DNA from: Utricularia gibba
Lineage: Eukaryota; Streptophyta; Magnoliopsida; Lamiales; Lentibulariaceae
DNA: 64,000 nt
NCBI GenBank assembly: GCA_002189035.1
Contig: NEEC01000009.1
Span: 2,852,001 to 2,916,000, forward strand
Direction: 5' to 3'
The position numbers were made by a program, and so were the translations under genes. The notes under the pieces were generated by a model. It was not told the origin of the DNA. It was given only the letters and a program-made list of their open reading frames with translations, and made no database searches. Below, piece by piece: positions 1 through 64,000 of this stretch. Position 1 is the stretch's first letter. Every line of letters begins with the position of its first letter.

Positions 1-302
1 ATCCAGCACAATGCAAACTGTATATCTATGTCATGTCTGTTTTCATTTCATCTATCAAAAACAAGTCTGAAGGAAAATGGCTTAAGAGTATTAAAGGACA
101 CTAGTATCTCCTGAATGCATAAAATTCTGATGGAAGACCGGACCAAGGTTATCCATTATGAAAAACCCGTACATCAAGGTGCAACAGTCATGATAGATTG
201 GACTCATCATTTTCTAACACTCACGCCTTTCTTTTCATATATATTGTGCAGCCATGGGCATCAAGTTGGTTCTATGTGATGAATAAAAGTGATTTTCCTC
301 AC

Positions 303-3300
303 CAAATAACAAAGCAGGGTAACTCTTGCTGTAGGGTATCGATAGAAGAATCTTGTGGCCCTGAGAGCTCCCTTATCCAAAAATTTTGCAGCCCTCTGCA
401 ACTGCAGTTTTCAGATATGCTTAGATTAGCTCGCAATTTAGTATCGCATAATCAACAATCATACGCTGCAGAAACAAGAAAAAAAGCACACCTGTAGGCC
501 TGCCCCAGCTAGCTGGCGATGATACACAGGAAGAGGCCTGAAAAGTCGTCTTATAAGAAAACTTCACTTGGAATTAAGCCTTGTAAAATTGCCACCAGAT
601 TTAAAATAATATCAGATGTTTCTATAAGGCAGAGGATTTGATTGGCGGGGCAGATAATACAACTACTTTTCACAGCGTGTCATACATCTAACTAAACCTA
701 CATTTATAAAACAAGCAAAAGGGAAAAAAAGAGAAACATTTTACTCGGATAAAAAAGTAGGTTACATGAGTTCTGCAGGGAATTAAGTGGTTCTAGTGAC
801 ATGTCATTTAAAAACCGTGTTTAACCAGGGTAACAACATATGGTCAGTTTCGCAAAACTTGACAAATAACACAAAACAAGCTAAACATACTCAAGTGCTT
901 TCATGTCGCTTTCCTCCTCCCAAGAGGACGATGTCCTGCGAGAAGTTCTGTTCCTTTCAGCCTCCAGCTGTTTCACCATTGATCAATATTGTTAAAGATG
1001 GAGAAGGGAAATTGAAAAGTAATGGGATATTAAACAGCGTGCACATCAATCTAAGCAACATATACAAATTTCAGACTTGCGCTTCTTGAAGACGCTTGAC
1101 TTCTTTTTCCAACTGAAACTCAGCAGCTGCTTTTTCACTAGCCATTGTTTCCAATTGCGTTTGCTTGTAATACTGAAATATATGATGAAAGAAGTTATCA
1201 TAATTACTATTTCTACTAATGCTGTTCTATAAATAAAACAAAAATAACAGCATACCAATAAATCAGTTAGCTCACTGTAACGCTTCTCCAGCTCCATGTG
1301 TTCCTGATTACATATATCATGCAATGCAACATGAAAAAAAAAAAAAAAAAACTCATTGCTATCATATACATGTAAGCGGTTTGATTAAAATTTTCTACAA
1401 CAGTAACCTTTGTATGGCATTCTCTTCGGGCAATTCTAAGTCAAGAATCTGAACAATCATATTTAAGGCCTATAATAACTAGTGACCTATCATTCAAGGT
1501 CGATTCAACAGTCTGATAAAAGTTTGCTATATCCTTAGACCTATTTGAAGCAACGCATAACCAGATGAAGTTTTGGAGGTGACTAGTTAAGGAGAATCAT
1601 ATAGAAATAGCCTATGCTGCAGAATCCTACAGATATTACTGTTACCTGACGTGAATAATGCTCAGCATCCCTTGTCATGGACGCTACTTGAACTCTCATC
1701 TTCTGGAATTCCACCTACAAGAGCCGCATACATTTAGTACAAATTTCCCATTAAATACTTCCCCCCTAGATAATTCCTTCCATGAACAAGTAGGAACAAA
1801 TAATTAGTATTTTTGAAGTTTATCTTCATTGATGTATGGACTAAACTATTTATCGCTGAAGATAATTTATTGAGGAGAAGATAGAACATATACCTCCATT
1901 AATGAAAGTTTACTTTCAGCCTCTCTCTGACTTTGACGCGCACGCTCAACTTCTTCTTGCCATGCCTGAACCTAAGGAACAAACAAATATCACATAAGAA
2001 ATAGTCAAATGTAGTAGGGAAGTCATATATTGTTGATAAAAGAGTTACTAATGGATGGCTTGAGAAGAGGATACAATGTTCATGTGCGAAGGGATTAGGC
2101 ACTATCGCAATTCTAAAATATCAGAGCCTAGTCAAGTTTCGAAACTTTGTTACTTTACAGTTGTTTTGTCGAACTATACCACACAACTGGAAAGCCCTTG
2201 AAAATTTATTCTTGACATTTCATTTCGTATAATATTATCTAAATGAACAGCAGCCATGAATCAATAGCTATTCTTCAAGAGAAAATAATAAAAATACAGA
2301 AACCTGAAGTTCATTTCAAGTATGTGAGTGTTAAAAACAGGCTTCCAACACCCAAAGTAACTAATGTTAAGAAAGGCATGGGGAAGAAAATGCTGAGGAT
2401 CATCTAAGGTAATCTCCGTTGAAACAGCTATTTAAGTTCGTCATTAGATCTTTTATTCAGTGCTATGTATTTTACCTGGATAGCTTGGTTTGAATCTTCA
2501 GAGGACTTCTTTTGTGAAAGACGTGAGGAAGCTTGCATGTCTTGAAGTTCTTGATTAAGTGATGCACACTCAACCTGCAATTACCAGGCATCAATTTTTC
2601 CTTTTTTTTTTTTTTGATCAGTTACCAGGCATCAATTGAATTTTCACAAATCGGTTTATTTTAGACTTGATTATGCAGACAGAAAATTTGAATAGATGGC
2701 ATGACTTTTTCAAGAAATAAAGAGACACCAATACCTCAAGAAGTGCTATTTTCTGCTCAAGTTCAGAAACCCTTGAAGCCTTGTCATCAGCTGCCCTCTA
2801 ACAGAATAATAGATAAATAAAGGTTGATTACTTTGAAAGGGTGTACATTTATTTTTAACATAAGAACCAAACACTCCCAATATAGTTTCTAACAGCATCT
2901 TAAAACTCAATGACACAATTCAAACAAAAATGATGATAGCAGCCCTGATAGAGCATGCTGAAACTTCAAAAACAATCCACAGAAAATTTAAAAAGGAAAG
3001 CCCGTTTCTAAGCATTACCTGAATCTTGGCTAATGCAGTGGAGGCCTCAAGAGCTCTATGTTCCAATTCTACTTCCCTTTCTCTAGCAGCCTATTCAGAA
3101 ACAAATTCATTGTTCTCAATGATAGCAGATCTAGAAAAATAACAGCAAAAAAATACATGAAAAGAAATGAGTCAAGGTGATCCAACCAGCTTTATGGCAT
3201 TATGTGCAGCACGCTCTTCATCAGCTCTTCTTTCAGCAGCAGCTAGTTCCTCTCTGAGTGCCTGAGCATCAGTTATTCATTATGTTGCCCATGAAGAGTT

Positions 3301-6091
3301 ACGAAAAAAGAGCGTCTTTACTTGTATCATTCTGGTTTCTGCTAGCTCTCTGTTTCTCATAACAGACTCCATAGTCTCCTGTAAAGCACAAGAAAAGTAT
3401 GTGTGTAACAAAAAAAAATGTCAGGAATTATCGAAAAAATAAGAAACCAGCAAAGAAGGATACAGTAATCAATTGAAAGTTAGAACATCAACCAGTTATC
3501 AATCTCCCTGCCAACCCATTCATTTATTCCACCAAATGATATGTACTTATCGTGGTATGTATTATTTTCCGAACAGAGACAAGATTCACTATCTCCAGCT
3601 TTGAGACAAAGAAAGATTTGATTTTCGTGCTTATTTTGAGAAAATATATGCAATGTCAGAGACAACCTTTCAGATACCTGAACTGATGCGTAGTTTCCTT
3701 CAGCCAAAGCAGCTTGCTTTTTTAACGAGTCAACAGAACTGACAAGTAACTCGATTTCAGCATTTTTAGCTGATAAAGCTTCAAGCATGTTTGCCTCAGC
3801 TCTGGTTGTCTCTTCCTTGGATGCAGAAAGCTCTCTTTTCAGCTGCTTGATATGAGCCTCATAAGATCTTGTCAACTCTTTCTGTTACACATGAGGACCT
3901 TCTTAGTATCATGAGCTAATAAACGTTGATGAAGCCTTCAGTTCATCTTAGAGGGTAGTTGTCGGTTTACCTCTGCCACAAGAAGTTCCTCCAGTTGAGT
4001 ATTTTCAGATTTGTACTCCTGAAGGCGGGAAGAAAGTCCAGCACAAACCTGAGGTTGGAAACAACAATATCAGTGAATAAATGTGCATGCAAAAGAAGTC
4101 ACTACTTTATTCGCAAGGAAACAAATCAAGCAGTAAAAAGAACATCTAAAGTTAAATGCCCTAAAACACTAGTCGATCCAGCAAACTAGAGTCCCATCAA
4201 AATGATAAACCACTGTTATCATAATTTTTGGTCAAAGCCGCAGGTTAGATTTACAGCTTTTCTAGAGAAAAATTAACCACAAAAGATAGTAAACTGGTCT
4301 GAAATAATGATATTGTCAACACAAGAAATATGGATAGAGAGTGGCAGTGAGGCCAGGGAAGACAAAAGATTTAAGATATTTCATTATAAAACTAAATGCG
4401 AACTCTCCATAATATTTTACCCGGGCTAGTCTTGCTTCCTTTGACTGCCCTGTTGAAACAGCACTTTTCAGCAATCCTTGAGCCTGTTTAGTTCAAATAG
4501 CACCACCATCGTGAATTGATGGTCACAAAATATAAGGAAAATCATCAAGTTACCAACATTACCTCATCAAGTTGCTCTTGAATTTTTACATCCGAGTTTA
4601 GACTTTTTTGTTCCTGTGTTTCTTTATTTTGAACATCAGGGTCAGATGCTGACTTTGGATTCTTCAGTGGTGCAGTACTAGGCATTTCATCTTCATATTC
4701 CATCCGTGAATCTAATATTTTGCTTTTTTGTACAGAGTTTTCATCTTCTAATGTAAGACCCTGATTAGTGATATCCACATTATCACTGATAACAACATTG
4801 ACATCTTTCACTTGATCTCGATTTTCTTCAAGATCCATTGCACCACTAGAATTCTGTTCTACGTTAAATGTTCTGGATCCCTGATCAGCAGCTGACACAG
4901 TCTCATTATTTGTTGTCTCATGGCTAAAATCCTCAACTATTGAACCATCTATTGGATTCTTGTGTTGCTCTGCTCCAAGAATGTTAGTCACAGAACTACT
5001 TTCACTGACTCCATTCTGTGATGCGTGTTTATTTCTCTCATTCTCTAGATGAGGTTCCAAGGATTCAGTGACTGACTGAACTCGTTTAGCATTTTCCACA
5101 GCAGAATCTTTGCTAGAAGACAGCTCCTTCTGGGGCTGCAGGAAATTGTCTCAATGGCAAGCAAGAAAAACTGGAAGTGGCATAATGATCATCTGAATTG
5201 AAGAGTACCTTTGCTCTTAGTTTAGGCTTCTTCACTTCGGATCTAGACCTCTGACCGTTATGTTCTTTGCAAAATCAATAGAAATATACTTAGTTAATTA
5301 GGACATCACAATCCACTTACAAAAAATACAATCTCAGATACTGGTACCACTAAATTGTTAACACAATATGGAGCCTCAAGGTAATTACACAATATGGATG
5401 GATCCTACCTTTCACAATTGACACCTTTGCTATCACATACATCCAAAACGATGAATAATAAATAAGATTCACCAAGCATCTCCATGATCTATTCTTGCAG
5501 CTAGTTTAAAGAAAAATGCGTAGAGCCCGTAGCACAGTGCATTGCCAAAGTAAACAAATTGTCATCTTTTAACAAGACAAGCACTACACATTTTTAACAA
5601 CCCCAAAAGATTCATTAGTTAACCAAACATGCTGGATTAATCTAATTTCAGGTACATACCTGCATTAACAACAGGCTGCTCTTCGGATTTCTCCCCAGCA
5701 ACAAGCTTCACCCTCCGGTCCACTCCTTCAAGTATATCTGGTAAATATAGCTATACATTTCAAAACGTGATAAAAAAAAATACATTCTTTTCCCTAATCA
5801 GATACGAAGAATGAAGATCCTCCTAGGATCAAAATGATTGCAAAACCAAGCCTAAACCTACACTTGGTTCCCAAAAACATCATGCTACCAAGCAAAGAAA
5901 ACAAGCATTCCGATCATATAAATTGGACCTCCTCTTAATCTTTAATCCAAAATGTCGTTACGGGTACAGAAGTATGCACTGGATACCACATCATACACGC
6001 GAATAAAACGCAAAGAACACAAAAATGAACTTCGATTTCGGAGAAGGAGAGTTAATAGCGTACCTTCGGCAGCTTTTAGCCAAGAGGCCAT
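303..6091 (-). CDS. GC1: Golgin candidate 1 / golgin-84-like Golgi coiled-coil protein (C-terminus off window)
   Basis: Golgins of this type are tail-anchored Golgi tethers with a long coiled coil. Coding exons, read right to left: 6064-6091 (starts MASWLKAAE), 5706-5742 approx., 5209-5264, 4563-5135, 4421-4483, 3971-4048, 3678-3881, 3322-3378, 3187-3261, 3019-3090, 2735-2797, 2476-2574, 1894-1971, 1646-1714, 1256-1303, 1077-1172, 891-967, 492-537, 303-401. All joints use GT-AG and keep frame. Diagnostic stretches are STGQSKEARLARVCAGLSSR, ELTRSYEAHIKQLKRELSAS, EHMELEKRYSELTDLL and GALRATRFFYRYPTARV. The last precedes the C-terminal membrane anchor in the family. The anchor exon itself is not visible before base 1, so the gene runs off the left edge. 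The large exon 4 holds an acidic, low-complexity N-terminal region (184 residues in one ORF). It is divergently arranged with the PP2C gene at 7128. Family assignment is strong; the exact paralogue is inferred. Confidence 0.93.
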
Positions 6092-7127
6092 CGGAAGAGA
6101 CGATCATACGAATGAAAGGGATTCACGCACTTGCGGGCGCCAAGTCAAATTAACAAAAAGTGAACACTTCGGTAGCCGATTCCTATCACGCTTATCTGGG
6201 ACTGATTGAGAATCAAGGAAGCGTATCTGACACTCAAAATGCAAATCCGATCGGCTTGCGGATTGTGAATGCTTACCGATTCGCGACTGATCAGAGTTAA
6301 GAAATCTCGGATACCGTTACCGTACTGCCACTACTTACAATTTTCTACCCCAAAAGGTATATCTTTCTTCATTTTAACCCTATAAAATATCTTCACCTGA
6401 TTGCGAATCCAAACCTCAGTCAAAGTCAGACCCGACCCTATGCTCTGCGGGTCATCTTCTCTAATTCATCTTGGTCTCTTCTTTTAGGTACACTGTCTCT
6501 TCACTCTTGTGACTCGCCTGGAGGTTGGATCAATCATTACTCTGAAGAATCAAGTGACTTAAGGAGTGTTGACTTTTGTACCAGGATTGTGTTTTTTTTT
6601 TGTTTCAACTTCGGTGTAAATTATCTTTGTACAGTAACTTGATCGCTACCTTATCCTGTCCTGTGTAGTGGATAATGCTTATTTATTGGTATATTGAGGC
6701 AGGAATATATTGCTTAGTGAACATGAAAATGTCTAAAGATAATGTTTGGTTAGCGAGCGAATTGGAGATAAAGAGACAGGTCCCATCCATAAATCATCTC
6801 ACACATGCACTTGTAGAGCTTCGTCTTCCACTTTTCCGCCTGCCATTTATTTCCTTGATTGGATTGTGATAAAGCAACTGTTTTCTTGCCAATTTTTTTC
6901 CCTTGTGCTGCTGTGCTTTTGAGATGTGCGGATGGGGTTTGATCACTGTTCCATTTTGTGGAGCTTGCGGTTATTTGTGGTTTTCAGAGGTGGTGCAGCT
7001 TTGTTTTCCAAATGGGTATTAGAGACTATGAAAGTACTGCAGTTCCTTGTCCAGGATTGATATTGTTTCTGTGAGTGGCTTTTATTGCTTGGAACAGGCT
7101 GTGGGTTGAAACTGTATTTTTTGAGTG
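6092..7127. promoter_or_regulatory. Shared intergenic region between divergent golgin and PP2C/cNMP genes
   Basis: About 1 kb separates the two start codons, which point away from each other. It must hold both 5' UTRs and both promoters. No convincing protein-coding ORF or RNA gene is visible. Pyrimidine-rich stretches near 6470-6500 and 6590-6610 could be leader or leader-intron sequence of the rightward gene. Individual promoter elements cannot be assigned with confidence. Confidence 0.5.
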
Positions 7128-10100
7128 ATGGGTTGTGTTTACTCGAAGGCATACCTTGGTGACTTGGGTGCTCCCCGAGCACTGAAGGGGGTACCTGTAG
7201 AAGCTTTGAGAAATGATAGGGATGAGATTGATGTTTTTAATCCTCAAGAGTCAAGGAGAGGCGAAGTGGGTAGCCGCTTAGGTGAAATAACCTGCAAGAC
7301 GGATTTTGAATCAAGTATTGCCAAATTACCGAGGGTATCATCTCAATATCTTCCAACTGGTGGAATGGGGACAGTGAAAGTTCCCTCAGGGGGTTATGAA
7401 TTGCGGTATTCGTACCTATCTCAGAAAGGCTACTATCCTGAGGCCCCAGATAAGATAAACCAGGATAGCTACTGCATTCGTTCTCCACTTGGAGCAAGTT
7501 TAGATGATCATTTATTTGGGGTTTTTGATGGACATGGGGAATTTGGAGCTCAGTGCTCACAGTTTGTGAAGCTCAAGTTGGCAGAAAATTTGCTTAATAA
7601 TAGTAAATTTAATGTGGATGTAGTGGCGGCATTACGAGCTGCTTACATGTCAATAAATGAACAACTGCACGCTGATGCTGTGGATGACAGTATGAGTGGA
7701 ACTACTGCCATAACAGTGCTGGTAAGAGGCAAGACGCTTTATGTTGCCAATGCAGGTGATTCAAGGGCCATAGTAGGTCAGAAAAAAGGCAATGATTATG
7801 TAGCTGTTGACTTATCAATTGATCAAACGCCTTTCCGGCCTGATGAACTTGAGAGAGTAAAGGGTTGTGGTGCTAGAGTTCTCACATTGGATCAGATTGA
7901 GGGGCTAAAGGATCCGGATCTCCAGTGTTGGGGGGCTGAAGAAGGTGAGGATGGAGATCCTCCTAGGCTGTGGGTGCCAAATGGTATGTATCCCGGAACA
8001 GCATTTACTAGAAGTATTGGAGACTCCATTGCCGAGACGATAGGTGTTGTCGCAGACCCTGAAATTGTAGTTTTCGAGCTTACAAGGGATCATCCTTTCT
8101 TTGTGATTGCTAGTGATGGAGTTTTTGAGTTTCTTTCTAGCCAAACTGTGGTGGACATGGTAAAATATTCTTCCCAGCGGAATTTCTTCATTTAGGAACA
8201 TAGTTTAAAGTCAACTAACAATTAATCGCCAAGCTGCTCCCAAGATCTTTTTTTTTATGCATTTTTTTTATTATTATCTCTTACATGGCGTTTGCTCTGT
8301 CAAGGTTGCGAAACACAAAGATCCACGTGATGCTTGTGCTGAAATAGTTGCTGAGTCATATCGTCTCTGGCTGCAATATGAGACTCGCACTGATGACATC
8401 ACATTGATAGTTGCTCATGTAAATGGATTAACTGATGTAAGAAGTCAAAAAATCTGTTCCTTAAAGCTCTTGTATTATTTTACTGGTATAGCCATAACCG
8501 TGTGAATATCATCACAGGCTGCATCTGGTCAGCTTTCAAACTCGGATGCAGTCATAGGATCCCAGATACCTCAAATTATTCAAGTGTCCGGATCAGAGCC
8601 AATTTCTAAGTTCAATTGGAGATCTAGAAACCAGTGTTCAAGAAGTGATATATCTCGTGCACAAGTTGAGGCATTGGAAAAGTCCCTGGAAACTGGACAA
8701 GCTTGGGCTCCTTCAACAGTGCCCAACAGAAAGAGCCGCCAGGAAGAGGTAAACTCTTGAAAACATGTTATTTGTCTGATTTTCTTCCCATGCATTATTC
8801 TGAAAACTGCATGCTTACTGGTTTTTTGGTTGATTTTGCTGATTCAGGCGCATATTGAACGGGCCTTGTGCGACCACTTTCTATTCAGAAAGCTCACTGA
8901 TACTCAGGTTCATGTTTTGTTGGACTGCATGAAAAGGGTTGAGTATCAAGCAGGAGAACTAGTTGTAAAGCAGGTAAAATGCTATTTAATTTATGATGAT
9001 TTCCAGAATGATGACCTTTTTATAATTTTGCTTCCTATCCACAAAATTGTCAGCATAATTTTGTCTGTTAAAAAGCCATTATGATGCATGAAAAAACTGA
9101 AGTCTTCTTAACATAGCATCTGAAAGTTGAACTGGAAGTACAAATCAAAGCCATGATTTACCTTGTATTTTACTAGCCTTACAATCCAAATGCAGCTAAA
9201 TTTAGATAGACTTGATCTGTGTTTCTTCTCATTGTAAAAAAACTGATCTATTTGACTCTGTAAAATTTTCAGGGTGAAGAGGGTAACTATTTCTTCGTTG
9301 TTGGGAGTGGGGAGTTCGATGTCTTTGTATCTCAGGTACAGGCAGGCATTCTACCTGCAATACTACACAACACACGAAACTTTATAGTGCCCTTAATTTC
9401 AGATGTGCTCATAAATAACCATGATGAATGCTTGACTTTTATCATATGTTCTTAGTCCGTTTAATTCATCTTCCAGGATGATGAAAATGAAGGTGCTCCC
9501 AGGGTACTGCAGCGCTACACAGCTGCAAAGTTATCTTCCTTTGGCGAGTTAGCACTAATGTGAGATACTTGCCTGTCTCTTGTTTCAATGAAAATATAAA
9601 CTTTCGTCAAGAGTTTATATCGGTACATCGATGTGATGTTATTTTGACTGCACAAGCTATGGAAATTGATTTAAAAAAAAGTAAATTACATCTCCAGTTG
9701 TTCGCATCTATTTGCTCACTTGTTAGTAAATCCTCCTGGACATGATGCATTTTTTAAGGGGTGTCTTGTGACATATGGCCTGTCCCTCACACCAACATGA
9801 GTCGCTCTTGTGCAATGTATGAACCATAATCTGCATGCTTGAGTACTATTGTGCCTGAAGTTTAATTTTTAGAACTTATAAGATTGCAGGTCCAACAAGC
9901 CACTCCAAACTTCTGTTCGAGCTGTGACAGATGGGACTCTCTGGGCTCTAAAAAGAGAGGATTTCAAAGGAATTCTAGTATCCGAGTTTTCCAATCTATC
10001 ATCATTGAAGTTACTCCGATCCATCCATATTTTTTCAAGGATGACAATTCTGGACTTGGGTCATCTTGCAAACACTCTTTCTGAGATATCTTTCTCTGAT

Positions 10101-10595
10101 GGACAAGCCATAGCTGATGAGGTAAAATCCTCTCCCTGATCCAGTACACCATCCTCAAAGCGCTCTTATTTTCTAAAACCTGTGGCAGAATGGAGATCTC
10201 CTAGGCTTGTACATCATTCAAAAAGGAGCTGTAAACATCACCTGCGACAAGGATGCAGCAAAGACAGTAAACGCAAACAGTCTCCTCATGCCTGAAGCTG
10301 AAAACCAAAATGATGAAACGCCTGGTGAGAGCTTCTCAGTTGAGAAGAAATCAGGGAGTTACTTTGGGGAATGGACACTTCTTGGTGAGAAAATCTCCCC
10401 ATTACAAGCCACCGCTGTCGGCGACGTCGTATGCTCCATCTTAACCAAAGCACATTTGCAATCAGTTACAACCTCTCTGGAAATTCTTCCACACGATCAT
10501 GATGATACAAGTATGCTTCTGATGTGTGTTCTGGGCTGTTCAGTATGGTTCTAGAAGCTTCTTTCTTATGAGTGGCGATGTGTTGCAGGTTAAAG
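7128..10595 (+). CDS. PP2C phosphatase with cyclic-nucleotide-binding domains, lacking the family's kinase domain
   Basis: The family protein (Arabidopsis At2g20050 type, about 1,100 residues) joins a Ser/Thr phosphatase 2C, tandem cNMP-binding domains and a C-terminal AGC-like kinase. Exons: 7128-8159, 8305-8436, 8518-8748, 8848-8973, 9273-9335, 9477-9559, 9890-10121, 10189-10510, then 10591 onward. The ATG at 7128 gives MGCVYSK, a possible N-myristoylation start; a GTG codon just upstream is not the start. PP2C motifs are FGVFDGHGEFG, SGTTAITVLV, VANAGDSRA, GTAFTRSIGDS and IASDGVFEFL. cNMP-binding segments include GEEGNYFFVVGSGEFDV, FGELALM and GSYFGEWTLLGE. After DHDDT the splice to 10591 meets TAA at once (10593-10595); read-through without splicing stops near 10554. 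No kinase motif follows before the next gene, so the product is about 740 residues. Upstream exons are intact, so the protein is probably functional as phosphatase plus cNMP module. Confidence 0.9.
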
Positions 10596-11094
10596 CACAA
10601 CCTTGAAGGCTTTGGGTGGGTGGAAGTGATCGCCATGATCAGATGATGAAGGTGGAAGCCACAAGGCAACTTGTCTTGTTCAGTTACATGGACTTTTTAT
10701 AGCATCTACCAGAGAAGAATTTCTACCCTGCATTTTTGTTAATAAATTTAATGAAGAAAAAGAGCAAGTTTGTGTCTTTTTAAATTTTAACCAAATATTT
10801 ATTATTTGAAAAAAAACAAGGAAATAGTGTGCTTTGTTGAAATTTTATAATTGGTAAAAAAATCAAATGTGGTGCAGTGTTTTAAAATTGATTGAATTTA
10901 ATATTCAGTTTAATTATACATTTTAATTATATTTTAAAATATTTAAAACATTGAGTCAAAGGGATGAAATTGGAAAATGGATTTTTGCAGGGGCAAAACT
11001 GAATATCAGAGAAAATTAAATTAATAAACAGCCGGCCGATACCGGAAGTGGTCCGAGGATTAAGAGAAGAGGGTATTCGGTTCCGGTTACAGGG
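10596..11094. other. Intergenic: 3' UTR of PP2C gene and promoter of RRM gene
   Basis: The first part reads as 3' UTR. An AATAAA at 10741-10746 is a plausible polyadenylation signal. 10780-10985 is very AT-rich with no ORF of note. A kinase domain was looked for here in all frames and not found. Confidence 0.5.
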
Positions 11095-14075
11095 ATGACG
11101 ATCGACGACAACAGCTCTATATACGTCGGCGGCCTACCTTACGAAGTGACGGAGGACAGCCTTCGCAGAGTTTTTGGCTTCTACGGCGCCGTTCTCGCTG
11201 TCAAGGTTTTGGCTTCCTCATTATCTGTTGCCTTGATTCAGTGCGAAATCAGTTTTTCAAATTTATGGGCATGGCAGTTGTCTTGAGTTGATGCATTTTT
11301 TGGAGGCGGAATATGTTCATTGCACCGTGTTTTGTTGAATCCTGCTTGTGTTTCTCCCCCCCGTGAACTGCTTCTTTGCTGTTTTGAACTTTTTTGGTGC
11401 TTCCCTTTGAGTTAGATTCAAAGGCGTATGGTTGAGGCGTAGTCACCGTTAGGCAGTCTGCCATATGCGGCTGTATATCAGTAATGTAATAGAAATGAGT
11501 AAAAGTAGAAAATTTAGGGCTATTGTCGGTTTCGAGTTGGATTATGCTTGCAGAATCTAAAGTTTCCAAATTTTGTGCTTTTGTGGACAGTTATAGTCTG
11601 TGGTTAAGGTCGCAGATAACCAGCTAGATCGTCCTTTATGTTACTCCTTTTTGTGTGCTTGCTTTCAGAACCGTGTTTTTGTGCTGTATTCTTTACAAAA
11701 TGAGCTCTATTTTTAATTTTATGACACAATGGGAAGTGACAAAGGATTTTGATTATCTGACCTTCAGATAATCAATGACCGCTCTGTTGGTGGAAAATGC
11801 TACGGTTTTGTTACTTTTGCAAATCCGAGATCAGCAATTCAAGCGATTGAGGACATGGATGGGAAGGTTATTTTCTCTTCATCTTTTTTGTGATTGGATT
11901 TGCATGGAGATGGATTTCTTTTGCATGCTCAAAGTCCATTAGTTTTTGTGCATCAAAACTCTCAAGTGTTCTTATTGCCCCAGACTATTGATGGGCGTCC
12001 TGTTAAGGTGAATGAAGTAAGGACTAGGGGTGGGAGGCCCCATTATGAACATGAAGGTTCTCGGCGTGATTTTGATAGGGGTGTTGGTCCTGAAAGGGAC
12101 AGAGTGCGGGGTAGAGACATTGACGATCCTTACGATGATCGACATCATAACATGGGACATAGAGGGAGGGCTCGGATTGATGATCAAAACCGGGAAAGAG
12201 GACATGATAGTCATCGAGATCAGTACTTGGAAGAGGAGAGGTTTCAAGATTATGACCGAACGGAGGATGAAGAGTTAGAGCATGGTAGGAAGCGTGAGGT
12301 TGGATGGGAAAGGGAGGGCGAGCAGCAGACGAGCAGTCATAAAATTGCTGATGAAGATGCACGGCCACTGCGCATGCCAGTGAAGAGGTACCACTCATGG
12401 CTTCTATCTTTCAGCTCATATTGAGTACCCATAGCTGCAGATAGTCATTTTTCAATGTATGCATTAGAATCTAGTCTAAATAACTGAACTTGGATCTGTA
12501 CTCTGGATCTAATTTGAACCATAGCACGTTTTTTTTGTGTTATTGTTCTCTAATTAGTTCTGTAGCGGATACTGATGATTCCTGGCGGAACAGGTCAAGA
12601 TTTGATGATCATGGGAGTACAGATCTATCATTGGAGTCATTGCATGACAATCAGTATCAAGTTGACCCCTTGACCTTTGTGGGTACACATCTGGGTTTAC
12701 CTGAGATCTTAGCTGATAATCATCACTTTGTCTCATCAGGGTGAAGGCCATCTGGCAGCTTCAAGTCAAAAGCTTGAAGAACTGCGCAAGGAGGTAGTTA
12801 TCATTTGCCCCTGATTTTTGACGCATTATGGAGCATGTGTCCGATTCCTGGGTCTGACTACAAATATCTTACAGTAGTTATTCTTGTATATATGCTGTTG
12901 GGGTTAATAGATCCGATGTCTATATTTTCATTGTCATTAGTCTGATCATGGCCCTATCTCACTAACTCTGAAGGTCTACCCATCGTTCTGTAACCTCTAG
13001 CAGATTCCACTAGATCTGACTAAATCACAATAACATAAGGGCTCTTCAATCATCTGTAATGTATTGCATATCTATGAGCCATTCTGATGGGTAGTAGGCT
13101 ATTTGATATTTGATGAGCGTAATGGTCATGAATGATTTTTTGGAAACCAGCAATTTGAGGCTATAATTACTATATCAGGGATTTTGCAGCCAACTTTTAA
13201 TACACTCATGCCTTGAATATTGTTTTTTTTTTCCTAAAAAAATGCAACATTTTAAGAATAGGCTTTCTGTTAATCAGGTATCTCATATCGATGGACTGGT
13301 TGCAAATAAGGAAGACACTGTCTCCTGGTTAAAGGATAAATACCAGGTACAGTACATTGTTATTTGCAGATATCATGTACTTACTCGACTGTACATTTCC
13401 CAGCTGTCATATCTGTTATATTTTATCCACGCTGTTTTTCTTAAAGAAATTGGAAGATTCCCTGGTGGCTGCAAAAAAGCTTAGCCAATATCGTCGCAAT
13501 CAGTTAGCCAAGGTAAAGATGCAATCTTTGGGTCTTTGTTGACCAAGTTTGCACTGTATTTTATTCATTTGTTGTTTCGTCCAGTTGTACAAGTGCTATG
13601 AACAAATGAGAGACTACGAGGCAATGTTCAAAAATTCAGAGCATGAGCTCCAGGTAACCCCTTTTCAAATTTTGCTATTTATGCCTCCAACATTTTGTAT
13701 CTGGCCATGGTATATTTATTGTTCATCCTGAATCAGAATCTGTGTCCTGAGTTCGAAATTCTGCTGAGCAAAATCCTGTCTCTTCTGATTGTTGCAATTG
13801 TAGCCATAGTAAAATATTATTCAGTTTTTTAGGCCATTCTTGAGCAGAAATGTTCATTTTCTGATTAGCGTGAACATCCACAAGGAACAGAAGTGGAAGT
13901 TATTATCAGGGTTTAGGCTGCACTTGCAATAGCCCCAGGCTCTCTGCTGAATCTCCTTCTCCCACAAAACTCATCAACCAAAGTCTCTCTCTTCTCCACG
14001 CAGGCCCTTGCTGATTCCACTGCGATCGAACTGGAAAACGGCGATGATGGAATAGTCGCCAACGGAAGAGCCTGA
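11095..14075 (+). CDS. RRM-type RNA-binding protein with arginine/aspartate-rich linker and coiled-coil tail
   Basis: Exons: 11095-11205, 11768-11876, 11984-12387, 12558-12660, 12740-12793, 13278-13346, 13447-13512, 13585-13653, 14004-14075. The N-terminal RRM carries RNP2 (IYVGGL, residues about 8-13) and RNP1 (KCYGFVTF), ending IEDMDGKTIDGRPVKVNEV. Next is a region rich in Arg, Asp, Glu and His (REGER/RDR-like, residues about 80-210), as in splicing-associated proteins. The last five exons form a leucine- and charge-rich coiled coil (SSQKLEELRKEVSHIDGLVA, KLEDSLVAAKKLSQYRRNQL, LYKCYEQMRDYEAMFKNSEH) and end in ENGDDGIVANGRA. The 12660/12661 donor (CAA|gttgac) is weak and was chosen because it keeps the coiled-coil frame. 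A nuclear role in pre-mRNA processing is likely from domain content, but I do not recognise a named orthologue. Confidence 0.82.
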
Positions 14076-14663
14076 TCAATGACTAGGTGCTACAAATCTT
14101 CTTTGCTTCAAGAAATTTGGTTTTCTGTAGTTTGCCTTCAGTTCTACTAAAATGACATGGGGATTCGTCCCTCCTGCATCCTGTTCACAGTTTAGGCCAT
14201 CCTACTTTCGAACCCACTCCTATTTATTGCTCTCTCCTCTTCTGCAACTTTGTTTTGGAGTAGAAAAGGAATAATTTCTATGTTGTGTTTTTTGCCAGAA
14301 AATGGAAAAAAAATTTGAGAACCAATCAGGTTATTGATAAATATTCTTCGCTTTGGGGTTGAAAATAATTTTTTAAAATAAATTTATTCGTAATTAATAA
14401 TAAAATTATTTATAAAAGTAAAAATTAGAGAATCATTTGTTGCAATCTTGGTAAAAATTACAACAAAAATTAATAAAAATAATAATTTTAATCACTTTAT
14501 TTAAAAATAAATGATTAGACCAAATTTCAAGTCGCTTGAAATGATTTAGTAATTTGAGTATTTTTTATATGTTTTTTTTATCAAATTTGCAAATGATAAA
14601 AAAACATGCCTTTTGATTTGAATAAATTTAATAGTTATTGCAAATTTCACATATTGAGCATTA
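14076..14663. other. AT-rich intergenic region between convergent RRM and cupin genes
   Basis: Holds the 3' UTR of the RRM gene, then from about 14330 strongly AT-rich sequence with runs of TTTAAA/AATAAA type. No gene or structured RNA seen. Confidence 0.45.
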
Positions 14664-16032
14664 TTAACCACGCCCTTCGCCGGAGAAAAAAAGGATCCGC
14701 GATTCAGTTGGGCGGGGGAAGAAGATGGCTTCCGCCGCTCTCTTGGAAGTGAACTTGTTTTCGACGTCGGCCGGCACATTGAACGCCGCCTGAAGAACCT
14801 GGGGCGACAGCGCCTTCCACACGGACGTCCTTCCGGCAAGGTGTGTGAACACAGGGCTACCGAGGCAACATGAAGGTAATAAGCGGAACCCTAGATAAGT
14901 GGAATGATGATTTTTGCTTACTCGGGAGTGGTGATGATAGAGAACCAGTCCATGCCGTCGGGATCGGCGATCTTGGAAACCACGAAGAATCGGGGGACGA
15001 TGAACAGATTGCCGGCCTTCACCGTCGTCTCCAGCACGCGCTTCCCATCGACGCCCACGACCTGGACTCTGCCGCCCCGCGGACTACGTAAGTCACCTGT
15101 TGAACTCCAAGATTGTGATGATATTTTATAATATTATAAAGTTTTGTAGTATATTACACACCTGAAGGGCGGAGTCGCAGGAGAATCCTGGGGAACACAT
15201 GGCGGAGCCGTCGAGGCGAACGAGATCCGCCCCAAGTCCGACTTCTCCGACCAACGGCAAATTCTTAGTCGTCAGAACCACCACTTTGCCACCGCCCTTG
15301 ATGTCGGTATCCAGCGGCGCCTCCTCGCAATTCAGGGCCATCCCTGAGTAGTGCTCCTTCTTCGGCTCCGGCATTTTGGTCCCCGGCGCCAGCTTCACGA
15401 TTCCCTTGGCCGATTGGGAACCGACGAGCGTCTTCACGGTGGCTTCGTCCAGATCCCATGCCCTGCTCACGAATTCCGGCGAGAATCCGGTGAATATTCC
15501 ATTGGGACCGGTGAGGTAGAAGTCGGTGAAGGAGCCCGGTTTGTGGGCTTTCGAGGTGTCTCCCAGAAACAGAACCGCGAATTCCGTGTCCTCTTTGTTG
15601 TACCACCATGTGGTTACTCCGAAAGGAAGAGCCACCGCGTCGCCCTTCTTGATTGCCACTACTTTCTCTTCCTTCTCCGGCAACACGATTCCGGCGACTC
15701 CACACCCTGCGACAAAATTCCGGAAATTAGTGCGCACGATATCAACTTACACTGCGGCATTGAGACTGACCCTTCCCATTGTGAATTTTGAAAACAAGGC
15801 ACCGGAAAGTGTAATCGGAGAACAAGCTTTGATTACCTTGGAGAACGTACGCGACTTTGGGGGAATCGGAGTAGCGGGGCAAGGCGAAGCCGTTCTTCTC
15901 TAGGACGAGTTTAGCAGCTCCGATATTGCCGTTTTTAAGCATGGGGAGTTCGTCGGGACACCACGCGTAGTACGCGCCGCCGTCCCCGCCGTAAACCTTC
16001 TTCGCCAGTTTCGGGGATAGATCGATCTCCAT
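14664..16032 (-). CDS. Glutelin type-D / 11S-globulin-like double-cupin protein, interrupted by two one-base frameshifts
   Basis: Resembles the cytosolic RmlC-like cupins At1g07750/At2g28680 (glutelin type-D 1-like). Exons right to left: 15837-16032 (MEIDLSPKLAKKVYGGDGG), 15162-15706, 14922-15096, and the last exon ending at 14856. The first cupin includes GFALPRYSDSPKVAYVLQG and VAGIVLPEKEEKVVAIKKGD; the second includes VVGVDGKRVLETTVKAGNLF and IVPRFFVVSKIADPDGMDWF. Two breaks are visible. In exon 3, frame 0 reads VTYVVRGA, but the conserved GRVQVVGVDG continues in another frame, as if one G/C were lost near 15072. Near 14714-14718 a run of five G (plus strand) puts the usual FFPPPN-stop ending out of frame, and the ORF instead runs to 14664. 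Both losses lie in G/C runs. It could be a recent pseudogene, but sequencing or assembly error is equally or more likely. The upstream ATG in frame at 16041 is less likely. Confidence 0.85.
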
Positions 16033-16483
16033 TCTCTTCAAGCACGGAAGAAATGGAGCAGGTTACGTAACCTATTTAAGGCTGTGCCGTGCGTAACTAA
16101 TGGCGAGGGAACGCCGTTTGGTAACGTTAACTTCTAACGGATTTGACCAACTATACTAAAATAATTAAATAATGTCCTAATGTGATTTATAGTTTAATTA
16201 CATACCATAAAATCATTAAATTTTATTAAATTCAAATTAATCAATGGTTTCAATCCATTTAAATAATAATTTTTATTTAAAAAAATGTTTAAAGTTAATT
16301 TAATTCATTATAGAATTCAATATGAAATAAATTCAACTTGTTTTTAAAATTCATGCAAATTCATTATTATTATTGTTTTTTATTTTTCTGTGTTTGGGAA
16401 AATGCAAAATACGGATAACCCCCCCTATCTTGTTTGCAGCATCGTCCTGGCAGCGATCAAGGGGTGAGTTTTTCCCAGAATCC
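16033..16483. promoter_or_regulatory. Divergent promoter region between cupin and ALB3 genes
   Basis: About 450 bp between two start codons pointing outward. The cupin-proximal part is GC-balanced; 16140-16380 is AT-rich. Nothing coding is seen apart from the ALB3 leader, where an in-frame ORF extends upstream of the chosen ATG. Confidence 0.45.
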
Positions 16484-19438
16484 ATGGCGAGGACCCTGAT
16501 TTCCTCTCCTTTAGTACTCAGGGATCCTCCTCTTCCTTCTCTCCCTCGTCATCTCCATCTTCACAGAGGAAGGCGCGTCAGCACCCAAGTGAAAGCCAGC
16601 CTCCATCATCATATTGCCCATTCAGTTGATTTTAATGGGATAGTTGAGAGAGCTGAGAGCTTGCTCTACGCTTTAGCCGACGCTACTGTGGCGGCGGGGG
16701 ATGCTGGCGGGGCAGTTATCTCTGATTCTGCTGCTACCCAAAAAAGCGGGGGCTGGTTTGGTTTCATTTCCGATTCTATGGAAGTTGTTTTGAAGGTAGG
16801 TATCAGTTTTGTAGGTTTTCTGTTACTGAAATTGGCTTTGTGTTTTATGATATTTCAGTAAAATTATGAACATTTTGAACTGGATGGAGAAATAAGATTC
16901 ACTGTCAGGTCGTCAGTTGAATCAGTTAGAAACTTTCTTTTGCGTTGTTGACGAGGGTCTCAAGTGTGATAGCCATGAGTTCATTTTTTGAGTTTCATTA
17001 GAAAACTTTTTATTTCTGTTCAAATTTCTTTATGCGATGTTTTGAAAATGGATAGCTGAGTGTTGGCATGTGTTTCACTTGTAATAGGTACTTAAGGATG
17101 TCCTGGCGACAGTTCATGTGCCATATGCTTATGGATTTGCAATCATACTGCTCACTGTCCTTGTCAAAATCGCAACGTTTCCATTGACAAAGCAACAGGT
17201 TAGTCGGTTGCATTCTCTTGGCAATCAGTATGTAACTCAATCTCCCAGTCAATTTCAACCGAAACTTCAACATGGTATTTGCTCCAGGTTGAATCCACAC
17301 TGGCAATGCAGAATCTTCAACCAAAGATCAAGGCCATCCAACAAAGATACGCTGGAAATCAAGTGAGCATATTTTTTTAGTATTCTGTCATACAATACTA
17401 TAATAGAGTATTGCTATTGAACCTTCTTTGAGTTGTCTTATACGAGTTTTTATATCCATGCATTAAATTTCTCTAAATGAAAACATTGAAATTAAATATT
17501 CCAACTGAAATCTGGGTTATGCTCCAGGAAAGAATCCAACTTGAAACTGCTCGTTTATACTCCCAGGCAGGGGTGAATCCTCTAGCAGGTAATGCTGTAA
17601 TTCAAGTTGGCTTGCCTAATAATTTCTTAGATGTTCATCTTGCAGTATATGGTTTCTTGAACTGATGTTTGCTTTGCTCCTCTCTCTTAAGAAGATACTT
17701 TTTTTTTTGCTTCATTGAGATACAATACTAAATGTTTCTTAGATGAGTCAGAGTCCAATGTAACCCACCACACTGTGTTACTCATCATTTCAAGAATGCG
17801 TTTGCTTCAGATATAATTTGTCTCCCCCGTTTCCCGTATGAAGGATGCTGTTTTTTTATCAGATTTAAGAAAAATAAAACATGATGCCAATCTTGTTCTG
17901 TTGTGACAGGATGCCTTCCAACCTTGGCTACTATACCTGTGTGGATAGGCTTATACCAGGCTCTCTCGAACGTAGCTAATGAGGTACCAGGGAAAATAAT
18001 ACAGTGTATCACTCTACTTACTGAATCTATAGACTTGAGTTATTTTCTAGTTTTTTAAGGGTTTCTGCATGAAAATAGGGTCTGCTGACTGAAGGATTCT
18101 TTTGGATTCCTTCCTTGGGGGGGCCAACGACAATAGCTGCTCGGCAGAGTGGATCTGGTATTTCATGGTTGTTACCTTTTGTGGTAAGATAAGCCAATGC
18201 TTTTTTTTTTTTTTTTTTGAAAGCAACTAAGAGTTATATACTGGTATTTATAAAAGCAAAACGGAGAAAACTGTAAAGAGAGGAAAATATAGATGCCTAT
18301 CATACACAATGTTTGTTTTCTAAAGAATAACTAATGCATGTCTTTTTCTTATGGAGAGCCTCCATAATAGCCGTCTATGCATGGGAATAGGAACTAAGTT
18401 TGGTGATCTCGTAGAAAACATTTTATGCATTTGCAGGATGGGCATCCTCCACTGGGTTGGAGTGACACTGCAGCGTACCTTGTGTTACCTGTTCTTCTTG
18501 TTGTATCACAATATGTCTCGATGGAAATAATGAAGCCCCCACAAGTAGGTTTTCCATTGAATGGGGATCTCTCTCTTGTTTTCATTTTCTCGGTTCCTTA
18601 TATCCATTTGTATTGATTCGTTCCATGTATCTCATAGACAGAAGATCCTTCTCAAAAGAACACACTTCTCATTCTGAAGTTTCTGCCACTCATGATCGGC
18701 TACTTTTCCCTGTCCGTTCCATCCGGGCTATCCATATACTGGTAATGTATGCTGCATTCAGCTACGTTGATGTCTATTTAGAAGCAAATTCTGCTTGAGC
18801 AGCCTCGCCTAAAACTCTTGGTGTGTATGATAGTGTATCACAATGCTTTTGAGTCCACCATGAAAGGGAATGTTAATCCGAAGTGTAGGTTCACGAACAA
18901 TGTACTCAGCACAGCACAGCAGGTATGGCTACGAAAGCCGGGAGGAGCTAAGCCTGCCGTGAATGAAAATGCTGGTGGGATCATCACCGCCGGACAAGCC
19001 AAACGATCAGGAGTCACCACTCCTGAAAGGAACGGCGAAAGGTAAAAGATTCTGGTTTCCCTCTTCAAGATGTTGACAGTTACATTTGACAGCTAAGAAA
19101 ATCTTCCTTTGAATAGATTCAGCAAATTAAAAGAAGAAGAGAGGAGGAAGAAGAAAACTGCTGCCGCACTTCCTATAGTTGATGTTGAAGCATCTGTTGC
19201 CCCTGCTTCAGACTCTTCTGAAACCGAAACCGAAACCAAAACGGATGCCGAAACAAAGGTTCAAAAATGCTGTGGATATTTATTCTAGCTTCTATGTGAC
19301 CATTGCTTATCAAGTATGTGCGCTGTTTGCTTCCACCAGGAACAAGAAGTTCTTGAGGCGTATGCTTCAAGTGGCGTTAAACCAGTACCTGCAGAACCCC
19401 GGAAAAGCAAACGATCGAGAAGGAAGCGTACGGTATGA
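16484..19438 (+). CDS. ALB3: ALBINO3 chloroplast inner-membrane insertase (Oxa1/YidC family)
   Basis: ALB3 inserts light-harvesting proteins into the thylakoid membrane together with cpSRP43/cpFtsY. Exons: 16484-16795, 17088-17198, 17288-17362, 17528-17588, 17910-17983, 18079-18183, 18437-18544, 18638-18741, 18899-19041, 19117-19258, 19340-19438. The start MARTLISSPLVLRDPPLPSL opens a Ser/Arg-rich transit peptide. The 60-kDa inner-membrane-protein core follows: VPYAYGFAIILLTVLVKIAT, PLTKQQVESTLAMQNLQPKI, ERIQLETARLYSQAGVNPLA, GCLPTLATIPVWIGLYQALS and NTLLILKFLPLMIGYFSLSV. The Lys/Arg-rich stromal tail FSKLKEEERRKKK ... RKSKRSRRKRTV matches the cpSRP43-binding tail of ALB3 proteins. All junctions are GT-AG and in frame; the gene looks intact. 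Confidence 0.95.
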
Positions 19439-19998
19439 CAGACAGTGTTTGTATATCTTTGTCGACATAGAAGATTCAGATTCAGATTGATTCATAAATC
19501 ACATAGCGGCCATTTTTGTAACCGGCCAACAGTCGAAGGTGCAACCACTAAGGCCTAGTTGAGAGTGATTATAAGTCGTATTTAAAAAACTGTAATTGAA
19601 TCGTTCATAATAAAAAAAATGGATTAATTTATTATAAGTTATTCGTGAAAAATTTATGATTGAAATATATTTATCTAATATAATGTTATTAAAGTATATA
19701 TATATATATATATGATACATATTTATTTAAATATAAATAATTTAAATACAATATTAATTAAACCTTACTGACGAATGTTAGCATTATCTGCATTTTGGGA
19801 AAGAAATTATATTTTCTTGATGGAATATGTAATTATTATCCATCTAATTTTGTATAATTTATTTTTAATTATAATTTCCAGCGGGCAGAAGAGGGGGTTG
19901 GGTTTCTCGTTTCCCAACGGCTCTGCGTCCAACTTTTGGCGCCATTCCTCTAAACCTCGAGGAACCACCGCCCCGCCGCTCTGACTTCTGAAGCCAAA
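19439..19998. other. Intergenic between ALB3 and MSH7
   Basis: ALB3 3' UTR, then AT-rich spacer with a TA microsatellite at 19695-19712, then the MSH7 leader. The two genes are in the same orientation; no other gene is seen. Confidence 0.45.
19695..19712. repeat. (TA)9 microsatellite
   Basis: Uninterrupted alternating TA dinucleotides in the ALB3-MSH7 spacer. Confidence 0.85.
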
Positions 19999-22900
19999 AT
20001 GAAGCGGCAGCTATCGATACTCTCGTTTTTCAAAGAGCCGGAACCAATCGTTGATGAAGTCAAAGGGATTGATACTCCGCCGGAGAAGGTGCCGCGGAAG
20101 GTTCTGCCCGACGGCGGGGACTCTCTGTTCTCGAGCATTAAACACAAGTTCTCCAAACTTGAAAGCAGCAAAAAACCTCCGTCCGAAAACAGGTTTATCT
20201 TCTTGATATTTTATATGTCTTTTTTGTTTATAGAAGTTTTTTTTTTTTTTTTTGCATTTTTGTAGTGTTGGGCCTGAAGAAGATTCGTAGATGTCATGTT
20301 CTGCCGCATTTTACTCCAAAAGATGTTTGAGTTATCTTGTTTGTCTGTTTTTTTTTTCCTGCACATTTGGTGGAATCTCTACTTTTGATTGTTATGAAGC
20401 GTTTGGTACGGAAATTTCAAATAACCTCTCTGTAATCTGAAAATGAAGCCTATGCATTTTGAAAATCTTACTTGACGATGTTGTACATTTATTAGGTTTT
20501 TTTTTAGAGTAGAAAATGATGTTACTTAACTATGGGATTCCTCGAAGTGATCAGGTTGTCTTTTGTGTTGTTGCAAGTGCGCTTGTAAAACCAAGAGGCT
20601 TCTAAAGAATTTTTCTATCAGTTATTAATCTGTGCAGGAAAAAAATGATATCTATTTTTTTGCTGCGTTGAGTCATAATTTTCATTATGTACAAGTATTC
20701 ATGGGTGTTCGAGTATCCTCATCTTTTGTGACATGCAGGGTCAATTTGGAAGACATTGCACTTGTTGATACCCGGTCTGCAAAATACCATGGACCAGAAT
20801 TCTTGGACGAAACAGGTTCCTCACCAATAGCAAATTTCACTAAGAATGCTGTCTTTGCTGAAAGGCAAGTTGGTTCAGGACGGGGTAAAAGTCGCTCATT
20901 TCCAAAATGTATGGAGGATGATATTCTTGGGTCAGAAAAGCCTATCGTGAAATCTCTTGTTCCTGGACTGAAGCGTGTCCAGAAGGATACATGTGACTAT
21001 GAGAAAAAGACAGAATTTCATTTGCATGACCAAACAAAAAAGGTTAAACTTCAGCAGGACTCTGGCGCTGTAAATAAAAGTATAGATCTGGATTCTGGAG
21101 TTCTCAGTAAATTTGAATGGCTACATCCATCGCGAATCAAGGATGCTAACGGGCGAAAGCCTTCGGATCCTCTCTATGATGCAAAGACTCTTTACATCCC
21201 TTCTGATGCCCTGAAAAAAATGACAGCATCTCAAAGGCAATATTGGGATGTAAAACGAAACTACATGGATGTGATCCTTTTTTTCAAAGTGGTTAGTTTG
21301 TTATTATCTCCCATTTTCTTTAGCGTTCTTTAAGTCATGTCATGTATTAAGTATTTTATTACTTCAACATGAACTAGGATATCTCATTCGTCTTCCATGG
21401 TATAGTCAATAAATACTTCTTACTTTTGTACTTTATGTCTTTTTCATAAAATTGTGCTTTGTTTTTTACAAATGTTCTCGTTAGCTAATACTATCATTCA
21501 AAACAGGGGAAATTTTATGAGCTGTATGAATTAGATGCTGAAGTTGGTCACAAGGAACTGGATTGGAAAATAACATTGAGTGGCGTAGGAAAATGTAGAC
21601 AAGTAAGCTGTTGCTCTATTTAACGCTTCACATGCAGTGCCCATTATTATGAATTTGTTGTTTTCTGCAGGTTGGTGTATCCGAAAGTGGAATTGATGAT
21701 GCCGTTGAGAAGTTGATTGCTCGTGGGTATGAAAAACTTTTGAACTTCCATTACCTAAGCATGCGATTACTTTTTGTCTGGAACAAAAAAAAAATGTGAA
21801 AAATTTTTAAGATGGTTGTTGAAATTTGGATCCATCCCCACTTGTAGTTAACAAATGTCATTTTTTTCTGACCATTATGATTTCATCATTTCGTTAAACA
21901 TGTTTCAGCAATGTAATATACTTCGTGTTTGATATATCTTAAAGTCTTACCTCTTTAGATCCATAAGATTAGGTTGCAATGCTGAGACTATCCTTATCCC
22001 TGTTTCTTTTGGATTGAAGCTACAAGGTTGGCAGGATGGAACAGCTGGAAACATCTGAACATGCAAAATCTAGGGGGGCTGCATCTGTAAGTTTGTTATT
22101 TAGTTCTCTGGAGATCCAAGGCTTTTATGTTTTGATTGAATTTAAATGAACAAATATGTCAAATCAATGATTACTTTTGAAGAAAAATCTGAATATGTTC
22201 ATATCAAAATGTTCATATCACATAAGGTTGGCAGTGCTTTTTTTTTTTTAATACAGAACCTTAGCTCTCAAAATGTTCATATCACATATGGAGCACTCTA
22301 AGTTACTTCATTACATTAAACCAAGAAATGATGGGTTTTGAGTGTGGTAGTTATTTTAATATTCTCTGCACCGTCTCTGTATACATACTATGTGCTTAAG
22401 TAGCCACTGAATGAGATTGGAGAGACATTCTCAGGTCATTCCAAGAAAGCTGATTCATGTACTGACTCCTGCAACTTCGTACGGAAGTAGTGTTGGACCT
22501 GATGCTGTTCACCTTCTATCATTAAGGGAGGTTAGTTGATGTAACGTTGTCGTTTTTTTACTTTTTATCGTAGTGAGGAAAATGTATGGTGTTTCATTTG
22601 ATAGAGAACATCTTTTTTAAATGGTTATAAAATTTTAATACTGGAGATGCAAGGAAATGCTCCGAAGTTTCTATATCCATCTTCAGATCATGTTACGAGA
22701 AAAACCTATGTATGCAAAGCTCTTTTAATTGAGAACACCTTTTTTATTTGCTTCAACTCAGGATTGTAGCATAGGAAGTTCTTCAAATGCCTTTGGTTTT
22801 GCATTTGTGGATTGCGCTTCTTTAAAATTCTGGGTTGGTTCAATCGCTGATGATGCAGCATGCTCAGCTTTGGGATCTTTGCTGGCGCAGGTATGCTCGT

Positions 22901-25900
22901 TTACTCATTTTTTTTATAATTCCTAATTGGCTTTTACGAGGCATAAATATCACCCATTGTCTTTTGAAGGTATCACCTAAGGAAATTATTTATGAAAACC
23001 AAGGTAAAAATGATGCCTTGCAATACATGGAATGATGTCACTGGATTTTACCATGCATCGCGAAACTGAAGGTCTTTTTTTGGGCTGCTGCTTCATTTTC
23101 TTTCAGGGTTGTCCAATGCTACTAAGAGGTTTCTGAAGAAGTATACCTTGACTGGTTAGCTTTCTTATGATACAATCTTTCATAATTCAATTTAATATCA
23201 TACAAATCTATTGCATCATTCCTTCAAAATGCAGTTTGTATTTTTTCATCTTCTTCTTTGGGATGTACTTTTAACTGTCACATGTCTCCTCAGAAAATTT
23301 TAAATCTTAATGCATATGTAGGATTTATTTTGCTACCGTTCTATCACAGGATCAACAATGCTCCATATAAACCCTAGTGATACTTTTGGAGAAGCCTCAG
23401 AAGTTGAAGCTATGCTTCAGTCAAAAAATTACTTTAATGGATCTTGGTCTCATGCATTTGATGGAATTGAGCTCCATGATCTTGCACTGTGTGCTGTCGG
23501 GGGACTTATTAATCATCTATCCCGACTGATGGTAAGATATTTACTTAAAAAACCCAGAGTTCTTAAATTGAAATTCCTGTATTTTTCTTGATATTTATAA
23601 TTGCCTATGATCTTCTCAGTTAGATGATCTCCTTCGAAATGGTGATATTTTTTCCTATGAAGTCTTCGGAGGATTCCTTAGATTAGATGGTCAAACTCTG
23701 GAAAATTTGGAGATCTTCAATAATAATTCTGATGGTGGTCTATCAGGTCATCGACTTTTCTAACACAATGTCGCATTTCCTAGTTTTTCTGTTTTTTCCT
23801 TCATTTAAATAGTTGATAGATGCAGGTACTCTGTACAAATATCTTGATAACTGTGTCACTTCGTTCGGTAAGCGGCTGCTAAGAAATTGGATTAGCCATC
23901 CACTTCAAGACGCTGGAAAGATAAATAACAGGCTTGCTGTGGTAGAGGACTTCATGGCAAGCCCTGAAATCATGGCAAACCTTTCTCAATTACTTCGAAA
24001 GCTTCCAGATATGGAAAGGTTGTTGGGACGTGTGAAGTCTAGCTTGATGTCTTCTAAAGTGCTGTTGCTGCCTTTCATTGGAAAAAGGATACTGAAACAG
24101 CGTGTAAGTTTCACTTTTTAAAATGTTTTTTTTTTCCTGCACCCGTTGACTTGACATGATTTAATGATACTTGCTCCATGCGTTGGTGCAATAACTGTTT
24201 CTATGTTTAGACACATTCTCATGGAACTCGGACTTAGCTTGGCCATATTTACCAAGTCGGTATAGTGAATCTTTATGTACGGTTTTAGATTAAAAAAAAC
24301 CATTTCTACAGGTAAGAGCGTTTGGGTCACTCATAAAGGGGCTTCGAACTGGAGTTCAAACGTTACTGGTCCTGCAAGATAATGAAATGATGCCAAATTT
24401 CTCCAAAATTGTAGATCTTCCTGCAATTACTGGACCCGATCTTGACGACTCACTTGCTCAGTTTGAAGCTGCAATAGATAGTGACTTTGCAAATTATCAG
24501 GTTGGATTGGGGTCGTGATTGAAGCTATTCTACTCTAGAAGTACAGTTTATCATTGTGATAATTTCTTGACCAATGTCTCCTTAAATGAATCCATAGGAA
24601 AAAAATAAAAAGGCACTTCAGCTGATATTCCATTTCATTTGCATGATTCCATCCTACGAACATGCAAATCTTTTGCTGTTTTTCTTGTTCTCAATTTTGC
24701 ATCCTTGCTTCTTGTGTAGTAGCTCCTTTTTAAGGTCGTTAGGAACTTTCTCTTTTTCCATGTCAGGATCATACTGTTATAGAAGGAGATGCAGAAACAC
24801 TTTCAGTTCTGATAGAGCTTTTCCTTGATAAGGCAGCTCAGTGGTCTCAGGTCATATATGCAATAAGCTGCATTGATGTGCTGAGGTCATTTGCAAGTTC
24901 AGCAGTGTCTTCGTGTGGGGTGATGTGTAGACCAACAGTGCTGCCTTGTTCGAAAGTTGGTAATTCATCAATAGAGGCAACCTGTCCGCTTCTTGTGATG
25001 AAAGGTCTATGGCATCCCTATGCCCTTTGTGATGATGGAGCAGTGCCTGTACCAAATGATGTTCATCTGGGAGACGATAAAAGCAGCTATACTCCTGGTA
25101 CACTTCTGTTGACTGGGCCAAATATGGGTGGCAAATCAACTCTTTTACGTGCTACCTGCTTGAGTGTCATATTGGCCCAGGTTTGTTATTGTTTATCGAT
25201 GCTGTGTTGAACTTGCAGATTTTATCTTGTTAACATATAATGTATTTGCACAGCTGGGCAGTTATGTACCATGTGAAGAATGCACTCTGTCAATTGTAGA
25301 CACCATATTTACTCGACTTGGTGCAACAGATCGAATCATGACAGGAGAGAGTAAGTTGATCAATAAATTCTTTTCTGCACTGTTAAGAATCCATATCCAT
25401 GAAATTTGGAAACTTAAAGATTTGGATATTTAAATGATTTTCTTTCGTGAATGCGACTAGTTCTTGAATAGGGTTAGCTGAAAACTATTAAAATTTTGAC
25501 GTTTGGGCAGGATGATTAATTTTTCCTTTGGCAGGTACATTTCTTGTTGAGTGCTCAGAGACAGCATCAATTTTGCAACATGCTACACAGAACTCACTCG
25601 TGCTTCTTGATGAGTTGGGTCGAGGAACAAGCACTTTTGACGGATACGCAATTGCATATGCTGTGAGATACCCCTTCCATCTTTATAATATGTTTATCCC
25701 TTCATATGCAAGTCACACTTTCCTGGTTGTTTATTGACTGGAAATGTCTAACCTAAATGGTTATTCCTGAAAACGTGTACTTTCTGAGGAGACAAAACGT
25801 CTTGTATACTGTATGTAGCATATACTGCTACTATTTGGTCCCTGGACAGTGGAGTTATTTTTGAAAACCTGAGAATGTCGCCTTCACTGCGCTGACTTTT

Positions 25901-26395
25901 TCCTTATTCGTTGGTAATGTACAGGTCCTGCGTCATCTCATCGAGTCCGTCAACTGCAGGTTGCTGTTTGCTACGCATTATCATTCTCTGACCAAGGAGT
26001 TCGCTTCCCATCCTCGTGTAAAATTACAGCATATGGCTTACTCTTTCGAGAGCACTCCCGGTTCATCCTCCGATGCAGAGCGCAAGCTAGTTTTCCTCTA
26101 TCGCCTAGCATCCGGCGCATGCCCAGAGAGCTATGGAATGCAAATAGCCCTCATGGCTGGAATCCCAAAATCAGTAATTGAAGCAGCATCAAAAGCAGGA
26201 TTGGCATTGAAAGGAACCGTCGGACAATGTTTCAAGTCTAGCGAGCAGAGGGAGAACTTCTCCAGTTACCATGAAGAATGCCTGAAACTTCTTATATCGA
26301 TGTCATCCAAACCGGAGTCAGATTTCAACGACGGCATGTGGGATTCCCTCTGTTGCCTGTGGCACGAGATAAGATCTTTGCCTCTGGTTGGCTGA
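19999..26395 (+). CDS. MSH7: MSH7, plant-specific MutS homologue of mismatch repair
   Basis: MSH7 pairs with MSH2 (MutS-gamma) and recognises certain base mismatches in the nucleus. Exons: 19999-20192, 20739-21291, 21507-21602, 21671-21726, 22020-22086, 22435-22530, 22762-22890, 22970-23003, 23107-23154, 23350-23531, 23620-23746, 23826-24103, 24312-24500, 24767-25180, 25254-25350, 25535-25662, 25925-26395. The N-terminus [11 protein letters not shown] has a PCNA-interaction (PIP) box, QxxIxxFF. The mismatch-binding segment is [20 protein letters not shown]. Lever/clamp: [20 protein letters not shown]. The ATPase domain has Walker [38 protein letters not shown], Walker [21 protein letters not shown] and [20 protein letters not shown]. 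Sequence resembles MSH7 rather than MSH6: it is shorter and has no N-terminal Tudor domain. An unseen small exon between 20193 and 20738 cannot be excluded. Confidence 0.95.
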
Positions 26396-26662
26396 AGAAG
26401 ACTCAAGCATGAGACTTATTCACAAGGCGTTTTGTGTTATTGGCAAGCTGAATCAAGGTGCTTTTTTGCTTATTCATGATCAGGGTTTGCCTAAATATGA
26501 GCTTTCTTTGTAGAGCAACTTTAGATCGCAAGGCATGGAATTTCTGCAAATTATGCTAATTCAAGCTCTCGTAGGAGATAATATTAACCGCTTGGATCAC
26601 ACTAAGAACATTGGCCACATATTCAACTTGTTGTCGAGGTGATGAGAGATATTGCAGGAGAA

Positions 26663-28305
26663 TTAGGAACGCAGTAGACGTGACCGAGCAGCAGCTCTCT
26701 CTAACGCTTTCTGCTTGTTGGCCTCCATGCGAGCTTTCTGTTCATCTGAAATCAGATTTTGATTGGCAACTTCTTTGACAGCACGGGTCTCAGGAAAGCT
26801 CAGGGAACAGGAGCTCCTCTCTTCTGCACCTCCACCAGCGCCATCCTGAAAACATGCAGGAATCAGCAACATAACTTGGTTGCATGGATTTCCCTTCACT
26901 GGTTTCTAAGCATTCTTTTGGAAGAAAACACAGTGGGGGGTTGGATGCACGAGAATATAGAAAAAGAAACTGGACCGAAAATGTAGGCATGAAGATGATG
27001 GACATCGAGATCACATGTGGGATAGAGCCTGGAATTTCAAATCAGAGCAAATGAACTCACTTTAATGGAGTCTTCACCAACATCCCCAGGTGACAAATTA
27101 CTAGAGCCTTCATTCTGCTCATTTTGAAACGGTAAGGCACTTCTTTTGGAAGAAAACACAGTGGGGGGTTGGATGCACGAGAATATAGAAAAAGAAACTG
27201 GACCGAAAATGTAGGCATGAAGATGATGGACATCGAGATCACATGTGGGATAGAGCCTGGAATTTCAAATCAGAGCAAATGAACTCACTTTAATGGAGTC
27301 TTCACCAACATCCCCAGGTGACAAATTACTAGAGCCTTCATTCTGCTCATTTTGAAACGGTAAGGCACTTGGCATGTCCATGTTCCCAGAGTCATCTGCA
27401 TTGCCACAAATCAGCATCAAAACAGAGAAACTCAAATAGAAAAACAAGCCTCATGTGCAGGAGGTGAAGGTCATGAAGCAACCAATAGCTCTACTGCAGC
27501 CCAAACATCCCTTCAGTTTCCAGCACAGATTTATACTTGGCGTACCTTTTGTAACAACATGGTTTTGCTTAGGTTGAAGCTCTGTTGGCTCTATTCCATG
27601 AGAAACTTTATCTCGAAGGTCTCCAAGACATACCTACAGGATGAACAGCAGTAATATTAGAATACTGAAAACGCACCAAGGTGTCAGGAGGAAGATCAAA
27701 CGCTTGCCTTGACGCGCCTTGTTGCACCGACTTCTTCAACCTTGTGTATGAATTGATCGAAGTTGTAATAGGGGAGCAGGCGTGAGTGCCATTCAGCATA
27801 CAAGGAAAGCAGGTGCCCTAGATCATCCACCTGCATTATCATGAAACAATGAATTGAAGAAAACTGAATTCGCTATTCCCATTTTCTAGGGCTCCGATTC
27901 AAAAATTGATGGAACGAGAAAGGCGCATCTCAGTAAAAGGCTTCATACAGAGAACTAGAGAAGACGATTGATTGAATATGAGGAAAGAAAAATTGTCACC
28001 TCGTGACCGCGTCCGTGATACTTGAAGGCCTTTGGGAAGTAGCGGAGAACACTGCCGATGCCTGCATCGGAAAGGAGGAGTTCTGGCGTAAGCTTCGGTC
28101 GAGTTTTTTTCTGCCTCGGCTTCTGGATCACCGGAGGAGGTCGCGATCTAGAATTCGCGTTCGACGAGGAAGATTTTAGCGGCGGGTGAGTATCAGAAGC
28201 AGAGGAGCCCAAAACATCGGGCTTCGAAGGGCAGTCCCTCGACCAGTGACCGGGACGGCCGCACTTATAACATCCAGTAGGGGCGGCGCCGCCGGCAGCG
28301 CTCAT
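26663..28305 (-). CDS. TIPIN: TIPIN/Swi3-domain replication fork protection protein with CCHC zinc knuckle
   Basis: TIPIN binds TIMELESS and stabilises stalled forks; the plant version (At3g02820 type) has an added zinc knuckle. Exons right to left: 28000-28305, 27708-27830, 27546-27633, 27289-27395, 26663-26845. The knuckle CYKCGRPGHWSRDC is CX2CX4HX4C at residues about 12-25. The Swi3 domain spans RPKLTPELLLSDAGIGSVLR, GRGHEVDDLGHLLSLYAEWH and NFDQFIHKVEEVGATRRVKV. The tail QKARMEANKQKALERAAARS is basic and helical. Intron 2 begins with GC (AAG|gcaagc), a GC-AG intron. Exon 4 overlaps the right copy of a 228-bp tandem duplication; the left copy falls in the last intron and would break the frame if spliced in. 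The start is the ATG at 28305. It converges on MSH7, leaving about 270 bp between stop codons. Confidence 0.9.
26913..27370. repeat. Perfect 228-bp tandem duplication inside the TIPIN gene
   Basis: 26913-27142 and 27141-27370 are identical by eye, with a period of 228 bp (2 bp shared at the junction). Each copy contains most of TIPIN exon 4 (NEQNEGSSNLSPGDVGEDSIK, donor gtgagt) plus following intron. Only the right copy has the true exon start, acceptor included; the left copy lacks the first codons and is probably intronic. Perfect identity means a very recent event or an assembly duplication. Confidence 0.92.
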
Positions 28306-28717
28306 TTTCTTGGCCCCAGGCAACGGGAACTGATGGCCTTGCTACAGATCGGCTTGGCGGGAACCAGGGTTTATTCGTAGAGCTCGTATCGTAACCCAGG
28401 CGCTATTTCTTGGCGCGCGCCAAAACCACAAAGGCCCATATTTTTTAATTAGTTTTTCATATAAAATTTTCGTCCAAAACGATAATGTGCATTTACATAT
28501 TTGTCCTCATTGATAATCAATGAAAGATCACTATCGATTTTACAAATACTTTACACTCCAAATCCATTAAATCACAATTCAAGTGCATTAAATTTTATTC
28601 ATGATCCAAAAGGATTCAACTATACAGTTCAATCACAATTTTTAAAATTTTTAAAGCAATGATTTGCTAATGGATGAATTGCACAGTTCAGTGATCATAC
28701 AAGCTCATGTACATTAT
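28306..28717. other. Intergenic between TIPIN promoter side and TraB 3' end
   Basis: About 410 bp between the TIPIN start and the TraB stop, both on the minus strand. From 28440 it is AT-rich and carries the TIPIN promoter and the TraB 3' UTR. No further gene is seen. Confidence 0.45.
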
Positions 28718-31185
28718 TCACATGTAAGGACTGCTCTCGACGTAATGAAACAGTTCCGAAGCAGCATTTACAGTGGTACCAACGAACACTTCCCAGAACC
28801 AGAGATCCAAAGCAAGGACTGAAGAGAAAATCAGCAGTGCAAGAGTTTGGTACCTGTTCAAGGGCCACCCACTGACCTCGGCTAACTTCTTCAGCAACGG
28901 CAAAGACTCGCTACTCAGGTTCTTCTTCCTGATGGCCCATGCTGTTATCCACTGCACATCGGAAGGGACGAGGTCAAATTCTGCCTGCAGGCGGCGCCCC
29001 AGGTCCGGCATATGCCCACCTCCGTATAGGATGGCAATCTTATTGCTTCCTCTGCTTACTGCTTGATGTAAAGCTTTGGTTGCAGCTTTGTTTCTCTCGC
29101 CAATGATAACAGACTTCTCTTCTATATCAGCTGTCACCTGAGTGAACCTGAACATGGCATCCACCAAGTTTTTTTTGGCATCATTCAGTAGAGGGACACG
29201 AGCATATATAGTAGAGACTCAGATCATTAATGAAATAAACAGTTTTCCACATGAACGAAGAGAAGAGCATTCGATTACTTACTCGGACGTCAGCCTCTTT
29301 GCGAGAAAAACTTTCATTGCAGCACCAAAATCAAGTCGTGACAGTGCTTCTAATTCGGGATACTCTACTTGGTTTCCTAGGTCAGTGCAAACACTGCTGA
29401 TTAGGAAAAGGCCGAGGAGAGGCATTGGAATGATACGGGAAGCCCACAAGAGTTTAGATCTCAAAGGGTCGAGATCTTCTGGGATAGGGACAGCCTGCAC
29501 TACAGCCTTTGTGGATCTAATTGTCATATCCTTTGCAAATGTGAAGAGGTCCTCTCCTTTTTCAAGCTGAAAAGAGATAAAGTACCAAGAAACAAACAAG
29601 GGAATGATGAAAGATAACATCTTAGCAATAACAGCTTTTACCTTCTTAATTCAATATAGAAAAGGAAAAATTAAACCAACAACTACAAAACAACGCATCA
29701 GCCCCGGACAATATGCATGATCCAAGAAAAGATGAGAGATTTTTAAGAAAGCAAATGAGAAAATACGCAAATATTGTTCTTTTCCTTGGATGCAAATTCT
29801 GGATAAAGTGCATGCAGAATCTTTTAGCATGCCATTCTTTTTTTACGAAGAGCAAGTAAAAGGGTCACAGAATTCAATAAAAATCTGATTTTTCCAATTG
29901 CTGAAAAGAGCTAGATAATTGTCAAAATCACATTTAAAACTGACGCATGCATACATCTATATCAGGTGTTGGATAGATATCTAAGCCCCAACCCCAAGGA
30001 GGTTTTAAAAGAAGACCACTATCAATCACTTTCATTTCTGATGCCATTAGTTTCTCTGATCATCTTTGTTGTCCATTATCTACATTAGAAAGAGTACGTA
30101 GGAATATAAACTAATGCTATGCAGCAGTACCTGAAGCATTTTGAATGTTTCAAAGTCAAGATCTGCATGATACCAATTTTCAGCATCATAGTCAAGGCAA
30201 TCTAACTGAAAGTCAAGCACTAGCAACTTTGCCATCTGCCTCTGAATGCATCCAAGAATATTAAATCCACGAGACTGTTGACGCACAATTTTTTTCCCAG
30301 CAGCTGGATTTCGTCTACTTTCTAAACTTTCTCTGCTAGTCACCATTTCATAAAGAACGCAATCATATTGCTCAAGTACACTTTGCAGGGTGGAGAAATA
30401 CCTGCAAAAACACGTTGCTTAATAGATCTATAAGATGAGAAGTTGCAGGCAAATGATAAGGATCCGTCCATTACTAATACAAAGTTGCGTTTCTCGACAT
30501 TCTATTATCAATGAATGATAACTTCAGAGAGGTTGGCCATGTCATGAAAATGAGAAGAGAAAGGAGACATAGGATGCGAAAATATCTTGCATATTTCACG
30601 GAGAAGACAGATCAAAAAATGTCAAAAGCTATGACTATTATGAATACCACCAAAAAAACGTAGACATAAAAATCACGCAGCATGAAAATCAACAATAAAG
30701 AAAACTTGACCTTAATAGATTTTATCAATTATAAATAAACGAACGGATGATAAAGGCTTACTCTTTGTCAGCAATGTGGATAGTTGACACCAAGTCCACC
30801 TACACAAGCAGGAAAACGTATTGGTAAACCAACGCAACGACGCTACCAAGAGACCCAAAAAAATCAGTATATTTATACGACGGAAATTGAAAAATGACAA
30901 GGTTACCTGAAGGAAGGGTTGGAAAAGGGACCACGGGAACTTCTTGCGGTAACTAACAACAGCAGTCTGCAACTGAGCATGCGAATCCTTCTTATACCTC
31001 ATGAAATCAGCTATGGAATTGTTCTTTGAGAATTCCTCCACCGAGCCATCGCCAATTTTGCAGAAGATCTTGTATCTAGGAAGCCCACATCTCGCTGTTC
31101 TGGAGGAACGACACGATTGGGATGTGGCAACGGAAAATGAGAAGGCTAATCTTGGGTCTGTTATCGGCAGGCAACTATGAACCAT
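28718..31185 (-). CDS. TraB/PrgY-domain family protein with LeuD-like plastid transit peptide
   Basis: Plant TraB proteins are related to bacterial pheromone-shutdown proteins; their biochemical role is poorly defined. Exons right to left: 30907-31185, 30762-30799, 30131-30401, 29283-29566, 28718-29147, giving about 433 residues. The TraB signature is split over exons: STIHIADKEYFSTLQSVLEQ, YDCVLYEMV, and NKIAILYGGGHMPDLGRRLQ. Two hydrophobic C-terminal segments are seen: IPMPLLGLFLISSV (exon 4) and LALLIFSSVLALDLWFWEVF (near the end), suggesting membrane anchoring. The first 32 residues (MVHSCLPITDPRLAFSFSVA...) match the transit peptide of the LeuD gene next door (18 of 32 identical), and the DNA similarity extends into the 5' UTR. 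Organelle (plastid) targeting is therefore inferred. Confidence 0.85.
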
Positions 31186-31270
31186 TCCTCCGACTCTAAG
31201 ATTGACAGGCAAGTCTCCGGCGGAGGAAACGGCTCAGAGAAACCGAATTACGTCTCCGGTTGCGTACGAA
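31085..31270 (-). repeat. Duplicated 5' region (copy in TraB gene) of the LeuD-type gene
   Basis: This stretch aligns with 32985-33180 in the same orientation, at roughly three-quarters identity by eye, with small gaps. It covers the first 32 codons and part of the 5' UTR; the shared GCGTACGAA word lies at the distal end of both. Homology fades after residue 32 in the protein. Confidence 0.82.
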
Positions 31271-32220
31271 GGTACGAAAGAAGAAGACACCGACACCGGT
31301 GGTCGATAAGTTCCCAAAAATCAAGGATTTCTGCACCTTTATATCGTCCTGTCGGAAAACCCGACGGGTGAACCACACGAGTTGAACCGTTTCCGGTTCG
31401 AGCCGACTCGGACCTGTATATTACGTAATCAAACCCGCCACCAAATCCATGTATTATGACATTCAAACACATTATCAGATTTCAAGTTTGAAATTACGAG
31501 AGCATTTGGTTCACGGTTTCAGATCACCCAACTCTAAGAACAAGGAAGGTCTCAGCTTTTTGCATGGAGAAGTATCCTGGGGAGCTTTTGAACCCGGGGC
31601 TTCAGAGCAACCTACAAAATGTAACTGGAATTCAGCTGATGGGAGACAAACTTAACGCATATATGCCACAACTCTTCGGAACCAAGACAATGTCAAGCAT
31701 GGAAGCCAGGCATTGAAAAAAGACCAAAACAGATTTTGGATGATAAGGGGATGATGAACTGATGAAAAACCCTGATATAGACTCTCTCTGTAACGAGCCC
31801 GCTCTGCGTGCATTACATAGAGCAGTTTTATAGGATTTTGGGGGGGGGGGGTGAAGTTGTACGAGAACATCTCTTGAAGGTGGTAAAAAGAATAATTTGT
31901 TGCGTGCAGTCAATTGTCATCCGAAGAGACAGAATTCATTGTTCACCGGAAAAGGGCATTAGACATCATTTTCGCTCAAGACAATATGTATTCCCATGTA
32001 AAACCGTGAGCAAGGATTTGAACTTCAGCTCATACGCAGAATTACATTCAAACAAAGCAAATGATGGCAAAAGGAACATGAACTATGCATGTCAGAGAAA
32101 TCACATCCAGCAGACACAAAGTTGTAACTTTCCAAGCATTCAGTAAGATTCATCAACAAAATAAAACAGTGCACAACCGTGGATTTTGGAACCAAGGAGA
32201 AGCTTGTTTGCTTACCTTGT
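31186..32220. other. Intergenic between LeuD 3' end and TraB start
   Basis: About 1 kb. 31186-31270 belongs to the duplicated leader. Bases 31840-31851 are a run of 12 G. 31860-32220 is probably LeuD 3' UTR. No extra gene is recognised; the ORFs present are short and without known motifs. Confidence 0.45.
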
Positions 32221-33087
32221 CTACACATCCCGGGATGGGATCATCCCTGTTTTTCTTGCATAGGCGAAAATTCCACCAGCCTCAATGACTGGCCCAGCAT
32301 CACCAATTGGCTTCAAGTTGTACTCTTTTCCAGAAGTATGGTTTATCAGCTTACTGTGATCTCCAGTTAGCTCAATAGTAACGACATCCCCAGTCTTACA
32401 TTCCTCGCATAACCTGCCTTCAGACTCCAATGGATAAATCTCTCCCGTCGCCACCGAATTCCTGAAGAAAATTCTTGCGTATGACTCCGCCACCACTGCT
32501 GTCACTCCGGCGGCACCCAATGCCACCGGAGCATGCTCGCGAGATGAGCCACAGCCGAAGTTATCGCCTGCGATCACAATTTTATATCTCGTTTTCATGG
32601 CCCCCGGTTCTATGAACCGTGTTTCATATGAAGAGGGCAATCCGATTAGGGCATAAGACCCGAGCTTTTCGTACTCATCGGGCTTCGAAGGGACGAGCGT
32701 AAGGTACTCGGCAGGGATAATTTGATCCGTGTCGATGTTATCACCAACAATGTAGCATTCGCCGTGGAATGTAGTGGAGACATCAGCAGCAGCACCAGCG
32801 GCGGCGCGGGGAATGGATGCTGGGGAATGACTGTCATACGTGAGAGGCCTTGAGGAATGAAACGAAAAGATGGAAGGTGTGCTGGAAAACTTGAAGCCGG
32901 AGCAAACAGCTGAGAGAGACGGAAAATTAGGTCTCTCAGCGGAATAATATCCGCCGAAACCAGCAATGTAGCTGCATCCTGAGATCGCATAGCTCGATGT
33001 TTTGGAGCATCGATACGATTGACATGAGGCCGCGGGAAAAGAGAAGGATAATCTTGCGTCGGTTACCGGCAAACAACCATGAGCCAT
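32221..33087 (-). CDS. LEUD1: 3-isopropylmalate dehydratase small subunit (plastid LeuD)
   Basis: Small subunit of isopropylmalate isomerase, which acts in plastid leucine synthesis (and Met-derived glucosinolate chain elongation in Brassicales). Single exon of 288 codons starting MAHGCLPVTDARLSFSFPAA; an upstream in-frame ORF to 33315 is taken as 5' UTR. Residues 1 to about 90 form a Ser-rich transit peptide. The aconitase swivel domain follows: GECYIVGDNIDTDQIIPAEY, GDNFGCGSSREHAPVALGAA, ARIFFRNSVATGEIYPLE, and the end EAGGIFAYARKTGMIPSRDV. Lack of introns agrees with plant LeuD genes. The length is slightly above the usual 250 residues because of the long transit peptide. Its 5' end is duplicated into the TraB gene just downstream. 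Confidence 0.96.
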   Translation of the reverse strand: MAHGCLPVTDARLSFSFPAASCQSYRCSKTSSYAISGCSYIAGFGGYYSAERPNFPSLSAVCSGFKFSSTPSIFSFHSSRPLTYDSHSPASIPRAAAGAAADVSTTFHGECYIVGDNIDTDQIIPAEYLTLVPSKPDEYEKLGSYALIGLPSSYETRFIEPGAMKTRYKIVIAGDNFGCGSSREHAPVALGAAGVTAVVAESYARIFFRNSVATGEIYPLESEGRLCEECKTGDVVTIELTGDHSKLINHTSGKEYNLKPIGDAGPVIEAGGIFAYARKTGMIPSRDV

Positions 33088-33180
33088 TGCTCCCACTCCG
33101 CTTTCGACAAGAAGTCTCCGGCGAATGAACGCGGCCGAGACCGAGAGAAGGGGGGAATTAGGTTTCCCAGTAGCGTACGA
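32985..33180 (-). repeat. 5' region of LeuD gene that is duplicated in the TraB gene
   Basis: Partner of 31085-31270. It contains the first codons (transit peptide) and leader. LeuD residues HGCLP-TD-RL-FSF are shared with the TraB N-terminus. Confidence 0.82.
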
Positions 33181-34324
33181 ATAGAAGACAGAAGTCCGGA
33201 CGGCCGCATCAGCGGTGGTGCTGTAACAAAGGGCCAAGGATGTCGGCCCGTGAATGGCCCAGCCCGACTCGGGCCGCCATATGTAACACTGCCATTTTTT
33301 TATTGGACACTGCAATTTATTTTTTTTATTCGTTTATAAAAATTTCTAAATTAGTAAATCAACCAATAATTAAAAAATCATAATTGAATTGGTTAGAAAT
33401 GAATTCTAAATAATAGAGTGTCTAAGAAAAAAAGAATATAAAATCATAAATCTTATAATGATATTTCACATTGATTAGAAACGTGATAAGTAATATACTT
33501 AAATAGAATGAGTTCTATTAATCTTATATAAGGTTTTTTTAAAAAAAAAGATAACATAAAAATGTGACAATTGAATGTTTAAAGTGGACAATATGTTATA
33601 AGTAGAGAATAAGTCGTTACATATTGTTTCAAAATGATGATACAATTGATAAATTTTGGGGATTTTTTTATGAAATTTCTCATAAAAAAATATATTAAAT
33701 TTAAATAATAGTGATTAAATGATTCTAAATCCTAAATGATTCATGAGAACTATTTTATGAAAAAAAAATGAAATTGTTTCCGAGTTTCAAGCCTGGTGCA
33801 TGTGAAGACGATAAAGAGGGAGCATGGAGATTCAGATACGGTGTTCTTTCGCAATTTTTTTTTTTTTTTTTTGAATGGTACGGGCGCAAGTGGTGATAAA
33901 TAAATATGACGAGGAGGAAGCTGGATACCCGGCATGATTCATCGAACGGTGAACGCATTCAAAGTACTAGTGTTTTAGGCCATAATGAACGTGTATCAGA
34001 ATCTGCGACACCTCAACAAATGGGTGTGCAACTGGTTGCCTGCCTTATGATTTCCATTTAATACATCCAAGTTGGATTCCTGACTAGTTTATATAAGCGA
34101 CTAGTGTGCAAAACCAGGTCTGAAGCACCCGGATTTGTTATTCCTCCTGCTTCTTTTCCTTGCCTTTTCCCTTTTCGTAGATCGGGGTTTTGATGGTTAG
34201 GAGAATTTTGGAGGTGTTTTTGGTGTTTGTTCTTGTTCCAGAATGAAATCTTGATCTGGGTTTTGTTGATATCTTCGAAAGTTTTGTCTTTGTGGCTTTA
34301 CCTCCGAGGTTCTCGTAACCAGTC
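33088..34324. other. Divergent intergenic region between LeuD and EBF genes
   Basis: About 1.2 kb. 33290-33780 is very AT-rich, with poly-A/T runs. 33860-33872 is a T run. From 34090 the EBF core promoter and long 5' UTR follow. No coding sequence is seen. Confidence 0.45.
34090..34097 (+). promoter_or_regulatory. Probable TATA box of EBF gene
   Basis: TATATAAG lies 228 bp before the EBF ATG. This fits a transcription start near 34120-34130 and a 5' UTR of about 200 bp. Confidence 0.5.
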
Positions 34325-36523
34325 ATGCCCGGCCTGGTGAACAACGGTGAGTTATTTTTTTCATTATTTCTCCTTGGGGGGTTGTTTTATGGCATCTCAG
34401 AATACCGTCGGTGAAGTCGAGTAATTTGTGTTGTGATGCTTTATCATGATGTTGATATCTTGTTTTGGGGAGTAGATGCGGGAGGTAAGTCGTAATAACC
34501 TTAGCTGATACTTTTCGTTGAGAACTGGGAATTGATTCTTGTGTTTGAGTGTTTGATCAGTGAAAGGTTTATCATGAAGTTCCTGGACTCATATTTTGCT
34601 GCCTTAGCTGTTGAAAGTAATTTATATCATGGATATTGTTTGCATTCTATAGGTTCTGGGATTGTGTTCGCCATTGGCTCCCACATTGAGGTCTTCAGTC
34701 CATCAAGAAAGTACTCCCGCATCAGCGGTCCTTTGACCTTCAGTAGAGAAGCTGCCAATACAAGGCCTTCAATTGATCTGCTCCCTGATGAGTGCATATT
34801 CGAGATCTTGAGACGATTGCCTAGTGGCCACGAAAGAAGCATATCTGCTTGTGTTTCGAAGCGTTGGCTGACAATCTTGAGCAGCATTCGTATTTCAGAG
34901 TATAGCTGGAGCAAGAATTCTGAGGGACACATGATCAACTTCGATGAAATTGTAAGTAATGAAGAAGTTGATGCTGAATGTGATGAGTGGCTTTCTAGGA
35001 GTGTGGAAAGTAGAAAAGCAGCAGATTTGCGGCTTGCTGCCATTGCGATTGGCACTTCAGCTCGTGGAGGTCTTGGAAAGCTCTCAATTCAAGGCAGTAA
35101 CTCGTTTATCGGTGTTTCAGACAGCGGTTTGGCAGCCATTGCTCGAGGCTGCCCATCTCTCAAAGATTTATCCTTATGGTGTCTACCCTCCATCAGTGAT
35201 GAAGGTCTCCTTGAAATAGCTCGAGAGTGCCATTCATTGGAAAAGCTCGACCTTTGCCTACTGCGTTCCATTTCAGACAGGAGTTTAGCAGTAATAGCCA
35301 AGAACTGTCAAAGCTTGAATGCATTGAGCATAGATTCATGCCCCAGAATTGGTGACAACACTCTACGTGCAGTTGCAAAGTTCTGCTCCAATCTGAAGTC
35401 CATTACTATCTTAGACTGTCCTCTTATTGGGGATTGTGGGATTTCAAATCTCCTGTCTTCACCTACTTGTGCCTTGACTCATGTGAAATTCCAAGCTCTA
35501 AATTTCTCCGATTACTCAGTTGCTGTGATAGGTTGCTACGGGAAGGCAATCACTAACCTCGTTTTATCCCATCTTCCCAATGTGAGGCAGAGAAGCTTGT
35601 GGGCTATGGCGAAAGCTAAAGGTCTGCAGTCCCTCACTTCCTTGACAGTGGCAGCATGCGGCGGCATGGGTGATTTGAGCCTTGAAGCTGTAGGAAGGGA
35701 CATTCCAAACCTGAAACACTTGACTATCCGCATGAACTGCTTCGTATCAGACAAGGGGCTTGTCTGCTTTCTGAAAGATGCTAATTCTCTTGAGTCGTTG
35801 CACCTGGAGGAATGTGATATGATCACTGAAACAGGCGTTTTTATGGTGCTTTCCGGCGCACTTTCAAAACTGAAGTCCTTAACACTGATCAAATGCATGG
35901 GGATTAAGGATGGAACATCCACAGAGCTCTCCTTTGTTTCTCCATCCAGATCTCTTCGACATCTTTCCATCCGAAACTGCCCTGGGATCGGAAACAGAAC
36001 CATGAGCATCATTGGGAAGCTGTGCCCGAAGCTCCACCATTTAGTTCTCAATGGACTTTGCAGGATCACAGATGATGGCCTGTTTCCACTACTGCAGAAA
36101 TGTGAAGATGGGCTTTCCAAGGTTTCTCTCAGCAACTGCTCCAGCTTGAGCGATGAAGTGGTGTTGTTCTTGTCAAGGCATCACAGCAAAACACTCAAGC
36201 AGCTAAACCTCTACGGTTGTTGCAAGATCACAGATACAAGTTTGTCTGCAGTTGCTGAGAAATGTCCCTCCCTGAACGACCTCGACCTGTCCAAATGCTC
36301 CATCACAGATACCGGCCTGGCCGCCTTGTCCAATGGGGTGCAGCTCAACTTGCAGGTTCTTTCCCTGTCTGGGTGCGCAATGATCTCCAGTAAGAGCCTG
36401 GCAGCTCTAGAGAAGCTTGGGAAGACTCTGGTAGCCTTGAATCTCCAGAAGTGCAGTTCCATGAGCACAGCCTCGATAGAACTTCTCTCTGAGAGATTAT
36501 GGATGTGTGATCTGCTGTACTAA
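34325..36523 (+). CDS. EBF1: EIN3-binding F-box protein (EBF1/2 type), SCF ubiquitin ligase subunit
   Basis: EBF proteins direct EIN3/EIL1 transcription factors to SCF-mediated degradation and so restrain ethylene signalling in the nucleus. Two exons: 34325-34346 (MPGLVNNG) and 34653-36523, giving 630 residues. The phase-1 intron at this place and the tiny first exon are typical of EBF genes, and this joint gives GSGIVFAIGSHIEVFSPSRK. The long ORF that begins upstream at 34532 is intron read-through. The F-box is SIDLLPDECIFEILRRLPSG ... VSKRWLTILSSI (about residues 55-100). About 18 leucine-rich repeats follow, e.g. GLGKLSIQGSNS, LEKLDLCLLRSISDRSLAVI, RHLSIRNCPGIGNRTMSIIG and LNLYGCCKITDTSLSAVAEK, ending ERLWMCDLLY. 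EBF1 versus EBF2 cannot be decided here. Confidence 0.95.
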
Positions 36524-37430
36524 ACGATGACACTAGCAAATGCCCAGCTGCGCATGATGATGCACTTGCTTACTACAACAAGGGAAGCTCGTTTTTAGCA
36601 GGCCGACTGTAGCCTGTTTCCCTTTAGCATCATCATCATCATCATGCTGCTGCTTCATCTGCTGTTTGTGTTAAACAGCAAGACTTCCTTGCTGTGGCTT
36701 TTCCTGGGTGCATTTTTTTCAGATGTCCTTCCCCTTAAACCTGAGGTTGCTTGCTTCCATGGGGGTTGGGAATTTGTCATATGGACCAGTTTGTGATTTG
36801 CAGAAATTGGGGGTTGTTGAGCAATTAAAATTTCTACCTTCATCGTTTGGGTCCATGTAACGTGGACCACATCTACATACATGCACCTTCATAATATAAA
36901 AAAATGTCAACGTTACATATTTAATACTTAAAAAAGTGAGTCACCGTCATAGTTTACAAGTTGCATCAATAGTCAAAAATGAGATCGTTTACAAATCTAA
37001 TCATTTTTATTTTTTATTTCACATTAAAACAAAAAAATAATATTGAAGATAATTTTTACACATTGTTCAAAATTGGAACCGATGCTCGGGCAATTCGATC
37101 ATTAAAAACACTAATCCTTTTTGCCAGCCAAATGTAATATCGAAAAAAAAATGAAATTTGGATGTGTCCAAAAACGAGAACTTTGAAAAATATTTTGTTT
37201 CAAAAAAGATCCTAAATGCGAAATTTTCTGAAATGTAGACCGGACATTGCCCAGATATAGACCGGATCCAACATGCACACACAGCAGGAAGATAATGGAG
37301 AAATGGGTTGCACAGAACTCTCAAGATCATGATCGCATTTCAGTCTTGAGCTCAGATAATTCTTTGACAAGAGCAGCAGAAGTTCGTAGTGGGAATGTCT
37401 CCCCTCCTTTTGGACTTACCACTGAAGAGA
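36524..37430. other. Convergent intergenic region: EBF 3' UTR and DAD1 3' UTR
   Basis: 36524-36900 is likely the long EBF 3' UTR, with a CAT/CTG-type triplet tract at 36630-36665. The middle is AT-rich. No gene is seen; the coding end of DAD1 is at 37431. Confidence 0.45.
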
Positions 37431-38701
37431 TCATCCAAGGAAGTTCATGATCACCAAATGAAGCACCAGGTTGCAGAGCACAAAATCCGCAAAGGCACGC
37501 TCTGGAGGCAAATCCTGCATATTTCAGGGGCGATGCAAGCAAGCGTCATTATGGTTCATGAATAGCATCATTTCAGGGAATTCTGTCACGAGTTTCAGTG
37601 GCCAACACTTGTAATAATAGCTAAAAGCATTTATTATAAACTATAGAGATGATACGATTCAGTGGTTTTCGGCTCTTAGAAATTGGCTAGCACAGGTGAT
37701 CACATATTTCGACCGGAGAAAATACATTTAGCAGGTTCTTGCCGAAGGTAAACAAACATCATCCTGATTTAAATAAAAAATGATGTAGAAATGCACCATC
37801 AAATAGCTGAAAGCTCTACATCTTGTAAGATCAACATAACAAAAGATACAGTTATCTGATAACCCAACTAGGTTTTAAACGTAAAACGCAGTTTTTCTCT
37901 CTACTTTCATGGATGCAAACAAACATATTTTATTCTTCACAACTAAGAGACAACATGTTTATATGGCTGAGATGGTGTCATGGTTCCAATTCCATAGTGT
38001 AATGCAAAGGGTACATGTAGAAAGATTGGAAAACATATAATTTCGCATTCCAGGGTGTTACCTTGAATTCCTCCTTGTTTTCCTTGTTTACTTGAATCCG
38101 AAGACAAGCTGTAACATTAGAAAAAAATCAGCAATTCACTGGACACTAGTTCACCCTGTGGGCAATAAAAGCGCACAAAAAAAGGTATTTAACTCACCAG
38201 CGAGGACAGCTGTCCCCACACAGGAAAGTACTCCTGAAAGAAAGGAGTTGAAGGGGAACGATCCAACAACGGCCATGTAAACAACCTAACAATCAAAAAG
38301 AGAAAACAGACCTGTTAAGCCATGAAAGCAGAATGGACATCATCGTTCTATCCTTCCAAACCACGGTTTTAAAATATTTCACAAACGGCGTCATATGATC
38401 AAAGCAATCTGAACCAACCCAGTCCAAAAACCTTCATATTGAAAACCAATTATCACGGAAGGGGTAAAATAAAGAAACAGACAAAAACCTGAATCAAGGC
38501 AGTAACCACCGCAAAGGCAATGTAAAGATCAATTATCTGCACGAATTCAAAGAATAATCAGGATAGCCATCCATATGCAGACACACATTCTCCAATGAGA
38601 ACTGATCTTGGGACCTTGAGGTTAGTTGGTGTGGCCGAGTAGGCGGAGCGAAGAGAATGCACAAGCGCTTCGGCATCCTTCGTTGTCGTAGATCTGCCCA
38701 T
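37431..38701 (-). CDS. DAD1: DAD1, oligosaccharyltransferase subunit
   Basis: DAD1 (Ost2) is a small integral ER-membrane subunit of the N-glycosylation oligosaccharyltransferase. Its loss triggers cell death in animals. Exons right to left: 38615-38701, 38489-38536, 38198-38285, 38062-38108, 37431-37514, giving 117 residues (family about 115). It reads MGRSTTTKDAEALVHSLRSA, TPTNLKIIDLYIAFAVVTAL, VVYMAVVGSFPFNSFLSGVL, ACLRIQVNKENKEEFK, and DLPPERAFADFVLCNLVLHL ending in MNFLG. Three hydrophobic segments are present, and all introns are GT-AG and in frame. The signature is unmistakable. Confidence 0.97.
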
Positions 38702-39886
38702 ATCTTCTTCACGCGCAATCCCCCCTCAGAAGCCTAACAAAACGGAAAATCCACTACAAGTAAACCTTCAAAGTCACGCCAGGACACCAAACCCGCCAGA
38801 AAACAAAAAGATTTACACCGAAAGTTTCAGAATTAAAACAATAGTGCATCGACGAAATCCTAACCATTAAATCGCAAGGCTCCTAGCCAAAACCAGTCGA
38901 TTCTTAAACCTAAGCATCATATATTTTGAATCACAAAGACAACGTAATACACACTGCACTCTACCTCAAGTAAATGGATCGGACTACGAGAGCACCAACA
39001 GGAAGAGCAACCGTCTCCTTCCTCGAATTCAACGCAGGTACGAGAAAGAGAAGGAACCAATCACAGAGGGCCGGAAACTTTAGATCCAACTTTGGCCCAG
39101 AGTGTTATAATGGACCGGCCCACATCAGAGCGATCCAAATCCATATTATTCTAAGATATTTAGATGGAATAAAATTAATTGATTAATAAATTATAAATAA
39201 AATGAAAAATGATTCATTTATATGAAAAAAATCACCATTTTTTAATGCAAATAAAAAATAAAGCATAAAAATATAAAATATATCGTGTTATATATAAATT
39301 TTGGTGGGATTTTCAAAATGGAGATATATTGAATTTTAATTTATTTTTCATAAATTTTATTTCACATAAAAATATAATATTTTATCATAATTATTTTCAC
39401 AAAATTGGGTTATTTCCTACTAAAAATAGTAGTAGTCTCTCTCGTTAAGCCTAAAAAAGAAACTTTTTACAGGCTGTATATGAATGTAAATTTCCTTTTT
39501 GAAATCAGGAAGAATGCTCCTTTGTGAAGGGTAGATAAGAAAAGGGAAGGGAAGCCTCCTTAAAATCTAAACCGAACTTCACGAAGATAAGGGAGTGGAC
39601 GCGGAGAAGTCATTGAAGAAATAAATGGAGTCTTTGGAGAATTAAGTGACTTCGCCGCCACCTTTGTTGTCTCTCATTCTGGTTAATTTCACACTCGGCA
39701 GCACTGGCTGTCGACGCCCTCCAGTCCATGAATTTTCTTGGCCGCTGCCGGGGATGCACTGAATGATAAGGGTTTCGGCGGGCTGGAGTGAGAACTGCGA
39801 TTTGGGACGAAGGTAGGAGGAACCATCAATGGTTTGGTTTGTCTCCGCAAGAAGACGTGCTTAAGGATTTTGTTTGACTGGCTGAA
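38702..39886. other. Divergent intergenic region between DAD1 and GH17 glucanase
   Basis: About 1.2 kb. 38702-39000 looks like DAD1 leader and promoter. 39130-39420 is extremely AT-rich. 39600-39886 is probably 5' UTR of the glucanase. No further gene is recognised. Confidence 0.45.
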
Positions 39887-41379
39887 ATGGAGAGGTTCGT
39901 GGGGATTCTGCGGTTCTTGGTTTTATTTTTCTTCGCCGGACGTGGTGGTACGTGGATTCCTCTGTTTTCTTTTGTTTTCTGTCTTTCTTGAAACTCGGTG
40001 ATCAGATACATATGCGCCATGGTTTCTTTTGTTGTTGAGGGCATGGGCATGAATCTTTTAGGTGGGAGATGATCAAAGTCTTAAGCTTGGTGCCTTTTTC
40101 ATCGACTTTCTGATTTTTCGTTTTGTTAATGTGATCTTGCGCTTTTCAGCAATCATGGCATCAGCGTTTACCGGAACATATGGAATCGATTACGGGAGAA
40201 TCGCGAATAACATCCCTTCTCCAAACGAAGTGGTTACGCTCCTAAAAGCTGCTAAAATCAAGAACGTGAGAATCTATGATGCTGATCATAGTGTTCTCAC
40301 TGCATTCAAGGGGTCAGGGCTTGAGTTGGTTATTGGGCTTTCAAACGACCATGTTCAGGAAATGAGCGCCGACGCGCATCATGCAGTGGATTGGGTCAGG
40401 GATAATTTGGTTTCTTTCCTTCCTGATACAAACATTGTTGGTATTGCCGTAGGAAACGAAGTTCTTGGAGGAAGCGACAATGGCCTTGCTGTAGCTCTGT
40501 TAGGTGCTGTGAAGAATATATATAATGCTACCAAGGAGCTTGGGATAAGCAATGAAGTTCAGATTACAACTGCACATTCGCAAGCAGTATTCGCAAATTC
40601 ATTCCCACCTTCTTCATGTATCTTCCAGGAGAGCGTTGCTCACGTAATGAAAGGGTTGCTGGAGTTCTTTTTTGAAATCGGGTCACCTTTCTGTCTAAAT
40701 GCATATCCTTTTTTGGCTTATACATACAACTCTGATGAGATTGATATCAATTATGCTCTGTTTCAGCCAAATGAGGGGATATATGATAAGAAAACTAATC
40801 TACATTATGATAACCTGCTGGATGCTCAGATTGATGCAGCATATGCTGCCTTGGAGGATGCTGGTTTCCCCAAAACAGAAGTCATAATTACAGAGACGGG
40901 GTGGGCTTCTCATGGAGATCCAAGTGAGCCTGCTGCCACCCCTGGCAATGCAAGAACTTACAATTATAACTTAAGGAAAAGGCTTGCCTTAAGGAAAGGA
41001 ACTCCAAGGAGACCAAACCATAGGCTGAAAGCTTACATTTTTGCCTTGTTTAATGAGAACTTAAAACCTGGAGCTGGTTCTGAGAAATACTATGGACTGT
41101 TCAAAGCAGACGGCAGTGTGTCATCCAATATCGGGTTCCCTGGGCTTAAATCTTCCTCTGGTGCTTCTTCATGCAAGGTACTTTTTGCTGTTTTCCTTAT
41201 TCTGTTTTGCATGTTTACTCTCTGTCATTGTTGATTATAAACTGCTTCTCATGCCATGTAGCAAGTCAAAAAAATGTGTGGCACAACAACTAATCTATAT
41301 TGTATGCGTTATGCAGGAGCTGATTGTTCTGCTGTCATTCTTAGTTTCATTTCTTCACTTGCTCTTGGGATGTCCATAG
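39887..41379 (+). CDS. GPI-anchored glucan endo-1,3-beta-glucosidase (GH17), with two possible C-terminal tails
   Basis: GH17 enzymes cut beta-1,3-glucan (callose) in the wall or at plasmodesmata; this resembles At2g27500 (glucanase 14-like). Exon 1, 39887-39947, encodes the signal peptide MERFVGILRFLVLFFFAGRG. Exon 2 starts at 40150. The mature enzyme starts at FTGTYGIDYGRIANNIPSPN. The acid/base Glu is in VGIAVGNEVLGG and the nucleophile Glu in VIITETGWASHGDPSE; ALFNENLKPG and YYGLFKADGS are also typical. No X8/CBM43 domain follows. After SSGASSCK the reading can continue to a stop at 41232-41234 (tail VLFAVFLILFCMFTLCHC). Alternatively it can splice 41177 to 41317 and stop at 41379 (tail ELIVLLSFLVSFLHLLLGCP). 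Both tails are hydrophobic, as a GPI signal should be. Confidence 0.92.
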
Positions 41380-41525
41380 TTTTCAAATAAACTGGATGTA
41401 TCTCATGGTATGATTATGATTAAGCCGATAGTTACAGAATCATTTATTCTTCTCCAATCCTCAGGACATTTTGTCTCAAAGCCACAAGATATTAGCAAGA
41501 TAACTTTTAATGTGATCCACAAAAC

Positions 41526-43217
41526 TTACAGTAATGGATGGTAGTAATTCCCTGGCTGCTCCAATCCAGTGTATTGTGACAGGCCATGAGGAAAACCAGC
41601 ACCATGGTAACTTACTGGTGAGCCATTAATTTTGGCAAAGCCCATTTCTCCTGGCATTCCATTGTTGGCATACTGCTGCCAGAGGATTTGCTCCTGTGTC
41701 AGCAGCTGTTGCTTCCTCTCCATGTCTGCTATTTGCACATATGCTGGTGGAGGCACCACAAGAGATGCTGCGAATGGATCGACAGGTGGTGCCGATCCAT
41801 CCGGTGCCGGCAAGAGGAGTTGCTTATTCTGTGTGGATACAGGCAATGCCACACTGCTTGCACTTCCATTGCTTAGATGAGAGTTGTTTATGTGTTGTGT
41901 GGCAGTTCCCTGATCGTAAATGCCGTTCAGTAGTAACATGTCAAAGCCACCGGTGAACTCAGCCTTGTGACTGGATAAACTGCTGGTGCAATCAACCAGA
42001 AGAAGCTCCCAATTGGCTTTGTCACCTTCTGAAGCAGGATCTTTCCAAGCTGAGGTTGCTTCAGGCTCCGAGAAATCAATCCATTCGTTGTTTTTGGTAG
42101 CAGAACCAGGAGACGAGAACAGAGCCAATGCCATTTTGTTGCTCTCTTCTAGTGCTGATTCTGCACCATTTTTTAGATCAACCAAATCCTCTGTAACTTG
42201 ATGGCTAGTACTCTTCTGTGGAGGCTGTGAAATTGTCTCCTGAATCAGATTCTCCGGCGGGGGAAGAGCTCGAACTTCATTCAAGCTCTGTTCTTTCTGG
42301 CTACCCGTTTCTCTTCTCTTGTCCCTCAAGAGAGCTTCAAGATTCCCCAGGAGCTCGTCAGTGATTCTCTCAACTTCCGGGAAGTCAGAAGGCCTCAAGA
42401 GTCCTATTCCCTTGCACCAGCAATATAACTTCATGAGATCTCCGACGATCTTCGCCGCATCGACGTACGCATCGAAAGCGTTGGCACAAGAAGGATAATC
42501 CATCTCTGAGAAGGAATCCAACCAGCTTTCTAGCACGGCGGATACATCACTATACAATCTGAAACTATCCTTCACCAGCAACTCCATGGCAACCAGCACC
42601 AGCTGGGAGTTTTCCGCAGCGCCGGTAGGCTTCGAGTCCAGGAGACGAGCAAGAAGGTGAAGCCACCGGTTTAATCTTCCCAAAACTCTGTCTGGCTGCA
42701 TCCTCCAATTCACAGCAGCATCATCTCTTGAATCCTTGTTCTCATTGTTGGCTTGGACCATGAACTCGAGCTTACGATCCAAATACTCTGAATATCTTCT
42801 CACGAAGCGCGAATGATCCCAGGAATTCAAATGGGCGTCGTCTCGGAAACCCGACATGTCCAGAATCCTCACCCCTTTCCCATTCGAAACCATCAGATGC
42901 TGTGCGAACAGAGTCTCCCCTTCGCTCAGCAACTGATGAACAAGCATCAAAGCTTTCAGAGCCACCACCCAATCGTGGGTTCGATTCAGTCTTTTCCAAA
43001 CGGCGGACACCGCCACTTGCACATACGCATCGGAATTCCAGAGCATGTTGAGTATCTGCTTCACATACTTACCATCTGCAGGCTCCCCATCATGGCTCGT
43101 GGCCTTCAGAACCAAGACTTCGAGATCAGGGGCAGCACTCCCAGCAACCTTCGCCAAGCGTATGCTCGTTTGATCCTTCACCAACCCGATTGCCTTCCTG
43201 ATGCTCCTGGTCGCCAT
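41526..43217 (-). CDS. ANTH/AP180-type clathrin assembly protein (ECA4/CAP1 family)
   Basis: ANTH proteins bind phosphoinositides and clathrin/AP-2 and recruit cargo at the plasma membrane or trans-Golgi. Single exon of 563 residues, starting MATRSIRKAIGLVKDQTSIR; the GTG upstream at 43232 is not used. ANTH domain about residues 1-290: DLEVLVLKATSHDGEPADGK, DWVVALKALMLVHQLLSEGE, ILDMSGFRDDAHLNSWDHSR and FVRRYSEYLDRKLEFMV. The C-terminal half has the family motifs VRALPPPEN, TEDLVDLK, LALFSSPGS, GGFDMLLLNGIYDQG and VDPFAASLVVPPPAYVQIAD, the DPF motif being an AP-2 binding element. Overall pattern matches At2g25430/At4g32285, although this copy is shorter (about 650 there) and diverged in the ANTH domain. 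It is convergent with the glucanase gene. Confidence 0.92.
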   Translation of the reverse strand: MATRSIRKAIGLVKDQTSIRLAKVAGSAAPDLEVLVLKATSHDGEPADGKYVKQILNMLWNSDAYVQVAVSAVWKRLNRTHDWVVALKALMLVHQLLSEGETLFAQHLMVSNGKGVRILDMSGFRDDAHLNSWDHSRFVRRYSEYLDRKLEFMVQANNENKDSRDDAAVNWRMQPDRVLGRLNRWLHLLARLLDSKPTGAAENSQLVLVAMELLVKDSFRLYSDVSAVLESWLDSFSEMDYPSCANAFDAYVDAAKIVGDLMKLYCWCKGIGLLRPSDFPEVERITDELLGNLEALLRDKRRETGSQKEQSLNEVRALPPPENLIQETISQPPQKSTSHQVTEDLVDLKNGAESALEESNKMALALFSSPGSATKNNEWIDFSEPEATSAWKDPASEGDKANWELLLVDCTSSLSSHKAEFTGGFDMLLLNGIYDQGTATQHINNSHLSNGSASSVALPVSTQNKQLLLPAPDGSAPPVDPFAASLVVPPPAYVQIADMERKQQLLTQEQILWQQYANNGMPGEMGFAKINGSPVSYHGAGFPHGLSQYTGLEQPGNYYHPLL

Positions 43218-43782
43218 CCTCCGAAAACCCACTGTTCAATAAACAACACCCCAGACCATCACTTGACTACAAACTCAATATAAAACCACCATGTTTGAAT
43301 TCAGAGTAACTGACAAACACAGCAAGACCCCTGCTTCCATTACGTAGAGAAAGGGGAGAAGTAACGACTTTTAAGAGTGACAGGAGGAGCAAAGGAAAAC
43401 TACACAGGAGAAGCAAGAACGCGTGAGGACTTTGTTGAGTCTGCGAGAAAATCTTTTCTTTCTCCATAAGGTATGGTTTTTCCAACTTTTGACTAAGACG
43501 CTGATTTGCCCTGCTTTAAACACACGGTTTAGTCATTAATTAAGAACAATTATCACCACATTAAGTAGCCATAGATGTAATTAAATACTGCAAATAACCG
43601 CAATTGGAAGGAATCCAGCTACCAACATTAAAAAAACATTCATCATGTCCTGCATGTGAGGATAAGTTGCTGTTGATGATTGATGCATGGGCTGGGCTGG
43701 CTGTGTTCCTGTTTTGTTGCTTCCCTTTTCCATAAAGCTGCTCCATGGTTCCATCCATCTATCCATCAGGCATCCTGTACAA

Positions 43783-43808
43783 GGAACTGGGAACTGGGAA
43801 CTGGGAAC
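43783..43808. repeat. Short tandem repeat, unit GGAACTG
   Basis: Three full 7-bp units plus a partial fourth, uninterrupted. Confidence 0.8.
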
Positions 43809-43871
43809 ACACCCACACAAACCCTGCAAAAGTGGCCCATCTCATTCTCCCCCCTTTCTCTAATTTCGCCT

Positions 43872-43892
43872 TCCTCCTCCTCCTCCTCCTCC
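43872..43892. repeat. (TCC)7 microsatellite
   Basis: Seven uninterrupted TCC units inside a long pyrimidine tract. Confidence 0.85.
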
Positions 43893-44372
43893 TCTCTCGC
43901 TCTCTGCTGTGCAGCACCGCTCCCCCGGATTCGCAAGTTCCTTCATGCTTTTCCACAGCTTTCTTGAACTTACTCCTGCCTTCTCCAGATGTCAGTTCAA
44001 GGACGCTGCGGGAAAATTTGATGTATCTGAACTTCCAATCCCCAAGGTAACGCTTCTCACCAACTTCACTTCCCCCACCTGGTTGTCTGGATTTTCTTTC
44101 TCGTACGGATCCAAGGAGACAAAAAAAAAAGTTACCTTTCACCTGTTTAGTGCAAGTTACCTTGGATTTGGAGTGTTTTTGTTCTTCAAATTGGATCAAA
44201 AGTAGGTTAAAAACCTCTTTTTACCTACTGTCATCTTGCTCTTCAGGCTCCACTTTGCATTCTTATCAACTCCTGTGTTTTGGGCTTAGTGGGCCCCTTG
44301 CATCATTTTCACTGTCCAAAATCATATGAAATAAATTAACTACTTTTGTAAATGATCTCATATTACTCTAAT

Positions 44373-44402
44373 GGCATTGGCATTGGCATAGGCATAGGCA
44401 TA
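44373..44402. repeat. Short tandem repeat, unit GGCATT/GGCATA
   Basis: Five 6-bp units: two GGCATT followed by three GGCATA. Confidence 0.8.
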
Positions 44403-46051
44403 GTACCATTTTACATTCCACAGGGGCACCACATCTCCTTGGTACTTGACTTAGGAGGTCCATGCTTCCATATTTTTATAAATCCTAACAATAGATTTTC
44501 AAAACATGCGTGATTCGTAAAACATTTGTATAATCTATGCAAAAAACATCTTTCAAAACTATTAACGTCTCTTAATCAAACGAGTTTTATATTTCAACTA
44601 TTCTAAACTCATATATCAAACACAATATCATTTTAATATATGCTCCTAAAATCCATTCATACAAATAACTTAAATATATTATTAATTAAATTAATGAATC
44701 CAAAAAATGAGGGAGATAGATAAAATTATATATGATAATTGCGTACGTGTGCAGGGCAAATGAAAGGATTGATTCAGATGTCAGAGAAGATTCCCTGCCC
44801 TTGTTTCCTCTTTGTCATAACTGAATTCACCTTTTTTATTTATTATTTTACATTTATCCTCATCAATGTCAAAATATTACAATAAAACTTATTTAATTTT
44901 CATTATATACAAAAAACAAACAATTGAACCATTATAATTTATTTATAAACTATGTTATTAATTAAATGTATTATTTATGTTTCATGATTATCGTATTGAC
45001 ATAATAACATATTATCATATCAATCCACATGCACCATAGGGTTAAACATGTAAAATAAAAAATATTTAAAAGGTTAGTTTACTGTTTAAACATTAATGTG
45101 TTTGATAATAATATATGTTTGATAAACTAGTTTAACAATACACAAATATTTTACAAAACTACTATAAAATACTCCCTCTGAATTAGGTATTTCAAGATTT
45201 ACATTTTATGTGAGTTCTAAACAATTCAATTTATAAGGTTTTTTTTAAAATACATCTCCCAAACATAATATTATTTTAAAAACATGTATTTAAAACCTAT
45301 GTACCAAACAAACTTTCATGTTAATTACATATATAAGCCGAGGCCCAAATATATTAGTCTACAGCCCAGGCCCATGGTCCAATCGAGAAACGGAAAACGT
45401 TTAAGGCTTCGGTTGGGTTCATATGGGCCGAGCCGGGGGTGGGCCCCCACATTTGATTCAGAAGTATTTTTTTTAAAAAAATTAAATACGTGTATACAAC
45501 TTTCTAAATTTGTTCTGGTAATCGAATGCTTACTGACAACTCTTGCTCCTATATTTACGTGTTGAATGTTTCCAATATTGGAAACCATTTCCATTTCTGG
45601 TCTTGCAGGCGACAATTTATTTTATTTATCTATTAATTAGTATTATTTTTTGAAGGCTTTCGATAATTAGACTGCTGTAACTATGCGTAGAGTACGATTA
45701 ACTGCCATTTTCAGTAAGTTAATTGTCCTTTAATTCTCTCACGTTCCATCAGCGATTTCCTTCCCTGGAATTCCGAACCCTAATCAATTTGATTAATAAA
45801 ATATATTCCAGAAAAAAATAAAATTTAAATTTTGTGACAAAAATAAAGGAATATATTATTAATAGTGGGGATGAACCGGACAAATAAAAGAGCAGGATTT
45901 GAGGGTAAATTGGAAAAAAAGACAATTTTACAATTAGGGCTTCCATGTTTTACAGTTGTTGCCACGAGAGTCGCCTACTTTTGGGAGCATGTGGGTTTTC
46001 CAATATTGGGCAAGCACTTGTCTCAATGGAAACCCTTTTCTCTGGTTCCTT

Positions 46052-46071
46052 GGGGGGGGGGGGGGGGGGGG
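46052..46071. repeat. Run of 20 G
   Basis: Uninterrupted homopolymer of 20 G, about 360 bp upstream of a MIR156 hairpin. Confidence 0.9.
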
Positions 46072-46429
46072 AATGTTTGGGAACCTGATTTTCCAGAAAA
46101 GTTTCTAAAATGTCAAATACCAACTCAAGATTATTAGGTCTAGCATGCCGCCAAGTGCCAATGGAGCACGGGTAGGATTCCCTTTTGTGTTGGCAGCTAT
46201 TGATGCTTGACTGGTTCAACCAGCGCCCCACAATTGGGAGGCGAAGATTCCAAGAACCCCCTGCTCATCTTCTCCTGCTCCCCTTTGGGAAAATAATCCA
46301 ATGCTTCTGGTCCTTCATAAAGTGTGATATAATGTCGCGTAAAGCCCTAAAGTGGGTGCCTTCTGAATTCCTTAGCAACTCAGATCCGATCTGGGTTTAT
46401 GGGTAGAGGACGTGGTATTTATTTGTTCT

Positions 46430-46542
46430 GTCCTGACAGAAGAGAGTGAGCGCTCGCCGGGTGCAATTGGGTACCGAATGAAGGAGAATGTTGTGGTGCC
46501 TTTGCGTGTTTGCGTGCGCTCACTTCTCTTGCTGTCGGGCGG
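46430..46542 (+). ncRNA. MIR156: MIR156 precursor hairpin, copy 1
   Basis: The 5' arm carries TGACAGAAGAGAGTGAGCGC at 46434-46453. This is miR156 with GC instead of AC at the 3' end. The 3' arm GCGCTCACTTCTCTTGCTG (from 46516) pairs back with a small bulge, as in a miR156* arm. The loop between the arms is about 60 nt. miR156 silences SPL transcription factors and holds the juvenile phase. Plus strand is chosen because the mature sequence lies on the 5' arm, as in all MIR156 genes. Confidence 0.9.
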
Positions 46543-49042
46543 GTGATGACGTTCATTCATCTCTCTGATTTCCCTCACCTTCACTCTCTCGCTTCTCAGA
46601 TCTTGCTTCCCATATTTCTTGATTAATGAAAAGGTTGTAACTTGCACAGCAGCCGCCGCCGCACTGTCAAAGACGAGAGATTATTTTTAGGTTTCTGCCG
46701 CACGCAAAGAACACACTTTTCTGTACGATTGCCTAGAATGATTTCAGCCCCTTCCCTTCCTTTAATTCTTCTTCTGTTTATCCTTTCGTTATTCTTTTTC
46801 TCTAATATAGCTACAGCAAGTAGCAAGTAACCTGTTTTAGCCCCCTGAGGAGATGATTCCCTTCGGCTGAGAAGACGATCTTCGCTTTTATTTCACTTTT
46901 TAACCATCCATTAGTGCCTCTTTTCTGTATCCACTTACCTTTAGAAGCATGATTTGAAATTTTTTTTTTGTTGAGTGGGTTGAATTCGCCTTAGGATATG
47001 AGTAAAAATAGCTGTGATTATGAGAAATAATGAGCCCGTAGACGATGGTTATGAGGTTTTTATGCTACGGTAACTTATATTGTGATGATCTGGATGCCAA
47101 GCTTAGGTTTATTTGATGAATCTTCTTTCGTTGGAGAGTTGAGGTATCAATTGTATTGTTTGTGCAGAAGCAGTCGATGTGGATTTCTTTACCCGTGTTG
47201 TAATATACTGTGGCATATTATGGGAGTTAGATATTGGTCTAATGTAAGAGCCACACGTGTGAAGTTTATGGTAAGAACAACCTCCACTGTGTCCATTGCT
47301 GTAGAGCTTTGCAGCGGCTCCGTGTGTGGAGGCCTCCCTTGCTGATTGTCTTTCATTAGCCACTTTCTCCAGGTAGTGCCTTTTAACTTGGAGCTTTCAT
47401 GTTGAATTCCTTGGAATATGCGGCAACTGTTTTGATTTCACCATGGCAGTGTCCTATTGTGCTGTGAACATGAAAGCTTACCAAAAGAATGGCTTGCATC
47501 GCAATCTCCTTCTTGAATGCAGAGTGAAGCTTTCAACAAAAAGAAGGGTTCAAGCTTTGACTGAACCTCAGCTCTTCTCCATTCCCATCACCTAATAGTT
47601 GATTCATCGACCACAGGAAGCAGCTACCAAGTTACAGTTTCCATGCAGGATGCCGGTCGCCACAGTGGCCATGTGCTTGCAACATCTCGATTTGTTCTGT
47701 TGTATCCTGAAGAAGAACTGGAAGATTATGTTAGTTTAACAGTCTCTCTGATGCCTCTTGCAAGACAAATGGCGTTTTTACCACTTTCTGTACATGCAGC
47801 GTTTACTGGCAGCAAAAACACCATGCCCCTTTCTCCACGGCCATGATTTACTCCAGGAACATCCCTGCGTGAATCCCAGGCTCCAGAACCAGTAGGGCTA
47901 CTGCACACAAGCCTAATCCTTATGCCTTCAGGACGCTCTTTCTTTCTGTTCAGTCACTTCATGGTGTACTTTGAATTGCAGATCACGTCCAGTGGGCCAG
48001 ATTTGGGTCACCAGTGGAGGGTTTGCCGACCCTTGGCCCAAGAACCCAGTACTGGCGGCCCGATCTCCGTACCCTGCCTCAAAACACGTTTTCTAAATAC
48101 AAATATATTTAAATTATATTAATAATATAACATATAACTTATAAATTTATAAAATATGCCATTTACTTATATAAATCGATCATATTAAAAATACAAATCA
48201 ATACTATAAGAATTATTCTTAATTCTTATAAACATATATGAGTTGTAATACTTGAAAATAGTTTGGGTTTAATTTCTTTGAATTTTTATTTTCATTGGAG
48301 CAACGGAATCCGACGCAAATATTCTTCAAGGCATGTGAACTAAAGACCGCCACGTGGGCACTAATTTGTAGTACACAAATATATTCGGAAAATAGAAAAT
48401 CAGAAAAAGCGTGTTACTCTTAAAACTGCGATTAAACTTTCTTGAGAATGGCGTGTTTGACTCGCAAGCATTTTCTTTTTCTGATTTTAAATATTAAACA
48501 AAAAGGCTGACAACAATTTAAACCGGAAATGACGTTTGACAAGACAACCCCCACGGTTGTCGGCAACGTGGGCCCCCTTCAAATATTATCAACCCATTTG
48601 CTTCTTTTTTTTTGTTTAAATTCCTTTGGATTAGAATTTTGACTTGGTCCAATCGTTTCTTAATTATTTTGACGTCATAAAAATATTCTCTAAAACAACA
48701 CTATAAAAAATAAATTCTTTTTTAAATACCAAAAATAATAATTTATTTCCCAAAATATTAGTAGATACCTACCCCGTGCATTATTTAAAATATGTTCTAT
48801 TTTTGTTTCCACGCTATTGTACTTTTGTTCGACGTCCTTCAACCCAAGTCTATAGTGAAGATTGTAACGGTGTAGTATGTGAAATGACAATTAAACCCTT
48901 CTCTCGAATCGATTTAAACTGTAATTTATCTAAATATTTCGGAAGTATTTTAATGAAAATTATCTCAATTTGTAATGGTTTCACCGTGATATTTTTTAAA
49001 ATAAAATGGATAAAAAAGCGCACCCTCAAATAAAATAAAAGA

Positions 49043-49166
49043 GGGTATTTGTAAATTAATTTTAAAATTAAGGGTATTTGTAAATTAATTTTAAAACTAA
49101 GGGTATTTGCGTCAGATCAAGTTGGACAGATAGGAGTTGTAAATTAATTAATTTTAAAATTAAGGG
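49043..49166. repeat. 29-bp AT-rich tandem repeat and related copy
   Basis: The unit GGGTATTTGTAAATTAATTT followed by TAAAATTAA starts at 49043, 49072 and (truncated) 49101. A related copy of the second half recurs at 49138-49166 after a 28-bp unrelated insert. Confidence 0.75.
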
Positions 49167-50643
49167 TGTGGGCGTTCCCACCGTATCATGTCCGCACCTC
49201 CATCGACAGTTGATGATACCAAATAATTACTATTTACAAATTATTATCAATAAAATTAAATAAATAAATTTAAAACATGATGACGACATTCGTGTCCTAT
49301 CGAGACAGCTTAGTTAGAACGTACGTCCAATAACAAATTTAACATCTATTCAATAATAATAAATACTTTATGATATAAATAGATATTTTTAATTTTAATT
49401 TATTTATGATTCGCCACCTCCGACATTTCTCTATTTAGATTATGATACGACATGAGTCAAGGAAACGACCACGTAAGTAAAAGTCGGACAATGTAGTAAT
49501 TATGTTTTTATTATTTAATTATATAATATATTTATAATATATCTATTTTCTGTTAAAAAAAAAAACTTTACTATATCCTTTTCTTTTTAAAATGTATTTT
49601 TCTCAAATTTTATCATATCCTCTTCTTTTTTTTTCTTTTGAATAGCGGTTTTTGTTTTTTTATTTTTATTCACCGCTTTTAAAAATTATAAATCTATTTT
49701 TCAATTACTAAAATGCTATTTAATCATCTACCCAGGCAACAAACTACTACTTTGATGCCTCTAACGAAACACAAATGTTGTCACGTACAGCATATTGTCA
49801 AATGAGAATTTGAACATTTCAATGTACTACAAATTTTGAACGTATATCAATCGATTCATGGAAGCAATTGATCTAAATACGACCACATTCATAGTGTGTT
49901 TGGTTATTACATTCAAATATACAGTGATGATATCTTTATGGATGGAGGATGAAACGTTTCTAAATAGAAGATTTATTCTAATCTTGCATAAACTTATTTT
50001 CACTGTTATGGAGAATGTAAAACCGTAAAAGTTAGATTGGCAAAACGAACAATATTGTATATTAATAACATGATACAATATTAAATAAGCAATGGGTGGA
50101 GTTTGGAGTTACATATCCTAAATTTTCGGGATATCAAATCTAATATCACTTAACACACTTGATATTATGATATATTTATTAAAACACGTTAGCATCATCC
50201 ATGAGCTGGATGCTACGTATTGAAGATGCGCATCACCGGTCCTATGTGCATACAGCCTCTTCAATTGTAAAAAGCTATTTTTTATGGAAATATAATAAGA
50301 ATTGAAAAAATCAATTTTGATTTTAATTTTAATTTTTTTTGGGTGCGCACTGTTGAGGGTTGATAAGACATGTCGAATGTCAGTAGAAGAACTTCAAATC
50401 ATTTGACTGACTGTCAGTTATGTCCGTCAACCGCACTTATTTCCTTCTCTTCTTTTCATACCCCCAAATCTTTTACATTATTTCACTCTCACTCACTCCA
50501 GGCAGTAAATTATATGTAATAATTGTTTTTTTATTTATTTCCAGGCAGTGAAAATAGGGTTTAGTTATGTGGTAAAAAAATGGGGTAAATAGGGTTGGGG
50601 TGAGAATGGGTCCAAAAAAGAGATAAGATAAGGTTGTTTGGGG

Positions 50644-50650
50644 TATAAAA
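50644..50650 (+). promoter_or_regulatory. Probable TATA box of BOP gene
   Basis: TATAAAA 156 bp before the BOP start codon. The position suits a 5' UTR of about 120 bp. Confidence 0.4.
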
Positions 50651-50799
50651 TAAAGATGGTAAATTAGTTGTGTACAGGAATGAATGATATTTATTTTGAA
50701 TATAAAAAAAATAATACTAAAAGGAAAAGGAAAATTACAAGGGAGGGAGCGACAGTGCAATCCATCGCCCTTCCCCTTTTTCATCCTGGAAACCGAAGC

Positions 50800-52490
50800 A
50801 TGAACAATGAGGAATCCCTCAGATCTCTCTCCTTTGATTATCTCAATCTTCTAATCAACGGTCAGGCCTACAGCGATGTGACCTTCGGCGTCGAGGGCCG
50901 CGTCGTTCACGCCCACCGCTGTATCCTCGCCGCCCGTAGTCCCTTCTTCCGGAAATTCTTTGCCGCCGGGGAGCAATCCTACACCGCCGCCGCCGCGCAG
51001 GTGGTGGTCCCGTTGAATTCCGTCAGCTACGAGGTGTTTATGCTGATGCTCCAGTTTTTGTACAGCGGCCAGGTTTGTATCGTTCCCCAGAAACACGAAC
51101 CTAGGCCTGACTGCAGCGTGCGTGGGTGTTGGCACACGCATTGCTCCTCCGCTGTAGATCTCGCCGTACAAACCCTAGCAGCCGCTAGATCCTTCGGGGT
51201 GGAACAGCTTGCTTTGCTCACTCAGGTTCTGTGTTTCTTCCTTGCTTACACTTCCCCCCTCGTTAATTGCTTTTCACAGAGAAAAGTGATTTGATGAACT
51301 AGTGTTCCGTCTGTGCTTCCTTTCCTAGAATCTTCTTCCTTATCATTAGATTTTTGTTTAAGTCTGCACAAAACCAGATTGAAACCCCTAAACGCCTTGA
51401 AGTGGCTAGGTTTTTTTGGCTTGGAAGTTTCCTATTTTGGATTCTTTCTGTGCAAGTCTAATCAGCTTACATGGTGTTGGCAGAAGCAATTGGCGATCAT
51501 GGTTGAGAAAGCTTCCATTGAAGATGTTATGAAGGTTCTGATAGCCTCAAGGAAGCACGAAATGCAGCAACTGTTGAATACTTGTTCGCAGCTTGTTGCC
51601 AGATCAGGCCTCCCGCCGGAGATGCTGGCCAAGCATCTTCCTGTGGAGCTGGTGGCCAGAATCGTAGAGCTTCGAATCCAGGTTGTTGCAAAAAATATAT
51701 ATAGCAGCACGTACCAGATAGTTATTTGAATATGTGCGTATTGAATAACAATTTGACTGTTGCTGCTTTGAGGTAGGCTTCAGTTTCCTGCCAGCAACTC
51801 CTAGGCCCACATTCGACGGGAGAAATGGACCAGAAAATCCGGCGGATGCGGAGCGCGCTCGACGCCTCCGACGTGGAGCTTATAAAGCTGATGGTTATGG
51901 AGGGGTTGAATCTAAATGAAGCATTGGCTCTGCACTACGCCGTTGAGAATTGCAGCAGAGAAGTAGTAAAGGCTCTACTGGAGCTCGGCGCTGCGGATGT
52001 TAACTACCCCGCCGGGCCGGCGGGGAAAACCCCACTCCATTTGGCGGCAGAGATGGTGTCGCCGGAGATCGTGTCCGTGCTTCTCGACCACCACGCGGAT
52101 CCGAACAGCAGAACCGTCGATGGAGTGACACCGATGGACGTTCTCCGAACCCTAACCTCCGACTTTCTCTTCAAAGGAGCGATCCCAGGGTTAGCGCACA
52201 TCGAACCCAACAAGCTCAGGCTTTGCCACGAGCTTGTGCAGTCCGCGGTGGATGTGATAGCAAGGGAAGACGCAAATGCTGCCGCTGCCGCTGCCGCAGC
52301 CGCCACCGGTGATCACGGGAGAGAGTCGAGTTCCGGCGATGGTGGACCAAACGCCGTGTTCTTAAATCTGGTAACCGGGAAAACAGGTGACTCCGAGCCG
52401 AGCAGCAGCAGGCGACGTCGAAGGGATGCTGCCAACCGCCGGGGATCTTCTTCTTCCTCTTCCACTTCGTCCATGTACCACCATTTTTAA
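50800..52490 (+). CDS. BOP2: BLADE-ON-PETIOLE (NPR5/NPR6-type) BTB-ankyrin transcriptional co-regulator
   Basis: BOP proteins pair with TGA bZIP factors in boundary regions and control leaf base, petiole, abscission zones and inflorescence form. They also act as CUL3 adaptors. Exons: 50800-51225, 51484-51681, 51777-52490. The start is MNNEESLRSLSFDYLNLLIN. The BTB/POZ includes YSDVTFGVEGRVVHAHRCIL and AARSPFFRKFF. The C2HC-type knuckle is CSVRGCWHTHC. The NPR-like helix is KQLAIMVEKASIEDVMKVLI. Ankyrin repeats: KIRRMRSALDASDVELIKLM, LHYAVENCSREVVKALLELG and GKTPLHLAAEMVSPEIVSVL, then TLTSDFLFKGAIPGLAHIEP. The end, SSMYHHF, is typical. The second intron (51682-51776, 95 bp) is inferred from frame; Arabidopsis BOP genes, as I recall, have only the first. 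BOP1 versus BOP2 cannot be decided. Confidence 0.94.
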
Positions 52491-54019
52491 CTGAACTCTC
52501 CTAATAATAATAATCTGGACAACCCCTTCTTCATGCGCCATCAATGCAGACGGCTGCCTTAAAACCAGGTGCCAAAATGCTTTTCAAAGAAACCCCTCGA
52601 ACTCCTCCTCCTCCTCCTACCTCTGGAATCCAAACAATCAACAACAACAGCAAAAACGAAGATCCAGTCTCACAGCTCTCTGAAAACCAGCAAAGTTTTG
52701 CATGAGAAGGGCGACGAGATTCCACTCACCGCCGGCTATTACAATATCACACGGCTTCTGAGTTTGTCGGTTTTGTGTTCCATGATGCTTTTCCTTGACC
52801 TCACACCCCACTACAGTGGACACGGGAAACCGTTTTCTGACATGAACAACAAAGTTCCAGTCCCAGGGCTCATCTATTTTCTTTTCGTACCCCACGGTTT
52901 TTCAATAATTTTAAATGCCCCCAACCCGCCCCAAACCCAACCTATAAATATATTCTATTGCATGTACAGAATTGGCATGAAACGTTGTCGTTTCCCTGCC
53001 CTACTTTCGCCTTTATGTGTATTGCAGTACAGTGTGCTATTAACAAAGATTATACAAATAGGGGATATAACGTAAAATAATTTGATTAATTATATATTTA
53101 AATCATTTATTATTGGATTGGATCGAATAGATTTTCTAAAATATTAAAAAAATGAAATTGTGGGGTTTAGAAAATGCTTTATAAATATATTTTATATATA
53201 ATATGTTTTATGATTAATATCAGTAAAATTAAACGACTTAAATCAGAAAATGAATAAAAATTATTTTTAAAATATCGAACTCTAAATAATATACTAATGT
53301 GGGCTTTTTGGACCGGCCCAATATCCATCTTTTCTGGAGGCCGTCTTTCTGCTGGGTGATTTGAAAACCCAAAACGCAGAGTGGAGAAGCTTCTTCTCGT
53401 GTACAGACGGCCCTGCGGCAGAATTGCTGCCGGAATGAACCTTGCCGGTGTGCCTTGGCGTCGAAGGCGAATTGGAAAAGAAAAGGGGCCCGATTAATAC
53501 ACGAAAATGGGGCATTCTCCATTTGATCGTTCACCCTAACTAAGGATTTCATGTCTGATGAATGGGATCCCGATGTTGGCAATCGTAGCACCTTCAGATG
53601 CTGATCTGGGGTTTGCATTGGATTATCCGCAAACCCTCGCTCATCGTTGCAGTCGACAAATATGCTCATTTAGTTTGATGATTGGATTGTAGCAAAACCC
53701 TTGGATTCACATCCGATGATGTCCAATCGTTGTCATGGGTTTCCTTTCGAGTATGGAAATTAGATACACTTATCGCGGTCTACGGGCCCTACTACCAAGG
53801 CGCCATAACTGTGGCCATCAGACATCTACGGACCACTAGCTTTATTTAGCGGTGGAAATGGCCGAAGCCGTACACCAGGAAGAATCAAAAGGTACTGTTC
53901 CCAGATCTGCTGCTGCACCAGCCCACAAGCAAAACCCTAGTTTTTGAAAACCAAGTTCGGTTTTTTCAGATCTGGGGGTGTTTTTTTTCCCCTTTGGATC
54001 GGAGCGGGGTGAAAAAGGA
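52491..54019. other. Intergenic between BOP and MIR156 copy 2
   Basis: 52491-53080 is likely BOP 3' UTR and spacer. 53080-53290 is AT-rich. 53290-53690 is GC-balanced with ORFs on the minus strand that match nothing known to me. 53857 starts a short ORF (MAEAVHQEESKG) ending in a possible splice donor, perhaps a leader exon of the miRNA transcript. Confidence 0.4.
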
Positions 54020-54104
54020 GTCTGACAGAAGAGAGTGAGCGCTCGCCGGCGAATGAAACGGGTTCCTTCGCATTCGCGTGCGCTCGCTTATCTTGCTGTC
54101 AGGT
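54020..54104 (+). ncRNA. MIR156: MIR156 precursor hairpin, copy 2
   Basis: Mature-arm TGACAGAAGAGAGTGAGCGC at 54023-54042. Star arm GCGCTCGCTTATCTTGCTG starts near 54080, with bulges. Compact stem of about 85 nt; the upper stem GCTCGCCGGCGAATGAA is shared with copy 3, so copies 2 and 3 look like a local duplication. Confidence 0.92.
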
Positions 54105-55645
54105 TTTAGTTTGCATCTTGTTCCTGTGATTCGGCTCCCCTCTCTGCCCTTTTTAATTTTTTCTCGTAGCTTCCGTGGCCTCTGGAAAGCGTGGATGAAA
54201 TCTGTGGCAGTAAAGTGGAGAAAGCAAGATCCTTCGCTTCCTGTCACACGCCAAGGGTATGTTGGAGGGCGAATAGGGTGAGTCATTTTCACCATTCTGC
54301 TGCTGTGTTTACTCGTTCTTTTTTTATGCAATATTTTGGGATGCCGATGCACCAATGGGGGGAGCACCAGAGCCTCCGCTGTCATCCAATGAAGACAAAC
54401 CAGCTCTAGGGTCTTGCGGTAAACTCTTGCACTATTCTCAGTCTCTTTCTATTCCTCCACACAAGGGCTAGATTGTGTGCCCCATTTGCCATGCTTAGGG
54501 TGACTATGCGTCTTTAATCAACAGTAGAGTCGTTCTTAACATCAGTCAAATCCATCAGAGTCATTCCACGCAAGGGCTAGCTCAGATGACAGTTGCAGGA
54601 ATGGCCTTTGCGGCGAAGGGGAAGACAGACATCATCACACTAACCATTTCCAAAAAGCCCTATGTATGAAATCAGAACACATGAATGCTAACTTCCAGCA
54701 TGGCATTTGCACCTGAACTCCGAAAGAACCTTCTTTTTTTCAGAACTAATTGAAACTACCAAGACCATGCTTGGGTAAAAAGAAAAACAAAGTGTGCCCC
54801 TTCAATGATGCATTCCTCCCATGGCTTCTTTTTCTTTCTTCCTTCACAGCTGCGCTTGTCTGGTTTTCAAATCCAATGTCTTTAAATCCCACAAACAACC
54901 ATAGCTTGTGATTCCATTCAAAGTACAAGCAAGCATTGATTCATTCATTCCTTGTTGTGTTCCCCCCGTTCTCAAGGACTCATGATATAAAAGCAATGGC
55001 CCTGATTCCTGATCACGCCGGGACTCTCAGAAGATTAGCACACAAGCTTATACCATCCTTAAAGTGCCCCGCCGTACGTTCCTGAGATGTCGGAATAAAT
55101 TCCCCAGACAAGCCTTTGCCCCATTGTCACTTCCTTTGTGCTTTAAATCGCCGCAGCACTTAACACTTCTTCATATAACTGTATGAGATAAATAGCTTTC
55201 AAAAACACCCTATTTTTCAAAAGTTTTTTTTAAAAAATAAAATAAGCAAAAGTAAAAAAAAAAAAAAACGAAAAATAAATCAATAAATAATAAAAATAAA
55301 GATTTGGTTGGATATTTGAATTTCCCATCCCGAGATCTTTGGGTCGTGGAGGACCCTAATTGGGTCGCTCCCTGTTTTGGACGGCCACTTCATCCCTTCG
55401 GCACAGCCTGATGCCCTCCCCCCGCCCCGACGATAAAGCTGAAGGTTAGGGTTTCGGGCAGTAAATAAAGCTGGAGACGATGAATGCAGCGCCGCACCCA
55501 AATCCTGACCTAATCCCTCGCCCTCCCACTCCGCCATGGAGGAGTGGATGGGCAAACCAATGCCATTCAGCAAGCCCTAGTTTAATGTTTCTGTCTCGCC
55601 GGTGAAGTGTTTGTCTCAGGGATCGGAGAAGGGGAACAGCAGCGA
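54105..55645. other. Intergenic between MIR156 copies 2 and 3
   Basis: Probably transcribed as part of a miR156 primary transcript. It has no recognisable coding sequence. A poly-A run sits at 55255-55270. Confidence 0.4.
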
Positions 55646-55734
55646 ATCTGACAGAAGAGAGTGAGCGCCCGCCGGCAAATGAACAACCCTGAGTACATTT
55701 GCATCCGCAGGCGCTCACTCATCTTGCTGCCAGG
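55646..55734 (+). ncRNA. MIR156: MIR156 precursor hairpin, copy 3
   Basis: Mature-arm TGACAGAAGAGAGTGAGCGC at 55649-55668. Star arm GCGCTCACTCATCTTGCTG from 55711. Same GC 3' end as copies 1 and 2. The loop differs from copy 2 (GAACAACCCTGAGTACATTT region). Confidence 0.92.
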
Positions 55735-58700
55735 TTCTTTTTCTTCTTCATGACACTGTTTCCCCCTCCAGGTTCCTTTTCTTTTTTTTTTTTTTTTTTT
55801 TTCTAATCTTCATCCTGTAGTGTTGCCCTCGATGGGCAAAACGCGACGATGATTTGCTATCTGTCAAACCTCCTTAGCTACCCTTTTGAGATGAGATAAC
55901 ATGGAGCTCAGTCGTTTTCAGTCCCTTTGTGGATCCCTCTTTCTGCTCTGCATTGAATTGGATATGCTGTTGGGGGATTGTCTCCAATAGAATTAGGGTT
56001 TAGGCATGATCATTATATGGAAGATTAGGTCATGTTGGATATGCTTATTTATTCCTTGAACACAACATATGGTCTTTTCATTTTACATTATATTTAAATG
56101 TCATTTGATATCAATAAAATGGAATTTCAGAAAAAAAAAACGAATAGTAAAGTTAATTTCGTATTTTTAATCATGAAATTAGTTAAATGTATTAAGTACA
56201 TGAAATTATATTTCACCATAAATTTATTAATAAGTAAATAAGAAAATTGTATTGTCAAGTGATGTAAGTTTTATTAATTGAGAAAGATTTATTTTTATTC
56301 CATTTTAAATAAATATTTATAAAACTTGTATATAAAACATTTTCTCAATTTTAATCGTATAAGTTATATTTATTGTATATAAATAATTATATATCTAATC
56401 TTGAATATTCTTTTTTATTTTTATTTAAATGAAAAAAAAACCCATTAGTTTATGTGTGCAGAATAAATAAGTTAATTATTAAATTAAAAGAGAGAGTGCG
56501 TCTTTTAATATTTAATATTATGAATTTATTTTTGGATGAAGACGACGGCGAAGGGAGTTTCGATGGGAGCAAATTGGGTCTGGCTTTTGCAGGAGGGAGT
56601 ACTTGCGGTTCACAGTCGCACGGTGCGGCAACTACACTTCTGAGATGCCAATTCGCTCGGAGGGGACGTCAGTTTTAGGGTTTGGGTCTATGGTCCTTAC
56701 GCGCCTCACCTCGATTGGATGCTTTCCGTTATTGGGGTTGCTCACTGCGGCTTCGTTGTTTTTTTCGTCGGAATTTCTGCGCCGAGGCCGTCAATTTAAA
56801 TGGTTCTACTTGGAAGGGAACCAATGAATTCGATTTTTGAAGACTGCGTTCCAACTTTATCATGCGTCTGGGGTCGTATCTGCAGCCGGAAGGTTACACA
56901 AAATTGGTACCCTATTTTGCTGGGTATTTTTTTAAAAAAAAAAATATGCTTGAGATTTTGTATTGTAGAAGGGGGGCGAGGGATTTCCTTTTGTTAATTA
57001 TTTGGAAACCTGCAAGAAACAATGGTGTGTTCATTTCCTGAACAGTTATTTGATTTTCTGCGGAAATGAAAGAACTTTTCATTTTTTTAGTATGGATGAG
57101 TTTTTCATCTCATTTGAATCAGTTATCACTTTTCCGCTGATTGAAAACTTGGCCTTTGTGCGTTCACTCACGAGTTTATAATACACTTCTTGTCTTCTAC
57201 ATTCATGTACTTCAGCTCGTGTTAGGAAGTTTGCCGTTGATAAACAGAATGCCATGCTGAGCATTATTGAAGGAGAAACGTTCCTCTGGAGATCTTAGGT
57301 ACATCGGTTGTGCCTGTGACTGAGGAGGCAGCAGCAATGCAAATATTTGTCATATTTCTAGCACTTCAGAGGAACTTACTGTTATTATTAGATATATCCT
57401 GGAATTTGAATTCCTCCAATGCAGTCATCTTGATGGTAGCCATCTGCAACCGAAATGAAGTCTTGAAGTTAACCTACAGCTCTGGGGTTTAGTTTTATAT
57501 AGCGGCGAACGAGTGACATTGAGATGATCACACACTGGCTTACCGCTTACCTAACGCTGTTTGAATATGCACCCCATTCTGATACTAGTGCAGTTCTGGT
57601 GAAATGAGACCGGTGTCCAGGTTCCAGGTTGGTGCTTTACAGAATCCCCATTCTTCATCACATAACGATTTTTGCATCTTGTATGGATTACATTTAACAC
57701 TTCCGTTGCTTAACTCTTGTATATCCTGTTGAACTCTCCAGATTCAAGATCACATCTGGAGTCTTTCTTCCAGCATTTATTCGATTCATAAAGAAGAAAG
57801 CGTTGCTTTGTTCTGTGCCACTTTATGCAGACTTCCTTTGCGGTGGCTGGTCAACCCGCCACATGGAGCAAACTGCAGCAACTTGGAAGTGTACTACTGT
57901 ACTTGATTCCTCACAGTAGTACTATGCACGATTACTATTTGGAAGGGTACAGTTATTATTTTCGCACTGAATGATAATATTATGTGATTCTGAATTCTAG
58001 AGTATAATTGTATCAAAATATTACAATAACGAATTTTAGTTCCTTTTTCTAAGGTGATGGGTCAACATACTAACCAGAACCTGGCTAAGCCCTTACCAAG
58101 AAGAAAGCATTTTGGAAGGAGAGCAGCCTAGGCCAGGAGTACAAATACAGGGGAGAGGCTTCTCTGGACCATTCAGAAAAGTGGCCACCCTCACTTTCTG
58201 TTTGGAGACTGACTGCTCACGGGCGATTTATTTCAATCGGGTCCTGAAGGCAACATGCCACCAACAAGCAGGACGCATTGGACATGAGCCATGTAAAATG
58301 GGTGTGCTGTTTGTCTTTACATTATACACTGCACCGCTTGGTGCTACGCTGCAGCACACGTAGGATGATGATATTACCAGCATGAGGGAATTCCAGCTTA
58401 GTACTCTTCGGTAAGACGGCCATGCACACTGACCCTGCAGTGTTAATTCTTAGGTAAAGAGAGATACAGCCACCAGAAGAAGATGTGTGGGAATCATGCG
58501 TCCGCCCATCAAGAGATGAAGATGTGGGTGCTCCTCCAATTGCCTACGACCAAATTCTATGTAGCAGCTAATTGAGGAAAGATAACATGTATACTCAAAA
58601 AGATGTGTTTTCTGCAACCCAGAGCTCAAAGCACACATTCACTACCAAAATGAAACTCGTGTTGTAATGGAATCAGATGTGCCAGTGAGATCAAAGAACA

Positions 58701-60111
58701 TTAGGGAAAGACGAGGGAGGAAAAAAAAAGGCACTCCCACCAGCCACCTTGCATTAGAAAATAAATATCAGGGAACTAAAATCATCCACAGAGCGTGATA
58801 CTCAAGACAGCTATCGAGATGCACATAGAGAACAAGAAGTATGCGGACATGTCTAACTACAGATAGATTCTGCAGCCATCAAGTATTTCTAAGTGAAACA
58901 CAATCCAACAGACTGAAACATGAAAGACATGTCCAGGAATGAAATCATATTACTAAGCCAAAACTTGACATTTTCATCCGATCACATTGCATTTCAAACA
59001 CAGGTGCGATGAAGGGCAATGGCACACAAAATGAAGCACAGAAGAGTAATATGCTATAACTCATGACCATCAGTCTTACCCAGGATATCATACAGCCGGA
59101 CAATCAGAAACCCTTTTCTTTTTCATTTACAGTGATCGTGATTCTTTGAATATGCTCTTTGAAGTGAAATAGAATCAACAGCTATATAGAGAGGGAGGTC
59201 CTTACAGAGCAATAGCCAACAAGTTGCATGCCATTGACTTGAGGAGGATGCAAGAAAAACTTCGATGAAGACACTGCAATGTAGGTCCAACACATTCGAA
59301 ACTAATATAGGATACTAATATAGAGAATTTCCATCGTTGAGCATACTATGTAGAATATTCTCAAAGATAATACCCTACAAGATCAAGCACCACAACAAAT
59401 ATGCGAACGTATAATATATCAGCTCACCGAAGGAGGATTGCATCAAACCTATCAGAACAGACAGCAGCAGGCTGATAAGAGATAAACAGCAGAACTGACA
59501 TAAAACACTAAAAACGAATTAACATAAAAATAATTCCCACTCAATACCTTTTCGATGAATAGGGTCCTAACAAAAAGCAAGATGAGAAAGAACCTTATTA
59601 CCATAGTGCAACAACACAAGTTTCGAAAGCGAGGTCATAGAAGATTCTCATAAAGGCTGTTGGAAATTATATGCCTCCGTCTCTAACGTTCACATCTCTT
59701 TTTTAGTTGCTACAAAAGGAGTAGGAAAAAAACAAAACACGCTCACGCTTTGCCTGGAGATAAGCTATGTTAGTTGCCTTACACCCGTTAACACGCCCGT
59801 AAGCTTCAAGGAAACAATACAAAAAAAAAAGAGCTTGAAAACATCGAAATCCAAAAAAAAGGGATCCGGTGAAAGACCAAAAGAAGTGAAATGTGATCAG
59901 GAAATGATCTAAGTAGAGCGGAAAAAGTAACTGGTGAACCTGAAAAACGGTGGATTTACCGTATTTCGTTGGAGTGTTTGGCAGAAAGACGGGTCTACAA
60001 AATTAACTTGTTTTTCACTCTTTAAATTTTTTGCAGTTTTCCATTTCCCCATGGAAAGGAAAAAAAGAAGTGGACAAAAGTTCAGGAAATGTAACAAGAG
60101 ATGCAGAAGCA
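55735..60111. other. 4.4-kb gene-poor region between MIR156 copies 3 and 4
   Basis: No protein gene, tRNA or transposon is recognised. 56080-56450 is AT-rich. 56500-57000 and 57600-58400 are of ordinary composition with short ORFs lacking motifs. 58400-60110 has purine-rich plus-strand sequence, as expected for the antisense of a leftward transcript such as the pri-miRNA of copy 4. Confidence 0.35.
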
Positions 60112-60194
60112 GCTGACAGAAGAGAGTAAGCACACATCGAACAAATGTGCATCATCTACAATTGCCAGCGTGTGCTCACTCTCTTCTGTCAAGT
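60112..60194 (-). ncRNA. MIR156: MIR156 precursor hairpin, copy 4 (canonical mature sequence)
   Basis: On the minus strand the 5' arm is TGACAGAAGAGAGTGAGCAC (60172-60191), the canonical miR156a-type sequence. The 3' arm is GTGCTTACTCTCTTCTGTCA (60114-60133). The arms pair almost perfectly, with one G:U at mature position 15. The plus strand would form a similar hairpin, with TGACAGAAGAGAGTAAGCAC on its 5' arm and an A-C mismatch instead. The minus strand is preferred because it gives the canonical mature product. Confidence 0.9.
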
Positions 60195-60837
60195 TCCGAA
60201 TTTTCCTGCCCCCCTCTCCAGAAAAATTCAGATCTGAAACCCCAGACCCATTGTTCTAAAGAAAACAACATGAACGAAAAATTAACCTTTTGCACATGCA
60301 TTTTGTCGAACAGTTAGCCTACATATTTCAACAAACACACTACAAGCCCTCGAAGGGCGATCTGGACAGAAGAATTCAAAATCGAGGTCGCCTCTGTTTT
60401 TCGCATGCAAGGAGATGCCGGGGCGAAGTAGATTACAAGGAAGATGCCCTATCGGTATACGGAACGGCAGCCTCTGCGTCGGATGACAATCATTTTGTAC
60501 CAAAAGACGAAGCAAACATGGGGAAAGTACACCCCATTAATTATGATTAACTACCCTAATTTCATTCAACTCCACTCCACCATTCTTAAAATAATGATTA
60601 AAAAAGAATAATCATTACATAAGAAATAAAAAACTAATAATGAAAATAAATATAACTGAATTTCCACGCTTTTTGGATGATAATTCTTTTAAATGAAATA
60701 TGCTTTATTTTATATATTTTTAAATTTTTTAACTTGAAATAATGAATTAATTGAATTTGGAAAATGGCCCAAGCCCATTAGATCATTTCTTTTTGTCCAA
60801 GTAACGGGGCAAAAGAAGAAAGGGATCGGCTTGTAAA
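60195..60837. other. Intergenic between MIR156 copy 4 and COA6
   Basis: Lies between two divergent transcription units. It contains one plus-strand ORF (60290-60550) with no recognised motif, then an AT-rich stretch (60580-60760) and the COA6 leader. Confidence 0.4.
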
Positions 60838-61375
60838 TTGGAGTGCAGTTCAACGGCGTCGAAGTGGAAGCTTTCTTCATCGCCGCCGATGGCGGGGGAT
60901 ACAATTCACACAGATGTTCTCTCTGAAGCACGTGCATCTTGCTATAAGGTAATTTATAGGTTTTGCTGTAACCGATTGCCTATTCATTTTAGCACAATTG
61001 TTTTTCTAATTGCCTCCAGGCGCGAGATGCTTTCTACGCATGTTTGGAGAAAGAATGCGTCAAGAAACCGACCGAAATTGCTTCGGTGGGACTGCTATAC
61101 CCGGTAGATTGTAAGATGTCTAGGGAGGAATTCATGAGTCGCTGCAGATCAACATGGGTAATTTTTCTACCTTTTTTTTTTCTGCGTTTTGTTTCAGCAT
61201 TTAGGGTTTTTTGTGTTTAATTTCACCCCAACGATTTGGGTTAAAGGTGAAGCATTTTGATCGGAATTATTGTGCAAAAAAGAGGGCTCAAAGGCTTTTG
61301 GACGACAATGAATCGAGGAGAGGTCCGTTGTCACTTCCACAGCCTTATACATTCAAGGGTCCTTGCCCTTCATGA
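60838..61375 (+). CDS. COA6: COA6-like cytochrome c oxidase assembly factor
   Basis: COA6 is a mitochondrial intermembrane-space protein that helps metallate the CuA site of COX2. Exons: 60838-60948, 61020-61157, 61249-61375. The twin motif is complete: CYKARDAFYAC is CX9C, spanning the first splice junction, and CKMSREEFMSRC is CX10C. Conserved flanks are ACLEKECVKKPTEIASVGLL, TWVKHFDRNYCAKKRAQRLL, and GPLSLPQPYTFKGPCPS before the stop. The start may be the ATG at 60838 (MECSSTASKW) or the one at 60892 (MAGDTIHTDVLSEARASCYK); the second fits the family length of about 100 residues better. Confidence 0.92.
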
Positions 61376-62333
61376 TCTTGAGTTCCTAGAGCATTGATTC
61401 TTTCCCTACTTTCGGAAAAATGGGCGATTTCCAATGCATATAATGCTTTCTCTGTGAGTATCTTTGCTTTGCATACATGTTATTTACCAATTAATTATCC
61501 ATGAGCAATGGAGATTTCGATATCAATCCAGAGCATAACAAACTTCTGCCTTTCTCATGAACCCGCCTTCTTTTTAACATATATGCCTAGATTCTTTGAC
61601 ATTAGGTATCAACGGATGATAAGATGATGAGATTCAGGATTGCAAGTTTCTCATGATATATCGTGTTATATTGTGCTTCCATCTTTTCATGGTGTACGTT
61701 TCATCTATGAGTAGGACTTGTTTAAAAAGAAGGCGGCATTTGCATTGAAAATGATGAGAGGCAACACTCTTCTACATTGGCAGGGGTGTGAGAGTATTGT
61801 GTGCTGTTGGGAAAGAGAAAAAAACTCTCCATTAGCCATGAACAACTTAGGGATTTGAGTTAGCGTGCATGCCCATCAAAGAGAGCTGCTCATTTGCTTA
61901 TTCCATGGTTAGCATGTTCCATACCTTCATGCTGTTCTCTTGGCACTGATTCTGTACGCACAATTTGACTATCGCTTTGTACCTATTCATGTTTCTTGGT
62001 CCTTCAGGTAGACCTTTGTCTGTAAACAAAGAATGGAATATGACATTTGGCAGGTGCTAATGCATCTAAAGAAGGCATCAACCATCAAGATACGTAAACT
62101 CCCAATTGCAAAGAAGAAGCACAGTAGAATTTTTCAACAGTAGCATCCAATACCGAACATGATGCCTTTCTGTCCCTACCTCAAAAAGTGCCATTTCTAT
62201 GGTGAAGAGAGGAAATACTCTAGGAAGCATAGTCACTGGGAAAATATTTTACATGACAAAGGTTGAAACTGAAATGCAGTTGAAAATGGGAACAGAAGCC
62301 GCCGTTCAAATAGTGGCCTTCAGTTATGTGGAC
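61376..62333. other. Convergent intergenic region between COA6 and bHLH genes
   Basis: Both 3' UTRs lie here. No coding motif is found in the short ORFs; composition is ordinary. Confidence 0.4.
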
Positions 62334-64000
62334 GTTTCAGATGCGAAGTTGAGGTTGAGGGAGATGGGCATGAGGCAGAGGCCTTTGCCCTGAAGGTACT
62401 GCATCGCCGCACCCATATCCTCCTCCATCAGCTTCGCCACCTCCGCCTCGTGCGCCGCCGTCGCTTCCCTGTCATCACCCTGACATCAAGAAAGCGACCA
62501 GTCAAGAAAAGCGGCCAACCCCAGTAGAGGAATCTTGGATAAAGAAAGAGGGCGCATGCTGTGGATGGCATCTTTCCCGCTTTGGGCGGAACGCTGCAAC
62601 ACATCCTCCTCAGCTGAGAAAAACAAAGCTCTTTATGCATGAAAGCCACCTAAAGCTATCCAACAGTGAGACTCTTTATCTTCCATGTGCCCACGCATTG
62701 ACAACAACGATGGTTTTTGTACGGTGTGTCAAACAGGTGCAGTTTACACAGAGAGGATAAAAAAATGTACCCGCTGAGACTTGCCATTAGCTGCTACTGA
62801 AGAAGAAACACCATTAGCAGGGGGACAACATCCTAATCTGCTCATACTCAGAACCTATATATATATTTCACAGTTGAGTGAAGAGATGATGCGAACTGAG
62901 ACATACAGCAGTTGCAGTAAAGACATACCTTGACTTGAAGCTGGAGGAACTTGACATAGTCGATGATCTCTTCGAGCATCAAAGCCTTGTCTGCCTGTTG
63001 TTTGAAGTACATCAGTAACACTGATCCTGAATTCAACACGACTAGCACGAGAATTCAGGAGTAAAGAAGAAGCTTTTTCTACTTGGAAGCAACAAACCAG
63101 CGCGTTTTCCTAGGAACACTGCTACGTAACTGAAAAAAGTGGCATAAAGCAGAGTGAGTGGAAAGTAGGGGATTTGGGGAGAGCGACCTTGTTGGCGTTA
63201 GGTAGAAGCTCTTGCAGTGCCTTCATTCTCTCTGCAATTCTCTCTCGTCGTAACTGCCCATGTTTCAGATTAATCCGCAGCATTGAACTCCCCAAGCAAA
63301 AAAGTGAACAAGCATGTAAGAAAAATAAGAAGGGTTGGTGATAAAGCTTTCGTACTCTCTCGGCGATGCTGTGGGGTCGGTAGCCTGTCCTCTTCTAGCC
63401 CTCACCCTCTGACGTGACTGGGTCATGGTGTTTCTCCTGCAAGATCCGATTGCCGTGGCAGTTGGACTCCCGGAATTCTGGGTCTGTGGCTGAGCTACTG
63501 CCTGGAAAACGGTGAAACAGTTATAATAGGCTCTGATTTGATGCTCAATGGGAAGCGATTGTTCAAGGAAACCGGAGGGTGGTTGAAGGAATTGAGTTTC
63601 GGGCAAGAGACCCTTGGAGCAGATCTGTGGAGCCAACGCCGTTCGTCGGTGCGTAAACCTCGAACGCTAGTCAAGAACTCAAATTCCGGGTTTGATTTTT
63701 ACTCAAGGAAGATTAAAAATTAAAACGGCGGAGCAGAATCGGAGAACGGAGAGATACCCTTTCAGTGACGTCGTTCTGATCAGCACTAGACGTCGGTCCA
63801 TTGCCGGCGGTGAGTCCCCTTGGTTGCGCCAACTGCTGTTGAAGAATCCGCGAGCTCGCCTCTAAATGTTTAATTTCCTGGTGCACAACCACCGTCGGCA
63901 GGTGGTCACCCGAATTCCCCAGCGCGGCAAGCGGCTGCTGATCTTCCCCCCACGGGAACGCGGAAGCCGGAACGGATGAAAGCATTTTCTCGAGAAAATC
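62334..64000 (-). CDS. bHLH transcription factor, LRL/UNE12 subfamily (N-terminus off window, apparent frameshift in basic region)
   Basis: Nuclear DNA-binding regulator; relatives control root-hair growth and fertilisation. Exons right to left: 63758-64000 (partial), 63356-63501, 63188-63253, 62929-62994, 62771-62854, 62334-62479. In-frame codons DFLEK precede MLSSVP, as in relatives with DDFLEQMLSSVP, so the true start is beyond base 64000. The bHLH reads [13 protein letters not shown], then [frame break] [46 protein letters not shown] and [10 protein letters not shown]. The tail [30 protein letters not shown] is subfamily-specific. A run of only four G at 63373-63376 (plus strand) puts HSIAER out of frame, although both flanks are perfectly conserved. 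One lost base, probably a sequence error, explains it. Confidence 0.9.

Follow-up and report, generated by a model that had tools for sequence, protein, structure and literature searches.

How did two unrelated neighbouring genes come to begin with the same stretch of DNA? In a window of 64,000 nucleotides from the genome of Utricularia gibba, a gene for the small subunit of isopropylmalate isomerase (LeuD) and a gene for a TraB-type protein stand head to tail on the minus strand, LeuD upstream and TraB downstream, and share a segment at their 5' ends (Table 1). A sequence-only reading of this locus had proposed that a tandem duplicate of the LeuD start was captured as the first exon of the TraB gene, to which it could give plastid targeting and LeuD-like expression. 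Our analysis suggests that the start region of one gene, and perhaps its chloroplast address as well, probably came from the other.

Table 1. Features of the LeuD-TraB locus (positions in the window)
Feature	Position	Strand	Remarks
LeuD (isopropylmalate isomerase small subunit)	32221..33087	-	288 aa; coding part intronless; PF00694, 66.4 bits
LeuD copy of shared segment	32993..33194	-	Leader, codons 1-31 and two bases; local alignment
Probable upstream extension, LeuD	33195..33267	-	No TATA at aligned place; unanchored test not significant
TraB copy of shared segment	31091..31286	-	Some 100 bp of leader, then codons 1-31 with two more bases; local alignment
Probable upstream extension, TraB	31287..31356	-	Anchored test in favour; unanchored test not significant
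TraB exon 1	30907..31185	-	Codons 1-93: 1-31 LeuD-like, an unmatched stretch, core start from about 60
TraB exon 2	30762..30799	-	STIHIAD stretch; predicted GT-AG splice model, frame kept
TraB exon 3	30131..30401	-	Predicted
TraB exon 4	29283..29566	-	Predicted
TraB exon 5	28718..29147	-	Predicted; stop codon, GGGH stretch, hydrophobic C-terminal stretch

Local alignment of the two 5' ends (TraB 31286-31091 against LeuD 33194-32993) gives 153 identical bases among 189 aligned (81%), with 36 mismatches and 20 gap bases. Its score is 122, whereas 300 pairs shuffled with dinucleotide composition preserved reach 33 at most, which rules out chance similarity, and BLASTN within the window recovers the same pair at 76.8% identity over 138 columns (E = 9e-23). 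The encoded N-termini match without gaps at 18 of 31 residues (BLOSUM62 score 98), and the two ATGs, at 31185 and 33087, lie 1,902 bp apart on the same strand. The similarity announced by the sequence-only reading is thus real, as are its 18 N-terminal identities, the common orientation, the spacing of about 1.9 kb and the inclusion of leader sequence; the proposed length of about 180 bp, on the other hand, should be raised to some 195-200 bp, or perhaps 265-275 bp with an upstream extension. When anchored at the end of the core alignment, this extension adds about 70 bp, to around 31356 in TraB and 33267 in LeuD, and none of 200 shuffles reaches the observed score; without the anchor, however, local alignment of the flanks upstream falls short of significance (123 of 1000 shuffles do as well). 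Downstream of the shared segment, neither the anchored test (47 of 200 shuffles) nor the unanchored one (120 of 1000) gives a significant extension. As judged from the alignment, both 5' ends descend from one segment.

The upstream gene belongs to the LeuD family: its product scores 66.4 bits against PF00694 (aconitase C-terminal domain), for which the cut-off is 22.8, and aligns from residue 107 with a solved LeuD structure, 3vba_A (E = 3.8e-25). On this alignment the LeuD core would start near residue 107, with about 106 residues before it, and the shared block forms the first third of these pre-core residues. The Arabidopsis homologues, IPMI SSU1-3, are reported to be located in plastids (PMC7308503). 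The accessible parts of two sources (PMC3946710, PMC7308503) give no N-terminal sequence for a plant LeuD transit peptide.

For the downstream gene, a model predicted from the DNA comprises five exons, in which every intron is of the GT-AG type and the frame is kept, and encodes 433 residues with a hydrophobic stretch at 395-413. At E <= 1 this spliced protein has no match in Pfam, and it does not reach the cut-off of PF01963 (TraB/PrgY/gumN); a search of the assembly with PF01963, exon by exon, finds no match either. The family is recognised through a bacterial bridge: a protein of a Limisphaerales genome, L007, is related to the plant protein (E = 2e-34 in one search, 4.8e-37 in another) and itself passes the PF01963 cut-off (28.5 bits against 26.8). 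By sequence comparison, therefore, the plant protein is TraB-like via L007, and is not a member of PF01963 by the curated cut-off.

Among 188 genomes of the class to which this Limisphaerales record belongs, 38 contain relatives of the TraB core. We aligned bacterial proteins from 12 loci together with L007, which is the same as L009, so that 12 are distinct. Ten of these align with TraB from residue 61, where the query begins; for the other two the match starts at residue 93. An alignment with the full-length TraB protein likewise puts the beginning of the core at about residue 60, with no convincing match closer to the N-terminus. TraB residues 1-59 would thus constitute an added presequence, of which residues 1-31 are LeuD-like and the rest is unmatched. 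With core starts near residue 60 in TraB and near residue 107 in LeuD, the shared block is part of the presequence in each protein. The two families are indeed unrelated, as had been stated, with regard to the mature proteins; a homologous N-terminus on unrelated mature proteins is the pattern that marks presequence acquisition by duplication of an existing targeting signal. Serine and threonine are more frequent in both presequences than in the cores: they make up 32% of TraB residues 1-31, 22% of residues 1-58 and 27% of LeuD residues 1-96, and 13% of each core. Acidic residues number one in TraB 1-31, four in TraB 1-58 and three in LeuD 1-96.

The idea that the segment was captured as the first exon of TraB does not hold: it supplies codons 1-31 and two further bases of an exon of 93 codons. 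The similarity ends inside the predicted TraB exon 1 and, on the LeuD side, within that gene's only coding exon; as TraB exon 1 crosses the join and contains the core start, the block is not an exon. We also considered exon capture or exon shuffling and rejected it: the similarity ends near codon 32, and the predicted gene has no intron at the join. Skipping of exon 1 would remove the start of the TraB core, whereas initiation at Met62 would spare it.

In the TraB copy a TATAAA-like box is present at 31343-31338; it falls in the upstream extension, the less certain part of the segment, and has no counterpart at the aligned place in LeuD. This difference weakens the proposal of LeuD-like expression, and common expression of the two genes should not be assumed.

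Gap openings are unevenly distributed in the alignment, with none in 95 aligned coding bases and 12 in 94 leader bases (Fisher P = 1.6e-4), which makes it probable that both copies have kept the frame. Over the shared 31 codons, dN is 0.21 and dS 0.39, so that dN/dS comes to 0.55 (bootstrap range 0.21-1.99); across 32 codons there are 21 differences, distributed 8, 6 and 7 over the codon positions. With such a range and such a spread, amino acid constraint is not evident. Weak amino acid constraint combined with a kept frame is typical of transit peptides, and of weakly used leaders likewise. The Jukes-Cantor distance is 0.22 over 189 sites; with assumed rates between 7e-9 and 1.5e-9 per site per year, the duplication would be 16 to 73 million years old, an interval too wide to place it on the tree.

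A local duplication, the simplest reading of the shared 5' ends and the one first proposed, is the likely cause of the shared block; the common descent is shown by the sequences themselves, and the route we infer from it is as follows. The LeuD gene would first have been duplicated in tandem. In a second step, a deletion would have truncated the downstream LeuD copy after some 31 codons and joined its remaining 5' end to the 5' region of TraB, which would thereby have gained a new presequence at its N-terminus and perhaps some promoter sequence. The net effect would be a local duplication of the leader and first 31 codons, such that two adjacent, co-oriented genes now begin with the segment, and TraB would be a nuclear-encoded protein carrying a stretch of plastid transit peptide before its old N-terminus. 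By gene order alone, the direction from LeuD to TraB is favoured, at somewhat better than an even chance, since it needs one tandem duplication and one deletion and the reverse, by that mechanism, would need more. Taken whole, the account in which a duplicated segment joined the two starts and TraB acquired its presequence from LeuD has our moderate confidence.

Several observations count against this account. We found no relic of a second LeuD body between 31100 and 32220, where the best LeuD matches outside the shared segment have E values of 1.3 (DNA) and 0.26 (protein); the deletion would have removed such a relic, though. The long N-terminus of the 288-residue LeuD protein would suit LeuD as the recipient. 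The dN/dS estimate and the even spread of differences over codon positions also weigh on this side.

Might the segment instead be native to TraB and have been set before LeuD, lengthening a transit peptide that LeuD already had? The small subunits of Arabidopsis are about 250 residues long, and LeuD in the window exceeds them by some 35 residues; about 106 residues precede its core, and on our reading of the sequence residues 55-97 could alone form a complete transit peptide. The TATA-like box, found in the TraB copy and not at that place in LeuD, points the same way. Given the gene order, however, this direction would demand more steps by way of tandem duplication and deletion, and the TraB core occurs in 12 distinct bacterial relatives that have no such N-terminus; solved bacterial LeuD cores lack it as well. 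We regard this reversal as rather unlikely. A different possibility is that a third source gave the segment to both genes, or that gene conversion homogenised older duplicates, in which case the distance of 0.22 would carry no date. Dispersal or conversion would fit a similarity confined to a patch of 200-270 bp with no clear similarity in the flanks, but a third copy was found neither by DNA nor by translated search of the assembly, of which the DNA search is insensitive. The probability that we attach to such an origin is small.

The searches for a third copy covered an assembly of 100.09 Mb in 516 contigs. In translated searches, where only the best candidates were scored, the LeuD protein matches at E <= 0.001 nothing in six frames except itself and TraB residues 1-35 (E = 5.8e-4), and the reciprocal TraB search, with E up to 10, returns four matches on the TraB exons, together with the LeuD N-terminus (E = 0.0015). 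A DNA search with the LeuD leader gives the self-match only, and missed the TraB copy too. Neither the DNA nor the translated searches thus gave a dispersed repeat or third copy of the segment in this 100-Mb assembly. In viral contigs, no relatives of the TraB start or of LeuD were found (seven pattern matches each, none confirmed). There is one further reading, compatible with any origin, in which the segment is idle in TraB: translation would start at Met62, or the mRNA downstream of the segment, leaving the LeuD-like codons untranslated. Met62 is the sole other Met codon in TraB exon 1 and lies at the conserved core start, and dN/dS is indistinguishable from 1; the absence of gaps from the coding part, set against their abundance in the leader, points to selection on the frame, and to this reading we give a smaller probability still.

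Plastid targeting of TraB is plausible. The third Arabidopsis member of the TraB group, TRB3 (AT5G52030), which stands outside the TRB1/TRB2 clade, is likewise a plant TraB-type protein, but is described as mainly cytoplasmic when expressed as an N-terminal RFP fusion, and its isoforms are reported to be without a predicted transmembrane domain (PMC9513094). This location counts against a plastid TraB; the point is limited by the fusion, which could mask a transit peptide, and by the relationship of the two proteins. That TRB3 is the orthologue of TraB in the window is an assumption, and a doubtful one, because TRB3 reportedly lacks the transmembrane domain and TraB in the window has a hydrophobic C-terminal stretch. 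We propose, tentatively and at less than an even chance, that in this plant lineage a TraB-type protein with bacterial relatives was re-addressed from the cytosol to the plastid by a local duplication, in which the leader of the neighbouring LeuD gene and the initial third of its presequence came to stand ahead of TraB, inside an exon and with no intron involved.

Presequence acquisition from existing genes is already known, and the LeuD-TraB pair is a new, local instance. Rice rps11, as reportedly described by Kadowaki and colleagues in 1996, acquired its mitochondrial presequence by duplication of an existing targeting signal; it resembles LeuD-TraB in that an existing presequence was duplicated, and differs in that the signal is mitochondrial and the genes are not known to be adjacent. 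To go by the title of the paper (PMC2631504), a transposable element is said to have supplied the 5' untranslated region of rice rpl6 once the gene had moved to the nucleus: as in TraB, a new 5' end came from elsewhere, but the source is a transposable element and the untranslated region alone is concerned. In Malpighiales such as Populus and Euphorbia, rpl32 is reported to carry the transit peptide of a Cu-Zn superoxide dismutase, so that here too an unrelated protein bears a transit peptide copied from an existing gene for a plastid protein; the recipient is plastid-derived, however, the copying is ascribed to exon shuffling and the source is traced in several families (PMC8018952), whereas LeuD and TraB are neighbours, their join lies within an exon and the direction is inferred. 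In plants, gain and loss of targeting signals are reported to be faster after gene duplication (PMC7086175). Among the best-ranked literature matches, in which subscription journals are thinly covered, we found no earlier report of a leader duplication between TraB and LeuD.

The gain of an organelle address is often reconstructed from old events whose donor is lost or distant. Here the candidate donor and recipient adjoin and are still 81% identical, so that direction, promoter sharing and the minimal length needed for targeting become directly testable. If the account is true, this locus would show the birth of a transit peptide, in mechanistically readable form, in a gene that was never of plastid-genome origin, and it would add a plant TraB-type protein to the candidate plastid proteins, in contrast to Arabidopsis TRB3, cytoplasmic as an N-terminal fusion.

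On the minus strand, the reading frame of LeuD, the isopropylmalate isomerase small subunit gene, is listed as open past its ATG at 33087, upstream as far as 33315, whereas the listing for the frame of the adjacent TraB-type gene begins only at 31212.

Gene beside LeuD (window positions)
Feature	Position	Strand	Remark
F-box/leucine-rich-repeat gene	34766-36520	+	adjoins LeuD

The F-box/leucine-rich-repeat gene, which we take to be EBF-like, has a relative in the assembly about 940 kb away on the contig that carries the window (C505:1945569-1947276; 62-66% identity), and a further one on contig C414 (43-53% identity).

Two stretches of the TraB protein, residues 241-259 (exon 4) and 395-413 (exon 5), have a mean hydropathy of 1.8-1.9 over 19 residues, which suggests that the protein is membrane-associated. 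The C-terminal stretch, 395-413, lies outside the region aligned with bacterial relatives. These relatives (L007 and L009-L020; 12 distinct proteins) share 26-31% identity with the plant TraB-type protein, and TraB relatives occur in 38 of 188 genomes from the class of a Limisphaerales bacterium. The origin of the plant TraB-type gene could be traceable.
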